This document shows positions 1 through 64,000 of a stretch of DNA of 64,000 nt, in pieces. Each line of letters starts with the position of its first letter. The first letter of the stretch is position 1. Source of the DNA: Bacilli bacterium (GTDB taxonomy: Bacteria; Bacillota_I; Bacilli_A; RF39; UBA660); NCBI GenBank assembly GCA_017409785.1, contig JAFQSD010000002.1, positions 598,597 to 662,596 on the forward strand, in the 5' to 3' direction. The position numbers were made by a program, and so were the translations under genes. Under the pieces are notes generated by a model that saw nothing but the letters and a program-made list of their open reading frames with translations, had not been told where the DNA came from and ran no database searches.

Positions 1-712
1 AGCTTGGTATAAGAAAAATATGGCTGCAAAAGTGAAACAAAATGGAAAAGAAGTTCCATTACAAGAGTACTTATGTAACCAAATAGTAGAGAAAAGATTA
101 AGACAATTATCAGAAAAATTAAAGAAATATCCTAACAGTAAATGGATTAAATATACAGCACAAGACCTTTCTAATCCAGCATTTATCGCAAGGTTAAATA
201 GAGAAGTTAAAGCAAAAGCTCCATTGATTATTAAAAGTTATTTAGAAGGAACAAAAATATCAACTTCTATTAAAACCCCACTAAATGGTGAAGAAAATAT
301 TACTATAACTCCTTCTGATATTAAAAAGGTATTGAAAGAATTTACTGGCGCAATAAATGCCAATGATCCAACCTTTAAGGAAAGAGTAAAGGTAAGAATT
401 AAACAAGATGCAGTAAGATTAGGAATAGATCCAAATAAATATTGTTTTGATAAAGAAAATATTGCATTATTAATTAAAGCAGAGCATGAAAGTGAAAAAC
501 AACCGGTTAAGAAGACAACACAACAATCTCAAGAAACAAAACAACCTCCTAAGAAAACAACAGAAAGAAAACAAACAACAAGTGAGGAAACACCTAAATA
601 TCATAGACCAGCTGGAACACCTACATACTATAAACCAATGACAGCAGAGGAAATATTAGAATCACAAAGAAAACTTGCAGAATGTCCTCCAGTTAAAGTA
701 AAAAGAAGATAA
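1..712 (+). CDS. Hypothetical protein, probably the 3' part of a longer gene
   Basis: The frame is open from the window edge to the TAA at 710-712. An ATG at 20 exists, but no ribosome binding site precedes it and no stop lies upstream in frame, so the gene probably begins outside the window. The visible part is about 235 residues, very basic, and ends in a Lys/Thr/Gln/Pro-rich low-complexity tail (roughly residues 160-200 from the ATG) followed by a short conserved-looking C-terminus ending in KVKRR. No signal peptide or membrane segment is visible. I do not recognise the family. The basic tail could bind nucleic acid, but that is only a guess. Confidence 0.6.
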   Translation, partial: AWYKKNMAAKVKQNGKEVPLQEYLCNQIVEKRLRQLSEKLKKYPNSKWIKYTAQDLSNPAFIARLNREVKAKAPLIIKSYLEGTKISTSIKTPLNGEENITITPSDIKKVLKEFTGAINANDPTFKERVKVRIKQDAVRLGIDPNKYCFDKENIALLIKAEHESEKQPVKKTTQQSQETKQPPKKTTERKQTTSEETPKYHRPAGTPTYYKPMTAEEILESQRKLAECPPVKVKRR

Positions 713-715
713 TAA

Positions 716-748
716 AAAAGTTACACATTGTGTAACTTTTATTTTTTT
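716..748. terminator. Bidirectional Rho-independent terminator
   Basis: An 11-bp perfect stem (716-726 with 730-740) has A residues before it and T residues after it. It can therefore end both the hypothetical gene on plus and pta on minus, whose stop codon lies at 747. Confidence 0.85.
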
Positions 749-1742
749 AATTATTTTGAGCTTGTACTGCTGTTATAGCAACAACTCCAACAATATCATC
801 TGCACTGCATCCACGAGATAAATCATTAACAGGAGCAGCAATTCCTTGACATACAGGACCATATGCTTCAGCTTTAGCTAATCTTTGAACTAATTTATAT
901 CCAATATTACCTGCATCTAAATCTGGGAATACTAATACATTGGCTTGTCCAGCAACATTACTATTTGGGGCTTTAGAAGCCGCAACACTTGGTATAATTG
1001 CAGCATCTAATTGTAATTCTCCATCCATTTTATATTGAGGATATTTTTCTTTAGCAATACTAACAGCTTCAACTACTTTATCAACATCAGCATGTTTTGC
1101 ACTACCCATTGTAGAGTGTGATAAAAATGCAACTTTTGGTTCCTCTTGAACCAATAATTTAAAACTATCAGCACTACTTGCTGCAATAGCAGCCAACTTA
1201 ACAGGATCTGGGTTTTGTTCAAGCCCAGAATCTGCAAATACAAAAGTTCCGTTAGAACCATATTCACAATTAGGAACAACCATTAAGAAGAATGCAGATA
1301 CTAATTCAACTCCAGGTTTTGTCTTAATAATTTGTAATGCTGGTCTTAGTGTATTAGATGTAGAATGACAAGCACCAGAAACACATCCGTCTGCTTTACC
1401 ATCTTTAACTAACATACAAGCATAATACATATAATCTTCAAGCAATAGTTTTTTTGCTTCTTCGTAAGTCATACCTTTATTTTTTCTTAATTCAACTAAT
1501 TTTAATATTAAATCTTCTGTAAGTTCACTTGTATATGGATTAATAATAGTAGCTTTACTAATATCAAATCCATTAGAACTTTCTCTTATTTCTTCATCGG
1601 TACCAATAATAATAATATTGGCAATTCCTTCATTTAAAATCTTACTAGCAGCTTCCATAACACGTTTGTCCATAGATTCTGGTAATACAATTGTTTTTTT
1701 ATCTTGCTTAGCTCTATTTTTAATATTTTCTATAAAACTCAT
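747..1742 (-). CDS. pta: Phosphate acetyltransferase
   Basis: Converts acetyl-CoA and phosphate to acetyl phosphate and CoA in the cytoplasm. This is half of the acetate overflow / ATP-yielding pathway; no ackA is in this window. The 331-residue length is that of the short, single-domain Pta of Firmicutes. It starts with the family's N-terminal pattern (IVLPESMDKRV), and the C-terminal part carries the conserved NVLVFPDLDAGNIGYKLVQR and GPVCQGIAAPVNDLSRG stretches. A LemA gene lies just upstream on the same strand with a 14-bp gap, so the two may be co-transcribed. Confidence 0.96.
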   Translation of the reverse strand: MSFIENIKNRAKQDKKTIVLPESMDKRVMEAASKILNEGIANIIIIGTDEEIRESSNGFDISKATIINPYTSELTEDLILKLVELRKNKGMTYEEAKKLLLEDYMYYACMLVKDGKADGCVSGACHSTSNTLRPALQIIKTKPGVELVSAFFLMVVPNCEYGSNGTFVFADSGLEQNPDPVKLAAIAASSADSFKLLVQEEPKVAFLSHSTMGSAKHADVDKVVEAVSIAKEKYPQYKMDGELQLDAAIIPSVAASKAPNSNVAGQANVLVFPDLDAGNIGYKLVQRLAKAEAYGPVCQGIAAPVNDLSRGCSADDIVGVVAITAVQAQNN

Positions 1743-1756
1743 ACTTCCACTTCTTT

Positions 1757-2293
1757 CTACTTCTCATTTAAAATTTCATACATTTCTTTTTTTTCGTTAT
1801 TATAAAATTCTTTTTTCTTATATTTCCAAAGTAAAGCAACAATATTAGAAGGAAAACTTCCAACTAATTGATTAAATATAACAACATTATCATTATAAAA
1901 CTTAGTTAATCCTAAAATTGCCTCATCATTAGCATTTAATTCTTCAATGATAGTAGCTAAAGCTTCGCTTTTATATAATTTTTCATATTCATCTAAAATC
2001 TTATTAAATTCATTATGAAGTGTTTTTAAACTATTGTTCATTTCAAAATGATTAATAGTAGTTTCATTTAAAAACTCAATATCGTCCATAAATTCTTTAA
2101 GTTTTAATTCTTTTTTTACAATTTGTCTAGCTCTTTCAAGTAAATCAATCTTTTTCTCAAATAAAACATCAATATTGCTTTCAGCTTCTTCAATTTTAAT
2201 AATAGCAAAACTAAATTTATTATAAAAGAATGTAATAATCATTAAAATTATTGAAATTACAATCACAATTGCCAAAATAGTATATAACATCAA
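1757..2293 (-). CDS. LemA family protein
   Basis: 178 residues with one N-terminal membrane segment (residues about 3-24) followed by a long helical domain rich in charged heptads. The pattern is typical of LemA: a membrane-anchored antiparallel helical bundle facing the outside, with the conserved stretch around ANDEAILGLTKFYNDNV and FNQLVGSFPSNIVA. The family's biochemical role is not established. It ends 14 bp before the pta start, so probably lies in one operon with pta. Confidence 0.85.
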   Translation of the reverse strand: MMLYTILAIVIVISIILMIITFFYNKFSFAIIKIEEAESNIDVLFEKKIDLLERARQIVKKELKLKEFMDDIEFLNETTINHFEMNNSLKTLHNEFNKILDEYEKLYKSEALATIIEELNANDEAILGLTKFYNDNVVIFNQLVGSFPSNIVALLWKYKKKEFYNNEKKEMYEILNEK

Positions 2294-2355
2294 ATCACCT
2301 CTATACTATGACAATTATAACAAACTACCAAAGAATTCTCAATAATAAAGTAATA

Positions 2356-4329
2356 TCAAGAACCCTGTTCTTTATCTAAAATTTCATCAAAAACTCTATC
2401 AGTTACTGTTGGTTCAGTGCCTTTAATAAAATACATTAATTTTTTCTTGGTTGTCTCATTAGTAATAGGTTTTCCGGATATTGGTTCTACAAAAACAGCT
2501 GAAACATTTTTAGGAACATCATACCAAACATCTTCATTATTTTTATCTTTTTCATATGCTTCAATGGATTTATACCATATATTCTGTGAATATTTATATT
2601 CACTAGTATTTAAACTTCTGTTGTCATCGTAACCAATCCATACTGCGCACAAAATATCATTATTGTATCCAATATTCCAATTATCACCATTAGTAGTACC
2701 GCTTTTAAGTGCATAAGTATGAGTAAGTTTTGAAGAAAGGCCAACCGCAGTAGGATAATTATAATCAATATAAAGAGGATCATAGGTCGCAGTTAACATA
2801 TTATTTAGAATAAAGGCTAAACTTGAATTTAAAACCAAATCTCTATTATCATCCACCTCATATAATATATTTCCATTATTATCAACCACCTTTCTTATAA
2901 GATGTGGTTCAACTTTGTAACCTAGATTAGCAAAAGCTGAATAACCAGCAGCCATCTCAATAATATTAATTTCATTTGTACCTAGTGGCAAAGAAGGAAC
3001 TTCTTCTAGTTTTGCAGTAATGCCAACACGTCTTGCCACATTTATAAGAGCATCAGTTCCAAGAAATAAGTGAGTCTTTACTGCATATATATTTTCAGAG
3101 TAGGCAACCGCAGCAGCCATAGAAATAGCTTTATTGCCATATGTACCGTTGTAGTTTTGAGGAGAATAATCTTCTTGATTGCTAAACGAAAAAGTTGTTG
3201 CTTCACTAGTAAAAGAACTACTTGTAGTAAAACCATTTTCCAAGGCAGCATAGTATAAGTAAGGTTTCATCGTAGACCCAACCTGTCTCATTGAATCAGT
3301 TGCTCTATTATAAGAAGATTTATTATAATTTCTTCCTCCAACTAGTGCAACAATACCACCATTTTGGGGATTCATCATAATAGCAGCAGTTTCAATTTCT
3401 GACTCATTTGGAATATTTTCTAAGATGTTTTTTTCTAGTTCTCTTTGTGCATTTATATCTAATGTAGTATAGATTTTAAGACCATTAATATCATTATATG
3501 AATCAGGAATACTATCAATTGACTCTAACTCGTCAATTACAGCATCATAATAATACATGATTGTAGAAAGTTCTTCTTCCTCAGAATTAGTAACAAAAAC
3601 TAGTTTTTCATTATAAGCATCATGCATTTCCTTTTCAGTAATTACTTCATTCTCAACCATTAAGTTTAAAATAATATATTGTCTTTCCTTAGCTAAATCA
3701 TAATTAACTAGTGGGGAATAATTAGCAGGAGATTTAGGAATACCAGATAAAATAGAAGCTTCTGCTAATGTTAATTCAGAAGCAGATTTATTGAAATAAT
3801 ATTTACTAGCATTCTCAATTCCATATTTTCCATGACCATAATTTATAGTATTTAAATAGCCTTCCAAAATATCATCTTTATCATAATTAGCCTCAATTCT
3901 TAATGTATACCACATCTCATCCCATTTTCTTTTCCAAGTTTTATCAAAATCTAAAAATAAATTCTTCGCGTATTGCTGAGTAATAGTTGAAGCACCCTGA
4001 ACTGCTTTTCCATTCTTTAAGTTTATATAACTAGCTTTTAAAATACGCAAAAAATCAAACCCAAAGTGCTTATAAAAATATTTATCTTCTGTTGATATAG
4101 TAGCATTTATTAAATCTTCAGAAATATCTTCCAAGTTTACCCATTCTTTTGACTCGTTACCCTTAAAAAAAACAGTATCACTTGCATCGTATAAGATCAT
4201 ATTATTAGCAGTATTAATCTGCACTTTAGGAGAGAATTTAACATACACTGTCGCTCCAATTAAAAAAAGAATAAGGAAAAGAAAACAAAATTTAATCATC
4301 TTCCAAACGAATTTTTTTAAACATTTCAT
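2356..4329 (-). CDS. Class A penicillin-binding protein (PBP1A-type transglycosylase/transpeptidase)
   Basis: Bifunctional cell-wall synthase that polymerises lipid II and crosslinks peptide stems outside the membrane. 657 residues: a basic N-terminus and one membrane segment (about 10-30), then a GT51 glycosyltransferase domain with EDKYFYKHFGFD (catalytic Glu81) and GASTITQQYAKN (112-123). The transpeptidase domain has all three catalytic motifs: SxxK as STMK (352-355), SxN as SEN (410-412) and KTG as KSGT near residue 540. A clear ribosome binding site (GGAGGTG on minus) precedes the start. It is transcribed divergently from the ywiB-argS unit. Confidence 0.95.
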   Translation of the reverse strand: MKCLKKFVWKMIKFCFLFLILFLIGATVYVKFSPKVQINTANNMILYDASDTVFFKGNESKEWVNLEDISEDLINATISTEDKYFYKHFGFDFLRILKASYINLKNGKAVQGASTITQQYAKNLFLDFDKTWKRKWDEMWYTLRIEANYDKDDILEGYLNTINYGHGKYGIENASKYYFNKSASELTLAEASILSGIPKSPANYSPLVNYDLAKERQYIILNLMVENEVITEKEMHDAYNEKLVFVTNSEEEELSTIMYYYDAVIDELESIDSIPDSYNDINGLKIYTTLDINAQRELEKNILENIPNESEIETAAIMMNPQNGGIVALVGGRNYNKSSYNRATDSMRQVGSTMKPYLYYAALENGFTTSSSFTSEATTFSFSNQEDYSPQNYNGTYGNKAISMAAAVAYSENIYAVKTHLFLGTDALINVARRVGITAKLEEVPSLPLGTNEINIIEMAAGYSAFANLGYKVEPHLIRKVVDNNGNILYEVDDNRDLVLNSSLAFILNNMLTATYDPLYIDYNYPTAVGLSSKLTHTYALKSGTTNGDNWNIGYNNDILCAVWIGYDDNRSLNTSEYKYSQNIWYKSIEAYEKDKNNEDVWYDVPKNVSAVFVEPISGKPITNETTKKKLMYFIKGTEPTVTDRVFDEILDKEQGS

Positions 4330-4400
4330 AAAAACACCTCCAATTTACTATTATTATTGAAGAATAAATACCAAAATATGTATAAAAATATAAAGAATTG

Positions 4401-4409
4401 TGTTATAAT
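4401..4409 (+). promoter_or_regulatory. Extended -10 promoter for ywiB-argS
   Basis: TG-T-TATAAT at 4401-4409, 30 bp before the ywiB start, in the gap between divergent genes. There is no convincing -35 hexamer at 17 bp, so recognition probably depends on the extended -10. Confidence 0.65.
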
Positions 4410-4438
4410 CTATACATAAATTTGAAGTGGGTGATAGT

Positions 4439-4798
4439 ATGTCAAAAATTAATATACACACAGTGTTAAAAACACAAGAAAAAACTTATGAGTATAATGT
4501 CCCTGCAATCTTTAAAGAAGACGAAAGGACTATTATTTATAAAGAACAAGACGACCAACGCACTACTACCAGCTTCAATTATAGAACTAAAGAATTAATT
4601 AGAGAAAATGATTCATTGAGAATGCATTATATCTTTAATAAAGATAAAAACTCAAGAGGAACAATCCTTGTTAAAGAATTTGGTCGTTCATTAGATCTTA
4701 TAATTAAAACGACTAAGATACTCCGATGTGAGAACAATATAGAAATAGAATTTTTAGTCGAAGGACAACCATTTAATTATAAAATAGAGGTGAAATAA
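4439..4798 (+). CDS. ywiB: DUF1934 family protein (YwiB-like)
   Basis: 119 residues, beta-strand rich with no signal peptide. This matches the small DUF1934 family, which is predicted to form a lipocalin-like barrel of unknown ligand. The gene pair ywiB-argS is conserved in Bacilli, and argS starts here only 1 bp after the stop, so the two are translationally linked. The ATG at 4439 is chosen over a GTG at 4427 because the GTG lies inside the ribosome binding site (GAAGTGGGTGAT). Confidence 0.75.
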   Translation: MSKINIHTVLKTQEKTYEYNVPAIFKEDERTIIYKEQDDQRTTTSFNYRTKELIRENDSLRMHYIFNKDKNSRGTILVKEFGRSLDLIIKTTKILRCENNIEIEFLVEGQPFNYKIEVK

Positions 4799-4799
4799 T

Positions 4800-6548
4800 A
4801 TGAGTATTATAAAAAATATAACAAAAGAATTAGAAAATATAGTAAAACAAGCTGGTTATGAAGTAGAAAACTTAGTACTTCAACCATCGGGCAGAAAAGA
4901 TTTAGGACAATATCAAATAAATGATGCAATGCCATTAGCAAAAAAATATGGAAAAGCTCCAAGAATGATTGCAGAAGATATCGTAAAAGTTTTAGAACAA
5001 GATCCAAGATTTACAAACATAAATATTGCGGGTCCAGGATTCATTAATATAACTTTAACTGATGAATATTTAGTTGAAATATTAAATAAAATATCAAAAG
5101 ACATTAACCTAAATATAGATAAAGAAGATCCTAAGAAAATTGTAATTGACTATGGTGGAGCAAATGTTGCTAAAGCCTTACACGTAGGTCACTTAAGAAG
5201 TGCTAATATTGGTGAAGCTTTAAAAAGATTAGCTAAATTATTAGGACATGATGTACTAGGAGATGCACATTTAGGAGACTATGGTAGACCACTAGGTTTA
5301 GTATTAAGAGAAATTAAAGAAAGATATCCAAACTTAGAATATTTTGATGAAAACTATACAGGAGACTTCAGTGAAGTAGAATTACCTATAACAAATGAAG
5401 ACCTTGAGATTATTTATCCATATGCATCAAATAAAGCTAAAGAAGATGAACAGTACTTAGACGATGCAAGAGATATTACATTAAGAATTCAAAGACATGA
5501 AAAAGGTTACTATGACTTATGGAAAAAAGTAGTAGACATTTCTAAAGAAGATATAAAAGGAACTTATGCAGCATTAAATGTATTCTTCGAAATATGGAAT
5601 GGTGAGTCAGATGAAATGGAATATTTTGATGAACTAAAACAAATTTACGAAGATAAAGATTTATTAGTAGAAAGTGAAGGAGCACAAATAGTTGAAGTGG
5701 CAACAGAAGAAGATAAGGCACCAATGCCACCACTAATATTTACTAGAAGCAATGGTGTTGCTTCATATGAAACAACAGATTTAGCGGCAATCTATGAGAG
5801 AAAAATTAACTTCAATCCTGATGAAATTTGGTATGTTGTTGATGGAAGACAGGCTCTACACTTTGAACAAACATTTAGAGCAGCAAGAAAAGCAAATTTA
5901 GTTAGAGAAGATGTTTTATTAGAACATATCGGATTTGGAACAATGAATGGAAAAGATGGAAAACCATTTAAAACAAGAGACGGTGGAGTACTAAGTCTAA
6001 AAGCATTAATGGATTTAGTATATAAAGAAACATACAGTAAAATAACAAACGAATCTATTCAAGAACAAGAAAAAGAAGTAGTTGCTAAGACAGTAGCTGT
6101 AGCAGCATTAAAATATGCAGACCTTTTACCTTTTAGAGGAACAGATTATATATTTGAACTAGAAAAGTTTGCTGATTTAGAAGGTAAAACAGGATCATAC
6201 ATTTTGTATTCAACAATCAGAATGAAATCATTACTTGCTAAAGCATCTGGATTAAAACAAGAACAAATGCATTTAGTTGGTGGAGAAACAGAAAAAGAAA
6301 TAGCTCTAACAATCTTAAGTATGCCTACAGTTTTAACAAAAGCTAAAGAAGCAAGATCATTAAATGATATTGCTGAATATCTATACAAACTAACATCTTT
6401 ATACAATAAATTCTATGCAGAAAATAAAGTGTTAGTTGAAGAAAATAAACAACTACAAGAATCTTGGTTAGTTTTAACAAAACTTGTATATGATATAAAT
6501 ATCTTACTTTTAGATGTTTTAGGAATAAAAGTTCCTGAAAAAATGTAA
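4800..6548 (+). CDS. argS: Arginyl-tRNA synthetase
   Basis: Class Ia aminoacyl-tRNA synthetase charging tRNA-Arg. 582 residues. The N-terminal additional domain specific to ArgS covers roughly 1-100, and the HIGH signature is present as HVGH (128-131) within GGANVAKALHVGHLRSANIG. The C-terminal DALR anticodon-binding helical domain ends with the family's DVLGIKVPEKM-like terminus. The KMSKS loop is replaced by a KPFKTRDGG-type sequence, as in many ArgS proteins. Start ATG with GAGGTG upstream inside ywiB. Confidence 0.97.
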   Translation: MSIIKNITKELENIVKQAGYEVENLVLQPSGRKDLGQYQINDAMPLAKKYGKAPRMIAEDIVKVLEQDPRFTNINIAGPGFINITLTDEYLVEILNKISKDINLNIDKEDPKKIVIDYGGANVAKALHVGHLRSANIGEALKRLAKLLGHDVLGDAHLGDYGRPLGLVLREIKERYPNLEYFDENYTGDFSEVELPITNEDLEIIYPYASNKAKEDEQYLDDARDITLRIQRHEKGYYDLWKKVVDISKEDIKGTYAALNVFFEIWNGESDEMEYFDELKQIYEDKDLLVESEGAQIVEVATEEDKAPMPPLIFTRSNGVASYETTDLAAIYERKINFNPDEIWYVVDGRQALHFEQTFRAARKANLVREDVLLEHIGFGTMNGKDGKPFKTRDGGVLSLKALMDLVYKETYSKITNESIQEQEKEVVAKTVAVAALKYADLLPFRGTDYIFELEKFADLEGKTGSYILYSTIRMKSLLAKASGLKQEQMHLVGGETEKEIALTILSMPTVLTKAKEARSLNDIAEYLYKLTSLYNKFYAENKVLVEENKQLQESWLVLTKLVYDINILLLDVLGIKVPEKM

Positions 6549-6556
6549 AAAATAGT

Positions 6557-6585
6557 TGTATTTCTATAAAAACTATGTTATAAGT
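6557..6585 (+). promoter_or_regulatory. Promoter for rpoE
   Basis: TTGTAT (6557-6562), 17-bp spacer, TATAAG (6580-6585), also preceded by TG at -14. The start point would fall near 6592, inside the 5' arm of the argS terminator. The rpoE transcript would therefore carry only part of that hairpin and escape termination. Confidence 0.5.
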
Positions 6586-6627
6586 TTGTTGGCGCTTTTA
6601 TAGTGCTAACAAACTTTATTATTTAAA
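6583..6627 (+). terminator. Rho-independent terminator after argS
   Basis: A 14-bp stem (6583-6596 with 6604-6617, two G-T pairs) with a short loop is followed by an interrupted T-rich stretch. The long stem compensates for the weak U-tract. Confidence 0.6.
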
Positions 6628-6656
6628 CATATAATGTTTTGATATAGGAGGTCAAT

Positions 6657-7103
6657 ATGAGTCTTAAGAAAATGACAAAAGAAGATTTAGAATTACTATC
6701 AAACAAGGATATAACAGATTTAATATTATCAGAAAGTAAAAAATCAATTAATACAGCTGATCTTTTCAAAAAAATCATCGAATTATTAGAATTACCATCA
6801 AGTACATTTGAAAACAAGATTGGAGATTACTATACCTCTTTAGCAACAGATAAAAGATTTATTTTATTAGAAGATGGTACTTGGGATTTAAGAAGTCGCC
6901 ATACATCAGATAAAGTAGTAAAAATTACTGACGACGAAGATGAAGAGGAAGAAGAGCAACTAGATGAACAAGAAGAACAAGAAGATGATTCACTAGAAGA
7001 TAGCTACGATGATACAGAAGATGAAGATTACGATGAAGATACAAATGAAGAATTAAAAGATTTAGTAGTAATCGACGAAGATGAATTAGAACTAGAACAA
7101 TAA
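6657..7103 (+). CDS. rpoE: DNA-directed RNA polymerase delta subunit
   Basis: Auxiliary RNA polymerase subunit found in Bacilli. It promotes enzyme recycling and sensitivity to initiating nucleotide levels. 148 residues: an N-terminal winged-helix HARE-HTH domain (about 1-85, ending in FILLEDGTWDLRSRH) followed by an unstructured tail made almost wholly of Asp and Glu (about 95-148). That two-part design is diagnostic. It has a strong ribosome binding site (AGGAGGTC). It is one of the best arguments here for class Bacilli rather than Clostridia. Confidence 0.93.
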   Translation: MSLKKMTKEDLELLSNKDITDLILSESKKSINTADLFKKIIELLELPSSTFENKIGDYYTSLATDKRFILLEDGTWDLRSRHTSDKVVKITDDEDEEEEEQLDEQEEQEDDSLEDSYDDTEDEDYDEDTNEELKDLVVIDEDELELEQ

Positions 7104-7115
7104 TCTAGTTTTTTT
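7090..7115 (+). terminator. Rho-independent terminator after rpoE
   Basis: 6-bp stem AACTAG/CTAGTT with its loop containing the rpoE stop codon, followed by seven T. It overlaps the end of the coding region. Confidence 0.65.
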
Positions 7116-7128
7116 CTTAAAAAAAATA

Positions 7129-7137
7129 TGATATAAT
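7129..7137 (+). promoter_or_regulatory. Extended -10 promoter for prfA
   Basis: TG-A-TATAAT at 7129-7137, starting 14 bp after the rpoE terminator U-tract. The -35 position is only T residues. Confidence 0.65.
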
Positions 7138-7167
7138 ACAACTGATTACCGAGAAAGGGTGAAATAT

Positions 7168-8232
7168 ATGATAGAAAGATTAGAAGCAACATTAGCAAAG
7201 TATAATCAACTACAAGAAGAACTAACAAAACCAGAAATACTAAGCGATGTTAAGAAAACACGTGAATATTCAAAAGAAATGTCCTCTTTAGAAGATATCG
7301 TAAATTGTTATAAAAGATATAAAAAAGTGTTAGAGGATATTGAAAGTACTAAAGAAATGACAAAAGATCCAGACTTAGGAGAAATGGCTAAAGAAGAACT
7401 AAAAGCCTTAGAAGACGAAAAAATACAACTAGATGGTGAATTAGAAATATTATTAATTCCAAAAGATCCTAACGATGGTAAAAACGTTGTGGTAGAAATT
7501 CGTGGTGCTGCAGGTGGAGATGAAGCTAACATCTTTGCAGGAGATTTATTTAGAATGTATACAAGATATGCCGAAAAACAAGGATTCTCATATCAAGTTT
7601 ACAACTCTGTAGATGGAACTGCAGGAGGATTTAGTCAAATTGAATTTATTATTAAAGGAAAAAACGCTTATTCATTATTAAAATATGAAAGCGGGTCACA
7701 TAGAGTTCAACGTGTACCAGTTACAGAAGCCAACGGAAGACTTCAAACATCAACAGCTACAGTATTAGTAATGCCAGAGGCTGACGATGATATTGATATT
7801 CAAATTAATCCAAGTGACTTAAGAATTGATATTTATCGTTCTAGTGGTTGTGGAGGACAAGGAGTAAATACTACAGACTCTGCAGTAAGAATCACTCACT
7901 TACCAACAAATACAGTTGTTACATGTCAAAATGAACGTAGCCAAATTCAAAATAAAGAACAAGCTATGAAAGTATTAAAGACAAGACTTTATGAATTAGA
8001 ATTACAAAAACAATTAGAAGAAGCTGGAGCAGCACGTCGTAGTAAAATCGGAACAGGGGATAGAGCAGAAAAAATTAGAACTTATAACTATCCACAAAAC
8101 CGTGTAACAGACCATAGAATTGGTTTCACAACAAACAATCTAGATAGAATTATGGATGGAGCATTAGATGACGTAGTTGATGCTTTAATCCAAGAAGATC
8201 AAAAAAGAAAACTTCAAGGAGAAGAAGAATAG
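7168..8232 (+). CDS. prfA: Peptide chain release factor 1
   Basis: Recognises UAA and UAG in the ribosomal A site and triggers peptidyl-tRNA hydrolysis. 354 residues. The tripeptide anticodon is visible as PVT in HRVQRVPVTEANGR, in the place of E. coli PAT. The catalytic GGQ lies in SSGCGGQGVNTTDSAVR. The ATG at 7168 is used because the GTG at 7159 lies in the ribosome binding site GAAAGGGTGA. prmC, which methylates the GGQ glutamine, follows 10 bp later in the same operon. Confidence 0.97.
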   Translation: MIERLEATLAKYNQLQEELTKPEILSDVKKTREYSKEMSSLEDIVNCYKRYKKVLEDIESTKEMTKDPDLGEMAKEELKALEDEKIQLDGELEILLIPKDPNDGKNVVVEIRGAAGGDEANIFAGDLFRMYTRYAEKQGFSYQVYNSVDGTAGGFSQIEFIIKGKNAYSLLKYESGSHRVQRVPVTEANGRLQTSTATVLVMPEADDDIDIQINPSDLRIDIYRSSGCGGQGVNTTDSAVRITHLPTNTVVTCQNERSQIQNKEQAMKVLKTRLYELELQKQLEEAGAARRSKIGTGDRAEKIRTYNYPQNRVTDHRIGFTTNNLDRIMDGALDDVVDALIQEDQKRKLQGEEE

Positions 8233-8242
8233 GAGTGAGAAT

Positions 8243-9067
8243 ATGCGAGTAGAGGACTTATTAATATATGGAAAAAGTAAGTGCCATTCAGATTTAGCTA
8301 AAATGTTACTCGCAGAACTTCTAAACCTAAATTCTTTAGAATTACTAAATCATTTAGATGATATAGTATCAAAAGATAAATCAGAACTTTATAAACAAGA
8401 AGTAGATGCTGTTCAATCAGGAAAGCCCATTCAATATGTTATTGGTAACGTAAATTTTTATGGGGAAATATATGATATCAATGAAAATGTACTAATTCCT
8501 AGATTTGAAACAGAAGAACTATTAGAAAATACAATTGCTTACATAAAAAAATTTTTCACAGAACCTGTGGATATAATTGATTTAGGCTGTGGAAGTGGAG
8601 TAATCGGACTCACATTAGAAAAGAAAGTTTCCACAAAATCTGTGGATTTAGTTGATATAAGTCCAAATGCCTTAGCCGTTACTTACAAAAACTGTGTAAA
8701 ACATTCTTCAATGGCCAATTTAATTAACAGCGATATGTTTGAAAAAGTGGAAAAACAATATGATGTAATTATAAGTAATCCACCTTATATAAAAACAACA
8801 GAAGAAATTGAAGATATAGTCAGAGATAATGAACCACATCTTGCACTATACGCTGGAGAAAATGGCCTAGATTGTTATAGAAAAATCTTAAAAGATGTTT
8901 CAAAACATATGAAAGAAAGATGTCTAATAGCCTTTGAAATAGGTTATACACAAGCGGAAGATATCACAAATTTAGTCAAAGATAATCTTCAAAACGTAAG
9001 GGTAGAAGTAAAAAAAGATATGTCCGGTAAAGACAGAATGCTATTTATTTTCAAAAATCTTGAATAA
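8243..9067 (+). CDS. prmC: Release factor glutamine methyltransferase
   Basis: SAM-dependent N5-glutamine methyltransferase acting on the GGQ motif of release factors 1 and 2, both of which are encoded in this window. 274 residues: N-terminal helical substrate-binding domain, SAM-binding motif I as DLGCGSGVIG (about 114-123), and catalytic NPPY in DVIISNPPYI. A YVIGNVNFYG-like linker precedes the Rossmann domain, as is usual in PrmC. Confidence 0.95.
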   Translation: MRVEDLLIYGKSKCHSDLAKMLLAELLNLNSLELLNHLDDIVSKDKSELYKQEVDAVQSGKPIQYVIGNVNFYGEIYDINENVLIPRFETEELLENTIAYIKKFFTEPVDIIDLGCGSGVIGLTLEKKVSTKSVDLVDISPNALAVTYKNCVKHSSMANLINSDMFEKVEKQYDVIISNPPYIKTTEEIEDIVRDNEPHLALYAGENGLDCYRKILKDVSKHMKERCLIAFEIGYTQAEDITNLVKDNLQNVRVEVKKDMSGKDRMLFIFKNLE

Positions 9068-9078
9068 AAATTATCAAC

Positions 9079-9110
9079 AAACCTCACTATTAATATGAAA
9101 GTGAGGTTTT
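9079..9110 (+). terminator. Terminator after prmC whose 3' arm contains the spoIIR ribosome binding site
   Basis: 10-bp stem (9079-9088 with 9100-9109) followed by a short T-run. The 3' arm is AGTGAGGTTT. GTGAGGT (9101-9107) is also the only Shine-Dalgarno-like sequence before the spoIIR ATG at 9114. Read-through mRNA from prmC would therefore hide the spoIIR start. Confidence 0.7.
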
Positions 9111-9113
9111 TAT

Positions 9114-9635
9114 ATGAAAAAAATAATTGTAGTTGCTGCCGTGATAGTATGTATTCTTTCTACATTAAAGAGTGGAGTAATAACAATTCCCAAAGAATCT
9201 ATTAGATTTAGAGTAATAGCCAATAGTAATACACAATATGACCAAAATATTAAAAAGGAAGTTGTTAAAAACTTAGAATCAGAATTAAGAAAAATTGAGT
9301 TAGTTCCCAAAGATATATTATCTACAAGAACTATGATAAAAAGAAGTATTCCTACATTAGAAAAATCCGTAGAGAATACCCTTAACAAACTAAATGTTCA
9401 ACAAGATTATAGTATAAATTATGGTATGAATTATTTTCCACAAAAAGAAAGTAATAATGTAATTTATGAAGAAGGGGAATACGAATCAGTTGTTGTAAAA
9501 TTAGGAGAAGGAAAAGGTGACAACTTTTGGTGTGTATTATTTCCACCGCTATGTTTATTAGAAGGAGAAGAGGGTAATAATGATGATGTAGAATACACAT
9601 CATTTATAAAAGAATTAATTAACAAGTACTTTTAA
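9114..9635 (+). CDS. spoIIR: Stage II sporulation protein R
   Basis: Signalling protein made in the forespore in Bacillus. It is secreted into the intermembrane space and triggers SpoIIGA processing of pro-sigma-E in the mother cell. 173 residues with an N-terminal hydrophobic segment (about 3-20) and then the family signatures IRFRVIANSNTQYDQ and FWCVLFPPLCLLE. Length is slightly under the Bacillus protein. Its presence argues for a sporulating ancestor or organism. No sigma-F promoter could be pointed to with confidence. Confidence 0.9.
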   Translation: MKKIIVVAAVIVCILSTLKSGVITIPKESIRFRVIANSNTQYDQNIKKEVVKNLESELRKIELVPKDILSTRTMIKRSIPTLEKSVENTLNKLNVQQDYSINYGMNYFPQKESNNVIYEEGEYESVVVKLGEGKGDNFWCVLFPPLCLLEGEEGNNDDVEYTSFIKELINKYF

Positions 9636-9705
9636 AAGTATATTGAATAAATTAATATAGAAACAAAATCTTTACGTTTAGTTTACGTTAAAAACGTTGA
9701 TTTAA

Positions 9706-9734
9706 TTGACAAAACTCTTAGTTTCTCCTATGAT
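9706..9734 (+). promoter_or_regulatory. Strong sigma-A promoter for fba
   Basis: TTGACA (9706-9711), exactly 17 bp, TATGAT (9729-9734). The predicted start point is near 9741, immediately at the ribosome binding site, giving a leader of only about 10 nt. Confidence 0.8.
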
Positions 9735-9751
9735 TAAGTTGGGTGATAATA

Positions 9752-10597
9752 ATGTTAGAAAATTTCGTAGAAATGTTAAATAAAGCAAAAAAAGAGCACT
9801 ATGCAGTGCCACAATTTAATATTAACAACTTAGAATGGACAAAATATATTTTAGAAGCATGTAGAGATTTAAATGTACCTGTTATTTTAGGTGTAAGTGA
9901 AGGTGCAGGAAAATACATGGGTGGATTTAATGTTGTTTCAGCAATGGTAAAAGAACTAGTTAAATCACTAAATGTAACTACACCTGTATGTATTCATTTA
10001 GATCATGGTACATCATTTGAATCATGTCAAAAAGCAATTGATGCAGGATTTACGTCAGTAATGATTGATGCATCACGTCATGAACTAGACGAAAATGTAA
10101 GAATAACAAAACAAGTAGTAGAATATGCACATTCAAAAGGTGTTAGCGTTGAAGCAGAAGTTGGACATATTGGAGGAACTGAAGATAATATTACAGCAAC
10201 TTCAACAAATGCAACTTTAGAAGATTGTAAAGTATTATATGAAAATACAGGTATTGATTCATTAGCACCTGCATTAGGAAGTGTTCATGGATTTTATAAA
10301 GGTGAACCAAACTTAGATTTTGAAACAATGGAAATTATAAATAATAATTTACCAATCCCACTAGTATTACATGGTGGAACTGGTATTCCTGAAGATAAAA
10401 TAGCTAAAGCAATTAGCTGTGGTATCTCAAAAATTAATATTAATACTGATTTACAAGCAGTGTGGAGTAACGCAGTAAGAAATAAATTAGAAAATGATAA
10501 AGACGTATATGATCCACGTAAAGTTATTGGAAGCGGCGAAGAAGCGATGAAAACAAGAATTAAAGAACTAGTTACTCTATTCAACACGCGCTTATAA
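9752..10597 (+). CDS. fba: Fructose-bisphosphate aldolase, class II
   Basis: Zinc-dependent glycolytic aldolase splitting fructose 1,6-bisphosphate into two triose phosphates. 281 residues. Zinc ligands and catalytic residues are in CIHLDHGTSFE (HxDH), EAEVGHIGGTED, GSVHGFYKGEP and PLVLHGGTGIPED, and the phosphate-binding loop is in SKININTDLQ. ATG 9752 is chosen because GTG 9743 overlaps the GGGTGAT ribosome binding site. It is preceded by its own strong promoter and followed 23 bp later by murA. Confidence 0.96.
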   Translation: MLENFVEMLNKAKKEHYAVPQFNINNLEWTKYILEACRDLNVPVILGVSEGAGKYMGGFNVVSAMVKELVKSLNVTTPVCIHLDHGTSFESCQKAIDAGFTSVMIDASRHELDENVRITKQVVEYAHSKGVSVEAEVGHIGGTEDNITATSTNATLEDCKVLYENTGIDSLAPALGSVHGFYKGEPNLDFETMEIINNNLPIPLVLHGGTGIPEDKIAKAISCGISKININTDLQAVWSNAVRNKLENDKDVYDPRKVIGSGEEAMKTRIKELVTLFNTRL

Positions 10598-10619
10598 AAT
10601 AGAGTGGAGGTATAATAAC

Positions 10620-11873
10620 ATGAAAATTATGGAAATCTGTGGTGCCAAGGAATTAACTGGAACCATCAGAATCAGTGGGGCAAAAAATGCAACTGTTGCT
10701 TTAATTCCAGCAGCAATTTTAACTGATGAAGAAGCAACAATTTGTAACATACCGGAAATTACTGATACGGAAGCACTATGCGATATTTTAGAGGCATTAA
10801 AAGTCGACGTAAAAAGAGCAAGTGAAAGTATTGTAATTAATCCAACAAGTATGGAAAATATTGAAATCGAAGAAAAATTCTCAAAAAAATTACGTGCATC
10901 ATATTACTTTATGGGAGCATTACTAGGAAAGTATAAAAAAGCATCAATGTATTTCCCAGGAGGTTGTTCAATTGGTGCTAGACCAATCGATCTACACTTA
11001 AAAGGTTTTGAAGCTTTAGGTGCAAAAGTTACAAATGAAGGTAATAAATACGTAGTTGAAGCAGAAGAATTAAAAGGAGCTAATATTTATTTAGATTTTG
11101 CATCAGTAGGTGCAACAATAAATATTATGTTAGCAGCAGTACGTGCACAAGGAACTACTGTTATTGATAATGCAGCAAAAGAACCAGAAATTGTAAACGT
11201 AGCAACTTTCTTAAACAATATGGGAGCTAAGATAACAGGTGCTGGAACATCAACAATTAAAATTATTGGAGTTGACCATCTAGGAAAATGTTTCCATGAA
11301 GTAATTCCAGATAGAATAGAAGCGGGAACATATATCATTATTGGTGCGTTATGTGGTAATCCCTTAAAAGTAGATAATATTATTCCAGAACATGTAGATG
11401 CATTACTTTCTAAATTAGATGAAATTGGTGTTGATATGGAAATTGGAGCAGACTATGTTATAGTAAGAAAACCAGAAAAATATAAAGCAACATCGTTAAA
11501 AACAGCAGTTTATCCAGGTTTTGCAACAGACTTACAACAACCATTTACAGTTTTATTAACTCAAAGTAATGGAAAATCAAAAGTAACCGAAACTATTTGG
11601 GAAAATCGTTTTATGCATATCCCATATTTAAATAGTTTAGGAGCCGATATAACTATCAAAAATCAAACAGCTACAATCTTAGGTCCCCACAAACTAGTAG
11701 GTACAGAAGTTGTAGCAACAGACTTACGTGCAGGAGCAGCAATGGTAGCAGCAGCACTTCTTGCTGAAGGCAAAACAACAATTACCAATGTAGAACACAT
11801 TCTACGTGGATATGAACATATAGTAGAAAAACTAACTGAAGTTGGTGCTAAAATAGAAATTAAAGAAATATAG
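10620..11873 (+). CDS. murA: UDP-N-acetylglucosamine 1-carboxyvinyltransferase
   Basis: First committed step of peptidoglycan synthesis: enolpyruvyl transfer from PEP to UDP-GlcNAc, in the cytoplasm. 417 residues. The N-terminal GAKN substrate-binding residues are at 20-23. The catalytic and fosfomycin-reactive cysteine is Cys116 in FPGGCSIGARPIDLH. The C-terminal TDLRAGAAMVAAALLAEG motif is intact. It sits near rpmE, DUF1146, spoIIQ and mbl genes, a neighbourhood resembling the murAA-spoIIQ-mbl region of Bacillus. Confidence 0.97.
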   Translation: MKIMEICGAKELTGTIRISGAKNATVALIPAAILTDEEATICNIPEITDTEALCDILEALKVDVKRASESIVINPTSMENIEIEEKFSKKLRASYYFMGALLGKYKKASMYFPGGCSIGARPIDLHLKGFEALGAKVTNEGNKYVVEAEELKGANIYLDFASVGATINIMLAAVRAQGTTVIDNAAKEPEIVNVATFLNNMGAKITGAGTSTIKIIGVDHLGKCFHEVIPDRIEAGTYIIIGALCGNPLKVDNIIPEHVDALLSKLDEIGVDMEIGADYVIVRKPEKYKATSLKTAVYPGFATDLQQPFTVLLTQSNGKSKVTETIWENRFMHIPYLNSLGADITIKNQTATILGPHKLVGTEVVATDLRAGAAMVAAALLAEGKTTITNVEHILRGYEHIVEKLTEVGAKIEIKEI

Positions 11874-11893
11874 TTTACTATATTTCTTTTTTT
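11862..11893 (+). terminator. Rho-independent terminator overlapping the murA stop codon
   Basis: 12-bp perfect stem (11862-11873 with 11878-11889) with a 4-base loop and a run of seven T. The 5' arm is the last codons of murA including the stop. Confidence 0.85.
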
Positions 11894-11904
11894 ATGGAGG
11901 CATA

Positions 11905-12633
11905 ATGAAATTTACAAGAAAATTAAAGTTACTAACTTTAATTATACTAAGTTCAACAGTATTTTTTATTTATGATAAAACAAATTATAACAACATAACT
12001 TATACTTCCTTAGGCGATAGCCTAGCAGTAGGAATAGATAGTTATGGTCAAAGAACATACAGTTATAGTGATTATGTAAAAGAATATTTAATTTCAAAAA
12101 AGAAGTTAAAAAACTATTCCAAAACATTTACTTCTGAAGATATGACAATAGAAAAGTTATATAATTACATTTTAATAAACAAAGAAATGAGTCGAAATAA
12201 CAAAAAAGAGAACATAAAAGAGATTTTGCAAGAAACTGACTATTTAACAATCTCAATTGGCCTAAATGATTTATTATATAAGTTAACTTTGACAAATGAA
12301 TTAACTGACAATAATTTAAATATAATCATTGAAGAAATATCAAATTCATTTGATGAACTTATAAAAGAAATAAGAAAAGTATATAGACATGAAATATTTG
12401 TAATTGGTTATTATGACATAAATATTGATAATAAGATTTATAAAAAAGCTATTAAAAAATTAAATAATATATATAAAGCCAATTCCGAGGTAATATATAT
12501 ATCTACCTATATAATTTCAGAAAATAAGAATATATTTCTCTCGAATCCTTCAAAATATTATCCAAATTACAAAGGATATCAAGTAATATCAAGTAAAATA
12601 ATAGATAAAATCTCAAAAAAACTTGAAAAATAG
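11905..12633 (+). CDS. SGNH/GDSL hydrolase-like membrane-anchored protein
   Basis: 242 residues with an N-terminal hydrophobic anchor (about 8-22). Block I of the SGNH fold is present as GDSL (Ser39 expected nucleophile) and block III as GLND. In the last block, where the family normally has DxxHP, this protein has SKYYPNYKGY, so the catalytic His is replaced by Tyr. Related Bacilli proteins act on extracytoplasmic esters such as acylated cell-wall polymers. This copy may be inactive or use another residue. The mRNA begins within the murA terminator region. Confidence 0.7.
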   Translation: MKFTRKLKLLTLIILSSTVFFIYDKTNYNNITYTSLGDSLAVGIDSYGQRTYSYSDYVKEYLISKKKLKNYSKTFTSEDMTIEKLYNYILINKEMSRNNKKENIKEILQETDYLTISIGLNDLLYKLTLTNELTDNNLNIIIEEISNSFDELIKEIRKVYRHEIFVIGYYDINIDNKIYKKAIKKLNNIYKANSEVIYISTYIISENKNIFLSNPSKYYPNYKGYQVISSKIIDKISKKLEK

Positions 12634-12651
12634 AAAAATACTTGTTATACT
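12623..12651 (+). promoter_or_regulatory. Promoter for rpmE
   Basis: TTGAAA (12623-12628), 17 bp, TATACT (12646-12651), with TG one base upstream of the -10. A 7-bp hairpin (ATGACTT/AAGTCAT, 12671-12687) lies in the leader just before the ribosome binding site. It could be a control element, as L31 leaders often are. Confidence 0.65.
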
Positions 12652-12707
12652 AATAACGCATTTGAATTACTATGACTTTATAAGTCATGGCGGAAGGAGA
12701 AGATAAT

Positions 12708-12929
12708 ATGAAAAAAGATATACATCCAGAAGTAAAAGAATGTACAGTAACTTGTGCATGTGGAGAAACTTTTACAGTTAAATCAACAAAATCAGAAATT
12801 AATGTTGAAGTATGTTCAAAATGCCATCCTTTCTATACAGGAAAACAAAGTAGAGCATCTCGTGCTGGTCGCGTAGATAAATTCAACAAAAAATACGGAT
12901 TTAATACAACAAATGAAACTGCTGAATAA
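12708..12929 (+). CDS. rpmE: 50S ribosomal protein L31, zinc-binding form
   Basis: 73 residues. It contains CxC and CxxC pairs (CACG and CSKC), so it is the zinc-containing C+ paralogue that is replaced under zinc starvation in some Bacilli. The family motif HPFYTGKQ is present. The ATG at 12708, 7 bp after GGAAGGAG, is used; an in-frame ATG at 12687 would place the ribosome binding site inside the gene. Confidence 0.95.
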
Positions 12930-12943
12930 GCAGTTTTTATTTT
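12916..12943 (+). terminator. Rho-independent terminator after rpmE
   Basis: 8-bp stem AAACTGCT/AGCAGTTT with the rpmE stop codon in the loop, followed by T-rich sequence. Confidence 0.75.
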
Positions 12944-12954
12944 AGGGGGGACTT

Positions 12955-13563
12955 ATGAGTAAAATAGAGATACATAATATTGATGAGTTAATTAAAGAAC
13001 AATATCCACTTGAATTTATTCAAAAACTATTAAATGATGTATTAGTCCTTAGTATGCAAGTAAAAAATGATTATCCAGACTATAGAAATTGGTATCAAAC
13101 AATTCAAGTTCCTGGTATATATGATGGAACTAGAAATATAATTATTGCTCATATTGCGGATAGAATAGTAGGATTTGTTTCTCTCAAAAAAACACCAGAA
13201 GAAAAGAAAATTTGCACATTTTATGTGGAAAAAAACTTTCGAAGAAATCAAATAGGAACTTTATTAGCCACAAAAGCTGTGGAATATTTAGAAGAAGATA
13301 AACCATTAATAACAATTCCAATGGATAAATTACATGAATTCACAAGAATTGGGGAAAAATATCATTGGAAAATAACAGATATCAAGGAAAATTTATATCG
13401 TACTACAACACCAGAAGTTATTGTAAATGGCAAAACACCAGAATTATCCACAGGAAAACCTCTTGAAAAAAGTCTAACTAAAGTAAATAGAATATACAAA
13501 ATCCAAAAACTTAAGTCAACTTTAAAACATTTTATAAATTATCCACAAAAACTATTGAAATAA
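12955..13563 (+). CDS. GNAT family N-acetyltransferase
   Basis: 202 residues. The core acetyl-CoA-binding motif A is recognisable as FYVEKNFRRNQIGTLLATKA (Q/RxxGxG/A-type loop), preceded by the strand NIIIAHIADRIVGFVSLKK. The C-terminal 60 residues are lysine-rich and do not belong to the core fold. Substrate unknown. It lies between two terminators and so is probably a single-gene unit, though no -35/-10 pair was clear. Confidence 0.75.
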   Translation: MSKIEIHNIDELIKEQYPLEFIQKLLNDVLVLSMQVKNDYPDYRNWYQTIQVPGIYDGTRNIIIAHIADRIVGFVSLKKTPEEKKICTFYVEKNFRRNQIGTLLATKAVEYLEEDKPLITIPMDKLHEFTRIGEKYHWKITDIKENLYRTTTPEVIVNGKTPELSTGKPLEKSLTKVNRIYKIQKLKSTLKHFINYPQKLLK

Positions 13564-13564
13564 C

Positions 13565-13592
13565 AAATGAAGTAGTAACACTTCATTTTTTT
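13565..13592 (+). terminator. Rho-independent terminator after the GNAT gene
   Basis: 9-bp perfect stem (13565-13573 with 13580-13588) followed by T residues to 13592. Confidence 0.85.
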
Positions 13593-13593
13593 A

Positions 13594-13602
13594 TGCTATA
13601 AT
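13594..13602 (+). promoter_or_regulatory. Extended -10 promoter for the gene at 13621
   Basis: TG-C-TATAAT at 13594-13602, directly abutting the preceding terminator U-tract. Confidence 0.6.
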
Positions 13603-13620
13603 TAGTAAGAGGGATAAGGT

Positions 13621-14178
13621 ATGAAAGAATTAGAAGAAAAGACATTAGATGAAATTATAGCTTCAGGTAATCAAGAAGACCTGGAAAGATACTATGCATA
13701 TTTAGATTCAATGAAAACAAATTCTTTCTACCGAGAACTAGTTGATTCATTTGAAGGTGATTCAATAGAAGAAATAACCTATAAAATAATGGAAGCGGAG
13801 CAAGAATATCGAAGTGAAGTTTTCTTTCCAGGAGACTTAGCAATCTTTTATCCACATATAAAAGAGCAACGAGCTAGAAATTTTATAACATGTGATTTTT
13901 CAGCAGGAATAATTTATCCTGGGAGTATGTATATAAATTATAGACCTATGATACATAATATAACATCAGGAGAAACTTATGTTTTACAAAGAACAATAAA
14001 AGTAGAAATGGGTTATGGGTATGACTTACCACGCTCAATTAGTGAACTTGAAGCACTCGATAATAAATTACATATAGAAGATTATGATGATAATAGTGGA
14101 ATTCATTACTCTCATCTTAGCCAATGTTTAGGTGGAGAAATACTATTACAAAAATTAAAAAGGAGAAGAAAAAAATGA
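13621..14178 (+). CDS. Hypothetical protein
   Basis: 185 residues, acidic, soluble, with no signal peptide or membrane helix and a strongly basic end (KLKRRRKK). I do not recognise the family. Its stop codon overlaps the rpiB start (ATGA at 14175), and the ribosome binding site of rpiB is inside its last codons, so the two are translationally coupled and belong to one operon. Confidence 0.75.
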   Translation: MKELEEKTLDEIIASGNQEDLERYYAYLDSMKTNSFYRELVDSFEGDSIEEITYKIMEAEQEYRSEVFFPGDLAIFYPHIKEQRARNFITCDFSAGIIYPGSMYINYRPMIHNITSGETYVLQRTIKVEMGYGYDLPRSISELEALDNKLHIEDYDDNSGIHYSHLSQCLGGEILLQKLKRRRKK

Positions 14179-14618
14179 GAATAGGTGTAGCAAGTGACCA
14201 TCGTGGTTACAAATTAAAAGAATATTTAAAGGAAATCTTACCAACACTTAATTATGAAGTAGTTGATTATGGTACAAATTCAGAAGAATCAACAGATTAT
14301 CCAGATTATGCTTTTGCACTTGGTGAAGCTGTAGTAAACAAAAATGTTGACTTTGGAGTAGCAATTTGTGGATCTGGTATCGGAATAAGTATTGCATGCA
14401 ATAAAGTAAAGGGAGTTCGTTGTGCTAAAGTATCAAATAAAGATGAAGCACAAGTAACAAGAATAGATAATAACTCTAATATTGTAGCTTTTAGTGAAAA
14501 AGTATCTCCTGAAGAAGCTGTAGAAATAGTTACAACATTCATTAAAACAGCTGCATCAACAGAAGAAAAGCATGTAAGAAGAGTAAATAAAATTATTGCT
14601 TATGAGGATAATAACTAA
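14175..14618 (+). CDS. rpiB: Ribose-5-phosphate isomerase B
   Basis: Interconverts ribose 5-phosphate and ribulose 5-phosphate in the pentose phosphate pathway. 147 residues. The N-terminal VASDHRGYKLKEYL motif and the catalytic Cys in VAICGSGIGISIACNK are intact. The final third has the HVRRVNKI signature. The start at 14175 follows AAAAGGAGAAG. A longer frame opening at 14124 would include 17 residues unlike any RpiB and lies in the upstream gene. The gene's stop overlaps the next start by one base. Confidence 0.95.
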   Translation: MRIGVASDHRGYKLKEYLKEILPTLNYEVVDYGTNSEESTDYPDYAFALGEAVVNKNVDFGVAICGSGIGISIACNKVKGVRCAKVSNKDEAQVTRIDNNSNIVAFSEKVSPEEAVEIVTTFIKTAASTEEKHVRRVNKIIAYEDNN

Positions 14619-14815
14619 TGTCAGCCAAATTCATTATTTATATTATAGTTACAGTATTGGTTGTATGGTCACTAGAGTCAGTTAATATAAACCAAATATT
14701 TAAAAAAAATAGATACTATCAGGCAAGAATATTTTATTTTTTACTAGCAGCATCATTAATATATTTAGTAACAAATTTTTTCTGGGATTTATTCACTTCT
14801 ATAAAAATGTTATAA
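14618..14815 (+). CDS. DUF1146 small membrane protein (YwzB-like)
   Basis: 65 residues with two membrane segments (about 3-20 and 41-58) separated by a short charged loop with LESVNINQIFK. Size, topology and position (close to murA, spoIIQ and mbl) fit the DUF1146/YwzB family of Bacilli, function unknown. The ATG overlaps the rpiB stop (TAATG), so it is coupled to it. Confidence 0.75.
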   Translation: MSAKFIIYIIVTVLVVWSLESVNINQIFKKNRYYQARIFYFLLAASLIYLVTNFFWDLFTSIKML

Positions 14816-14864
14816 AGAAGTATAAATTCTTTTTTTTTGACCAAAATTATAATGAGGTGAAAAT

Positions 14865-15500
14865 ATGAAAAAATATAAATTAAAAAAATATGTATTACCA
14901 ACAACTTTAATAACTCTAGGACTACTAACACTAATTCTGGGAATCACAGTAGGCGAAGCAAATAAAAATTTTAAAAGTGAAGAGCACTTAAACTATGTAT
15001 CGAGCACAATCATTTCAAAAGACGTTGCTGTAATAAACACAACAACTAAAGTAATATATCCATATACTGATCAAGCAGTTACTATAGGTAAGAATTTCTA
15101 TGATTATAAAGGTTCATCAGAAGAACAAGAAAATTCTATTATTTTTCATGAAAATACTTATATTCAAAATTCCGGGGTGGATTTTGTTCATGAACAACAA
15201 TTCACAGTAATATCTATTTTAGATGGAACAGTAACAAATGTTAAAGAAGATGAATTACTAGGAAAAACAATAGAAATTACTCATGATAATGATTATGTTT
15301 CTGTATATCAAAGTTTAAGTGAAATTAATGTAAAAAAAGGAGATAGTATCACTCAAGGACAAGTTCTTGGAAAAAGTGGAACAAATAAATTAGATCAAGA
15401 ACTTGGTAATCATCTTCACTTTGAATTATATATAGGCGGTCAAATAGTAAATCCAACACTATATTTAGATAAAGAAGTATTAAAAACAACAAAACAATAG
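14865..15500 (+). CDS. spoIIQ: SpoIIQ-like LytM (M23) domain protein, probably non-catalytic
   Basis: In Bacillus SpoIIQ is a forespore membrane protein that binds SpoIIIAH to form the channel joining forespore and mother cell. This one has 211 residues: a membrane anchor (about 10-28), then a LytM domain from about 95. The HxH half of the zinc site survives as HLHFEL, but the first ligand motif (HxxxD) reads NSGVD, with Asn for His. The same kind of loss is known in Bacillus SpoIIQ. It lies directly upstream of an mbl-type gene, as spoIIQ does in Bacillus (spoIIID is missing here). Confidence 0.8.
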   Translation: MKKYKLKKYVLPTTLITLGLLTLILGITVGEANKNFKSEEHLNYVSSTIISKDVAVINTTTKVIYPYTDQAVTIGKNFYDYKGSSEEQENSIIFHENTYIQNSGVDFVHEQQFTVISILDGTVTNVKEDELLGKTIEITHDNDYVSVYQSLSEINVKKGDSITQGQVLGKSGTNKLDQELGNHLHFELYIGGQIVNPTLYLDKEVLKTTKQ

Positions 15501-15522
15501 ATAAGAAAAAGGATGTGAAAAA

Positions 15523-16518
15523 ATGTTATCAACAGATATAGGTATTGACCTAGGAACATCTAACATTCTTATTTATATAAAAAAACAGGGGATTGTTGTA
15601 AATGAACCATCAATAGTAGCTATAGACAAAAATAGTAAAAGAGTATTAGCAGTAGGTAAGGAAGCCGCTGAAATGTATGAGAGAACTCCCGGCAAAATTA
15701 GTGCAATAAAACCACTTAAAAATGGTGTTATAGCAGATATGGAAATAACTGAAATAATGTTAAACGAACTTATAAAAAAGGTAAAATTAAAAAAACAGTT
15801 TATAAAGCCGAGAATTTTAATATGCTGTCTAACCAATATTACAACTCAAGAAAAAGAAAATATTAAAGCTGTTGCGGAAGCAACTGGTGCAAGAAAAGTC
15901 TATATTGAAGAAGAACCAAAAGTAGCAGCCATAGGTGCCGGAATGAATATAAAACAGCCAATAGCTAATATGATAGTTGATATTGGTGGAGGAACAACAG
16001 ATATTGCCGTTCTTTCTTTAAATGATATTGTTTGCTCGAGTTCTATAAATATAGCAGGAGAAAAATTTAATGAAGATTTAATAAAATATATTAAGGAAAA
16101 ATACAAACTTCTAATTGGAACAAAGACCGCAGAAAAAATTAAAATAGAATTTGCTAATATTTATAATCCGTCTTCCGAAGAATCTTACGAAGTTAAAGGC
16201 CGCGATTTGTTAACTGGATTACCTAAAACAATAATAATAAATCAAATAGAAACAGAAAGAGCCCTTCAAGAAAGTGTTCAAACAATAATAAATGAGATAA
16301 TGAAAGTTCTTGAGTCAACACCACCTGAATTATCCGCAGATATTGTGGAAAAAGGAATTGTATTAACTGGTGGAGGTGCACTTCTAACAGGAATAATTGA
16401 TATAATTGAAGAGTCTATTAAAGTACCAACGTTAATAGCAGAATCACCACTTACTTGTGTGGCTGAAGGGACTGGAATGCTTTTAGAGGAATTAAAGTTA
16501 TTAGAAGAAGACCAATAA
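15523..16518 (+). CDS. mbl: MreB/Mbl-family rod-shape actin homologue
   Basis: Bacterial actin that polymerises under the membrane and guides lateral cell-wall synthesis. 331 residues. The ATPase phosphate-1 motif is IGIDLGTSNILIY (near the N-terminus), phosphate-2 is MIVDIGGGTTDIAVLSL, and the adenosine motif is GIVLTGGGALLTGI. It sits next to spoIIQ, which is the mbl position in Bacillus. Paralogy within MreB/Mbl/MreBH cannot be resolved from sequence alone, so the symbol rests on context. Confidence 0.88.
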   Translation: MLSTDIGIDLGTSNILIYIKKQGIVVNEPSIVAIDKNSKRVLAVGKEAAEMYERTPGKISAIKPLKNGVIADMEITEIMLNELIKKVKLKKQFIKPRILICCLTNITTQEKENIKAVAEATGARKVYIEEEPKVAAIGAGMNIKQPIANMIVDIGGGTTDIAVLSLNDIVCSSSINIAGEKFNEDLIKYIKEKYKLLIGTKTAEKIKIEFANIYNPSSEESYEVKGRDLLTGLPKTIIINQIETERALQESVQTIINEIMKVLESTPPELSADIVEKGIVLTGGGALLTGIIDIIEESIKVPTLIAESPLTCVAEGTGMLLEELKLLEEDQ

Positions 16519-16531
16519 TGGTCTTTTTATT
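16508..16531 (+). terminator. Rho-independent terminator after mbl
   Basis: 6-bp stem AAGACC/GGTCTT containing the stop codon in its loop, followed by a T-rich stretch. Confidence 0.65.
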
Positions 16532-16560
16532 TGCTATTTATCAAGCATTTGAGATATAAT
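16531..16560 (+). promoter_or_regulatory. Promoter for tagO
   Basis: TTGCTA (16531-16536), 18 bp, TATAAT (16555-16560), 25 bp before the tagO start. Confidence 0.55.
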
Positions 16561-16585
16561 CTTAGTAAGAAAGAAGTTGAAATAG

Positions 16586-17746
16586 ATGAAAATGCAAATA
16601 CTTGAAGCCTGCAAGATAGTGTTAGTAACATTTATCTGCTCGGCAATTATTATGGAAGGAATGAAGAAAATAGCAGCTCATGTGGGTGCAATGGATATCC
16701 CAAGGTCAGATGAAGGAAATAGACATATCCATAAAAAAGCCACACCAAAACTAGGAGCAGTTGGAATATTTTTAGCATTCCTAATTGGATATATGTTATT
16801 CGGAGAACAAAGTGTCCGAATGAACTCAATCCTAATCGGAAGCTTTATCATGATACTTACAGGAATTATTGATGATATTAAGCCAATTAAAGCCTCACAT
16901 AAAATGTTAGGCCACTTAATAGCCGCATCAGTAATAGTCTTCTACGGAGGAATAGTTTTAGACCAAATAAGTGCTTTTGGATACACTCTAAATTTTGGAA
17001 TATTCTCATATCCAATAACTATACTATTTATCGTAGCTTGTACAAACATTATAAATTTAATTGATGGACTAGATGGATTAAGTAGTGGAATATGTAGTAT
17101 CTTCTATATAACTATTGCTATAATAGCCTTCTATCAAGGAAGATATGGAAGTTTAGTAATGATGTTAAGTTTAATTATGTTAGGTTCTACATTAGGATTC
17201 TTATTACATAATTTTAATCCAGCAAAAATATTTGCAGGAGATTGTGCAACATTCATGGGATTCATTATCTCAGTAATTACATTATTAGAGTTTAAAGGAC
17301 CAGCGTTAATATCGTTCTTTATCCCAATATCTATTTTAGGAATCCCAATTTTAGATACATTATTTGCTATAATTAGAAGATTATTAAAAGGACAACCTCC
17401 ATTCCAAGCAGATAAAGAACATTTACATCATCAATTATTAGGAATGAACTTTTCACAAAAAACAACAGTATTAATAATTTATGGAATAAACTTATTATTT
17501 GCTGCAGCCTCAATCTTTTATACAATAAAAGATCCTGTAAAAGGTAGAATAATTTATATACTAATTTTTATCTTAGTAGTGTGGTTCGTATTCCATACAT
17601 CTATCATTTCTGATAAGAGTGAAACATTAAGAAAAAATATTAAAAAGAAACTTCATTTAAATCCAGATAAACCTATTGTAACCAGCCTGTTTACAAAAGA
17701 AGAAAAAAATAAAAAAACAAAGAAAAAAAAGAACGTAAAACGCTAA
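16586..17746 (+). CDS. tagO: Undecaprenyl-phosphate GlcNAc-1-phosphate transferase (TagO/WecA family)
   Basis: Integral membrane enzyme making undecaprenyl-PP-GlcNAc, the first step of wall teichoic acid or related glycopolymers. 386 residues with about 10-11 membrane segments. Family motifs seen: HIHKKATPKLGAVGIF near residue 50, GIIDDIKPIKASHK, NLIDGLDGLSSG, and the HLHHQLL loop that is specific to WecA/TagO-type enzymes over MraY. The last 30 residues are a Lys-rich cytoplasmic tail. No other teichoic acid genes are in the window. Confidence 0.93.
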   Translation: MKMQILEACKIVLVTFICSAIIMEGMKKIAAHVGAMDIPRSDEGNRHIHKKATPKLGAVGIFLAFLIGYMLFGEQSVRMNSILIGSFIMILTGIIDDIKPIKASHKMLGHLIAASVIVFYGGIVLDQISAFGYTLNFGIFSYPITILFIVACTNIINLIDGLDGLSSGICSIFYITIAIIAFYQGRYGSLVMMLSLIMLGSTLGFLLHNFNPAKIFAGDCATFMGFIISVITLLEFKGPALISFFIPISILGIPILDTLFAIIRRLLKGQPPFQADKEHLHHQLLGMNFSQKTTVLIIYGINLLFAAASIFYTIKDPVKGRIIYILIFILVVWFVFHTSIISDKSETLRKNIKKKLHLNPDKPIVTSLFTKEEKNKKTKKKKNVKR

Positions 17747-17765
17747 AACGTTCTTTTATTTTTAC
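17727..17765 (+). terminator. Rho-independent terminator after tagO
   Basis: 10-bp perfect stem (17727-17736 with 17748-17757) followed by T-rich sequence; the stop codon lies in the loop. Confidence 0.8.
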
Positions 17766-17820
17766 TTTAAAAGATATAAAATAGTAGTTACACAAGATAA
17801 GAAAGAAGCGGGTGAGTAAA

Positions 17821-18555
17821 ATGATTAAATTTGTAATATGCGAAGACGAAAAAGTTTTAGCAGCAGAATATAAAAATGAAATTGATAAATTTATGATGAA
17901 GTATGACTATGAATATAAATGTCAATTATTCACAGGTTATACAAAAGAGTTTGAGGAAACAGTAAAAGAGGATCAAGACTATAAAATCTATTTACTAGAT
18001 ATTAAAACAAACGAAGGATCAGGGTTAGATGCCGCCAGAATGATTAGAGAACAATATAATGACTGGACATCATTAATTATAATCATAACATCATACAATG
18101 AGTATAAGTATGATGCCTTCGGAAAAAGATTAATGCTTGTAGATTTTATTAATAAGTTGGACAAGTGCATAGAGCATCTACAAAAGACATTAGAAATATG
18201 CATAAAACTATATGATACACGTTTAAAATCATTAAAATTTGTTTATAAAAATGTAATTCATAATATTGATTTTAGACATATAGTACGTATTGAGAAAGAA
18301 CAAGATAGTAAAAGATGTACAATCCATCTAGTTAATAAGGAAGAAATACCATATCAAGGAACTATTAGTAGCTTAATTAAAAAGTTAGATGAAAGATTTG
18401 TAAAAATATCAAGAAGTTCCATTATTAACTTAGACCAAGTAGAAAGATATGATTTACAAAACAATGTCATAGAATTTAAAAATGGAGATGTCACAAACGA
18501 AATCTCACGTGATATGAGAAAAGGTATAATAGAATATGTTAGAAGTCTTAACTAA
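17821..18555 (+). CDS. agrA: AgrA-like LytTR response regulator
   Basis: Cytoplasmic regulator phosphorylated by the neighbouring AgrC-like kinase. 244 residues: receiver domain (about 1-125) with phospho-acceptor Asp60 in IYLLDIKTNE, and a LytTR DNA-binding domain (about 140-240) with FVKISRSSIINLDQVERYD, typical of the family. The ATG at 17821 follows GCGGGTGAG. A GTG at 17812 lies in that ribosome binding site. The last 20 bp overlap agrC. Its expected operator, a pair of LytTR half-sites, is seen upstream of agrB. Confidence 0.9.
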   Translation: MIKFVICEDEKVLAAEYKNEIDKFMMKYDYEYKCQLFTGYTKEFEETVKEDQDYKIYLLDIKTNEGSGLDAARMIREQYNDWTSLIIIITSYNEYKYDAFGKRLMLVDFINKLDKCIEHLQKTLEICIKLYDTRLKSLKFVYKNVIHNIDFRHIVRIEKEQDSKRCTIHLVNKEEIPYQGTISSLIKKLDERFVKISRSSIINLDQVERYDLQNNVIEFKNGDVTNEISRDMRKGIIEYVRSLN

Positions 18556-19831
18556 TTTTATATGTTTTATTATAATGTACGGTACTGGCTACCTTATTGT
18601 TAAAAAGATTGTAAATAAAAAAATTACATTTTCTAAAGAATTAATTTTTTATATTACATTATTGGCTCTTGTTTCAGTATTTTTACATCAAGTTCAATAC
18701 ACAATAATTTATACAATAACAGTATTCTTGCTAAACATAGTTGTGTTTAAAAAGATATTTAACATAGATTGGAGTCAATCAATAATTGCAACAAGTATAT
18801 TTATGATTGCTCTAATCCCAGCTGATGTAATAATAAATACATTATTTAGACTAATATGGACACAGGATCAAATTAGAGCAGATTTCTTTGTTTCTATCGC
18901 TGCTAATACAATGATAGGGATAGTAAGTGTAGGGTTAATAAGTATTCCATTTATAAATAAAATTACTAGATTATTTTATGAAAATATAAGTCGCAAAAGA
19001 ATAATTGCTGAATTAGTATTTTTCTTACTATTAGTAATTGGCTTTTGCTGTTTAGGATATAACTATGCTACTCATAACGTAACTGATCAAACATATATTT
19101 CAAATGTAATTATAATTGGTATATTTACCGTTATTACTATAATATTTATACAAAGCAAGAATGATTATAAAAGATTAAGTGATGAATACGATGTTCTATA
19201 TAGTTATATTCAAAATTTTGAAGAATGGATTGAAAAAGATCAAATTAACAGACACGAATATAAAAATCAATTAGCTGTCTTAAGATCCCTTACAAAAGAT
19301 AAAAAAGTTCAAAATAAAATTGATGAAATATTAGAGGACAGTATTAAGTTAAAAGATGAAGTTATTGGTAAACTTAAAGATTTACCAAAAGGTGGATTAA
19401 AAGGATTAGTTTACTATAAAGCCGCCTTAGCACAAAAGAAGAATATTAATTTGACCTCAGATATCAGCTTAAAGAAAAATACATATTTAGAGAAACTATC
19501 TGAACCCAATAATAAAGTATTATGTCATTTATTAGGAGTTTATCTTGACAATGCCATAGAAGCAGCAGAGGAAACTCAAGAAAAGTATCTATTACTAGAA
19601 ATGTATGAAATGAGTGACAAAGTTAAAATAGTCATTTCCAATAGCTATATTGCCTCAAGTAATTTTGAAAAGAGAAATGAAAAAGGAGTTACTACTAAAG
19701 GAGAAGGTCATGGCAATGGACTATATCTAGCATCTAGGATATTATCTAAAAATAAATGGATAACTTCATCTCAAAAGATAGTAGATAACTACTATTATCA
19801 AACCTTAATAATAGAAAAACTAGATAAATAA
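18536..19831 (+). CDS. agrC: AgrC-like sensor histidine kinase
   Basis: Membrane receptor for the autoinducing peptide. 431 residues: six or so membrane segments in the first 205 residues, a short dimerisation helix with phospho-acceptor His240 in INRHEYKNQLAVL, then a GHKL ATPase domain with the N-box YLDNAIEAAEETQ and G-box GHGNGLYLASRIL. This HPK10-type arrangement is specific to peptide quorum-sensing kinases. Starts inside agrA, so translation is coupled. The order A-then-C is opposite to the S. aureus agr operon. Confidence 0.92.
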   Translation: MLEVLTNFICFIIMYGTGYLIVKKIVNKKITFSKELIFYITLLALVSVFLHQVQYTIIYTITVFLLNIVVFKKIFNIDWSQSIIATSIFMIALIPADVIINTLFRLIWTQDQIRADFFVSIAANTMIGIVSVGLISIPFINKITRLFYENISRKRIIAELVFFLLLVIGFCCLGYNYATHNVTDQTYISNVIIIGIFTVITIIFIQSKNDYKRLSDEYDVLYSYIQNFEEWIEKDQINRHEYKNQLAVLRSLTKDKKVQNKIDEILEDSIKLKDEVIGKLKDLPKGGLKGLVYYKAALAQKKNINLTSDISLKKNTYLEKLSEPNNKVLCHLLGVYLDNAIEAAEETQEKYLLLEMYEMSDKVKIVISNSYIASSNFEKRNEKGVTTKGEGHGNGLYLASRILSKNKWITSSQKIVDNYYYQTLIIEKLDK

Positions 19832-19847
19832 TTATCTAGTTTTTTTT
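19817..19847. terminator. Terminator between convergent agrC and agrD
   Basis: 11-bp perfect stem (19817-19827 with 19832-19842), followed by T on plus. The stem contains the agrC stop. It ends only 2 bp before the agrD stop on the other strand and may serve both. Confidence 0.8.
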
Positions 19848-19848
19848 A

Positions 19849-19971
19849 TTAGTCATTGAATAATCCACATGAACTTGGTTCATCAGCAACGAACCATAGG
19901 CATCCTAAACTTGCAGCAGTAGTAGCAAGTAATGCAACTGCAGCTAAAATGCTAGCTAATCTTTTCTTCAT
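19849..19971 (-). CDS. agrD: AgrD-like cyclic autoinducing peptide precursor
   Basis: 40 residues, with a strong ribosome binding site (GGAGGTG) 7 bp before the ATG. It has an amphipathic/hydrophobic leader (MKKRLASILAAVALLAT), a core ASLGCLWFV and a charged tail with ADEPSS. The core Cys24 followed four residues later by Val28 suggests a five-membered thiolactone ring C-L-W-F-V. The Asp-Glu-Pro tail corresponds to the AgrB recognition segment of the family. It lies 45 bp downstream of agrB on the same strand. A second Cys at 35 in the tail is unusual. Confidence 0.85.
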   Translation of the reverse strand: MKKRLASILAAVALLATTAASLGCLWFVADEPSSCGLFND

Positions 19972-20016
19972 AATACACCTCCATATATATTTACTAAAAT
20001 ACCGAAGTATTATAGC

Positions 20017-20610
20017 CTAACTAATTTTTTTATAGTTATTGTATGGTTGTCTAAATATCATATAAGTAATTGGACAAATAACTATACTAGTTGAAATCAA
20101 ACTACTAATTAGTAAGTCAGATATAAAATGATTATTAAATATAATTGCTAAAGTGATATATATAATACCGGTAATACAAGAAAGAATCTTTCTTATAACT
20201 CTTTTCTTCTTACTTTTTAAAGGTCTTTTAACTGTATCGGCTGGTGCAAATAATAATATTAAAATGAAACATATAGCACAAATTATTTCATTAGTTATTA
20301 AATTAAAGTTTGTATTTAATAAAATATAAGGTATTAACACAAAGTTAAATAAAGATAATAATAAGCATTCAAAACTCTTCTCAGCATGGAAGCCAAATGC
20401 AAAGTATCTAATTATGTTAAATAAAATAAGTCCAATAACAACTTCCATCAAGATACCTAAAATCAATGAGACAATAAGAATAACAATAGTTTTTGTTAAA
20501 GTTAAATATATTCCCTCTAACCCATATCTTAATTTTTTTATTTCCTCTTTCGAATAATTATTATATTTTTTTAAATAGTTAATTGTGCAATCTAAAAATT
20601 TTTCTTTCAA
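20017..20610 (-). CDS. agrB: AgrB-like membrane cysteine endopeptidase
   Basis: Cleaves the AgrD tail and cyclises the peptide at the membrane. 197 residues with four to six membrane segments. Catalytic His75 and Cys82 are in FGFHAEKSFEC, with the same seven-residue spacing as in S. aureus. The downstream motif FAPADTVKRPL is the AgrB signature. The start is TTG at 20610, 9 bp after AAGGTG; no in-frame ATG or GTG is available upstream near a ribosome binding site. Transcribed opposite to agrAC. Confidence 0.9.
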   Translation of the reverse strand: MKEKFLDCTINYLKKYNNYSKEEIKKLRYGLEGIYLTLTKTIVILIVSLILGILMEVVIGLILFNIIRYFAFGFHAEKSFECLLLSLFNFVLIPYILLNTNFNLITNEIICAICFILILLFAPADTVKRPLKSKKKRVIRKILSCITGIIYITLAIIFNNHFISDLLISSLISTSIVICPITYMIFRQPYNNYKKIS

Positions 20611-20634
20611 TATACATCACACCTTACTAAGACA

Positions 20635-20680
20635 ATTATAAAATAAAAGACTAACTTAAATTTATTTATTCCATAACTTG
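20635..20680 (-). promoter_or_regulatory. agrBD promoter with paired LytTR-type operator
   Basis: Read on minus: two direct half-sites CAAGTTATG (20672-20680) and TAAGTTAGT (20650-20658) with a 22-bp period, i.e. two helical turns on one face. The second fits the known LytTR 9-bp consensus exactly and the first at 7 of 9 positions. TATAAT follows at 20635-20640. The hexamer expected at -35 is poor and overlaps the promoter-proximal half-site, as expected for an activator-dependent promoter. Confidence 0.65.
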
Positions 20681-20845
20681 GCCTTGAAAATATAAAAAAG
20701 CCTCAAAATGCAGATTCAGGACTAAAAAGAATCTATTTAAGGTTGAAAAACATCAAGTAACGGAATTTATGAAAATAATAAATTTTTTCTGCTAAAATAA
20801 ATAATACCGACAGAAAAATAATAGGTAGAATGAGAGGTGCTAGAG
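20681..20845 (+). promoter_or_regulatory. Gap before the cold-shock gene, with a possible extended -10
   Basis: TG-C-TAAAAT at 20790-20798 is a plausible promoter with a leader of about 40 nt. The rest of the gap is A/T-rich and shows no ORF, repeat or strong hairpin. Confidence 0.45.
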
Positions 20846-21067
20846 TTGATCGTAGGGCGCGTGAAATGGTTTAATAATGATAAAGGCTACGGATTTATTG
20901 ACTTCAAAGAGAATGAAGATATTTTCGTACATTACTCAGCTATCGATAAAGAGGGGTATAAGACTTTATCAGAAGGTCAACTAGTGGAATTTAAACTTAT
21001 TGAAACCAGTAAAGGTTATCAAGCAATTAATGTTCGACTAGTGAAAGAAACTGCTACTGTAAAATAG
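20846..21067 (+). CDS. Cold-shock domain protein
   Basis: Single OB-fold RNA/ssDNA-binding protein. 73 residues from a TTG start at 20846 (MIVGRVKWFNNDKGYGFI). RNP1 is KGYGFI and RNP2 is DIFVHYSAI. The TTG lies 8 bp after GAGAGG and gives the expected N-terminus for the family. The GTG at 20837 touches the ribosome binding site. Followed 52 bp later by hpf, another stress/stationary-phase ribosome gene. Confidence 0.92.
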   Translation: MIVGRVKWFNNDKGYGFIDFKENEDIFVHYSAIDKEGYKTLSEGQLVEFKLIETSKGYQAINVRLVKETATVK

Positions 21068-21119
21068 TGGTTTTTTTTTTTCTAATATGATATACTTAAG
21101 TTGTAAAGGAGGCGATAGT

Positions 21120-21653
21120 ATGGAAATTATCATTCGTGGAGATAAAATTAAAATTACTGATGCTATGAGCGATTACATTAATGATAAACTAGGAAAATTA
21201 GATAAGTATCTAGAAAATAGCGATACAGTTCGCGCAAACGTGATAGTAAAAGTAAAAAACCATGAGCAACGTGTAGAAATTACCATACCGTTAAAAACAT
21301 TTATTTTAAGATCTGAGGAAACACAAGATGACTTTTATGCAGCTGTTGATAAAACTATCGACAAGCTAGAAAGACAAATTCGTAAGAATAAAACGAGAAT
21401 TATGTCTAAACAAGTCAAAACATCATTTGATTTTGCTTTACCTGAGTTCGAGGCAGACGAAGAAGACGTTTCTGATACAAAGGTTATAAAGAGAAAGAAA
21501 GTTGAAGTAAAACCTATGAACGAAGAAGAAGCAATTCTTCAAATGGAATTATTAGGACATCAATTTTATATGTATAAAGATAGTGATACAAATAAACCAG
21601 CTGTTGTTTATAAGAGAAATGATGGCAATTATGGTGTAATTGAATCAGAATAA
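21120..21653 (+). CDS. hpf: Ribosome hibernation promoting factor, long form
   Basis: Binds the 30S decoding site in stationary phase and dimerises 70S ribosomes into 100S particles. 177 residues: N-terminal HPF/YfiA domain (about 1-95) and a C-terminal dimerisation domain (about 120-177, with EEAILQMELLGHQFYMYKD and YKRNDGNYGVIE), which marks the long form of Firmicutes. The ATG at 21120 follows AAAGGAGGCGAT. An extended -10 (TG-A-TATACT, 21088-21096) precedes it. Confidence 0.95.
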   Translation: MEIIIRGDKIKITDAMSDYINDKLGKLDKYLENSDTVRANVIVKVKNHEQRVEITIPLKTFILRSEETQDDFYAAVDKTIDKLERQIRKNKTRIMSKQVKTSFDFALPEFEADEEDVSDTKVIKRKKVEVKPMNEEEAILQMELLGHQFYMYKDSDTNKPAVVYKRNDGNYGVIESE

Positions 21654-21659
21654 TCTATT

Positions 21660-21684
21660 AAAGGTGCTAAAAAGCACCTTTTTT
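21660..21684 (+). terminator. Rho-independent terminator after hpf
   Basis: 7-bp stem AAGGTGC/GCACCTT with an A-rich loop, followed by six T. Confidence 0.85.
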
Positions 21685-21769
21685 GTTTCTATATAATGAT
21701 ATGTAAAGAATAAATGCTTTTCTTATCACGTATTTTTTGATAAAATAATATCTTGAAGGAGATGATAGA

Positions 21770-24259
21770 ATGAAGTTTTTAAGAAGACTGTTCGATCATG
21801 AATATAAAGAATTAAAAAGATTTACTGCTTTAGCAGATAAAATAATCGCATTAGATGATGAATATTCAAAATTAACCGATGAAAAATTACAAGCAAAGAC
21901 AGAAGAATTTAGAAAACGTTTAGCTGCTGGAGAAACATTAGATGATATCTTAGTAGAAGCTTTTGCTACAGCTAGAGAAGCAGCATACCGTGTAATTGGA
22001 GAAAAACATTACTATGTTCAAATACTAGGTGGTTTAGCAATTCATTATGGCAACATTGCAGAAATGAGAACTGGTGAAGGAAAAACATTAACATCAGTAT
22101 TACCAGCCTATTTAAATGCATTATCAGGTGAAGGTGTTCATATTATTACAGTTAATGAATACTTAGCAGGACGTGATGCTGAGTGGATGGGAGGAATTCA
22201 TAGATTCTTAGGACTAACAGTTGGTGTTAATAAAAGAGATATGAATGCCAAGGAAAAACAAGAAGCATATGCTTGCGATATCTTATATTCAACTAATAAT
22301 GAAGTTGGATTCGACTATCTAAGAGATAACATGGTAGTAAGAAAAGAAGATAGAGTTCAAAGACCTTTAAACTTTGCCATTATCGATGAAGTTGACTCAG
22401 TACTTATAGATGAAGCAAGAACACCATTGATTATATCTGGTGGAGAAATGAAAAGTGCTAATCTATATATTGAAGCAGACCGTTTCGCAAAAAGTTTAAA
22501 AGAAGCAAAAGATTTTATCTTTGATGAAAAAACAAGAAGCGTAAACTTAACAGAAAGTGGTTCAGATAAAGCAGAAAAGAGTTTTAATATTGATAACTTA
22601 TATGAAGTAGATAATGCTTCATTACTACATCACATTAATCAAGCTCTTAGAGCAAACTATTCAATGAAAAAAGATGTTGATTACGTTGTTCAAGAAGGAG
22701 AAATCATTATTGTTGACCAATTCACAGGTCGTTTAATGAAAGGAAGAGCTTATTCAGAAGGGCTACACCAAGCAATAGAAGCTAAAGAAGGAGTTAACAT
22801 CAATCAAGAAACAAAAACTTTAGCAACAATCACTTTCCAAAACTTATTCAGAATGTATAAAAAATTATCTGGTATGACAGGTACAGCAAAAACAGAAGAA
22901 GAAGAATTTAGAAATATCTACAATATGTATGTTATTGAAATACCAACAAATAAAGAAGTAATCCGTGTTGATGCACCAGATATGGTTTATGCAAATAAAG
23001 AGGCAAAATATAAAGCATTAATTCAATTTGTAAAAGAAAAATATGATAAAGGACAACCTGTTCTTATTGGTACAATTGCAATTGAAACAAGTGAATTAAT
23101 TAGTAGATTGTTAAAACAAGCACATATTCCACATGAAGTATTAAATGCTAAGAATCATGAAAGAGAAGCTGAAATTATTTCTAAAATTGGTAGCCAAAAA
23201 TCAGTAACAATTGCTACAAATATGGCTGGACGTGGAACAGATATTAAACTATCTGATGAAATAAGAGCATTAGGAGGATTATGTGTCGTAGGTACAGAAC
23301 GTCATGAATCACGTCGTATAGATAACCAATTACGTGGACGTTCAGGACGTCAAGGAGACCCTGGATACACTCAATTCTTCGTATCAATGAAAGATGACTT
23401 AATGGTAAGATTTGGATCTGACAGAATTGCTGATATGATGAGTACAATGGGACTTGGTGATCAATCAATCCAAAGTAAAACATTTACAAATTCAATCACA
23501 ACAGCTCAAAAAAGAGTTGAAGGAAACAACTTCGATATTCGTAAATCATTATTACAATATGATGATGTAATGAATAATCAAAGAGAAATTATTTATGAAA
23601 AGAGAAATACCATTTTAGATAGCGAATCAATTCACGAAATGGTTATTAATTCATTTAAAAACCACATTACTGATTTAGTAAATTCTCATCTGTATCCAGA
23701 AGGACATTTAACAAATGAAGATTTTGAAGAAATAGTAGAATTTGCAAATCAAAATTTATTAGCAAAAGATATTAAAATTTCTGATATTAATGATTTATCA
23801 CCAAATGGTGCAATCGATAAACTTTCAGAACTTGTTATATCTGAATATGAAGAAAAACTAAAAGATATACCTGCACCAGTAACAGCAGAATTTGAAAAAG
23901 TAATTACATTACAAGTATTAGATAATTACTGGATGGAGCATATCAATACAATGTCTCATTTAAGAGAAGGAATTCACTTACGTGGTTATGCCCAAGAAGA
24001 TCCTTTAAGAGCATACACTATGGAAGGATTTGACTTATTTGACTCTATGATGCAAAAAATTGATAAAGATGTATCAATCTTCTTATTAAAAGCAGAAATA
24101 AGACATAATGTAGAAAGAAAACCAGCAGCAAAGAAAATGATGACTAATGATGGTAAAGAAGAAGCAAAAAAAGCACCAAAGAGAGTAAATAAGATTGGCA
24201 GAAATGATCCATGTCCATGTGGCTCTGGACGCAAATATAAGCAGTGCTGCGGAAAGTAA
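21770..24259 (+). CDS. secA: Preprotein translocase ATPase SecA
   Basis: Motor that pushes preproteins through SecYEG. 829 residues. Walker A is in EMRTGEGKTLTSVLP, Walker B in FAIIDEVDSVLIDEARTPL, and helicase motif VI in QLRGRSGRQGDPG. The C-terminal zinc SEC-C motif is intact (NDPCPCGSGRKYKQCCGK). The hpf-secA order is common in Bacilli; prfB, usually directly after secA, is here about 8.4 kb away. A decayed second copy of the SEC-C coding sequence lies 3.3 kb downstream (see 27499). Confidence 0.97.
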   Translation: MKFLRRLFDHEYKELKRFTALADKIIALDDEYSKLTDEKLQAKTEEFRKRLAAGETLDDILVEAFATAREAAYRVIGEKHYYVQILGGLAIHYGNIAEMRTGEGKTLTSVLPAYLNALSGEGVHIITVNEYLAGRDAEWMGGIHRFLGLTVGVNKRDMNAKEKQEAYACDILYSTNNEVGFDYLRDNMVVRKEDRVQRPLNFAIIDEVDSVLIDEARTPLIISGGEMKSANLYIEADRFAKSLKEAKDFIFDEKTRSVNLTESGSDKAEKSFNIDNLYEVDNASLLHHINQALRANYSMKKDVDYVVQEGEIIIVDQFTGRLMKGRAYSEGLHQAIEAKEGVNINQETKTLATITFQNLFRMYKKLSGMTGTAKTEEEEFRNIYNMYVIEIPTNKEVIRVDAPDMVYANKEAKYKALIQFVKEKYDKGQPVLIGTIAIETSELISRLLKQAHIPHEVLNAKNHEREAEIISKIGSQKSVTIATNMAGRGTDIKLSDEIRALGGLCVVGTERHESRRIDNQLRGRSGRQGDPGYTQFFVSMKDDLMVRFGSDRIADMMSTMGLGDQSIQSKTFTNSITTAQKRVEGNNFDIRKSLLQYDDVMNNQREIIYEKRNTILDSESIHEMVINSFKNHITDLVNSHLYPEGHLTNEDFEEIVEFANQNLLAKDIKISDINDLSPNGAIDKLSELVISEYEEKLKDIPAPVTAEFEKVITLQVLDNYWMEHINTMSHLREGIHLRGYAQEDPLRAYTMEGFDLFDSMMQKIDKDVSIFLLKAEIRHNVERKPAAKKMMTNDGKEEAKKAPKRVNKIGRNDPCPCGSGRKYKQCCGK

Positions 24260-24337
24260 GTAATATCAACGATTTACGAAGAACACAGAGTGGTAAAAAG
24301 TGAAAAATCGTGAATTAGATACCTTTTAGATACCCTG
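24260..24337 (+). other. Possible left junction of the accessory island with direct repeats
   Basis: Just after the secA stop are a 7-bp inverted repeat (ACGATTT / AAATCGT) and two direct repeats TTAGATACC at 24315-24323 and 24326-24334. Their starts are 11 bp apart, one helical turn. Such paired sites resemble recombinase arm-binding sites. No integrase gene is present. Confidence 0.35.
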
Positions 24338-24363
24338 AAAAAGACCAAAAAAGGTCTTTTTTC
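24338..24363 (+). terminator. Rho-independent terminator after secA
   Basis: 9-bp perfect stem AAAAAGACC/GGTCTTTTT followed by T residues. Confidence 0.85.
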
Positions 24364-24372
24364 TTTATTCTA

Positions 24373-24418
24373 TTGTAATTACAATTATATTTACAAATGT
24401 AATTACATTTGATAAAAT
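24373..24418 (+). promoter_or_regulatory. Promoter of the restriction-modification island with two palindromic operators
   Basis: Two perfect palindromes share the core TGTAATTACA: 12 bp at 24373-24384 and 14 bp at 24396-24409, 24 bp centre to centre. The second fills the 17-bp spacer between TTTACA (24390-24395) and TAAAAT (24413-24418). This is the layout of a repressor-controlled promoter. The Phd-like protein encoded directly downstream is the natural candidate to bind it. Confidence 0.65.
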
Positions 24419-24446
24419 TATTATAGAGAATAAGATAGGAGGGAGT

Positions 24447-24659
24447 ATGGAAAAATATATTGAAGATACAACCCTTACCAGAGATTTTTGCAAAGGAAAA
24501 TCAGCCAAATTATTTAAACAAGTAAAAGACACAAAGAAGCCTTTGCGAGTAACAAGAAATGGTAAAGATTATGTAGTCATATTAGATTTTGATGAATACA
24601 TAAAAATGGTGGATAAAATCAATTCATATGAAAGAAGTATAGGAGTGAGTAAAGTATGA
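24447..24659 (+). CDS. Phd/YefM-like antitoxin-type regulator
   Basis: 70 residues with the Phd/YefM pattern: an N-terminal part (residues 8-25, TLTRDFCKGKSAKLFKQV) for dimerisation and DNA binding, then KPLRVTRNGKDYVVILDFDEYIKM, the core of the fold. The ribosome binding site is AGGAGGG. Its stop overlaps the start of the methyltransferase gene (ATGA at 24656), so there is no toxin gene in the usual place. I infer that it acts as a transcriptional controller of the restriction-modification genes through the two palindromes upstream. Confidence 0.75.
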   Translation: MEKYIEDTTLTRDFCKGKSAKLFKQVKDTKKPLRVTRNGKDYVVILDFDEYIKMVDKINSYERSIGVSKV

Positions 24660-26458
24660 TAAGAACAGATATTATTAATAGAATTGGAAGAGAATATTTA
24701 ACAAGCAATATTGAAAATGATGAGTTTAGTTATAATAAGTCTTTAACAGAAATTGGTGAAAGTATTGGAGATTATGTAAATTCTGATTCTAAAAAAGTTC
24801 ATCAATATGTTGACTTAAGATTTGCTAATAACAGACTAACAATTTTGGTAGAAACAAAAGATAATTTTGATAGATGGAATAGAAAAGAAATTGAACAACA
24901 GCTACAACAATACGTATATTATGAAAATGTATTGACAGGTAATAAGATTATTGCAATATTAACAAACACTATTGATGATAGAATAAGGGTTTGGTATGGT
25001 GATAAAATAACAATTGATTTAGATGACTATATTGAGGATGAGAGAAAAATAAAAACATTTGAAGAATATGAAAATATATTTTTCTCAAATACTAATGATA
25101 AATTGAAAGTAATACAAAATACATATGACTTAAATGAATTATTACACAAATATGGAATAAATGAAAAAATAAGAAGTCAATTTGTTGGAACATGCTTGCT
25201 AGCTTTAAAAAATGGATTATCATATTCAGATGCAAATTTAACTACTACACAAATTATTGCTGGGATAAAAGAAAACTTAGAAAAATTATTGAATAACAAC
25301 TTAAATAAGGCAATAAAACTCGTATTATTAGACAAAAATGTTTTAAATTCTCAAGATGTTAAAGATTTAACAGATAACCAACTAAAAGAAATATTAAGTA
25401 ATATAAATAAAAATATTCTACCATATATAAATGCGGAAAGCACACAGGGACAAGATTTATTAAGTTTGTTTTTTACAACATTTAATAAATATGTTGGTAA
25501 AGCGGATAAAAATCAAGCATTTACTCCTGATCATATTACACAATTTATGTGTCATGTACTTGATGTAAATAGACATTCAAAGGTATTAGATCCATGTTGT
25601 GGTAGTGGATCATTCCTTGTTAGAGCAATGACAGAGGCAATGAACGATTGTGATACAAAAGAAGAACGAGATAATATAAAAGCACACAATATTTATGGAA
25701 TTGAATATGAAGATATAGCATTTGGTTTATCAACTACAAATATGCTTATTCATGGAGATGGTAATTCAAATATTATACAAGGAAGTATGTTTGATAATGA
25801 AGAATGGATAAAAAATGCTAACATTGATATTGTTTTAATGAATCCACCATACAATGCAACTCGAAAACAAAGTTTAAATAGTTATGTTAAAACTTGGAAT
25901 AAGAAAATAACAACTGATCCATCAAAAGGATTACATTATGTATATTATATTGCTAATCTATTAAAAAAAGGAAAATTAGCAGTATTATTACCTATGCAGT
26001 GTGCAATTGGTGCAAGTGGAGATGTAAAAACTTTTAAAGAAAAAATGTTAGAAGAAAATACTTTGGAAGCTGTTTTTTCGTTACCTTCAGACATGTTTTA
26101 TCCAGGTGCAAATGCTGTTGCTTGCTGTATGGTATTTACATTAGGAGTTAGACACAATAAGGATTTTAAAACATTTTTTGGATATTATAAAGATGATGGT
26201 TTTGAAAAAAAGAAAAATCTTGGAAGAGTAGAAAAATATGAGAATGCATGGAAACAAAAAGAATCTGAATGGTTAAAACTATATAAAAATAAGATTGAAA
26301 AAATAGGTTATTCAGTATTGAAACATGTAGATGCAAATGACGAATGGCTTGCAGAAGCATACATGGAGACTGATTATAGAAATATTAATCAATCTGATTT
26401 TCAATCTGTTTTAAATCAGTATATAGGATATATAATTTCAAATGGGGGTAAAAAATGA
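24656..26458 (+). CDS. Fused restriction endonuclease / N6-adenine DNA methyltransferase (BcgI-like RM subunit)
   Basis: 600 residues. The first about 130 look like a PD-(D/E)XK nuclease, with Asp53, Glu66 and Lys68 in YVDLRF...ILVETK. A helical linker follows. The methyltransferase domain has motif I LDPCCGSGSF (311-320) and motif IV NPPY (396-399), typical of type I HsdM and of type IIB/IIG fusions. With one separate specificity subunit next to it and no HsdR gene, the organisation matches BcgI-type systems, which cut on both sides of a bipartite site. Coupled to its neighbours by 4-bp overlaps at both ends. Confidence 0.82.
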   Translation: MIRTDIINRIGREYLTSNIENDEFSYNKSLTEIGESIGDYVNSDSKKVHQYVDLRFANNRLTILVETKDNFDRWNRKEIEQQLQQYVYYENVLTGNKIIAILTNTIDDRIRVWYGDKITIDLDDYIEDERKIKTFEEYENIFFSNTNDKLKVIQNTYDLNELLHKYGINEKIRSQFVGTCLLALKNGLSYSDANLTTTQIIAGIKENLEKLLNNNLNKAIKLVLLDKNVLNSQDVKDLTDNQLKEILSNINKNILPYINAESTQGQDLLSLFFTTFNKYVGKADKNQAFTPDHITQFMCHVLDVNRHSKVLDPCCGSGSFLVRAMTEAMNDCDTKEERDNIKAHNIYGIEYEDIAFGLSTTNMLIHGDGNSNIIQGSMFDNEEWIKNANIDIVLMNPPYNATRKQSLNSYVKTWNKKITTDPSKGLHYVYYIANLLKKGKLAVLLPMQCAIGASGDVKTFKEKMLEENTLEAVFSLPSDMFYPGANAVACCMVFTLGVRHNKDFKTFFGYYKDDGFEKKKNLGRVEKYENAWKQKESEWLKLYKNKIEKIGYSVLKHVDANDEWLAEAYMETDYRNINQSDFQSVLNQYIGYIISNGGKK

Positions 26459-27375
26459 AAAAATTATCTGAAATATTTGAAATATATACAGGAAGTAAAT
26501 TGGACTTTGGGAAACAAGAAATTGATGAAAAAGGTATTAATTTTGTTTCAAGGAATTCAAATAACAATGGTGTTGTCGGGAAAGTGGCGCTAAAGCCAAA
26601 TATGAAAAAATATAAAAAGGGAGATATAACTGTACCATTGGGAGGATCATATCTTTTATCAGCATTTGTTCAAAATGAAGATTTTGTAACAGCTCAAAAT
26701 GTTGATGTTTTAAGACCTAAAAATGAAATGACTGAAATAGAAAAATGGTTTTATTGTTATATTTTAAGAGAAAATAGATTTAAATTTTCTGCATTTGGGA
26801 GAGAAGTAAATAAATATATTCAGGACATAGAAGTGCCTGATGAAATCCCAAACTGGATATATAACTGCGATTTAACTCTTCCAGAAACAGCTAATCATAC
26901 ACCGTTACAATTAAATTTTGATAATTGGGAAAAATTTAAAATCAAAGAAATTTTCGAATGTAAAACTACAAAGCCATTAGACATTAATGATGCAATAGAT
27001 GGTAATATACCATATATTACAAGAAGTGCATTTAATAACGGTAATAGTGGATACTATGGGAATGTTGATTATATAAATGAAGGTAATTGCATAACTATCG
27101 GTGCCGAAGGAAGAGTTGCATTTTATCAAAGTGAAAGTTTTATTCCGGGAGTTAAAGTATATACCTTAAGAAATGATAAATTGAACAAATACAATGCAAT
27201 TTTCATTGCTACTATATTAAATCAAAAAATAGAATTATATAACTATGGTAGGGCTAGGATTCTAGATAAGATTAAAGAAGAATCAATATATTTACCTGTA
27301 AATGAAGATTTAAAAATAGATTGGAATTATATGGAACTATATATTAAATCTTTACCATATGGAGACTTGCTTTAA
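26455..27375 (+). CDS. Restriction-modification specificity (S) subunit
   Basis: 306 residues made of two target-recognition domains of the type I S superfamily (about 1-130 and 155-300). Each has the characteristic nnGvvGkv / ggs-type loops (NSNNNGVVGKV; NGNSGYYGNVDYINEGN, ITIGAEGRVAFY). It should form the two-part DNA recognition module for the fused RM protein upstream. The ATG overlaps the upstream stop. The last residues YIKSLPYGDLL resemble the terminus of BcgI-type S proteins. Confidence 0.82.
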   Translation: MKKLSEIFEIYTGSKLDFGKQEIDEKGINFVSRNSNNNGVVGKVALKPNMKKYKKGDITVPLGGSYLLSAFVQNEDFVTAQNVDVLRPKNEMTEIEKWFYCYILRENRFKFSAFGREVNKYIQDIEVPDEIPNWIYNCDLTLPETANHTPLQLNFDNWEKFKIKEIFECKTTKPLDINDAIDGNIPYITRSAFNNGNSGYYGNVDYINEGNCITIGAEGRVAFYQSESFIPGVKVYTLRNDKLNKYNAIFIATILNQKIELYNYGRARILDKIKEESIYLPVNEDLKIDWNYMELYIKSLPYGDLL

Positions 27376-27376
27376 T

Positions 27377-27516
27377 TTATAAATATTTAGATATCGTTTT
27401 AGATAACTATATTGCTCAAAAAGAGAAGAATATTGAACAATATACGAAGAATAAAGCACTAATTAGGAAGATTATTGCAGAAAATACGAAAAATAATTCC
27501 ATGTGGCAGCGGTAAA
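27377..27516 (+). pseudogene. Remnant of a second specificity-type reading frame
   Basis: After the S gene stop, a shifted frame encodes about 45 residues (IYKYLDIVLDNYIAQKEKNI and onward, ending SMWQR) with no start codon or ribosome binding site. The helical, Lys/Glu-rich sequence resembles the coiled C-terminal end of HsdS proteins. It may be the displaced tail of the S gene or of an earlier one. Its last codons run into the SecA-like remnant in another frame. Confidence 0.4.
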
Positions 27517-27543
27517 AAACATAAACAATGATGTGGTAAATAG
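27499..27543 (+). pseudogene. Decayed SEC-C (SecA C-terminal zinc motif) remnant
   Basis: The 15 codons from 27499 read PCGSGKKHKQ-stop-CGK-stop. This aligns codon by codon with the end of SecA (PCGSGRKYKQCCGK at 24215-24259), with mostly synonymous differences and one Cys codon changed to TGA. It is directly followed by a strong terminator. The likeliest reading is the original 3' end of secA, pushed away when the island arrived. Confidence 0.6.
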
Positions 27544-27553
27544 TAAAACATCC

Positions 27554-27598
27554 GATACATTATAGACAAAATCAACGTCTATGATGTATCTTTTTTTT
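27554..27598 (+). terminator. Strong Rho-independent terminator, possibly the ancestral secA terminator
   Basis: 14-bp stem (27554-27567 with 27577-27590, one G-T pair) followed by eight T. It lies 10 bp after the SEC-C remnant stop. Confidence 0.85.
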
Positions 27599-27649
27599 AT
27601 AAAATACTATATACTCAAAGTAGATAAATATTAAGTTTGGAGGTATAAC

Positions 27650-28273
27650 ATGAAACTAATATTTGGAACTACAAATAAAAGAAAAACTGAAGACTTACAA
27701 AATATAATTAATGAACTTAATTTAAGTATTGAAGTTCTAAGTATGGCAGATATTGGCTGGGATAGAGGAGAAATCGAAGAAAATGGATCAACAATAGAAG
27801 AAAATTCTTTAATTAAAGCTCAAGCTATTTTATCATTTTGTCAAGAACATAATATTGACTATCCAATAATGACAGATGATGCGGGATTATTTGTTGATGT
27901 ATTAAATGGAGAACCAGGTATATATACAGCAAGATATGCAGATGATGAGTTATTTGAAAATCCAGAACTACCTAAGCATCAATGCGTGGTAAAACTATTA
28001 AGAAAACTAAATAGTGAAACTAATAGAAATGCTAAATACAGATGTTGTGTAACTACAATGTATCCAAATGGTGATTACCAACAAGAAGTAGGAGAAAGCA
28101 AAGGTACAATAGCCAAAGAAATCATAGGAGAGTTAAAGAAACCATATTTTTACTCTGTATTTATCCTAGATGGTACAAGTGTAGCATTTAATGAACTAAA
28201 TAACGAACAACTACAAAACACCTATCGATATAATGCAATAAGAAAATCTTTAAAAAGAATTAATAACAAGTAA
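27650..28273 (+). CDS. rdgB: Non-canonical purine NTP pyrophosphatase (RdgB/HAM1 family)
   Basis: Removes XTP and dITP from the nucleotide pool. 207 residues. It starts with the FGTTNKRKTEDL motif (usual form ATxNxxKxxE) and carries the acidic catalytic stretch MTDDAGLFVDVLNGEPGIYTARYADD. The usual C-terminal SHR signature is replaced by TYRYNAI, so it is a divergent member. Ribosome binding site TGGAGGT. Confidence 0.85.
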   Translation: MKLIFGTTNKRKTEDLQNIINELNLSIEVLSMADIGWDRGEIEENGSTIEENSLIKAQAILSFCQEHNIDYPIMTDDAGLFVDVLNGEPGIYTARYADDELFENPELPKHQCVVKLLRKLNSETNRNAKYRCCVTTMYPNGDYQQEVGESKGTIAKEIIGELKKPYFYSVFILDGTSVAFNELNNEQLQNTYRYNAIRKSLKRINNK

Positions 28274-28331
28274 CTTTTACAGTAAAGTACAATAAAATAA
28301 AAATAAAAATAAAAAAACTATTTTTTCATAT

Positions 28332-28340
28332 GGTATAATT
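28332..28340 (+). promoter_or_regulatory. Extended -10 promoter
   Basis: TG-G-TATAAT at 28332-28340. The -35 position contains only A residues. Confidence 0.65.
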
Positions 28341-28361
28341 CAAAATATAGGAGGAGTAAAT

Positions 28362-29048
28362 ATGGAATATCAAATTAAAGGACAAACAGTTCCAGTAGTA
28401 GAATTTACTTTAAACAGAAACGAATCATTATACACACAATCAGGAGGAATGGTATATCAATCAAATGATATCCAAATGCAAACAAATGCTAGAGGCGGAG
28501 TACTAGCAAGTATTGGTAGAGCATTTACTGGTGAGTCAATCTTTATGGCTAACTATACAGCTACAAATGACAATCAAAAGATTGCTTTTGCTGCATCAGT
28601 ACCAGGTTCAATTATTCCAATTGACTTAGCAACACTACCACAAGGTATTATGTTACAAAAAAATGCTTTCTTATGTGCTGAACAATCAGTAACAACTAAA
28701 GTTGCATTTACAAAAAGATTTAGTGCAGGATTATTTGGTGGAGAAGGATTCATTCTTCAACATGCTCAAGGAGCAGGAAAACTATTCATTGAAGTAGATG
28801 GAGATGCAATGGAATTTATTTTAAAACCAGGAGAAGTATTAAAAGTTGATACAGGAAACGTAGTAGCGTTTTCACCAACAGTTGCATATGAAGTTGAAAT
28901 GGTTCATGGATTAGGAAACATTTTATTTGGTGGAGAAGGTCTATTCCACACTAAACTAGTAGGCCCAGGGAAAGTCATAGTACAATCACAAAACTTCCGT
29001 GAATTTGCTAATAGAATTATCCCTTATATTCCCACGCGAAGTAACTAA
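28362..29048 (+). CDS. AIM24 / TIGR00266 family protein
   Basis: 228 residues, beta-rich and soluble, with repeated glycine turns (GGEGFILQHAQGAGKLFIEVDG and GPGKVIVQSQNFREFANRIIPY, the latter typical of the C-terminus of the family). Members form a double-stranded beta-helix fold and are linked to stress or membrane responses, but the molecular role is not known. Single-gene unit between its own promoter and a terminator. Confidence 0.85.
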   Translation: MEYQIKGQTVPVVEFTLNRNESLYTQSGGMVYQSNDIQMQTNARGGVLASIGRAFTGESIFMANYTATNDNQKIAFAASVPGSIIPIDLATLPQGIMLQKNAFLCAEQSVTTKVAFTKRFSAGLFGGEGFILQHAQGAGKLFIEVDGDAMEFILKPGEVLKVDTGNVVAFSPTVAYEVEMVHGLGNILFGGEGLFHTKLVGPGKVIVQSQNFREFANRIIPYIPTRSN

Positions 29049-29093
29049 TTCAGATTCAAACTAGATTTTGAACAAATAATTATTAATAAAAAT

Positions 29094-29130
29094 AAGAAAG
29101 ACCCTTCATAATTGAAGAGTCTTTCTTTTA
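29094..29130 (+). terminator. Rho-independent terminator
   Basis: 9-bp outer stem AAGAAAGAC/GTCTTTCTT and 5-bp inner stem CTTCA/TGAAG with small mismatches, followed by T residues. Confidence 0.8.
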
Positions 29131-29145
29131 TATGCTAAAAAGATA

Positions 29146-29154
29146 TGTTATAAT
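29146..29154 (+). promoter_or_regulatory. Extended -10 promoter for the glycosyltransferase
   Basis: TG-T-TATAAT at 29146-29154, shortly after the preceding terminator. Confidence 0.65.
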
Positions 29155-29192
29155 TAAAAAAATAGAATCGAAAATAAAGGTAGGCAGTATAT

Positions 29193-31055
29193 ATGAAACA
29201 TAAAGACGAAACAATATTAATTGAAATAGCAGCGTACATTGATCCAGAAGTAGTAAACACTGTAAAAAGTGCATTAATTCAAGCTGATTATCCAGACAGA
29301 GTTCATTTCTCAATCTGTTACCAAAGTGATAATTTAGATGATTACAATGAATTAAAGAAAATAAAGAATTGTCGAATTAAATATATGAAAGAGTCAGAGG
29401 CAAGAGGAAGCGTATATGCAAGATATTTCTGTCAACAAATGATTGAAGATGAAAAATATATTTATCAAATTGATTCACATATGAGATTTGTAAAGCATTG
29501 GGATACAAAAATTATTGAACAGTTAGAATCTCTAAACGATCCAAAAGCAATCCTTTCTGTATATCCTCCATTCTGTACAGAGGATATGATGAAAAAACCA
29601 TTAGATGACAAAATATATGATGAACCTGCAGATGGTGGAGTAATGTACACCAACGGATTTAGAGATCCATCAACATACTTTTTAAGTTGTAATTCAATCC
29701 CAATAAAAAACGATGATTATAGAGCGTATAAAAGAAATGCCTTTATTGCTGCAGGGAACTTTTTTACATATTCTCAAGCTCATAGAGATGTTCTTCATGA
29801 TAAACAAATGTATTTCTACGGAGATGAACTACCAATGAGTATTCGCTTGTTTACTCATGGTTGGAATGTATACATTCCAGGAGAAAGCTACATTTATCAT
29901 CAATATGAAAGAAAAAATCAAAAATTCCCACCAGTAACAGATGCAATGAAAATAGAAAACAAGCGTTTAATGGCTTTACTTGGAATAGAAGGAAAACCAG
30001 AAGACCTAGAAGAATTTGGCTTAGGTACTGAAAGAACGTTAAAAGACTATGAGGAATTCGCCGGTATAAACTTTAAAAATCAAAAAGTATATATGTGTGC
30101 TGAAACAGGTGAATTTGAAAACGAAGAAATGAAGAAGAAAATATCTTATCTTCAAAATAGTCAAGCTAACAAGCATAATGACATGAATAAATCAGAACAA
30201 ATTGATATTATAATGATTGATTTATTTAATGATTATAAAGAATGTATAAAATCATGTTTAAAAACAGCAACAAAAGTAAATAAAATAAACTTCATAATTG
30301 CAACAACAGATAAAGAAACACCTACAAAGGAATATATTAAGAATAATAATATTAAAGAAATAATTGTTTTAGAAGAAGGCGAAACCTATGTGCCAGCTTT
30401 AGCAAAAGCCACAGAATATTTAGGAGATGCATATGCTGCAGTAATAGATTCAAGTTATAGATTTATTAATGATTGGGATAAATGCTTATGTCAAAGTATA
30501 AAACTTTGCGGCGAAAAAAGTGCTTTAACTAGTTGGGTATGGAGAACAGGAAAAGATACAGATCTTAATAAATTATGTACATACAATAATGTTATTAAAG
30601 AATTTAATGCATTCTATAATTTTATTGCTAATCTAAAATATAATGAAAAAATAGAATTATCTAAAAGAGGAGTACCATATCAAACCCAATTTATTTCAGA
30701 TGGTTTTATCTTCTGTAAATCTAATGTATTTAAAACAATTCCAATAGATCCAAATTTAACTTATGAAGAACACCAATATCTATATTCGGTAAGACTATGG
30801 ACACACGGAATAAATATTTATTATCCAACAGTATCATATATGGTAAGAACTAAAGATGAACAATTATTCCACAATGGAATAAAAAATCTTAATATTGTAT
30901 GTGCACTAACAGGAATTAATAATTATTATAGTAAAACAACAGAGGTAAACTATAAGTATGATATTGGTAAAACAAGACCAATATGGACTTGGTACGACAG
31001 TCTAAATGTTAAATATGATGCAAATAATATGCAACTAATAGAAGAAAAAAAATAG
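29193..31055 (+). CDS. Two-domain GT60-type (GlcNAc) glycosyltransferase, second domain degenerate
   Basis: 620 residues, no signal peptide or membrane helix, so cytoplasmic. Residues 1-265 match the PF11397 GlcNAc-transferase family (CAZy GT60, Skp1-type): ARGSVYARYFCQQM, metal-binding DSH (94-96) in YQIDSHMRFVKHWD, and FYGDELPMSIRLFTHGWNVY. Residues 335-600 repeat the same plan in diverged form: VIDSSYRFINDWDK (419-421 DSS) and YEEHQYLYSVRLWTHGINIYYP. The second copy has lost the His of the DxH motif. Acceptor unknown: it could glycosylate a cytoplasmic protein. A 63-residue gene follows 11 bp later. Confidence 0.78.
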   Translation: MKHKDETILIEIAAYIDPEVVNTVKSALIQADYPDRVHFSICYQSDNLDDYNELKKIKNCRIKYMKESEARGSVYARYFCQQMIEDEKYIYQIDSHMRFVKHWDTKIIEQLESLNDPKAILSVYPPFCTEDMMKKPLDDKIYDEPADGGVMYTNGFRDPSTYFLSCNSIPIKNDDYRAYKRNAFIAAGNFFTYSQAHRDVLHDKQMYFYGDELPMSIRLFTHGWNVYIPGESYIYHQYERKNQKFPPVTDAMKIENKRLMALLGIEGKPEDLEEFGLGTERTLKDYEEFAGINFKNQKVYMCAETGEFENEEMKKKISYLQNSQANKHNDMNKSEQIDIIMIDLFNDYKECIKSCLKTATKVNKINFIIATTDKETPTKEYIKNNNIKEIIVLEEGETYVPALAKATEYLGDAYAAVIDSSYRFINDWDKCLCQSIKLCGEKSALTSWVWRTGKDTDLNKLCTYNNVIKEFNAFYNFIANLKYNEKIELSKRGVPYQTQFISDGFIFCKSNVFKTIPIDPNLTYEEHQYLYSVRLWTHGINIYYPTVSYMVRTKDEQLFHNGIKNLNIVCALTGINNYYSKTTEVNYKYDIGKTRPIWTWYDSLNVKYDANNMQLIEEKK

Positions 31056-31066
31056 GAGAGAAAATT

Positions 31067-31258
31067 ATGTTAGAAAAACTAGTAGGAAAAAAAGTAAGAG
31101 TAGCTGTTGCTTTTATAACTGCATCAAAAATGAATCTTGCTAATATCACAAAATACTATGATGGGATAGTAGTAGCAGTAGATAATGATTTTATTGAATT
31201 AGACTGTGGATATATTAACACTCGTTTTGTTCAAACTATTGAAGTATTAGATGAATAA
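31067..31258 (+). CDS. Small hypothetical protein
   Basis: 63 residues with a good ribosome binding site (AGGAGAG). It has alternating short strands (KKVRVAVAFI, DGIVVAVDNDFIELDC) in an SH3- or Sm-like beta pattern. Not recognised. It is in an operon with the glycosyltransferase (11-bp gap) and is followed by a terminator, so a role with that enzyme is possible but unproven. Confidence 0.7.
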   Translation: MLEKLVGKKVRVAVAFITASKMNLANITKYYDGIVVAVDNDFIELDCGYINTRFVQTIEVLDE

Positions 31259-31283
31259 ACTAAGATGAAAATCTTAGTTTTTT
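31258..31283 (+). terminator. Rho-independent terminator
   Basis: 9-bp perfect stem AACTAAGAT/ATCTTAGTT with a GAAA tetraloop, followed by T. Confidence 0.88.
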
Positions 31284-31285
31284 AA

Positions 31286-31294
31286 TGTTATAAT
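31286..31294 (+). promoter_or_regulatory. Extended -10 promoter
   Basis: TG-T-TATAAT at 31286-31294, three bases after the terminator U-tract. Confidence 0.6.
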
Positions 31295-31321
31295 GTATTT
31301 ATAAATAAGGAAGTGATAATA

Positions 31322-32302
31322 GTGGAATGTATAGGTAACAGTAATACACATAGAATTCATATAATATTTCCAGATGATAGTAAAGAATTTAAATGTCCGT
31401 ATATATTGGCAATTACTCACGAATATAAAGAAGGAGACTCTATAATTTTAGAAAGTAATAATCAAGAATCTTCTCCAAAAATTGTTACTTCTGCAGTAGA
31501 AAGTACAATAGATAGCCTATTTTCAATTCTATATCATAGTCAAAATAAAAATCCAATATTAGTCCCACTACTACCAAGTAACCCCAATGGTATTCCATAT
31601 TATCAACAACTATCAATAGAGTGTTTTGATGAGACTCTTGCTAGACAATTCTATAGAATTGACAACCAAGTTGTTTCTATGATTGAAGATGCTAAAAAGA
31701 TAATTAGTGGATTAAAAGGGAAGAAAGTCGGGGAACAAGTAATTTTAAATGGCTATTCATCTAGTGGTGTTTTTGCTCAACGCTTTGCGTTACTTCATCC
31801 AGAATTAGTAAAAGAAGCTTGTATTGGTGGCGCAATAGGCAGTATGCCTTTACCAATTACTGAATATCAAGGAAAAGAAATTGGTTATCCCCTAGGTATA
31901 GCAGATTACGAAACACTGACAGGAAAACCATTTGATATTGAATCATATAAAAAAATAAAATTTCACTATTACGTAACAGAAGGCGAGAATGAAAGAAAAT
32001 CAGAAACAAGGTTTACTGAAGATAATGAGCCTGCTCCAATGTGTGATATGAGTTATATGGAGCGAAGTGTACCACAACACGTTGGTCAAACTATTAGAGA
32101 TTGTTTTGGAAGAGATTCTTTTGAAAGATTTAATGCCCAATTAGTAGTAGCAGAAGATATGGGATTGTCAATTGATTATCACCAACCATATTCAGGATTA
32201 AATCACCATAATATCAATGGTGCCGCCCACTCATTTATAGGTTCATGTATTACTGAAAGTAATAATTTATCACAAAATAATAGTGAAAAAACAAAGAAAT
32301 AG
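31322..32302 (+). CDS. Alpha/beta-hydrolase-like protein
   Basis: 326 residues from a GTG at 31322 (ribosome binding site AAGGAAG). The nucleophile elbow GxSxG is present as GYSSSG within VILNGYSSSGVFAQRFALLHPELVKEACIGG, followed by IGSMPLP, as in esterases of this fold. A His near the C-terminus (HSFIGSC) is in place for the triad. No signal peptide, so cytoplasmic. Substrate unknown; resembles uncharacterised PHB-depolymerase/esterase-like hydrolases of gut Firmicutes. Confidence 0.7.
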   Translation: MECIGNSNTHRIHIIFPDDSKEFKCPYILAITHEYKEGDSIILESNNQESSPKIVTSAVESTIDSLFSILYHSQNKNPILVPLLPSNPNGIPYYQQLSIECFDETLARQFYRIDNQVVSMIEDAKKIISGLKGKKVGEQVILNGYSSSGVFAQRFALLHPELVKEACIGGAIGSMPLPITEYQGKEIGYPLGIADYETLTGKPFDIESYKKIKFHYYVTEGENERKSETRFTEDNEPAPMCDMSYMERSVPQHVGQTIRDCFGRDSFERFNAQLVVAEDMGLSIDYHQPYSGLNHHNINGAAHSFIGSCITESNNLSQNNSEKTKK

Positions 32303-32399
32303 AAGAATAACATAAAAAATTAAATGTATGCTCAATAGCATATTATATGATGAAATAAAGGGATTCATCTCCGTTATTCTTAATGGGAATTTAGAATTA

Positions 32400-32508
32400 A
32401 TCAATTAAAAAGGAGCCTTGATGGCTCCTAATCTATTTTAAGAGGATCTTCACACTTACCGTGAACCTTCCTCTAATCTTAATATATGCAAACATGACAG
32501 AAAGTATA
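32400..32508 (-). ncRNA. Candidate small RNA with its own terminator
   Basis: This lies in the 310-bp gap before prfB, which has no credible ORF. On minus there is a TATACT box (32503-32508), then a two-part stem-loop (AGAGGA/TCCTCT outer, TTCAC/GTGAA inner, about 32441-32474). A 7-bp GC-rich terminator stem follows (AGGAGCC/GGCTCCT, 32411-32429), with TTTTAATT after it. The T-tract is on minus, so the unit reads leftward. Predicted transcript about 90-100 nt. It matches no RNA family I know. Confidence 0.4.
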
Positions 32509-32612
32509 CACAAATAATACATCTAATTAATTGTCTAACTTCATATTTTATGTTAGACTTATGCTGAGAAAGTATGAAAAAAAGCAAAACAGGCAAAATA
32601 AGGAGAGATACT

Positions 32613-33711
32613 ATGGAAAAAAAAGAATTAAAAAAAGTATTAGAAAAAAACTTAGAAGTAGTAACAAACCTATGGAGGTCACTTTGACATTGACTCAAAA
32701 CTTCAAGAAATAAAAGAACTTCAAAGTAAAACAGAACAAGAAAATTTTTGGAATGATCGTGAGTCGGCTGAAAAAGTATTAAAAGAAATAAGTGAAAAGA
32801 AGATAACTGTTGAAGAACTAACTACTATTAAAACAAAAATTAATGATAATCTAGAATTATTAGACTTATTAGAGGTAGAAAGTGATTCTGAAACTGAAGA
32901 ACAATTAACACAAGATGTTAATTCAATTGAACAAGAAGTAGAAAAACTAAATTTATTACTATTACTAAGTGGACCATATGATAAATTAGATTGTATTTTA
33001 GAAGTTCATTCAGGCGCAGGTGGTACAGAAGCTTGCGACTGGGCCATGATGTTATATAGAATGTATATGCGTTGGTGTGAAAAGAAAAACTATAAAGTAG
33101 AACTACTAGATTATCAAGACGGTGAAGAAGCTGGTATTAAAAGTGCTTCGATAAGAGTAAAAGGTACAAATGCCTATGGATACCTAAAAAATGAAAAAGG
33201 AGTTCACAGACTTGTAAGATTATCGCCATTTGATTCTAATAATAGACGTCATACATCATTTGCATCTATTGAAGTAACGCCAGAAATAGAACAAGATTCA
33301 ACAATCGAAATAGATGAAAAAGATTTAAAAATAGATGTTTATCGTTCAAGTGGTTGTGGTGGACAAGGCGTAAACACCACAGATTCAGCAGTAAGAATTA
33401 CTCACTTACCAACAAAGATCGTTGTTACATGTCAAAATGAACGTAGTCAAATACAGAATAAAGAGCAAGCGATGAAAGTACTACGCAACAAATTATTAGT
33501 AAAACGTTTAGAAGAACAATCTCAAGAATTAAATGCTATTAAGGGAAACCAAATGAATATCGAATTTGGATCACAAATACGAAGTTACGTAATGCATCCA
33601 TATTCTATGGTAAAAGATCATAGAACGAATGAAGAAACAAGTAATGTTACAAAAGTTCTAGATGGAGATATAGATTTATTTATAGAAAGTAATTTAAAAA
33701 GGGGATTATAG
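32613..33711 (+). CDS. prfB: Peptide chain release factor 2, with programmed +1 frameshift
   Basis: Recognises UAA and UGA. Frame 0 runs from ATG 32613 for 24 codons to an in-frame TGA (32685-32687). Translation must skip base 32685 and continue at GAC (32686), giving join(32613-32684, 32686-33711), 365 residues. The slip site CTT-TGA-C with a GGAGG three bases upstream (32674-32678) is the classical RF2 autoregulatory signal. Later motifs: SPF anticodon in LVRLSPFDSN and GGQ in SSGCGGQGVNTTDSAVR. Confidence 0.95.
32674..32688 (+). promoter_or_regulatory. Programmed frameshift site in prfB
   Basis: Internal Shine-Dalgarno GGAGG (32674-32678), three-base spacer, CTT TGA C. When RF2 is scarce, the slow UGA allows tRNA-Leu to slip +1 and full RF2 is made. 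Confidence 0.95.
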
Positions 33712-33713
33712 AT

Positions 33714-34595
33714 ATGAGTATATTTTCAAGAATTAAAATAAAAAAAGCATTAGAAGAAGTAGAAAAGAAAACTGTTATAAAACGTTATATAAATTTTACG
33801 ATAGGATGTTTACTAGTAGCAATTGCATATAATTTATTTTTGGCATCAAATAATATTGTATCTGGAGGTATTGGTGGTATTGCCATTATCTTAAATGAAT
33901 TAACAGGTATAAGTAACTCATTAGTAATGTTAATATGTAATGTATTCTTACTAGTATTAAGTTATTTTCTTCTAGGTAAGGACAAAACAAAGGCAACAAT
34001 TTTAGGTTCATTGCTATTACCAGTATTTATCGAACTAACAAGTAACATTAATGTTTGGCTTGAACTAGATACATCACAATTATTAGTATCATCTGTATTC
34101 GGTGGAGTAATGTACGGATTTGGATTGGGAATGATCTTTAAAGCAGGATTCACAACTGGTGGAACTGATATACTAAATCAAATTATTTCAAAGTTTGCCA
34201 AAGTAAGTATTGGAAAAGCAATGTTATTTTGTGACGGTGGTATAGTTTTACTATCTGGATTAGTCTTTGGACCTACAAGAGTAATGTATGCCATTATTGT
34301 CTTATATATAATTAGTTTAATTTCAGATAGAGTAATTTTAGGTGTTTCAGATAGTAAGGCATTCTATATCATTACAGACAAAGAAGAATTAATTAAAGAA
34401 TATATATTAAAAGTATTAAATCACGGAGTAACAATATTCAATGCTCAAGGAGGATATAAGAAGACTAATCAAACAGTATTAATGTGTGTACTACCAACAA
34501 AGGACTATTATAGATTAAAAGCCGGTATAACTGAGATTGATAATGAAGCTTTTGTTGTAGTAACAGATGCTTATGAAGTATTTGGAGGTGAATAG
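33714..34595 (+). CDS. YitT family membrane protein, first copy
   Basis: 293 residues: about five to six membrane segments in the first 200 residues (YitT/DUF161 type, with the ASNNIVSGGIGGIAIILNE repeat motif and MIFKAGFTTGGTDILNQI), then a C-terminal cytoplasmic DUF2179 domain (about 210-293, ending FVVVTDAYEVFGG). Function unknown. Begins 2 bp after prfB and is followed at once by a paralogue. Confidence 0.88.
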   Translation: MSIFSRIKIKKALEEVEKKTVIKRYINFTIGCLLVAIAYNLFLASNNIVSGGIGGIAIILNELTGISNSLVMLICNVFLLVLSYFLLGKDKTKATILGSLLLPVFIELTSNINVWLELDTSQLLVSSVFGGVMYGFGLGMIFKAGFTTGGTDILNQIISKFAKVSIGKAMLFCDGGIVLLSGLVFGPTRVMYAIIVLYIISLISDRVILGVSDSKAFYIITDKEELIKEYILKVLNHGVTIFNAQGGYKKTNQTVLMCVLPTKDYYRLKAGITEIDNEAFVVVTDAYEVFGGE

Positions 34596-34596
34596 T

Positions 34597-35454
34597 ATGG
34601 AAGAAATATTAGCCTCTATAAAAAAACAAGGTCGAATAAAAAAGTTTGCCCTAGCATTTATCTCACTAACAATGAGTGCATTAATATATAATATATTTCT
34701 ACTACCATTAAATATTGTATCAGGTGGTGTAAGTGGCGTAGCCACAATTACAAACTACTTATATCATATAGATCCATCACTAATGGTATTTCTATTATCA
34801 GCAGCTTGTTCATTAATAAGTTTATTATATTTAGGAGTAGAACAAACAGCCAGTACAATAGCAGCCAGTATTATATATCCAATACTAATAAAAGTAACTG
34901 CTCCAATTGCTGCATTAATTCCTATTGAAACTAATGACATATTTATTATTGTTATATTCGCAGGTGTATTATCAGGTATAGCCAGTGGTCTATTTTATAA
35001 ATCAGGATATGTAAACTGTGGATTTCCAGTAATATGCAAAGTTCTATACGAAAATTTTAAAATAGCTATTAGTAAAAGTACATTAGTAATAAACATTATT
35101 GTTGTAGTATTTGGTGGAATATTTTTTGGAAGTTTAAATGCTATGTATGCAGCAATATTACTTTATATTAGTAGTATTGTAATGGATAAAGTAATATTAG
35201 GTATTTCTAATAATAAAGCATTCTATATAATTACAAGTGAAGAAGATGCTATTAAAGAATACATCATTGAAAATCTTCATCATAATGTAACAACATTTGA
35301 CGTAAAAGGTGGTTTCTTAGAGAAAAAAAGAAAAGTTCTATTATCAGTAATTCCTTCACGTGAATATTACAAGGTAGCAGAAGGAATTAAACACATCGAT
35401 AAAGAAGCATTTTTCGTTGTTACAGACTCCTATGAAGTAATTGGTGGTAAATAA
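34597..35454 (+). CDS. YitT family membrane protein, second copy
   Basis: 285 residues with the same architecture as the gene before it: NIVSGGVSGVATITNYL, FYKSGYVNCGFPVICKVL, and a C-terminal DUF2179 domain ending FFVVTDSYEVIGG. The ATG at 34597 follows TGGAGGTG located at the end of the first copy. An ATG at 34567 would lie inside that gene. The Thr-Gly-Gly of the first copy's TGGTD motif is replaced by NCGF, so the two proteins may have diverged in what they carry or bind. Confidence 0.88.
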   Translation: MEEILASIKKQGRIKKFALAFISLTMSALIYNIFLLPLNIVSGGVSGVATITNYLYHIDPSLMVFLLSAACSLISLLYLGVEQTASTIAASIIYPILIKVTAPIAALIPIETNDIFIIVIFAGVLSGIASGLFYKSGYVNCGFPVICKVLYENFKIAISKSTLVINIIVVVFGGIFFGSLNAMYAAILLYISSIVMDKVILGISNNKAFYIITSEEDAIKEYIIENLHHNVTTFDVKGGFLEKKRKVLLSVIPSREYYKVAEGIKHIDKEAFFVVTDSYEVIGGK

Positions 35455-35458
35455 TACA

Positions 35459-35497
35459 AAAAAAGGGTAAGATTTCCAATATCTTCCCTTTTTTTAT
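35459..35497 (+). terminator. Rho-independent terminator after the YitT pair
   Basis: Long stem of AAAAGGG and AAGAT blocks with their complements, a 7-base loop, and a run of T. Confidence 0.85.
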
Positions 35498-35508
35498 GCG
35501 ATAAAATA

Positions 35509-35517
35509 TGATACAAT
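35509..35517 (+). promoter_or_regulatory. Extended -10 promoter for ftsEX
   Basis: TG-A-TACAAT at 35509-35517, about 12 bp after the terminator U-tract. Confidence 0.6.
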
Positions 35518-35540
35518 ACACGTATAGGATGGAGGTAAAG

Positions 35541-36239
35541 ATGGATTTAGTCAGAATTAAAAATGTAGAAAAGAAATACAAAAACGGTGTGACAGCAATT
35601 TATGATTTAAATTTAGCCATCGAAAAAGGGGCATTCGTCTTTGTTATAGGCGGATCAGGTAGTGGAAAATCTACCTTAATCAAAATGCTATACCGTGAAG
35701 AAAAACCAACTAAAGGACAAATTATAGTTGGTGGATTAGACGTTGCAAAACTTAAAAATAGAAAAGTTTATAAATTAAGAAGAAAATTAGGAATTGTATT
35801 CCAGGATTATAGATTGTTACCAAAACAAACAGTATATGAAAATGTAGCTTTTGCATTAGAAGTTATTGGTGCAAAAAAAGATGAAATTAGAGTTAAAGTA
35901 TTAAAAGCCTTAGAAGACGTTGGATTAAAGCATAAACTTCATGAATATCCAGATCATCTATCTGGAGGAGAACAACAAAGAGTTGCAATTGCTAGAGCTA
36001 TTGTTAATGATCCTAAATTATTATTGTGTGATGAACCTACAGGAAACTTAGATCCAGACATGAGTATGGAAATTATGAAGGTTCTAGAAGACATTAATGA
36101 AAAAAGAGGAACGACTATTATTATGGTTACACACGATAAAGACATCGTAAACAAGATGAAAAAACAAGTAATCACATTAAAAGAAGGTCGTTTAGTAAAC
36201 TTCAAGAAGAAAGGAACATATAACAATGAAGCCATTTAG
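35541..36239 (+). CDS. ftsE: Cell division ATP-binding protein FtsE
   Basis: ABC ATPase that with FtsX controls extracellular wall hydrolases. 232 residues. Walker A GGSGSGKST, signature LSGGEQQRV, Walker B LLLCDEP and the H-loop MVTHD are all present. FtsE-specific FQDYRLLPKQTVYENV is seen. The ATG at 35541 follows GATGGAGGT. Overlaps ftsX by 14 bp. Confidence 0.95.
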   Translation: MDLVRIKNVEKKYKNGVTAIYDLNLAIEKGAFVFVIGGSGSGKSTLIKMLYREEKPTKGQIIVGGLDVAKLKNRKVYKLRRKLGIVFQDYRLLPKQTVYENVAFALEVIGAKKDEIRVKVLKALEDVGLKHKLHEYPDHLSGGEQQRVAIARAIVNDPKLLLCDEPTGNLDPDMSMEIMKVLEDINEKRGTTIIMVTHDKDIVNKMKKQVITLKEGRLVNFKKKGTYNNEAI

Positions 36240-37125
36240 AATGTTAGGAAGAAGCATTCGTGATGCATTTAAAAGTGTCATAAGAAACTTTAGTTTATCA
36301 CTAGCTTCAATTTCCTGTATAACAATAACTTTAATAATAGTAGCAATCGCAATAATCGCATCATTTAATGTTCAAAATTTCACAAAAGAAATTGAACGTG
36401 ATATGACAATAGTTGTTTTCTTAGAAAATGACGCAACAGAAGAAGATGTTGAAAGTGTAAAAGGAAAAATAGAAAAAATTAACAACGTAGACAATTACAA
36501 ATTTCAATCAAAAGTAGATGTAAAAAAACAAATGCAAGCAGAGTCAGAAGTTTTTAATAGAGTACTTGATGAATGGGAAGACGATGAAAGCCCATTAAAA
36601 GACACTTTCCAAGTAAAAGTAAAAGAAATAGAGAATATTGGTAAAACAGCCAAACAAATTCAAAGTATTGAAAAAGTTTCAGTAGTACGATATGGCGAAG
36701 GAATGGTTGATAAAATGGTAACTGCATTCGCATCTATAGAAAAAGTTACATATGGAATAGTTATTGCTTTAGTAATCGTAACAGTATTCTTAATTATCAA
36801 TACAATTAAATTAACAATCTCAGCAAGAAAAAGAGAAATAAGTATTATGAGATTAGTTGGTGCAAGTAATTTTACAATTAAAACACCATTTATAGTAGAA
36901 GGTATGATCTTAGGATTATTTGGTTCAATCGTACCAATTATAATATCAACATATGGATATTTAGCTTTCTATAATCACTTTGATGGATACTTATTCTCAG
37001 AATTAATTCAACTTATTAAACCAGAACCATTTATTTATACAACATCATTGATAGTTCTAGTTATAGGAATACTTGTAGGTATGATAGGTAGTGCTAGTGC
37101 CGTTAAAAAGTATTTAAAAGTTTAA
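36226..37125 (+). CDS. ftsX: Cell division protein FtsX
   Basis: Membrane partner of FtsE that transmits the ATPase signal to a wall hydrolase. 299 residues: cytoplasmic N-terminus, TM1 at about 25-48, an extracellular domain (about 50-170) that binds the hydrolase, then three TM segments. Between TM2 and TM3 is the FtsX/MacB coupling loop ARKREISIMRLVGASNFTIKTPF. The stop overlaps the start of the peptidase gene. Confidence 0.95.
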   Translation: MKPFRMLGRSIRDAFKSVIRNFSLSLASISCITITLIIVAIAIIASFNVQNFTKEIERDMTIVVFLENDATEEDVESVKGKIEKINNVDNYKFQSKVDVKKQMQAESEVFNRVLDEWEDDESPLKDTFQVKVKEIENIGKTAKQIQSIEKVSVVRYGEGMVDKMVTAFASIEKVTYGIVIALVIVTVFLIINTIKLTISARKREISIMRLVGASNFTIKTPFIVEGMILGLFGSIVPIIISTYGYLAFYNHFDGYLFSELIQLIKPEPFIYTTSLIVLVIGILVGMIGSASAVKKYLKV

Positions 37126-38324
37126 TGAAAAAGATATCAGTAGTATTAATTATTGCTTTGCTAGTATCTCTAGTTGCACTACCAATGAGAACTGAAGCAA
37201 AGACAATATCTGAGTTTGAAGCTGAGGTAAGAAAATATACACAAGATTTAGAAAATGTAAAAAGTAAAATTGTAACAAATGAGGCAGAAGTAGCAAAAAT
37301 AAAAGCAAACATTGCTTCAATTGAAAAACAAGTAAAAAATGCTGAAGCAGAAATTGAAGCTTTACAAGAAGAAATAGATCAAAGTAATGCTGAAATAGCT
37401 GAAAAAAGTGAAGAAAGTAAAAAAATTATTGAATATTACCAAATATCAAATGGTGAGAATATCTATTTAGAATATGCTTTTGGTGCAACAAGTATAACTG
37501 ATATGATTTATAGAATGTCAATTGTAGAACAATTAACAGAATATAACGATAAGTTAATGGATGAACTTGAAGCGCTAATTGAAAAGAATAAGAAGCAACA
37601 AGAAAATTTAACTGCTAAGAAAAAGCAACTAGAAAAAAGCAAAAATGAACTTATGAATCAAAAATTAAAACTTGATGCAGATAGTGCTGCTTTAAAAGCA
37701 GGTATGCCAGGTATTGAGCAACAAATTAAATCTGCTCAAAGCCAAGTTGATTTCTATAAAAAATTAGGTTGTGGAGCAAATGAAGATATTCAAGCGTGTC
37801 AATATCGTATTGAGCAACAAAATAATGCATCTCTTCCAAGTACTAATGGTTTCTTTAGACCAATAGAGAATGGATATGTTACACAATGGTATTCAGGATG
37901 TGGCACTTGGGATAAATATAAAAGAGTTTGTTCTGGACATATTGGAATAGATATTTCAAGTAATAATAAAAGTATTGATGTCTATCCAATTGCTGCTGGA
38001 GTAGTAACTGCAAGATACTATGATAATGCAGGAGCACTAGTAGTAAAAATAAAACATAACTACAATGGTAGATATATTTATTCAACATATGCCCATCAAC
38101 GAAACTTCGCGGTTAGAGTTGGACAATATGTAACAGCAAATACTACAATTGGAAAAATGGGATCAACAGGAAATTCTACAGGACCACACGTTCACTTAGA
38201 AATCACAAGTTGTGACTGGGCATCAGAACAAGGTGGAGGATGTTCTTGGGAAACATATGCAAGATATAGTTCTTATAACCCTGCAAACTATGTAAGATTC
38301 CCATCTAGATGGAGTAATAGATAA
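37125..38324 (+). CDS. Secreted M23 peptidoglycan hydrolase with coiled coil, FtsEX-linked
   Basis: 399 residues: signal peptide (about 1-25), long coiled coil (about 28-230) and a C-terminal LytM domain with both zinc motifs intact (HIGID and HVHLEI), hence catalytically competent. The coiled coil plus hydrolase plan is that of PcsB, CwlO and EnvC-type proteins controlled by FtsEX, and the gene is coupled to ftsX by TAATG overlap. The LytM domain also has an unusual number of Cys residues (CGTW, RVCSGH, SCDW, GGCSW), which may form disulphides. Probably opens the wall during division or growth. Confidence 0.92.
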   Translation: MKKISVVLIIALLVSLVALPMRTEAKTISEFEAEVRKYTQDLENVKSKIVTNEAEVAKIKANIASIEKQVKNAEAEIEALQEEIDQSNAEIAEKSEESKKIIEYYQISNGENIYLEYAFGATSITDMIYRMSIVEQLTEYNDKLMDELEALIEKNKKQQENLTAKKKQLEKSKNELMNQKLKLDADSAALKAGMPGIEQQIKSAQSQVDFYKKLGCGANEDIQACQYRIEQQNNASLPSTNGFFRPIENGYVTQWYSGCGTWDKYKRVCSGHIGIDISSNNKSIDVYPIAAGVVTARYYDNAGALVVKIKHNYNGRYIYSTYAHQRNFAVRVGQYVTANTTIGKMGSTGNSTGPHVHLEITSCDWASEQGGGCSWETYARYSSYNPANYVRFPSRWSNR

Positions 38325-38357
38325 AAAAGAATGACTTATTGTCATTCTTTTATTTTT
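38324..38357. terminator. Bidirectional terminator
   Basis: 12-bp stem (38324-38335 with 38341-38352) between convergent genes, with A on the left and T on the right. Confidence 0.85.
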
Positions 38358-39252
38358 TTGATTGATTATTAATAGAATTATCTAAATTCTGAGACTCAAA
38401 CATTGAGTCAAGTTCTTTTTGAACATTTCTATTCCTAATTCTATTAATAAGACGTCTATCTTCTCTTTGAATAATTTCTCGTGGCGTACTTAAATCAAAG
38501 CCACGTGATCCAACAAGAGGTTTTTCAATAGAAGATACCATTCTATCCCAATAATCTAAACCACTTGCAGTTGTGCTAGAAACCATACCAACTTGGTTTT
38601 GATCTTCATATTCTTCTTTTGGTGTTACATATAAAGCAAACGGATCAAAATAAGTTTTTAAACTTTTTTCATTAACTTCAAAGAAACCATAATGTATTAA
38701 TCCTTCAGCAAACTCTCTACCTTCATCAGTTAAATTAAAAAAATATCCAGGGTGTGGCGTAGCCATTCTAACGCCCCATCTTTCTTCTTCATTATATCTT
38801 TCAAACCTATTTTCTTCAGCAATACAAAATTGTCTAAACGTAGGATCTAACATAAAAGTTCTAGAAACTCTTTCACCATTTACAACAGTAGGAATTTCTA
38901 CACATGTCAATGCGTGAATTGGATCTGTACCAAGTACATCTCCTACATTAAAAGTCATTTTCTTTAAATTTAGTTTTTCTAAAATTTGATCAAAAAAACT
39001 TTGTGCGATAGCACACCTTCCAGCAAAAGAACTTTTCGTAACATCTTCTAATTCATTGGAAATATTCTTTCTGGCACTATAAGTAAGCCAATTTAAGAAA
39101 GTTATTATATAATTATCAGGAATATATCCGTGCTTTTCATAAAATCCTTGAATAGCTGCAACTTCACGTATATCAATGTCTTCATTATATATACCAGCAT
39201 CGAATAAGAAGTCAATATCTTCGCTCTCAACAATGGCACTTTTATAAAGCAT
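38350..39252 (-). CDS. Transglutaminase/papain-like fold protein of unknown role
   Basis: 300 residues from ATG 39252 (GGATGTGGT upstream). No signal peptide. A Cys-His-Asp arrangement in the right order for the transglutaminase-like superfamily is visible: Cys80 in FAGRCAIAQSFFDQIL, His113 in DPIHALTCVEI, Asp136 in RTFMLDPTFRQF. The C-terminal 100 residues are hydrophilic. It could be a peptidase, amidase or transferase; the family is my inference. Transcribed divergently from pepT. Confidence 0.6.
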   Translation of the reverse strand: MLYKSAIVESEDIDFLFDAGIYNEDIDIREVAAIQGFYEKHGYIPDNYIITFLNWLTYSARKNISNELEDVTKSSFAGRCAIAQSFFDQILEKLNLKKMTFNVGDVLGTDPIHALTCVEIPTVVNGERVSRTFMLDPTFRQFCIAEENRFERYNEEERWGVRMATPHPGYFFNLTDEGREFAEGLIHYGFFEVNEKSLKTYFDPFALYVTPKEEYEDQNQVGMVSSTTASGLDYWDRMVSSIEKPLVGSRGFDLSTPREIIQREDRRLINRIRNRNVQKELDSMFESQNLDNSINNQSKK

Positions 39253-39315
39253 ACTACCACATCCTATCAATATAATTATAACATGACTATTATAAATCAA
39301 TAAAACTATCTATTG

Positions 39316-39324
39316 TGATATAAT
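39316..39324 (+). promoter_or_regulatory. Extended -10 promoter for pepT
   Basis: TG-A-TATAAT at 39316-39324, 37 bp before the start codon. Confidence 0.65.
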
Positions 39325-39361
39325 AAAATTAGACAAGTAAATGTTAAGAAAGGAAAAGATT

Positions 39362-40585
39362 ATGACAGTATTAGAAAGATTTCTTAAATATATAAAAATT
39401 GATACAGCATCATCTTCTTTATCAGAAGAAACACCTAGTACACCAAATCAAAGCCTTTTAGCAAATCAACTAAAAGAAGAACTTACTTCATTAGGTGCAG
39501 AAGTAAAATATGATGAAGAGCATTGTTATTTATATGCAATACTAAAAGGTGATGAATTTTTACCTAAAATAGGCTTTATTGCTCACTTAGATACATCTGA
39601 AGATGCTAAAGGCGAAAATATTACGCCTAATATTATAAATAATTACAATGGTCAACAGATTGCGTTAAATACATCAAATGTTCTTTCTCCAGATGAATAT
39701 CCAGACTTAAATAATCATGTTGGAAAAACCTTAATTACAACGGATGGAACAACTCTTCTAGGAGCAGATGATAAAGCAGGAATTGCAGAAATAATGACTA
39801 TGTTAGAATACTATTCATCTACAGGTGAAAAACATGGAGATATCTGTGTAGCGTTTACACCTGATGAAGAAATAGGTAGAGGAATGGACTATTTTGACTA
39901 CAAAACATTTGGTTCTCCAATAGCTTATACAGTAGATGGTTCAACATTAGGAGAAGTAAGTTATGAAAATTTTAATGCTGCTAGTGCAAAGATTGAAATA
40001 GAAGGTAAATCATGTCACTGTGGTTCAGCAAAAGGAATCATGGTAAATGCGATTTTAATAGCAAATGCCATAATGTCATCTCTTCCAAATGAAACTCCCG
40101 CAACAACAGAAGGGTACGAAGGATTTTTCCATATAGAAAGAGTAATTGCAACTGTATCATCAGCAACTCTAGAATATTTAATAAGAGATTTTGATAAAGC
40201 CAATTTTGAAAGAAGAAAAAAATTATTAACAGAAATTGTGGATAAACTTAATGAAAAATATAACAAGCGAATTAAACTAACAATAAAAGACTCATATTAT
40301 AATATGCGAAACATTATTGAACAGGATATGTCAGTTGTAGAAATAGCAACTGAAGCTATGGAAAGAGTAGGAGTATCACCAAAAATAACACCAATTCGTG
40401 GAGGAACTGATGGAGCAGATGCAACATATAATGGTCTACCATGCCCAAATATAGGTACTGGTGGTCATAACTTCCATGGAACACACGAATATATAGCTTT
40501 AGAAGATATGGAGAAAACAACTGAAATATTAATTGAAATGGTAAGAGAAAATACAAATAGAAAAGTACTAACAAAAGGAGAATAA
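39362..40585 (+). CDS. pepT: Peptidase T (aminotripeptidase)
   Basis: Cytoplasmic zinc M20 peptidase cutting the N-terminal residue from tripeptides. 407 residues. Metal site motifs are IAHLDTSED (HxD), LLGADDKAGIAE, and FTPDEEIGRGMDYFD with the catalytic Glu pair. Later GGTDGA and GGHNFHGTHEYI complete the site. ATG 39362 is preceded by AGAAAGGA; an ATG at 39341 has no ribosome binding site. Followed 1 bp later by a NUDIX gene. Confidence 0.95.
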   Translation: MTVLERFLKYIKIDTASSSLSEETPSTPNQSLLANQLKEELTSLGAEVKYDEEHCYLYAILKGDEFLPKIGFIAHLDTSEDAKGENITPNIINNYNGQQIALNTSNVLSPDEYPDLNNHVGKTLITTDGTTLLGADDKAGIAEIMTMLEYYSSTGEKHGDICVAFTPDEEIGRGMDYFDYKTFGSPIAYTVDGSTLGEVSYENFNAASAKIEIEGKSCHCGSAKGIMVNAILIANAIMSSLPNETPATTEGYEGFFHIERVIATVSSATLEYLIRDFDKANFERRKKLLTEIVDKLNEKYNKRIKLTIKDSYYNMRNIIEQDMSVVEIATEAMERVGVSPKITPIRGGTDGADATYNGLPCPNIGTGGHNFHGTHEYIALEDMEKTTEILIEMVRENTNRKVLTKGE

Positions 40586-40586
40586 T

Positions 40587-40994
40587 ATGTTAAAAGTAGT
40601 AGGAACAATCTTTTTAAAAGATAAAAAATTATTGATAGATAAACCAAGAACAAAACCAACTCATCAAATGATTGGTGGAAAAGTAGAAGAAGGAGAAACT
40701 CCTCTTCAAGCAGCAATAAGAGAATGTTATGAAGAATTAGGTTCAAAAGCAATATTTGATGAATCAAAGTTCACCCAAGTTATGGATTTCGATGAAATCG
40801 CAACATCAGATCCAAATTTAAAAATACATTTCTATGTTTTCAAATATGAAGGAGAACTACAAGGAGAATTAGAAGTATCAGAAGAAATAGAAAGTTTCTT
40901 ATGGTATGACTCATCTGTTGGAGAAGATATCTTGTCAAACACATTGAAACATAAAGTCATACCATACTGTCTAGAAAATAATCTAATCAACTAA
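40587..40994 (+). CDS. NUDIX hydrolase
   Basis: 135 residues. The full Nudix box is present as GKVEEGETPLQAAIRECYEELG (Gx5Ex7REUxEExGU). Substrate cannot be predicted, but a nucleoside diphosphate derivative or an oxidised nucleotide is usual. In an operon with pepT before it and the ASCH gene after it. Confidence 0.93.
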   Translation: MLKVVGTIFLKDKKLLIDKPRTKPTHQMIGGKVEEGETPLQAAIRECYEELGSKAIFDESKFTQVMDFDEIATSDPNLKIHFYVFKYEGELQGELEVSEEIESFLWYDSSVGEDILSNTLKHKVIPYCLENNLIN

Positions 40995-41006
40995 AAAAAT
41001 AAGTTT

Positions 41007-41423
41007 ATGAAAGTACTAAGCATTCAAGAACCATATGCAACTTTAATTGCACTAGGTCATAAGAAAATAGAAACAAGAAGTTGGAAAACAACGTATCGTG
41101 GAGAAATTCTAATTCATGCAAGTGTTTCTAAAAAATTCTTAAAATCAATAACAAACCAGGAAATATTAGATTTAATAAAAAATATAGATTTAAACTATGG
41201 AATGATTATATGCGAAGCTAAACTTATAGACTGTGTAGAAATGACAAAAGACTATCTAGAACAAATAAAAAAAGATAAGAAGGAAAATCTATTAGGCATA
41301 TACGAAGAAGGTCGTTATGCCTGGTTATTAGATGAAATAAAGCCATTAGAAACTAAAATACCGATAAAAGGAAAATTAGGACTTTGGGAATATCAAAACA
41401 ATCTATCAACAAAAAAAGGTTGA
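41007..41423 (+). CDS. ASCH domain protein
   Basis: 138 residues. The N-terminal SIQEPYATLIALGHKKIETRSWKT contains the ASCH motif GxKxxExR, a beta-barrel of the PUA-like group. Such proteins bind RNA or modified nucleosides; some hydrolyse acetylated cytidine. The downstream promoter TTGACA begins at its very last codons. Confidence 0.9.
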   Translation: MKVLSIQEPYATLIALGHKKIETRSWKTTYRGEILIHASVSKKFLKSITNQEILDLIKNIDLNYGMIICEAKLIDCVEMTKDYLEQIKKDKKENLLGIYEEGRYAWLLDEIKPLETKIPIKGKLGLWEYQNNLSTKKG

Positions 41424-41448
41424 CAGACTTAAAAACAAGTGTTACAAT
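41420..41448 (+). promoter_or_regulatory. Consensus sigma-A promoter for the ABC exporter leader
   Basis: TTGACA (41420-41425), exactly 17 bp, TACAAT (41443-41448). It is one of only two perfect -35 hexamers paired with 17 bp on plus in the window. The leader is about 185 nt long and carries a short ORF and a terminator. Confidence 0.82.
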
Positions 41449-41481
41449 CAACTTGAATTTAAAGAGAAAGGAGTGGGAAAA

Positions 41482-41574
41482 ATGAAGAATTTAAATTTCA
41501 AACAAAATAATTTTAAAAATCTTATAGTAGAACAAGAATGGAGTTGGAAAATCGGATTTTTTCCTACTCATTAG
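41482..41574 (+). CDS. Leader peptide of the ABC exporter (attenuation type)
   Basis: 30-residue ORF with a strong ribosome binding site (AAGGAGTGGG) in the 5' leader of the exporter gene. It starts MKNLNFKQNNF and ends EWSWKIGFFPTH, with two Trp codons near the end. The last codons include CCTACT, the same hexamer as in the 5' arm of the terminator at 41598, so it can compete for the terminator 3' arm. The layout resembles bmrB-bmrCD of B. subtilis, where ribosome stalling on a leader peptide controls a multidrug exporter. A secreted peptide is a less likely alternative. Confidence 0.7.
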   Translation: MKNLNFKQNNFKNLIVEQEWSWKIGFFPTH

Positions 41575-41597
41575 AATCGATTAACTTTATTGTTATG

Positions 41598-41629
41598 ACC
41601 TACTATAAGAATAGTAGGTTTTATTTTTA
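41598..41629 (+). terminator. Conditional terminator (attenuator) before the ABC exporter
   Basis: 9-bp perfect stem ACCTACTAT/ATAGTAGGT with an AAGA loop and a T-rich tract. It lies between the leader ORF and the ribosome binding site of the exporter gene, so full transcription of the exporter must read through it. Confidence 0.8.
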
Positions 41630-41639
41630 GGAGGTATAT

Positions 41640-43370
41640 ATGAAAAGTTTAAAAGAATTCATACCTCTATGGAAATTAATTAAAGAAGAAAAAGTAAAGT
41701 TAATCATTGCTAGTACTTTAATACTTTTAGCAGGTATTTCTGAAATTGCAACGGGATACCTTAATGGAGCAGCAGTAGAATCAATTACCAATTTAGCTTT
41801 AAAAAATGCAGTTATATATTTAGTAATTTACTTAGGGATAGAACTACTATCTCATGCGATAATTGAAAACTATGCTGGGGCAATGTTAGAAAAAATTGAA
41901 AGCAAACTTACTAGAAAATTAGGATATTATACATATAAAAAGGCACTAGATATGCCATCGTATGCCTATGAAGAAAAAACATCCGGAGAAGTAATTAATA
42001 GAATAACTACGGATGCTGATTCACTAAGTTTCGCTTTTGGTCATCTTTTAAGTGCAGTTTCCTCATTAATCGGTTCATTAGTTGTAATCGTTTACATCTT
42101 CATGAACTCATGGATTGTAGGTTTAGAAATTGTAACATTTGTCTTTTTACTATTTTTAATAATAAAAAAATATAATCCAATTTTAAAACAAGCTCATAAA
42201 GAGAGAAAAGAAAAGCAGGATTTATTTACTTCTTTAGTTACAGAATCTATAAGAGGTATAAGAGAAATCAAAACATTAGGAATAAAAAGAAGTTTATTAA
42301 ATGATATGACTGAAATAATTAAAACAATATTTCAAAAGTCAAAAAATGAAATTGATGTTCGTAAAGGTTTTACTTTACAAACAAGAATACTTAAAGGATT
42401 TTTAGAGGTTGGTGTTTTTATAACATGTGTAATTTTAATTTATTATAAACAAATTACATTAACTTTCTTTATTTCAATGACTTACTATGTTTATAGATAT
42501 ATGTGGTTAATTGAAAACTTCAATAATCTAACACAAACGTATCAAAAACTAGTTGTATCACTAGGAAGAGTTAATGAAATATTAGAAAATAGATTATATG
42601 AAGATGAAAAGTTCGGTGAAAAGGAAATAAATAAAAATAAGGGAATAATTGAGTTTAAAAATGTAACATTCGGTTATCCGAATGAACAAGTAACTCTAAA
42701 AGACTTTAGTTTAACAATAGAACCTAATAAAAAGATTGCTATTGTAGGTAAGTCGGGTCAAGGAAAATCAACATTATTTAACCTTATTACAAGAATTTTC
42801 GACCCTCTTGAAGGAGAAATACTCCTTGATGGAGTTAATATTAAAGAATTATCGGAAGAATCTCTTCGAAAAAATATTTCTATAATTAGACAAGAACCAT
42901 TCATCTTCAACAGAACAATTAAAGAAAACTTTAAGTTAATCGACTCAAAAATTCCACTAGCTACTATAAGAAAGTATACAAAGTTAGCTTATCTAGATGA
43001 CTACATTATGTCTTTACCTAAAAAGTACGACACTTTATTAGGAGAAAGCGGTGTAAACTTATCTGGAGGTCAAAAGCAAAGACTTTCAATCGCAAGAACA
43101 CTTGCTAAAGAAAGTAAAGTAATTCTATTTGATGAAGCAACATCTGCCTTAGATAATCAGTCACAAGAATTCATAAAGAAAGCAATTGATAATCTAGCAA
43201 AATCCCACACAGTAGTAATTGTTGCTCATAGATTATCAACTATTATGGATGCTGATATAATTCATGTAGTTAATAAAGGTCAAATAGTCGCATCAGGAAC
43301 ACATGATGAATTACTAAAGAACAGTGAAATTTATAAAAATCTATATGAAACAGAATCTTTAAATTCATGA
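41640..43370 (+). CDS. ABC exporter, half-transporter with fused TMD and NBD
   Basis: 576 residues: six membrane helices in the first 310 residues (type I exporter fold, GYYTYKKALDMPSYAYEEKTSGEVINRITTDAD-type coupling region around 100-130), then an ABC domain with Walker A GKSGQGKST, signature LSGGQKQRL, Walker B VILFDEATSALD and H-loop VAHRLST. Works as a homodimer. The substrate is unknown; the attenuator suggests a translation-inhibiting drug as inducer. Own terminator downstream. Confidence 0.92.
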   Translation: MKSLKEFIPLWKLIKEEKVKLIIASTLILLAGISEIATGYLNGAAVESITNLALKNAVIYLVIYLGIELLSHAIIENYAGAMLEKIESKLTRKLGYYTYKKALDMPSYAYEEKTSGEVINRITTDADSLSFAFGHLLSAVSSLIGSLVVIVYIFMNSWIVGLEIVTFVFLLFLIIKKYNPILKQAHKERKEKQDLFTSLVTESIRGIREIKTLGIKRSLLNDMTEIIKTIFQKSKNEIDVRKGFTLQTRILKGFLEVGVFITCVILIYYKQITLTFFISMTYYVYRYMWLIENFNNLTQTYQKLVVSLGRVNEILENRLYEDEKFGEKEINKNKGIIEFKNVTFGYPNEQVTLKDFSLTIEPNKKIAIVGKSGQGKSTLFNLITRIFDPLEGEILLDGVNIKELSEESLRKNISIIRQEPFIFNRTIKENFKLIDSKIPLATIRKYTKLAYLDDYIMSLPKKYDTLLGESGVNLSGGQKQRLSIARTLAKESKVILFDEATSALDNQSQEFIKKAIDNLAKSHTVVIVAHRLSTIMDADIIHVVNKGQIVASGTHDELLKNSEIYKNLYETESLNS

Positions 43371-43371
43371 T

Positions 43372-43398
43372 AAAATAGGCGTAAAAGCCTATTTTTTA
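43372..43398 (+). terminator. Rho-independent terminator after the ABC exporter
   Basis: 9-bp stem AAAATAGGC/GCCTATTTT with short loop and T-run. Confidence 0.85.
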
Positions 43399-43410
43399 TA
43401 TATAATCAAG

Positions 43411-43440
43411 TTGACTATAAAAAAACTAATAATATATAAT
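43411..43440 (+). promoter_or_regulatory. Promoter for the Asp/Tyr-repeat protein
   Basis: TTGACT (43411-43416), 18 bp, TATAAT (43435-43440). Confidence 0.65.
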
Positions 43441-43477
43441 TAAATTAGAATAGAAATGTCGGTGTTGGAGGTAACAT

Positions 43478-44296
43478 ATGAATAAAGATAATACGGTCCC
43501 AAACAAAAAAATAAGATCAATATTACTATTATGTGTGTTGGTTGTATATGTAGCAACAACAGTCTATGTAGTAATAACAAAAGATAATAATAAACTTGTA
43601 GGTAGTTATCATGATTATGATGTTTATGAAGACAAGTATGATGATTATGACGACTACGATGATTATGATGATTATGATGACTACGATGATGACTATTACG
43701 ATGATGAAGAAAAAGATGAAGTATTATCAACATCATCATATCAAGTAACATCTTTGTATTCATATATAAAGTATTATCCATATGTAACAGGTATTAAAGA
43801 AAACTTTAAAGTATCAGAATTAACTGATGAAGAAAAAATGCGTCTTATAGCCGCAAGTTTAAAAAGTAAAAACTCTTATCAAAGTACACCTGTAGTAGAC
43901 GTAGAAGAAACAACTTTACAATTAAATGATAAAGTTTATACTGCATCTATTCCTAATATTCGTTATGAAAGATATTTAGTAGTGAATATGTACTCAGATG
44001 TTTTCGGAAGTTCATCAAACATGAATTTCTCAACAATTATGTATGATGGTGACAACATTGCATATAAGTATAATGAAAGTGCCAATGGTTATATAAAGTA
44101 TGTTGCACAAACAGAAACTCCAGCAACAATACCAAATCCAGAAATACTTAAAGCAGAAAAAAAATCTGGAAATATTGAAATTACATTAAAAGTTGGAAAT
44201 AATCAAGAAAAGTATATATTTGAACCTATATCTCAATACAGTTACTTATATAAGTTAACAGAAAGAACAACAACAAAACTAAAAAACAGATTGTAA
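43478..44296 (+). CDS. Membrane-anchored protein with an Asp/Tyr repeat, function unknown
   Basis: 272 residues. Membrane segment at about 13-30, then a low-complexity block (about 42-80) of repeated Tyr-Asp-Asp triplets, followed by a folded extracellular domain (about 95-265) containing conserved-looking EETTLQLNDKVYTASIPNIRYERYLV and MYDGDNIAYKYNESANGYIKY. The acidic block may bind cations or act as a spacer through the wall. Family not recognised. Confidence 0.75.
   Translation: MNKDNTVPNKKIRSILLLCVLVVYVATTVYVVITKDNNKLVGSYHDYDVYEDKYDDYDDYDDYDDYDDYDDDYYDDEEKDEVLSTSSYQVTSLYSYIKYYPYVTGIKENFKVSELTDEEKMRLIAASLKSKNSYQSTPVVDVEETTLQLNDKVYTASIPNIRYERYLVVNMYSDVFGSSSNMNFSTIMYDGDNIAYKYNESANGYIKYVAQTETPATIPNPEILKAEKKSGNIEITLKVGNNQEKYIFEPISQYSYLYKLTERTTTKLKNRL
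43614..43715 (+). repeat. GAT/TAT-rich tandem triplet repeat
   Basis: Imperfect repeats of a 9-bp unit (GATGATTAT, GACGACTAC and variants) encode the Asp-Asp-Tyr block. Mixed GAT/GAC and TAT/TAC codons show that protein sequence is kept rather than DNA slipping freely. Confidence 0.85.
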
Positions 44297-44314
44297 ATCA
44301 AACTGTTTTTATTT
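44283..44314. terminator. Probable bidirectional terminator
   Basis: AAAACAG/CTGTTTT outer stem with an inner GATT/AATC, between convergent genes; T-rich on the right. Confidence 0.6.
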
Positions 44315-44316
44315 GT

Positions 44317-45402
44317 TTATTTATCTTTTTCCCAAGAATATCCATCTCTACCAAAATGACCATAGCAGGCTAAATCATAATATATAGGATGTCTTAAATC
44401 TAATTCTTTAATAATATTATCTACAGAAAAATCAAAATTATCATATACATATTTCTCAATTTCAGATAGTTCGGTTTTGTTAGTTCCAAATGTTTCAATG
44501 AATACACTTATCGGTTGTTCCTGACCAATTGCGTACGAAAGGCCAATTTCAACTCTATCAGCCAGTTTTTTACTAACTATGTTTCTTGCAACATATCTTG
44601 CATAATAAGCAGCACATCTATCCACTTTACTAGGATCTTTACTACTAAAGCAACCTCCGCCAATTCTTCCCATGCCACCATAGCTATCTACAACAATTTT
44701 TCTTCCAGTAGTACCACTATCTGCGAAAGGACCTCCAACAGTAAATGAACCACTTGTATTAATTAGTATTTTTGTATTAGAATCACACAAATTACTATTT
44801 AATACATGCAAAATAACTTCTTTTTTTATAAAATTTTCCAATTTTCTTCTCGAAACTTCAGGTTTATGCTGACATGCAATAATAACTGTGTCAACTCTTT
44901 TTGGAATACCGTCAACATATTCAACAGTTACTTGTGTCTTTCCATCTGGCAGTAAAAAGCTGTTTTTATCATTTTTTCTTACCTCAGTAAGTCTTTTAGC
45001 TAATTTGTTAGCTAACATAATTGGAAGCGGCATTAATTCCTTAGTTTCATTACAAGCATAACCAAACATAATACCTTGATCTCCAGCACATATTTTCTTT
45101 TTACTAACAGCGCTATTAATTTCTTCAGACTGTTTAGATACTTTAACCATAACCTCAAAGTCATCATAATATCCAATATCTTTCAAAACGTTCTTAGCGA
45201 TATTCTCGTAGTCAAGTTTTGCCTTTGTAGTGGCCTCACCATAAAGTAATACAAAATTGTCCTTAATTGTAGCTTCTACTGCAATATGGCTATCCTTATC
45301 TTGTTTTAAGGCTTCATCTAAAATCTTATCACTAATCTTATCGCAGATTTTATCTGGATGTCCTTCCGTAACACTTTCACTTGTAAAATAATATTTTCTC
45401 AT
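44317..45402 (-). CDS. metK: S-adenosylmethionine synthetase, divergent
   Basis: Makes SAM from methionine and ATP. 361 residues, about 20-35 shorter than usual MetK. Present are SESVTEGHPDKICD (ATP/Met site), the CAGDQGIMFGYA hexapeptide region and GGGCFSSKDPSKVDR. In that last P-loop-like motif the usual GGGAFSGKD has Ala to Cys and Gly to Ser. The ribosome binding site GAAGGAGGAG is clear. Control is by the SAM-I riboswitch upstream. The only SAM synthetase seen here, so probably functional. Confidence 0.93.
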   Translation of the reverse strand: MRKYYFTSESVTEGHPDKICDKISDKILDEALKQDKDSHIAVEATIKDNFVLLYGEATTKAKLDYENIAKNVLKDIGYYDDFEVMVKVSKQSEEINSAVSKKKICAGDQGIMFGYACNETKELMPLPIMLANKLAKRLTEVRKNDKNSFLLPDGKTQVTVEYVDGIPKRVDTVIIACQHKPEVSRRKLENFIKKEVILHVLNSNLCDSNTKILINTSGSFTVGGPFADSGTTGRKIVVDSYGGMGRIGGGCFSSKDPSKVDRCAAYYARYVARNIVSKKLADRVEIGLSYAIGQEQPISVFIETFGTNKTELSEIEKYVYDNFDFSVDNIIKELDLRHPIYYDLACYGHFGRDGYSWEKDK

Positions 45403-45432
45403 TTTTTCACTCCTCCTTCAGAAATTTTATCA

Positions 45433-45550
45433 AAATAAAAAACTCTAGAAAGAGTTGTGGCCTCCTTCATCGTTGTTAGCATTACCACCTTACTACACAG
45501 CAGGTTGGTATGAGATCATTGAGCTAACTCTCTCCCTCATTCTTGATAAA
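45433..45550 (-). promoter_or_regulatory. SAM-I riboswitch (S-box) with terminator, controlling metK
   Basis: Read on minus. P1 pairs TTTATC (45545-45550) with GATGAA (45466-45471). The P2 loop GTTAGC pairs with GCTAAC after P3 (the S-box pseudoknot). P3 is ACCT/AGGT with the conserved AAGGTGnTAA segment. The aptamer is followed by a terminator stem AACTCT/AGAGTT (45441-45456) and six U. High SAM should favour the terminator and stop metK transcription. A second complementarity (TTTTATCAA in P1 with TTGATAAAA after the terminator) could form the alternative fold. Confidence 0.9.
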
Positions 45551-45562
45551 AGTTCTACTTTA

Positions 45563-45591
45563 ATTTAAATGCTAAATAAAGACAATGTCAA
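45563..45591 (-). promoter_or_regulatory. metK promoter
   Basis: On minus: TTGACA (45586-45591), 17 bp, TTAAAT (45563-45568), just upstream of the riboswitch. Confidence 0.65.
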
Positions 45592-45669
45592 TATATATCA
45601 CCTAAAAAACAGTTACTTTACGCAAATATGTTATAATAAAATATATTATATAAGCAAAAGGAGATTAAA

Positions 45670-46965
45670 ATGTCAAAAAACATAATAAGAAAACTTCATT
45701 GGCGAAAATTAGATGATCAAGCAAAGATATATTCATTATCTCAAAATATAAATGATACATCTATTTTTAGACTATCTGTAATTTTAAATGACAAGATTAA
45801 TCAACAGATATTAGAAAAAGCAGTAGAGCTTTCTCTTGAAACATATAAAGCTTATAAAGTAAAAATGGAAGGAGGCTTTTTCTGGTACTATCTTGACGAA
45901 AATAAAAAGAAGCCTGTTGTAACAGAAGAAAACGACTATCCATTTCAAAAGATTAATACACCAGATAATAATGATTATTTATTTAAAGTAACTTATTATG
46001 ATAAAAAGATAAATCTAGAACTCTTCCATACACTAACGGATGGAAATAGTGGAAGTAAGTTCTTTAAAGAAATAATATGCCGTTATCTTGAATTACGTTA
46101 TCCAAAAAAATTTAAACAAAATACACTATCATCTTCTAAAATTATTACAGATAGTGAAAATTCCTATATAAAAAATTATAAAAAAGATATAAATAAAGCT
46201 TATAATCCGCCTAAAGGATATATGTTAAAAGGAAAAGAGCTCCCACAAGGTGTAGTAGGAATTAATCATTTTAGTATTAAACTAGATAAAATTAAAAAAT
46301 TAGCTAAAGCCAACAATTGCACCTTATCAGTATTACTTGTTGCTATGCTAACATACTCTATATATAAAGGAAACTATAAAGAATATAAAGATAAAAAGCC
46401 TATAAATATATGTATTCCAATAGATTTAAAGAATTACTTTTCATCAGATACAATTTCTAACTTTGTATCTTACATGGTAGTAAGTTTATCTTTAAAAAAG
46501 AAACAAAATTACACATTTAAAGATATTTTAAATATGGTAGACAAAGAATTTAAAAAGAAATTAAAGTATGACAAAATTGTGGAAACAATGTCATCTAATG
46601 GTAAAATGTTAAACAATATATTTGTAAGAGTGGTTCCATTAATACTAAAAAGAATTATGGTTGTATTAGGTACATTAGAATTTAAAAGACATTTTTCCAC
46701 AACATTCTCCAATATTGGTATATTTGAAATAGATGACCAATATAAAGAATATATTGAAAGTTATTATTTTATTCTTTCTCCGGACTGGTCAGAAAAACTA
46801 AGATGTGGAGTAGTTACTTTTAAAGATAATTTAGTAATGACCTTTGGCACCAGTCTGCAAAATCCTAAAATAGAAAATGAATTTAAAAATTTACTAAACC
46901 AACATAAAATAAAATATAAAGTTCAAGGAAATGGTATGAATGAAGTAACAAAAAAAGCAAGATAG
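45670..46965 (+). CDS. Condensation-domain-like acyltransferase
   Basis: 431 residues, no signal peptide or membrane anchor. The catalytic HxxxDG motif of the CoA-dependent acyltransferase / NRPS condensation superfamily is seen as HTLTDG (His120, Asp124) within INLELFHTLTDGNSGSKFFKE. The second half has the matching domain (about 190-420). Closest in plan to stand-alone alcohol acetyltransferase-like proteins. No carrier protein or NRPS gene is near, so substrate and product are unknown. Confidence 0.72.
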   Translation: MSKNIIRKLHWRKLDDQAKIYSLSQNINDTSIFRLSVILNDKINQQILEKAVELSLETYKAYKVKMEGGFFWYYLDENKKKPVVTEENDYPFQKINTPDNNDYLFKVTYYDKKINLELFHTLTDGNSGSKFFKEIICRYLELRYPKKFKQNTLSSSKIITDSENSYIKNYKKDINKAYNPPKGYMLKGKELPQGVVGINHFSIKLDKIKKLAKANNCTLSVLLVAMLTYSIYKGNYKEYKDKKPINICIPIDLKNYFSSDTISNFVSYMVVSLSLKKKQNYTFKDILNMVDKEFKKKLKYDKIVETMSSNGKMLNNIFVRVVPLILKRIMVVLGTLEFKRHFSTTFSNIGIFEIDDQYKEYIESYYFILSPDWSEKLRCGVVTFKDNLVMTFGTSLQNPKIENEFKNLLNQHKIKYKVQGNGMNEVTKKAR

Positions 46966-46979
46966 TTCTTGCTTTTTTT
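46951..46979. terminator. Bidirectional terminator
   Basis: AAGCAAGA/TCTTGCTT stem with A before and T after, containing the stop codon of the acyltransferase. Convergent gene begins its 3' end at 46981. Confidence 0.85.
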
Positions 46980-46980
46980 A

Positions 46981-47523
46981 TTAACAAATATTTATTTTTT
47001 CTAATACCCAATCATGCATTTCTTGCTTATAAATTGCCCCACAATACTCACATTTACCAGAATTATTAACATCCATTGGTGCTCCACAGGCCTGACATTT
47101 CTTAGCAATACCTTGATCTACTGCACCAGAACGCTTTACAAAAGTAAGCATATAGTTAACTTGAGTTCTTGCAGAATCATTTCCGGAAACAACATCGCCT
47201 GAGTTAAGATCTAATATATAATCCATATATCTAGCTTCTAAATATACTTCAACCACATAATTGTTATCAACGATGTCAACAGACTTTATCATACTATTTT
47301 TAACATTTAACTCATCATACATTTGTCTATAGTTTTTGCTTCTTAAAGGTGCAACCTTACTTTCGCCAAAGTTATATACATCATCACCAACAAAATGATC
47401 AACCTCTGCTAATTTATCACTCATAATAGCTGTAAAAAACTTAATAAATATATTATTAACTTTAGTAAGAAACATTGCCTGATTAAATGTATTATCTAAT
47501 TTTTCTAATTCTTGAATAGTCAT
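46981..47523 (-). CDS. Tim44-like domain protein with zinc ribbon, soluble copy
   Basis: 180 residues from ATG 47523 (GTGAGGTAG upstream); an ATG at 47580 would add a short hydrophobic piece without a ribosome binding site. The N-terminal 130 residues have the Tim44/NTF2-like alpha+beta pattern, followed by a four-Cys zinc ribbon (CQACG, CEYCG). It parallels the last 200 residues of the gene upstream, so they are paralogues in one operon. Function unknown. Confidence 0.7.
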   Translation of the reverse strand: MTIQELEKLDNTFNQAMFLTKVNNIFIKFFTAIMSDKLAEVDHFVGDDVYNFGESKVAPLRSKNYRQMYDELNVKNSMIKSVDIVDNNYVVEVYLEARYMDYILDLNSGDVVSGNDSARTQVNYMLTFVKRSGAVDQGIAKKCQACGAPMDVNNSGKCEYCGAIYKQEMHDWVLEKINIC

Positions 47524-47582
47524 TTTATCTACCTCACTTATTATTAGTATAGCATAAAAAAGAAATGTCTTTATGGACATTT

Positions 47583-48506
47583 CTATTTGTTTACATTTGT
47601 TTTTTTACTAAGTACAAATTTAGATGCTTTCTTAACAATAGTTGAATTACAATACTCACATTTACCAGAAGTAACATGATTAATAGGAGCACCACAATGA
47701 GGACACTTAGTTTCTTCATCGTTATCATAATCAGATTTAACAACATAAGTTAATACATAATTATTAGTAAGTTTAACAGATTTATTTCCTCTAGTTACTT
47801 TGTTTGTGCTTACATTTATTACATAGTCGTAGAAAGATACAGACAAGAATACTGTAAGAATAATATCTCCATTAACATCATCAATATCAATAATCTTTAC
47901 ACTATTTCTATCAAAATCACTCATTATATTTTGACCATTTTTAAGTTTTAATGTTTCTAATTGAGAAACATAACTATTATATAACTCATCAGTACAAAGT
48001 TCTCTTAATTTATCATATTCAAAATTCATCCAAGCTTTTTGAACTTTTAAGAAATTATCATAAGCCATTGTTTTTAATGAACTTAAAGTATTTCCTGGCA
48101 TAACCATAGTTAAATGTTCTTGTGTTATATCACTATATGAATCACCAATATAGCTTGAACGATAGTATACCGTTCTACTAGTGGTACTACCTTTTCCACT
48201 TCTCGCACAAACTGAAATAATAACGATCATAAAAAATATTATTCCGAAAACTACAACAAAGTCGACATCTCCACTATAACTTGAAGAACCATAATCATAA
48301 TCGTAGTCATAATCATTATCCCAACTACTTCCGGAGTCCCAAGAACTTCCTGAATCCCAATCGCTACCAGAATCCCACGAACCACCTGAATCATAATCAG
48401 AATCCCATCCAGAATCAGCTCTAACTACAGGTGATACAAAAAACGGAACAAATAATATCACTAAAACTAAAAATACTTTTAAAAATCTTTTTATTCTTTC
48501 ACTCAT
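47583..48506 (-). CDS. Tim44-like domain protein with zinc ribbon, membrane-anchored copy
   Basis: 307 residues: signal-like segment (about 9-30), a Ser/Asp/Gly/Trp-rich low-complexity stretch (about 31-78, repeats of DSGSSW), a membrane helix (about 82-100), a Tim44-like domain (about 130-260) and a four-Cys zinc ribbon (CPHCG, CEYCN). The family is common in Firmicutes but its role is not known. The next gene on this strand repeats its soluble half. Confidence 0.75.
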   Translation of the reverse strand: MSERIKRFLKVFLVLVILFVPFFVSPVVRADSGWDSDYDSGGSWDSGSDWDSGSSWDSGSSWDNDYDYDYDYGSSSYSGDVDFVVVFGIIFFMIVIISVCARSGKGSTTSRTVYYRSSYIGDSYSDITQEHLTMVMPGNTLSSLKTMAYDNFLKVQKAWMNFEYDKLRELCTDELYNSYVSQLETLKLKNGQNIMSDFDRNSVKIIDIDDVNGDIILTVFLSVSFYDYVINVSTNKVTRGNKSVKLTNNYVLTYVVKSDYDNDEETKCPHCGAPINHVTSGKCEYCNSTIVKKASKFVLSKKTNVNK

Positions 48507-48687
48507 AAACTATACCTCTATCTTCAATAATTGTACCATGAATTATCAAAATAAAAAATAAAAAAATGAAAACATTAAACAAGGAGAAGTTAACTTGTTT
48601 TATTAATAAACTAGTGATAAAATATACACTGAAATTGTGATATATAAATAGATAATTAATTACTATAAACAAGAAGTGGGGTAAATT

Positions 48688-49251
48688 ATGACTACTGAAC
48701 TATTAGAGAAATTTAAACAAAACTTTCCAATACCAAAAGGTAAGAACGAAAACCCATATATAATATTATTTGATGCTTATACAGGAATGGGAAAAAGTAC
48801 AGTTGCAAGAGTTCTAACAAAACATTTAGAAGCAATTATATTAAACAATGATGAGGTTAGAAACTTTTTAAATGACTATCAAGACCAAAGTACTTTAAAA
48901 GACCAACTCCAAAAATATCGTTTAGAAGAACTATTAAAAAATGGTAATAATTGTATTCATGATAGTTGTTTTTGTCATAACTATAAAACAAAATTGGAAT
49001 ACTATAAACAATTAGGGTATAAATATTACATCATAAGATTAGAATGTTCTGATAAAACAGTAGAAGAAAGATTAAATAAACGTACATTAGATGGTGTAAA
49101 TTATTCAATAGCAGACTACAATGGTTATTTATGGATGAAAGAAAATGTTGAAAGAGTTCCATTAAATCTAATAGATTTTACAATCAATGTTGAAGAAGAA
49201 TTAGAACCACAAGTTATAAAAATAGTAGAATCAATTAAAAAAGACAATTAA
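48688..49251 (+). CDS. P-loop kinase-like protein
   Basis: 187 residues. The Walker A motif is AYTGMGKST (first Gly replaced by Ala), then IILNNDEVRNFL and HDSCFCHNYKTKLEYYKQLG, followed by RLECSDKTVEERLNKR, all typical of AAA_33 / adenylyl-sulfate-kinase-like small-molecule kinases. Substrate unknown. It lies 27 bp upstream of uvrB on the same strand. The 180-bp gap before it has no ORF and only a weak hairpin. Confidence 0.78.
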   Translation: MTTELLEKFKQNFPIPKGKNENPYIILFDAYTGMGKSTVARVLTKHLEAIILNNDEVRNFLNDYQDQSTLKDQLQKYRLEELLKNGNNCIHDSCFCHNYKTKLEYYKQLGYKYYIIRLECSDKTVEERLNKRTLDGVNYSIADYNGYLWMKENVERVPLNLIDFTINVEEELEPQVIKIVESIKKDN

Positions 49252-49278
49252 ATAGAAAAATATAATAAGGAGGATAAT

Positions 49279-51231
49279 ATGTTTGAATTAGTATCTAAAT
49301 ATAAACCATCTGGTGATCAACCTAAAGCAATAGAAACATTAGTTCAAGGAATAAAAGATGGTAAAAAAGAACAAGTATTATTAGGTGCAACAGGAACAGG
49401 TAAAACATTTACTATTGCTAATGTAATTAAAGAAGTAAATAAAAAGACTTTAGTACTTGCTCATAATAAAACTTTAGCAGGACAATTATACTCTGAATTA
49501 AAAGAATTATTTCCAAATAATAGAGTAGAGTACTTTGTGAGTTATTATGACTACTATCAACCAGAAGCATATGTACCTTCAACTGATACATACATTGAAA
49601 AGGATTCATCAATTAATGATGAAATAGATGAACTTCGTCATGCCGCAACATCTGCACTTTTATCAAGAGATGATGTAATTGTTGTAGCCAGTGTATCTTG
49701 TATTTATGGTATTGGAGAAGTAGAAGAATATAAAAATAAAATGTTAACATTAACTGTTGGAGACACAGTAGAAAGAAATAAAGTTTTAGTAAAACTAGTA
49801 GAAATGTTATATGAAAGAAATGATCTTGATTTTAAAAGAGGTACATTCCGTGTAAGAGGAGATGTACTAGAAATCATTCCCGCATATCAAAAAACAACTG
49901 GGTATCGTGTAGAGTTCTTTGGCGATGAAATAGACCGAATAAGTGAAATTGATGCTTTAACTGGAGTAGTAATAAAAAATATTAAGAACTTAAATTTATT
50001 CCCAGCAAGTCACTTCGTAGTAAGTGATGAAAAATTACAAGCAGCAATTATCCGTATAAAAGAAGAATTAGAAGAAAGATTAACTGAATTAAAAGCTGAT
50101 AATAAACTTTTAGCCGCAGAACGATTAGAACAAAGAACCAGATATGATTTAGAAATGCTACAAGAAACAGGATTCTGTTCTGGAATAGAAAACTATTCGG
50201 CCCCAATGGCCGGACGTAAAAAAGGAGAAACTCCAGTTACATTAATGGATTTCTTCGGAGATGACTACCTATTAGTAGTTGATGAATCTCACGTAACTCT
50301 TCCACAAGTAAGAGGAATGTATAACGGAGATAGAGCTAGAAAAATGAATCTAGTAGAATATGGATTTAGATTACCAAGTGCTTTAGATAATAGACCTCTT
50401 CAATATGATGAATTTGATAAAAAAATTCATCAAGCAATATATGTATCTGCAACACCGGGAGATTACGAACTAGAAAGAGTAAATAACGTTTATGCAGAGC
50501 AAATCATTCGTCCAACAGGACTTTTAGATCCAACAATTGAAGTTAGAAAAACAGAAGGTCAAATTGACGATTTAGTTGGTGAAATCAATGCAAGAATTGA
50601 AAAAGATGAAAGAGTTCTAGTAACCACTCTAACTATTCGCATGGCAGAAGAACTAACAAACTACTTAAAAGAATTAGATATTAAAGTAGCTTATCTTCAC
50701 TCAGAAGTAAAAACACTAGAGAGAATGCAAATAATCCATGATTTACGTACAGGTAAATATGATGTTGTAGTAGGAATTAACTTACTTCGTGAAGGTATCG
50801 ATATTCCTGAAGTGTCATTAATAGCTATATTAGATGCTGATAAAGAAGGATTCTTACGTAGTAACAGAAGTTTAATTCAAACTGCCGGACGTTGTGCTAG
50901 AAATGCCAATGGCCATGTAATAATGTATGGAGATAAAATAACAGATTCCATGAAACAAGCTATTGATGAAACAGCACGTCGTCGTGCAATCCAAGAAAAA
51001 TATAATGAAGAACATGGTATTATTCCAAAAACAATTTCTAAAGAAATAAGAGAAGTTATAAGTAATATTGCTACTGACTCTACTTCTAAGAAAGAAAAGA
51101 AACCAACTAAGAAAGAACTTGCTAAGACTATGGAAATGTTAGAACAAGAAATGCGTGAAGCAGCAAAAAATTTAGACTTCGAAAGAGCAATGGAATTAAG
51201 AGATATCTTATTCGAAATGAAGTCAGCATAG
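49279..51231 (+). CDS. uvrB: Excinuclease ABC subunit B
   Basis: Helicase-like damage verifier of nucleotide excision repair. 650 residues. Walker A GATGTGKT, the beta-hairpin [21 protein letters not shown], Walker B VVDESHVT, helicase motifs [13 protein letters not shown] and QTAGRCARN, and the C-terminal UVR motif (about 615-650) are intact. uvrA is 2.3 kb downstream on the same strand. Two unrelated genes and a hypothetical lie between them. Confidence 0.97.
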
Positions 51232-51240
51232 GAGGAACAT

Positions 51241-51963
51241 ATGAAATTAAATGTATTTGTCTCATCTCAAAGAGATGGAATTATGTCTAAAGATAAAAAA
51301 TACTTTCCAAATCTATCTACAGAAGAAAGAGAACTTTTATATAAAACAACATTAACTAGATTCTTTGAAAGAAGAAATATAAAATACGATGATGTAGTGG
51401 TTGTAACAGAAAAGAATAACGTAATTAAATCACGATCTGTAACATCAGTAAATTCAAAGTCTAAAGAAGCAATTATTATTTTAAAAGATAATGTAAAAGA
51501 CAAATGTGTAGCAGTAGAAACATGTGATTATCCGGTAATAATTGCAACTGCTAATACTGATGAAGGACAAAGTGTATCTGCAATAGCCCAAGCTACGATC
51601 GAAAATCTAAATAATGATTTATTACACGAAATAATAGAAAGTTTGTTAAAAGAAACAAACGCAGCTCCATTTGAAATGACATTCTATATTGGGGCATGTC
51701 CATCAAAAGAAAAGTTAATAGTAGATCCAAATCTCTTAACAAATTCATATATTTGGAACAACACAATTACTAAAAAGAAAAAGAAAACTTATGTAGATAT
51801 AAGATTTGCTATCTTCAATGCTCTAGTAAAAGAAATAGTTGATCCAAACAATATTTATTTTGATTCAACAGATACAACTGAAGATGAAAAGTATTTTTCT
51901 GATTTAGGAGATAAACCAGGAAAAAATTTAGTATGTGCGGTATATACAGATGAAGAAGTTTAA
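51241..51963 (+). CDS. Divergent PgeF/YfiH-like protein, active site apparently lost
   Basis: 240 residues. The overall order resembles the YfiH (peptidoglycan editing factor / polyphenol oxidase) family: an N-terminal strand region, YDDVVVVTEKNN where the family has a xQVHG motif, CVAVETCDYPVIIATAN for xTADCxPVLLxD, and TFYIGACPSKEKLIVDPNLL for IGPCI...YEV. The metal-binding His and the AHAGWRG segment are not present. I am unsure of the family. It starts 9 bp after uvrB and its end overlaps the radical SAM gene. Confidence 0.4.
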   Translation: MKLNVFVSSQRDGIMSKDKKYFPNLSTEERELLYKTTLTRFFERRNIKYDDVVVVTEKNNVIKSRSVTSVNSKSKEAIIILKDNVKDKCVAVETCDYPVIIATANTDEGQSVSAIAQATIENLNNDLLHEIIESLLKETNAAPFEMTFYIGACPSKEKLIVDPNLLTNSYIWNNTITKKKKKTYVDIRFAIFNALVKEIVDPNNIYFDSTDTTEDEKYFSDLGDKPGKNLVCAVYTDEEV

Positions 51964-52783
51964 GAAAATTTATATTGAAATAACAAATATTTGTAATCTA
52001 AATTGTAGTTTTTGTAGTAAAGTAGAAAAACCGAAAAGAACAATGACAAAAGAAGAGTTTACTCATATTTTATCGGAGATAAAACCATATACTGATAATA
52101 TTTATCTACATGTTAAAGGAGAACCTCTTCTACATCCAAACTTAATAGATTTTCTACATATTGCAGAGGAACATAATATAAAAGTTAATCTAACTACAAA
52201 CGGAGTATTATTTCCAAGAAAAGTAAATGAACTAGCAAAATGCAACTCATTACAAAAAATAAACTTCTCATTACATTCTGAGAATAATGTTCCTAATTAT
52301 TTAGAAGATATCTTCAACTCTGTTGAAAACTTAAAAGATAAAACAATTATTTATAGGCTATGGACTTTACAAAATGGTAAATTTGATGAAAAGTCCACAA
52401 GGACAGTGGAAAAAATAATTGACTATTATAAATTATCCCCAGAAATAGTGGAAAAAATATATAATGAAAATAATGTTAAAATAACTTCCACAATTTATGT
52501 GGATAAAGATAATGAGTTTGTTTGGCCAGATGATAATAAAGAAGAAACAACTAATGGTTTCTGTATGGCACTAAAAACTCAAATAGCTATTTTAGTAGAT
52601 GGAACAGTAGTGCCATGTTGTCTAGATAGTAATGGTAAAATTCCCCTAGGAAATATTTATCAAGAACCATTTGAATCAATAGTTAATAGCAAAAGATGTC
52701 AAGATTTAAAAAAATCATTTCAAGATAGAAAACCTTGTGAAAAACTATGTTTAAGTTGTACATATAAAAATCGTTTTAAATAA
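51950..52783 (+). CDS. Radical SAM protein with SPASM-type C-terminus
   Basis: 277 residues. The 4Fe-4S/SAM motif is CNLNCSFC near the N-terminus, followed by HVKGEPLLHP (GGE-like SAM-binding segment). The C-terminal cysteines (GFCMAL, PCCLDSNG, CEKLCLSC) form a SPASM/twitch auxiliary cluster region with GNIYQEPFESIVNS. Such enzymes often modify peptides or act as anaerobic maturases, but no precursor peptide is adjacent. ATG 51950 lies in the upstream gene; a GTG at 51935 is an equal alternative. Confidence 0.88.
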   Translation: MKKFKKIYIEITNICNLNCSFCSKVEKPKRTMTKEEFTHILSEIKPYTDNIYLHVKGEPLLHPNLIDFLHIAEEHNIKVNLTTNGVLFPRKVNELAKCNSLQKINFSLHSENNVPNYLEDIFNSVENLKDKTIIYRLWTLQNGKFDEKSTRTVEKIIDYYKLSPEIVEKIYNENNVKITSTIYVDKDNEFVWPDDNKEETTNGFCMALKTQIAILVDGTVVPCCLDSNGKIPLGNIYQEPFESIVNSKRCQDLKKSFQDRKPCEKLCLSCTYKNRFK

Positions 52784-52809
52784 AGCACTTGATTTAAGGA
52801 AATTAGCAT

Positions 52810-53475
52810 ATGAAGAAAAAAGAAAATACTAAAAATATCATTATAATTATTTTATCTATGATAGCAATATTTATAATTAATACACTAATAGTTATTGCAA
52901 TCATAACAATAGACTCTTTAATACCTGCCGAAAAAGTTTCCGGTATTAATAATTACAATAAAAATCATTATTTAAATAAATATAGTGGAGATTTAGATTC
53001 AAACTTATCTATTTTTCCAGAAAAAACTACTAATATGATTGATGCAACATTCACTTCGTCAATCAAAACTAATTTATTTGATAGTGATGGGTTCATCATA
53101 TTAAGTACAACATACAATGAAGATAATTTTAAAAAAGAAGTAGACAGATTAAGTAAACTTACTATGACAATTTCTGATTGCAAAAATAAAAGTTATACTA
53201 ATTATGTAAAATACAACACAAAAGATTATTCACTACCAGCATATATAACAATAGATGGATTTGGCCATACCTACGAATATGCACTTATTAATCAAAATAC
53301 TAAAAAAATTACATATGTTTATTTAGCATATCCTGACACTATTAATTCAGAATATAGGAAGTATCTAAAAAAGAATAAAAAAGAATACTTAAAAGAAGAT
53401 ACATTAAATAAGTACTCTATGTATAACCATTCTTTCGACAAAGGAAAAACATACATGGAATATAACGATTGCTAA
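52810..53475 (+). CDS. Hypothetical membrane-anchored protein
   Basis: 221 residues: one N-terminal membrane segment (about 9-32), then an outside domain rich in Tyr, Asn, Lys and Thr with no recognisable motif. Two Cys residues (CKNK in mid-domain and the C-terminal NDC) might pair. Ribosome binding site weak (TAAGGAAATT). It may be co-transcribed with the radical SAM gene (26-bp gap). Family not recognised. Confidence 0.7.
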   Translation: MKKKENTKNIIIIILSMIAIFIINTLIVIAIITIDSLIPAEKVSGINNYNKNHYLNKYSGDLDSNLSIFPEKTTNMIDATFTSSIKTNLFDSDGFIILSTTYNEDNFKKEVDRLSKLTMTISDCKNKSYTNYVKYNTKDYSLPAYITIDGFGHTYEYALINQNTKKITYVYLAYPDTINSEYRKYLKKNKKEYLKEDTLNKYSMYNHSFDKGKTYMEYNDC

Positions 53476-53507
53476 AAAGCAAATCTATAAAAAAGATTTG
53501 CTTTTTT
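53474..53507 (+). terminator. Rho-independent terminator
   Basis: 11-12-bp stem AAAAGCAAATCT/AGATTTGCTTTT with an A-rich loop and T-run; contains the preceding stop codon. Confidence 0.88.
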
Positions 53508-53528
53508 ATGTCTAAAAATAATCATTCG

Positions 53529-53537
53529 TGGTATAAT
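53529..53537 (+). promoter_or_regulatory. Extended -10 promoter for uvrA
   Basis: TG-G-TATAAT at 53529-53537, 18 bp before the start. No LexA-type box (GAACnnnnGTTC) was seen here or before uvrB. Confidence 0.65.
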
Positions 53538-53554
53538 ATCAACCAGGTGATATT

Positions 53555-56371
53555 ATGGATAAAATTATTATTAAAGGTGCAAGAGAAAATAACTTAAAAA
53601 ATATAAACATTGAATTACCAAAGAATAAGATGATTGTTATGACAGGTCTTTCTGGAAGTGGAAAAAGTTCGCTTGCTTTTGACACGATTTATGCCGAAGG
53701 ACAACGTCGCTATGTAGAAAGTTTATCTGCCTATGCTAGACAATTTCTAGGTGGTTCAGAAAAACCAGATGTTGATAGTATTGAAGGATTATCTCCCGCA
53801 ATAAGTATTGATCAAAAAACAACTCATAATAATCCACGTTCAACAGTAGGAACTGTTACTGAAATTTACGATTATTTGAGACTTCTATTCTCAAGAGTAG
53901 GAGTACCATATTGCCCAACTCATAATATTCCAATTACTTCTCAAAGTGTAGAAGAAATGACAGATAAAGTATTAGAATATGGAGAAGGTACTAAAATAAT
54001 TATTTTAGCTCCAGTAGTACATGGTGAAAAAGGAACACATAAAGAATTACTTGAAAAACTTCGTAAAGAGGGATACGTAAGAGTTAGAGTAAATGGAGAA
54101 ATGTTAGATTTAAGTGAAGATATCGACCTAGACAAGAATAAAAAAGATAATATCGATGTAGTAATAGATAGAATTGTAATAAAAGAAGATTCACATAGTA
54201 GAATATTTGAGGCAATTGAAGCTGCTACTAAACTAGCAAATGGAAAAGTAGTTATTCAAATATTAGGCGAAGATGCTAAAGAAATTGTTTTCTCAGAACA
54301 ATTTGCTTGTCCTCACTGTGACTTTTCATTAACAGAACTAGAACCAAGAATATTTAGTTTCAATGCACCATATGGAGCATGTCCAGAATGTAAGGGTTTA
54401 GGAGTAAAACTTCAAATTGATAAAGATTTACTTATCCCTGATCAAACACTATCAATCGCAGAAGGGTGTATCAAAACATTAACTGACGACCCAGAAGGTT
54501 TAGATTACAAAAAATTAGAATGTATGTGTAAGCACTACAAAATTAGTATGACTAAACCTTGGAAAAGCCTATCAGAACGCCATCAAGATCTAGTGTTATA
54601 TGGTTCCGACGAAATAATTCATTTTAAATATAACTCAAAGAGTGGAAATTCTTACAATACAAAAGACTTCTATGAAGGAATTATTAATAACCTAGAACGT
54701 CGTTATATGGAAACAAGTTCAACTTGGATTAGAGATTGGTTAGAAAACTATATGGTTGAATATGAATGTGATGCATGTCATGGAGCAAGATTAAAAGATG
54801 AGGTTCTATCAGTTAAAGTTGATGGAAGAAACATCTATGAAGTAACATGCATGAGCATTAAAGAACTACTTAAATCATATGAAACATTAAAATTAACAGA
54901 AGAACAAAAACAAATAGCTAACTTAGTATTAAAAGAAATTAATGAAAGATTAAGTTTCCTATCAAATGTAGGACTTGAATATTTAACATTAAATAGAAGT
55001 GCTGGTACATTATCCGGAGGAGAAGCGCAAAGAATTAGACTTGCCACTCAAATAGGTTCACATCTTACAGGAGTATTATATGTATTAGACGAACCAAGCA
55101 TTGGTCTACACCAAAGAGATAATGAAAAATTAATAAAGTCAATGCAAGAAATGCGTGATTTAGGAAATACATTAATTGTTGTAGAACACGATACAGATAC
55201 AATGATGGCCTGCGATTATTTAGTTGATATAGGACCTGGTGCAGGAGATGCTGGAGGAAAAATTATTGCTCAAGGAACACCAGAAGAAGTAATGAAGTGT
55301 GATGAAAGTATTACTGGACAATACTTAAGTGGTAAAAAGTGTATTGAAATACCACAAGAAAGAAGAAAAGGTAATAAAAAATTCTTAAAAATTAAAGGAG
55401 CACACGAAAATAATTTAAAAAATATAGATGTAGATATTCCTTTAGGAACATTTACTTGTATAACCGGAGTATCTGGAAGTGGAAAGAGTAGTTTAATTAA
55501 CGAAATACTTTGTAAAGCAGTTTCTCAGAAATTATATAAAACAAAAGATAAACCTGGTAAACACGAAAAGATACTTGGAATTGAAAATCTTGATAAGATA
55601 GTAGCAATTTCTCAAAACCCAATTGGAAGAACACCTCGTTCTAATCCAGCAACATATACTGGAGTATTTGATGATATTAGAACTTTATTCACAACAACAA
55701 AAGAAGCTAAAATGTATGGTTTTGAGAAAAATAGATTCTCCTTCAACGTAAAAGGTGGAAGATGTGAAGCTTGTCGTGGAGATGGAGTTAAGAAAATAGA
55801 AATGCATTTCTTACCAGATGTATATGTTCCTTGTGAAGTATGTAACGGAACAAGATATAATAGAGAAACATTAAACATAAAATATAAAGGTAAAAACATT
55901 GCCGAAGTACTAGATATGCGTGTAACAGAAGCATTAGCATTCTTCGATAATGTACCAAAAATAAAACATAAGCTTCAAGTTCTAGAAGAAGTTGGATTAG
56001 GATATATCAAATTAGGGCAAAGTGCTCCAACTCTTTCAGGAGGAGAAGCAGAACGTGTAAAACTAGCTAAAGAATTACAAAGAAAAGCAACTGGTAAAAC
56101 ACTATTTGTTTTAGATGAACCAACAACAGGATTACACGTTGATGATATCAAGCGCTTACTTGCAATTTTACAGAAAATAGTAGATAATAAAGATACAGTA
56201 GTCGTGATAGAACATAACCTTGATGTAATAAAGGTTTCAGACCATATAATTGACTTAGGTCCAGAAGGTGGAGATGGTGGCGGAACTATTGTTGCCACTG
56301 GTACACCAGAAGAAGTAGCAAAAGTAAAAGAGTCATATACAGGTCAGTTCTTAAAGAAAATATTAAAATAA
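53555..56371 (+). CDS. uvrA: Excinuclease ABC subunit A
   Basis: Damage-recognition ATPase of nucleotide excision repair. 938 residues with two ABC ATPase modules: Walker A GLSGSGKSS (N-terminal) and GVSGSGKSS (C-terminal), signatures LSGGEAQRI and LSGGEAERV, and zinc fingers CPHC...CPEC and CEAC...CEVC. UvrC is not in the window. Head of a run with lgt, glmR and whiA, an order common in Firmicutes. Confidence 0.97.
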   Translation: MDKIIIKGARENNLKNINIELPKNKMIVMTGLSGSGKSSLAFDTIYAEGQRRYVESLSAYARQFLGGSEKPDVDSIEGLSPAISIDQKTTHNNPRSTVGTVTEIYDYLRLLFSRVGVPYCPTHNIPITSQSVEEMTDKVLEYGEGTKIIILAPVVHGEKGTHKELLEKLRKEGYVRVRVNGEMLDLSEDIDLDKNKKDNIDVVIDRIVIKEDSHSRIFEAIEAATKLANGKVVIQILGEDAKEIVFSEQFACPHCDFSLTELEPRIFSFNAPYGACPECKGLGVKLQIDKDLLIPDQTLSIAEGCIKTLTDDPEGLDYKKLECMCKHYKISMTKPWKSLSERHQDLVLYGSDEIIHFKYNSKSGNSYNTKDFYEGIINNLERRYMETSSTWIRDWLENYMVEYECDACHGARLKDEVLSVKVDGRNIYEVTCMSIKELLKSYETLKLTEEQKQIANLVLKEINERLSFLSNVGLEYLTLNRSAGTLSGGEAQRIRLATQIGSHLTGVLYVLDEPSIGLHQRDNEKLIKSMQEMRDLGNTLIVVEHDTDTMMACDYLVDIGPGAGDAGGKIIAQGTPEEVMKCDESITGQYLSGKKCIEIPQERRKGNKKFLKIKGAHENNLKNIDVDIPLGTFTCITGVSGSGKSSLINEILCKAVSQKLYKTKDKPGKHEKILGIENLDKIVAISQNPIGRTPRSNPATYTGVFDDIRTLFTTTKEAKMYGFEKNRFSFNVKGGRCEACRGDGVKKIEMHFLPDVYVPCEVCNGTRYNRETLNIKYKGKNIAEVLDMRVTEALAFFDNVPKIKHKLQVLEEVGLGYIKLGQSAPTLSGGEAERVKLAKELQRKATGKTLFVLDEPTTGLHVDDIKRLLAILQKIVDNKDTVVVIEHNLDVIKVSDHIIDLGPEGGDGGGTIVATGTPEEVAKVKESYTGQFLKKILK

Positions 56372-56383
56372 AGAGGGATTAAT

Positions 56384-57217
56384 ATGGATAGAGTAGCACT
56401 TGATTTAGGATTTATACAAATATATTGGTATTCAATATTTATATTTCTAGGATTACTTATTGCATGTACAGTAATATATAGAGAATCTAAAAAAAGAGGA
56501 ATCGATGAAGATACCTTAATAAATATGACTTTCACAACTGTAATTGCAGGTATAATTGGTGCAAGATTGTATTACGTATTATTCAATTTATCTTACTATT
56601 TACAACATCCAATCGAAATATTTGAAATATGGAATGGAGGATTAGCAATCCATGGAGCAATAATTGCCGGATTAATAACAATCTTCCTTTTCTGCAAACA
56701 AATGCACATTAGTTTTATGAGAATGCTAGACATAATTGTAGTAGGATTAATAATTGGACAAGCTATAGGGCGTTGGGGGAACTTCTTCAACAGCGAAGCA
56801 TATGGTGCAGTAACAACACTACAAGCCCTAGAGTCTCAAGGAATACCAAAATTCATAATAGACGGTATGTATATATTAGGTGAATATCGTCAGCCAACAT
56901 TCTTATATGAATCAATAGGTTGTCTATTTGGCTTCCTAGCTATGCTAATAATTAGATGTGGAAAGTACTTAAAAAGAGGAAATCTTACAGCATTTTATCT
57001 AGTATGGTATGGAATATTAAGATTTTTAATAGAAGGCTTAAGAACAGATTCATTAATGTTAGGACCAATTAAAATGGCCCAAATAGTATCAGCTATATTT
57101 ATTTTAATAGGAATAATCATATTTTTAATAAATATGAAAAAGTCAAAAGGAGACGAAAATTTATATAGAAAAGACCCTAATAAAGTAATGATGGACAATA
57201 TAGTATATTTCAATTAG
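56384..57217 (+). CDS. lgt: Prolipoprotein diacylglyceryl transferase
   Basis: Membrane enzyme adding diacylglycerol to the lipobox Cys of prolipoproteins. 277 residues, seven membrane segments. Signature motifs GGLAIHGAIIAG (near 85-96), GRWGNFFNSEAYG (with the essential Arg and Asn) and RFLIEGLRTDSL are intact. Lies 12 bp after uvrA and 10 bp before glmR. Confidence 0.96.
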   Translation: MDRVALDLGFIQIYWYSIFIFLGLLIACTVIYRESKKRGIDEDTLINMTFTTVIAGIIGARLYYVLFNLSYYLQHPIEIFEIWNGGLAIHGAIIAGLITIFLFCKQMHISFMRMLDIIVVGLIIGQAIGRWGNFFNSEAYGAVTTLQALESQGIPKFIIDGMYILGEYRQPTFLYESIGCLFGFLAMLIIRCGKYLKRGNLTAFYLVWYGILRFLIEGLRTDSLMLGPIKMAQIVSAIFILIGIIIFLINMKKSKGDENLYRKDPNKVMMDNIVYFN

Positions 57218-57227
57218 AGGTGATTAT

Positions 57228-58178
57228 ATGAATAAAAAAATAGTAGTCTTTGGTGGGGGAACAGGTATTTCATACCTATTAAAAGGACTAAAAAACTTTC
57301 CAGTAGACATTACTGCAGTTATAGCAGTATCTGATAACGGAAGATCTACAGGAAGACTAAGAGAAGAATTTCATACTCCAGCTGTTGGAGACATAAGAAA
57401 AGTTATTACATCATTATCTGGTATTGATGAACCAATTAAGAAAATGATGGAATATAGATTTAATACATCAAGTGACTTAGATGGACATGCATTAGGAAAC
57501 TTAATCCTAACGGCTATGTTGGATATGAACGGCTCTCTAAAAGATTCAATTGCATATTTAAGTAAACTATTAGATGTAAGACATACAGTTTTACCAATAT
57601 CAGAAGATTCTAAGTTAACACTTATGGGAAAAGACTTTGAAGGGAATATTATTGAAGGAGAGCATCAAATAACTAGTGCTAATCGTCAATTTGAAAAAAT
57701 ATATTATAAAGAAGAACCTGAAGTAGTACCAGAAGTAATAACAGCTATAAAAGAAGCCGATTTAATTATATTTAGTATGGGAAGTCTTTATACAAGTGTT
57801 TTACCAAATATTATTTGTAAAGAAGTACAAGATGCAATTGTTGAGTCAACTGCACCTACAATGTATTTATGCAACGTAGTGACTCAACCAGGAGAAACAG
57901 ATAAATTTACTGTTGGAGATCACGTTGAACTTCTAAACAGATATTTAGAAAAAAATAAATTAGATGTAGTAATCGCAAGTAATACAAAAATTGATAAAAA
58001 AATTGCTAAAAAATATTATACAGAAGAACAAAAAGATCCAGTGCCAATAGATCATAAACGTCTAAAAGAATTAGGAGTAGAGTTAATAGAAGATGACTTA
58101 ATAATCATTGAAGACAATATATTAAGACACAATAGTTTAAAATTAAGTTCATTAATATTCTCATATTTGATGCGTTAA
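57228..58178 (+). CDS. glmR: GlmR/YvcK family protein
   Basis: UDP-GlcNAc-binding regulator that steers carbon into cell-wall precursors by activating GlmS in Bacillus. 316 residues of CofD-like Rossmann fold. VVFGGGTGISYLLKGL is the N-terminal binding loop, and AVSDNGRSTGRLREEF and GDIRKVITSL follow, as in YvcK. Its stop overlaps the whiA start (TTAATG), an arrangement conserved across Firmicutes (rapZ-glmR-whiA). rapZ is absent here. Confidence 0.94.
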   Translation: MNKKIVVFGGGTGISYLLKGLKNFPVDITAVIAVSDNGRSTGRLREEFHTPAVGDIRKVITSLSGIDEPIKKMMEYRFNTSSDLDGHALGNLILTAMLDMNGSLKDSIAYLSKLLDVRHTVLPISEDSKLTLMGKDFEGNIIEGEHQITSANRQFEKIYYKEEPEVVPEVITAIKEADLIIFSMGSLYTSVLPNIICKEVQDAIVESTAPTMYLCNVVTQPGETDKFTVGDHVELLNRYLEKNKLDVVIASNTKIDKKIAKKYYTEEQKDPVPIDHKRLKELGVELIEDDLIIIEDNILRHNSLKLSSLIFSYLMR

Positions 58179-59119
58179 TGTCATATACAACAAAAATAAA
58201 AGAAGAAATAGCTAGTATTGAAAATACAAAATCAGAAATGATCGCTGAGCTAGCAGGATTTATTAGAAATAATGGCACAATAAGTGATAATAAAATAATT
58301 CTAACAACAGAAAATAAGAAAACAGTTGAAAGAATAAAATTATTTATAAAAAACTTGTATAATACAGAATTAAAAATAGAAACAAAAGATAATGCTAACT
58401 TTAGTAAAAAAGAACTAGTCGTTATGAACATTAATAATAATGTTGATAGTATTCTAAAAGATCTAGGTTTTCTTGGTGCTGATGGAAATGTTCTATTAAC
58501 GCCACCAACTTATATAGTAGGTGCAAATGAAGAAATAAGAGCTTACCTTCGAGGAGTTTTCTTATGCTGTGGTAGTATTAACGATCCAAAAACTTCAAGA
58601 TATCATATGGAATTATTAATATCCACACCAGACGAAGCTGTGTTTGTTCAAAAACTACTAAATATCTTTGATTTAAATGCCAAAATTTTAAATCGTGATA
58701 AAGGATATATGATTTATCTAAAAGAAGCAGAAAAAATAAGTGACTACATTAAAATATTAGGGGCAAATAATGCTGTTATGTATTTTGAAAATGTAAGAAT
58801 ATATCGTGAACAGAAGAATAAGACTAATCGTCTTAATAATTGTGAACAAGCTAATATTGATAAAGTCGTTGCAACAGCGACAGTTCAATTAGAACAAATA
58901 AGAATAATTGAAGAAACATCTAGTGTTGACTTATTAGATGATAAGACAAAAGAAACATTAGAATATCGTAAAAAATATCCTGAGGCTTCATTAAAAGAAT
59001 TATCAGAAATAATTTCACTAGAAACATCAAAGCCAATTACTAAATCAGGCTTAAATCATCGACTAAGAAAAATAAAAGAACTAGCTGATAGACTAGCTAA
59101 ATCAAATGAAAAAAAATAG
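58178..59119 (+). CDS. whiA: WhiA DNA-binding protein
   Basis: 313 residues: two N-terminal LAGLIDADG-homing-endonuclease-like domains without nuclease activity (about 1-220, with ELAGFIRNNGTI and AYLRGVFLCCGSINDP) and a C-terminal helix-turn-helix (about 250-313, YPEASLKELSEII...ITKSGLNHRLRKI). It affects division and chromosome segregation in Bacillus. Coupled to glmR by overlap. Confidence 0.95.
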   Translation: MSYTTKIKEEIASIENTKSEMIAELAGFIRNNGTISDNKIILTTENKKTVERIKLFIKNLYNTELKIETKDNANFSKKELVVMNINNNVDSILKDLGFLGADGNVLLTPPTYIVGANEEIRAYLRGVFLCCGSINDPKTSRYHMELLISTPDEAVFVQKLLNIFDLNAKILNRDKGYMIYLKEAEKISDYIKILGANNAVMYFENVRIYREQKNKTNRLNNCEQANIDKVVATATVQLEQIRIIEETSSVDLLDDKTKETLEYRKKYPEASLKELSEIISLETSKPITKSGLNHRLRKIKELADRLAKSNEKK

Positions 59120-59127
59120 AGGAAACT

Positions 59128-59703
59128 CTATTTTTTTATTATCTTATCAACAATACCATACATTAAAGCATCATCAGCAGTTAAATAGTTATCTCTTTCA
59201 GTATCTTTCTCAATCTTACTTAGAGATTTACCGGTGTTTTTAGCAAGAATCTTATTTAGTTTATTTCTTAAACTAATAATTCTATCAGATGCAATCTTTA
59301 TATCAGTTGCTTGTCCTTCAGCTCCACCAAGTGGCTGATGAATCATTACATCTGCATTAGGTAATATATATCTTTTCCCTTTAGAACCACTTGATAATAA
59401 GAATGCAGCCATAGAAGCAGCCATTCCTATACATATTGTAGATACATCACTTTTAATAAAATTCATAGTATCATAAATAGCCATCCCTGACGTAATAACA
59501 CCACCAGGTGAATTAATATACAAAGAAATATCATTATGATTTAATGAATCTAAATATAAAAGTTCCGCAATAACACTATTAGCTAATGTATCATTAATTT
59601 CTCCACTAATAAAAATAATTCTTTCTTTTAATAATCTAGAAAATATATCATAACTTCTTTCACCATTAATGTCTTTATCAATAACTACTGGTACTAAATT
59701 CAT
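59128..59703 (-). CDS. clpP: ATP-dependent Clp protease proteolytic subunit
   Basis: Serine protease forming the 14-mer chamber of ClpCP/ClpXP. 191 residues. The catalytic triad is Ser97 ([11 protein letters not shown]), His122 (MIHQPLGG) and Asp171 ([13 protein letters not shown]), matching E. coli numbering closely. No CtsR box (GGTCAAA direct repeats) is seen upstream. Convergent with whiA; a short T-rich hairpin between them (GAAACTCTATTTTTTTATT area) is only weak. Confidence 0.96.
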
Positions 59704-59810
59704 ATAATCACCTGCCTATACATAGTATAGTGTAAACCGTCTAAAATTATTCCTAGATTAAACAAAAATCTATGATATACTTAATATGATAAAAATAAGG
59801 GGTGAAATTT

Positions 59811-61466
59811 GTGATAGAAACAGTTTCAGTAAAAATAAATGGAAAGACATATAAGTATAGTAAGGGAATTACCCTTCTAGAAATTGCTAATGAAGTAGAA
59901 AAAGATCGTAAACATCCTATTCTTTTAGCAAAAATTAATAATGGGTATAAAGAACTATCATCACCAATTACAGAAAATTGTGAAGTAGAATTTTTAGACT
60001 TATCTTCAAGAGAAGGAAATCGTTGCCATGTAAATGGACTAGTTTACATGTTAGTTTATGCTGTAAAAAAATTATATGGTCAAAAGGAAGATATTATTGT
60101 TCAACGTTCTTTAGATAAAGGAATATATATTGAGACATCATTCCGTCTTACAGAAACTAAATTAGCTAATATTAAAGAGTGTATGAAAGCTCTAATTAAA
60201 GCTGATATTCCAATTACAAAAGTAACAATTGACCGTCTTGAGGCAATTAAATATTTTGAAAGTATTGGTGATAGTTCAAAAGCAGGAGTTATGAACTACA
60301 ACACAAATAGTTATATAACATTATATAGATTAGGTAATTCATATAACTATTTCTATAGTAAGATGGCACCTTCAACAGGAAAATTAAAAGAATTTGATCT
60401 AACATACTTAACTGATAATGGTTTTGTATTAAGATTCCCAACTATATATATGCCAGATAAAATAAAAAAATATGAACATCAAGCCAATATGTTTAAAGTA
60501 TTCCAAGAAACAAGAGATTGGGCCAAATTAATAAATGTTAAAGACATAGTTGATTTAAATAGAATTGTTTCAACAGGAAAAATAAGTGATTTAATTAAAA
60601 TTGATGAAACTCTACAAAGTAATAGATTATTAAATATAGCAAAAGAAATCAATGAAAGAAAAAATAAAGTAAAAATAGTTCTTATTGCTGGACCATCATC
60701 ATCAGGAAAAACAACAACAACAAGAAAACTATGCATGTACTTACAAAGTTTTGGTTTAACACCTCGTGTAGTATCAATGGATGATTATTTTGTGGAAAAA
60801 CAAGATACACCATTAGATGAAAATGGTAAACCAGACTATGAATGTCTTGAAGCAATGGATATAAAGTTATTTGATAAACAAATGGCTGCTTTAATGAGTG
60901 GCGAAAAAGTAATTATGCCTACATATAACTTCGCTCTTGGAAAAAAAGAATTTAAAGAAGAAGTTCAAATTGGAGAAAAAGATATCTTACTTATTGAAGG
61001 AATTCATGCACTTGATGACAAAATTTTAACTAACATCAAACGTGAAAATAAATATAAAATCTATATTTCAGCATTAACTGAGTTAAATATGGATACTCAT
61101 AATAGAATCTGTACTAGTGATAACCGTTTACTAAGACGAATCATTAGAGATAATAGAACTCGTGATTATAGAGTAGAATACACACTACAACTATGGGATA
61201 GCGTACGTCGTGGTGAAGAAAAATATATCTTCCCGTTCCAAGGAGAAGCAGATGCTACAATTAACTCTGCATCAATTTATGAACTTGGTGTAATTAAAAC
61301 TTATGCTGAACCATTATTATATTCAGTTCCACTAGAATCACCTTACTATGAAGAAGCTAAACGTTTAATTAATTTCTTACGTTTATTCTTACCAATTCCA
61401 GCAGATGCAATTCCAGAAGATGCTGTAGTAAGAGAATTCATTGGTGGAAGTTATTTCCACGATTAA
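59811..61466 (+). CDS. TGS-domain nucleoside kinase (uridine kinase-like)
   Basis: 551 residues from a GTG at 59811 (ribosome binding site AAGGGGTGA; a GTG at 59802 lies in it). Domains: TGS (about 1-60), a second-additional-domain-like region shared with threonyl-tRNA synthetase (about 65-220), then a P-loop kinase (about 285-500) with Walker A AGPSSSGKTTT and DDYFVEKQDTPLDENGKPDYE, as in uridine kinase/phosphoribulokinase folds. A known Firmicutes architecture usually annotated nucleoside kinase; the true substrate is not known. Confidence 0.85.
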   Translation: MIETVSVKINGKTYKYSKGITLLEIANEVEKDRKHPILLAKINNGYKELSSPITENCEVEFLDLSSREGNRCHVNGLVYMLVYAVKKLYGQKEDIIVQRSLDKGIYIETSFRLTETKLANIKECMKALIKADIPITKVTIDRLEAIKYFESIGDSSKAGVMNYNTNSYITLYRLGNSYNYFYSKMAPSTGKLKEFDLTYLTDNGFVLRFPTIYMPDKIKKYEHQANMFKVFQETRDWAKLINVKDIVDLNRIVSTGKISDLIKIDETLQSNRLLNIAKEINERKNKVKIVLIAGPSSSGKTTTTRKLCMYLQSFGLTPRVVSMDDYFVEKQDTPLDENGKPDYECLEAMDIKLFDKQMAALMSGEKVIMPTYNFALGKKEFKEEVQIGEKDILLIEGIHALDDKILTNIKRENKYKIYISALTELNMDTHNRICTSDNRLLRRIIRDNRTRDYRVEYTLQLWDSVRRGEEKYIFPFQGEADATINSASIYELGVIKTYAEPLLYSVPLESPYYEEAKRLINFLRLFLPIPADAIPEDAVVREFIGGSYFHD

Positions 61467-61468
61467 TA

Positions 61469-61503
61469 AATATCCACAAAAACTGTGGATATTTTCTTTT
61501 TGT
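61469..61503 (+). terminator. Rho-independent terminator
   Basis: 10-bp perfect stem AATATCCACA/TGTGGATATT followed by T-rich sequence. Confidence 0.88.
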
Positions 61504-61562
61504 ATAATTTAACTTGTGGAAAAAACTTTTACATTGAAAAATGTCAAAATAACATGAATTTG

Positions 61563-61591
61563 TTGAAACTAAAAAAATAACAATATATAAT
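61563..61591 (+). promoter_or_regulatory. gap promoter
   Basis: TTGAAA (61563-61568), 17 bp, TATAAT (61586-61591), 24 bp before the start codon. Confidence 0.7.
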
Positions 61592-61615
61592 GAAAATATA
61601 AGGAGATGATTATTA

Positions 61616-62617
61616 ATGATCAAAGTTGCAATCAATGGATTCGGAAGAATCGGTAGATTATGTTTCCGTTTAATGGAAGAAAATGAAGAATTTGAAGTTG
61701 TTGCTATTAACGACTTAACAGATGCTGAACAATTAGCATATTTATTAAAGTATGATACTAATCATAGAAATTATCGAATTGATGAAATTTCTAATGATGA
61801 AGATGAAATTATTATCGGTAATAGACGAGTAAAAGTTTATGCAGAAAAAGATCCTGCAATGTTACCATGGGGAGAATTAGGAGTAGATGTAGTATTTGAA
61901 TGTACTGGATTATTTACTTCAGAAGAAAAAGCTATGGCTCATATTAATGCTGGAGCTAAAAAAGTTATTATCTCTGCACCTGCTAAAGGTAATATCAAAA
62001 CTATCGTTTACAACGTAAACCACGAAACATTAACAGGAGATGAAAGAATTATTAGTGCTGCTTCATGTACTACTAACTGTTTAGCTCCAGTAGTTGATGT
62101 TTTAGATAAAACATTTGGAATTAATAAAGGATTTATGACTACTGTTCATGCTTATACAAATGACCAAGCTTCACTTGATATCGCTCATAAAAAAGGTATT
62201 AAAGCTCGTCGTGGTAGAGCATGTGCTGCAAACATTATTCCAGCATCAACAGGTGCTGCATCAGCAATTGGACTAGTTTGTCCAAACTTAGCTGGTAAAT
62301 TAGATGGTACAGCAATGCGTGTTCCAGTACCAACTGGTTCAGTAGTAGACTTAACATTAGAACTAGGTAGAAATACAACTGCAGAAGAAATTAATGCTGC
62401 ATTAAAAGCTGCTCAAAATGAAACACTTCAATATACAGAAGATCCAATCGTATCAAGCGATGTAATCGGAAGAAGATGTGGTTCATTAGTTGATGGACTT
62501 TCAACTACAGTTCTTGATGTAGATGGACATCAATTAGTAAAAGTAGTTTCTTGGTATGACAATGAAATGAGTTATACTGCACAAATGGTAAGAACTGCTA
62601 AATACTTAATGAAATAA
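61616..62617 (+). CDS. gap: Glyceraldehyde-3-phosphate dehydrogenase
   Basis: Glycolytic NAD-dependent oxidation and phosphorylation of glyceraldehyde 3-phosphate. 333 residues. NAD-binding INGFGRIGRL at the N-terminus; catalytic Cys151 in SAASCTTNCLAP; RRGRAC and the C-terminal SWYDNEMSYTAQMV are intact. Ribosome binding site AAGGAGATGAT. Followed by its own terminator and pgk. Confidence 0.97.
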   Translation: MIKVAINGFGRIGRLCFRLMEENEEFEVVAINDLTDAEQLAYLLKYDTNHRNYRIDEISNDEDEIIIGNRRVKVYAEKDPAMLPWGELGVDVVFECTGLFTSEEKAMAHINAGAKKVIISAPAKGNIKTIVYNVNHETLTGDERIISAASCTTNCLAPVVDVLDKTFGINKGFMTTVHAYTNDQASLDIAHKKGIKARRGRACAANIIPASTGAASAIGLVCPNLAGKLDGTAMRVPVPTGSVVDLTLELGRNTTAEEINAALKAAQNETLQYTEDPIVSSDVIGRRCGSLVDGLSTTVLDVDGHQLVKVVSWYDNEMSYTAQMVRTAKYLMK

Positions 62618-62633
62618 TAAGTAAAGTAATGAC

Positions 62634-62658
62634 AAAAAAGGAAGTAATTCCTTTTTTT
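62634..62658 (+). terminator. Rho-independent terminator between gap and pgk
   Basis: 10-bp stem AAAAAAGGAA/TTCCTTTTTT with GTAA loop and T-run. Confidence 0.85.
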
Positions 62659-62671
62659 CAATTTAAATAAG

Positions 62672-62680
62672 TGTTATACT
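62672..62680 (+). promoter_or_regulatory. Extended -10 promoter for pgk
   Basis: TG-T-TATACT at 62672-62680, shortly after the gap terminator. Confidence 0.6.
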
Positions 62681-62705
62681 TTAGATAGGACAGGAGGATT
62701 AGCCA

Positions 62706-63878
62706 ATGAAAACGCTAAAAGATTTAAATGTCGAAAACAAAAAAGTTATAATTCGTGTTGATTTCAATGTTCCAATAAAAGAAGGAAAAATTGTAGACGA
62801 CACTAGAATAGTAGGAGCTTTACCAACAATTAAACATTGTTTAGAGCAAAATGCTAAGGTAATTCTATTATCACACTTAGGACGTGTAAAAGAAGAAGCT
62901 GACCTTGCAAAAAATGATCTTGCACCAGTAGCTGTAAGATTAGAAGAATTATTAGGTAAAAAAGTAACATTTATAAACAAAACAAGAGGTGAAGAATTAG
63001 AAAATGCAGTAGCATCAATGCAACCACAAGATGTAGTTCTAGTTCAAAATACTCGTTATGAAGATTTAGATGGTAAAAAAGAAAGCAAAAATGATCCAGA
63101 ACTAGGTGCATATTGGGCATCTTTAGGGGATGTATTTGTAAATGATGCATTTGGAACAATCCATAGAGCACATGCGTCAAACTGTGGAGTAGCAGCTCAT
63201 TTACCATCTGCCTTTGGATTCTTAATTGAAAAAGAATTAACAGCACTAAGTTTATTAGATAACCCACCACATCCATTTGTAGTTGTATTAGGTGGAGCAA
63301 AAGTAGCTGATAAAATCGGAGTTATTGAAAACTTAGTTACTAAAGCAGATAAAATTCTTATCGGTGGAGGAATGGCATTTACATTCCTAAAAGCAGATGG
63401 AATTGAAATTGGTAAATCATTATTAGATGAAGAAAATGTTGAATTCTGTAAAAATGTTTTAGCATCTCACCGAAATAAAATTGTTTTACCAGTAGATACT
63501 GCCGTAACAAATGAATATACAAATGATGAAGAATACAGAGTTAAATCAGTAAATGAAATTTCTGAAGATGAAATGGGACTAGATATAGGACCAGAAACAA
63601 AAGAATTATTTGCTAGTTACTTAAAAGATGCATCTGTTGCTGTATGGAATGGTCCATTAGGTGTATATGAATTTTCAAAATACAAAAAACATACAGATGA
63701 ATTATTAGATTATATTGTAGAAAATAATATAAGAGCCATCCTAGGTGGAGGAGATATTGTAGCAGCAGCATCAACTGCGGGTTATAAAGATAAAGTATAT
63801 CATGCCTCAACTGGAGGAGGAGCAACATTAGAATATCTAGAAGGAAAAACACTTCCAGGTATTGAAGCAATAAAATAA
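62706..63878 (+). CDS. pgk: Phosphoglycerate kinase
   Basis: ATP-forming glycolytic kinase. 390 residues. RVDFNVPIKEG (N-terminal substrate site), LLSHLGRVK, ARLEELLGKKV-type linker, GGAKVADKIGVIENL and the C-terminal GGGDIVAAASTAGY and STGGGATLEYLEG loops are all present. Ribosome binding site CAGGAGG. With gap and fba it covers three steps of glycolysis. Confidence 0.97.
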   Translation: MKTLKDLNVENKKVIIRVDFNVPIKEGKIVDDTRIVGALPTIKHCLEQNAKVILLSHLGRVKEEADLAKNDLAPVAVRLEELLGKKVTFINKTRGEELENAVASMQPQDVVLVQNTRYEDLDGKKESKNDPELGAYWASLGDVFVNDAFGTIHRAHASNCGVAAHLPSAFGFLIEKELTALSLLDNPPHPFVVVLGGAKVADKIGVIENLVTKADKILIGGGMAFTFLKADGIEIGKSLLDEENVEFCKNVLASHRNKIVLPVDTAVTNEYTNDEEYRVKSVNEISEDEMGLDIGPETKELFASYLKDASVAVWNGPLGVYEFSKYKKHTDELLDYIVENNIRAILGGGDIVAAASTAGYKDKVYHASTGGGATLEYLEGKTLPGIEAIK

Positions 63879-63893
63879 AAGTAGGTGACTTAA

Positions 63894-64000
63894 TTGAGTA
63901 CAGAAAGATTTTTCATAGCTGACCCATATAACGATGAACACATAAGGCTAATTGCCGCTTTTGAAGAAGCGAATGGAATAACTACTGTTACCTCAACATT
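63894..64000 (+). CDS. Start of a gene cut by the window end
   Basis: A TTG codon at 63894, 7 bp after AGTAGGTGA, opens a frame of 35 codons (MSTERFFIADPYNDEHIRLI and onward) that runs out of the window. Too short to identify; it lies 15 bp after pgk and would be in its operon. Confidence 0.55.
   Translation, partial: MSTERFFIADPYNDEHIRLIAAFEEANGITTVTST

Follow-up and report, generated by a model that had tools for sequence, protein, structure and literature searches.

A proposed bistable leader RNA with a putative mimic of its own ribosome-binding site ahead of ABC exporter genes in uncultured gut Bacilli

A short leader RNA preceding an ABC exporter gene in gut Bacilli is fairly likely to be a ribosome-mediated transcription attenuator that operates independently of the peptide it encodes, the exporter being switched on when translation of the leader stalls early. 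The element was analysed in a 64,000-nucleotide stretch of DNA (the window) taken from a gut Bacilli lineage with a genome of about 1.5 Mb; the two closest relatives in the same genus are ruminant-gut assemblies labelled "Bacilli bacterium". Its features are collected in Table 1. The exporter is a half-transporter of the MsbA/P-glycoprotein type, and its Pfam, NCBIfam and PDB matches indicate no specific substrate. The consensus promoter, the 30-codon ORF and the terminator immediately before the exporter ribosome-binding site had all been recognised in the initial annotation and are confirmed here; three terminator-like sites are found in the region, compared with 0.2 in shuffled sequences. 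The antiterminator and the imitation of the ribosome-binding site were absent from that annotation.

Table 1. Features of the leader locus in the window, with the related rpsP promoters
Feature	Position	Strand	Basis or remark
Candidate operator, degenerate palindrome ATCAACA-N6-GGTTGAC over the -35 box	41405..41424	+	Fixed arm spacing; copies at rpsP
Leader promoter	41420..41448	+	-35 TTGACA, 17-nt spacer, -10 TACAAT, TG ahead of -10
Z, conserved RNA 5' end TTGAATTTAAAG	41453..41464	+	Conserved block
Predicted RNA start	~41455	+	In most relatives -10 ends 6 nt ahead of conserved GAAT
A, leader ribosome-binding site and spacer	41471..41482	+	12 bp with C
Leader ORF, 30 codons, MKNLNFKQNNFKNLIVEQEWSWKIGFFPTH	41482..41574	+	3' of GGAG ribosome-binding site; frame conserved, peptide not
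B, antiterminator 5' arm TCTTATAGTAG	41520..41530	+	11 bp with D; leader codons 13-17
A', putative ribosome-binding-site imitation GAGTTGGAAAA	41541..41551	+	Inside the WSWK codons; local pairing with C
C, last leader codons TTTTTCCTACTC	41558..41569	+	Partner A or A'
D:E, intrinsic terminator and U-tract	41598..41629	+	Stem 41598-41619; D 41600-41610, also pairs with B
Exporter ribosome-binding site GGAGG	41630..41634	+	Sequence; terminator just upstream
ABC exporter, 576 aa, type-B half-transporter (ABC_membrane + ABC_tran)	41640..43370	+	Pfam, NCBIfam and PDB sequence matches
rpsP promoters with palindrome			L104, L106, L109, L117, L119, L121, L122, L125, L126, L127-L135

Relatives of the leader were collected in several ways. 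A search with the exporter protein gave about 20 clear orthologues from gut Bacilli, mostly of ruminants and rabbits; the leader lies ahead of the gene in 16 of them and is missing at L012, L016, L025 and L028. The conserved 5' block, written as the DNA pattern GAATNTNAA...GARAGGAGTG, has one site in each of 24 genomes among 386 of the same family, and each genome has a single copy of the block GAATTTAAAGAGAAAGGAGTG. An ABC exporter follows at all pattern-matched loci except L049, a chance match at an integrase start, and L045 (G307:C2:43756-44000). The latter is an orphan leader that carries the promoter palindrome, the ORF and the A:C pairing without an exporter, and has other hairpins downstream of it. 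In a class-wide sample, a looser pattern recovered two more leaders inside the family (L094 and L095), which agree with the model, and outside the family it met other gene starts and no leader of the same kind. Distant matches to the leader peptide (L004-L009) lie inside or beside unrelated genes and were set aside as chance. The final set comprises 33 leaders from uncultured gut Bacilli, forming 16 clusters (lineages) under 72% identity, and 32 of them stand clearly ahead of an ABC exporter, the orphan being the sole exception. A terminator is found near the leader stop codon in 26 leaders and no clear one in the other 7. Among the relatives without a clear terminator at this place, L018, L023, L052, L056, L057 and L059 keep A, A' and C. 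A translational output in the terminator-less relatives found no support, as the exporter ribosome-binding site did not become consistently more or less accessible when they were folded.

Because a whole-leader MAFFT alignment misaligned the C and D blocks, the helices were tested by cognate versus non-cognate pairing rather than with a covariance model: the duplex energy of an arm with its own partner was compared with that obtained with the partners of other leaders, over 20,000 permutations. These permutations correct for relatedness only in part, and the set of 16 lineages was therefore run as well. The terminator D:E, used as a positive control, scored -11.44 kcal/mol for cognate and -6.98 for foreign partners, with 0/20000 permutations as good. 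The same count was obtained for A:C (-14.85 vs -11.53 kcal/mol), also across 16 separate lineages, for A':C (-10.65 vs -7.45 kcal/mol) and for B:D (-11.58 vs -7.91 kcal/mol), also across 12 separate lineages, in all 12 of which the own partner ranks among the top three. The negative controls, A with the mid-leader and C with D, gave no cognate signal. The arms follow each other 5' to 3' as A, B, A', C, D and E; A:C encloses B and A', and A':C nests inside B:D. Comparison of the leaders demonstrates four helices, A:C, A':C, B:D and D:E, and, through their overlap or crossing, the exclusion of A:C with D:E by A':C with B:D.

Ribosome-mediated attenuation, as the initial annotation had put forward, is well supported by this comparison, but through helices other than those it proposed. 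CCTACT does occur twice, as it had noted, at 41563-41568 in the last leader codons and at 41599-41604 in the terminator 5' arm, and it had suggested that the leader copy could pair with AGTAGG in the terminator 3' arm. This pairing, C:E, is at chance level: cognate and foreign energies are -4.80 and -4.71 kcal/mol, and 7376/20000 permutations are as good. The complementarity described across the leader start, between Z and a possible partner Y in the early leader codons (about 41489-41501), does amount to 11 bp in the window, but its covariation is weak (118/20000 permutations, against 190/20000 for the control pairing Z:C). Nor would it hide the leader ribosome-binding site, which would stay in the loop; the last leader codons would hide the site instead.

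In the proposed OFF fold, A would pair with C and the terminator D:E would form. In the ON fold, C would pair with the mimic A', giving a hairpin within the antiterminator B:D and destroying the terminator. Barring a pseudoknot, the two folds are mutually exclusive. A ribosome on the leader start would block A and push the RNA to ON, and one in mid-leader would cover B and favour OFF, so that free translation of the mid-leader would mean OFF. The exporter would be made when leader translation is held at or near the start, for example by a translation inhibitor, and the leader would serve as a timing device whose amino-acid sequence matters little. B begins at least 25 nt past the AUG in every leader, i.e., just beyond the footprint of an initiating ribosome. 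That the ribosome exerts control is inferred, as are the inducer and the exporter substrate; the direction of control and the link to drugs are suggested mainly by analogy with the BmrB leader (PMC4191407).

The 26 terminator-bearing leaders were folded from the predicted start site with the ribosome footprint kept unpaired. Before E is made, the expected number of B:D pairs is 9.7 for a ribosome at the start, 5.7 for one at the stop codon and 0.3 for one at codon 12; without a ribosome the value is 7.5, compared with 2.2 for A:C. The prediction for the stop codon is intermediate, and OFF would therefore need a mid-leader ribosome at the time D is transcribed. Once the RNA is complete, B:D (5.4 expected pairs) and D:E (4.4) are close to balance with a ribosome at the start, and a ribosome at codon 12 gives 0 pairs for B:D and 8.3 for D:E. 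The same helices could instead report the rate of initiation, an untranslated leader being ON: A':C and then B:D would form before E exists, only a ribosome moving through the leader would break them, and the exporter would come on when ribosomes are scarce or initiation is blocked. B:D is indeed already favoured over A:C at this stage when no ribosome is present, and A':C, being local, should fold first. However, the OFF fold dominates the complete RNA without a ribosome (A:C 10.1, D:E 7.7 and B:D 0.4 expected pairs), and the conservation of A:C would need a separate reason, for which this scheme supposes that A:C acts later and stops re-initiation on finished transcripts. Such a sensor is considered rather unlikely.

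The attenuator switched on by early stalling supposes that the leader is translated, and its reading frame is conserved. Every one of the 33 leaders has an ORF of 20-34 codons starting 11-13 nt past the beginning of GGAGTG; both the ORF and its ribosome-binding site are conserved across relatives, and the ORF overlaps the switch arms. Within each lineage only 2-20% of shuffled leaders keep an equally long ORF open, and the summed log10 p over the 16 lineages is -19.3. The kept frame, with the same start, spans B and essentially all of C and ends ahead of the terminator stem. This argues against an RNA switch that responds to a ligand, a protein or temperature independently of translation, with an incidental ORF. 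Although such a switch might lead one to expect the very strong conservation of the 5' block and the retention of A, A' and C in the terminator-less relatives, a search of Rfam 15 at a permissive threshold gave no family and only chance microRNA matches far below the gathering score, and we regard this explanation as quite improbable.

The peptide itself shows little similarity among the 33 leaders. No conserved stalling peptide of the Erm or Mef/Msr type was found, nor is a run of regulatory codons, as in an amino-acid attenuator of the trp type, conserved: Trp occurs in 7 of the 33 peptides and WSW in 2, so the initial proposal that the WSW/Trp codons act as the sensor was rejected. In a relative of the same genus (L002, identical with site L041) WSW is already WSG, and the hairpin formed by the codons of this region keeps its energy (-11.5 and -11.7 kcal/mol) despite the change. 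The C block lies in three reading frames across relatives (18, 9 and 4 leaders) and is therefore kept as RNA. On the sequence evidence, TGG-AGT-TGG-AAA is a by-product, at the coding level, of an RNA arm mimicking the leader ribosome-binding site; as, in addition, neither the Trp codons nor the peptide sequence is conserved, stalling close to the tryptophans is not the likely trigger. A drug-dependent ribosome stall on a defined leader peptide in the WSW region, for which the layout resembling that of macrolide leaders would speak (PMC4335068), is thus very unlikely, the peptide, the tryptophans and the frame of C all being variable.

That these leaders make up a new family of bistable RNAs, whose ORF encodes a mimic of its own ribosome-binding site and in which C picks either the true site or the mimic, is proposed only tentatively. 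The RNA would read the occupancy of the start site, sensing initiation or early elongation regardless of which peptide or codons are involved, and it would have promoter-level control in common with the S16 operon. In the E. coli trp attenuator, the position of the ribosome selects terminator or antiterminator. The present leader differs in having no conserved regulatory codons, and under the model the choice would depend on occupancy of the leader start and the mid-leader.

Attenuators before ABC exporters are already known, among them BmrB (PMC4191407), patA (PMC4319486) and the ABC-leader (PMC2965389). The BmrB leader of bmrCD in Bacillus subtilis has a translated ORF, as is predicted for the present leader, and likewise places a terminator and an antiterminator ahead of an ABC multidrug exporter; in the accessible part of the report no specific peptide motif is given, and induction is by 50S drugs (PMC4191407). 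There, however, the terminator lies inside a 53-codon leader ORF and two genes encode the exporter, a heterodimer (PMC4191407). Here the terminator follows an ORF of 20-34 codons, and the leader carries a putative mimic of its own ribosome-binding site. The patA attenuator of Streptococcus pneumoniae also precedes an ABC exporter gene, with a terminator, an antiterminator and an anti-antiterminator all predicted, but the text available describes no leader ORF and places the start site only 67 nt ahead of patA (PMC4319486). In the mef/msr and ermK macrolide leaders, leader translation governs termination before a resistance gene, as is proposed here ahead of an exporter, but these rely on a conserved stalling peptide (MTASMRLR or MTHSMRLR), which has no counterpart in the variable peptides of the present set (PMC4335068). 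The ABC-leader of lactobacilli is a predicted attenuator before a multidrug exporter operon, for which only a premature terminator is predicted, and it is set beside the present leader by description rather than by sequence (PMC2965389). A search of the open-access literature gave no account of this element, nor of any leader mimicking its own ribosome-binding site. If the model holds, this would be an undescribed, covariation-supported class of attenuators controlling ABC exporters in uncultured gut Bacilli, a leader peptide could be conserved as an open frame whose sequence has no role beyond RNA folding, and the leader should directly sense ribosome occupancy at its own start site.

A palindrome over the -35 box adds a possible second level of control. 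Its consensus is GTYAACY-N6-RGTTGAC, and in most lineages it covers part of the leader promoter's -35 box with a single fixed spacing; the arm spacing is 6 in 10 of 15 lineages, other spacings occurring in 0-1. These genomes have further copies, either strict or with one mismatch, most of which sit on the -35 box of rpsP, the gene for ribosomal protein S16; in G201 one copy lies near rplM-rpsI. In the genus of the window itself, a degenerate version is present at both the leader and the rpsP promoters. From these motifs, the exporter leader and rpsP form a candidate two-promoter regulon, and the shared palindrome points to a putative regulator that would tie the exporter to ribosome synthesis.

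Elsewhere in the window, a 431-aa protein (45670-46965, plus strand) matches nothing in Pfam or NCBIfam at E 0.001 and contains HTLTDG, reminiscent of the HxxxD motif of acyltransferase type. A SAM riboswitch (45464-45552, minus strand) lies upstream of a metK-like gene on the same strand (44317-45402), and an L31-Firmicutes ribosomal protein leader was matched by Rfam at 12670-12699 on the plus strand.
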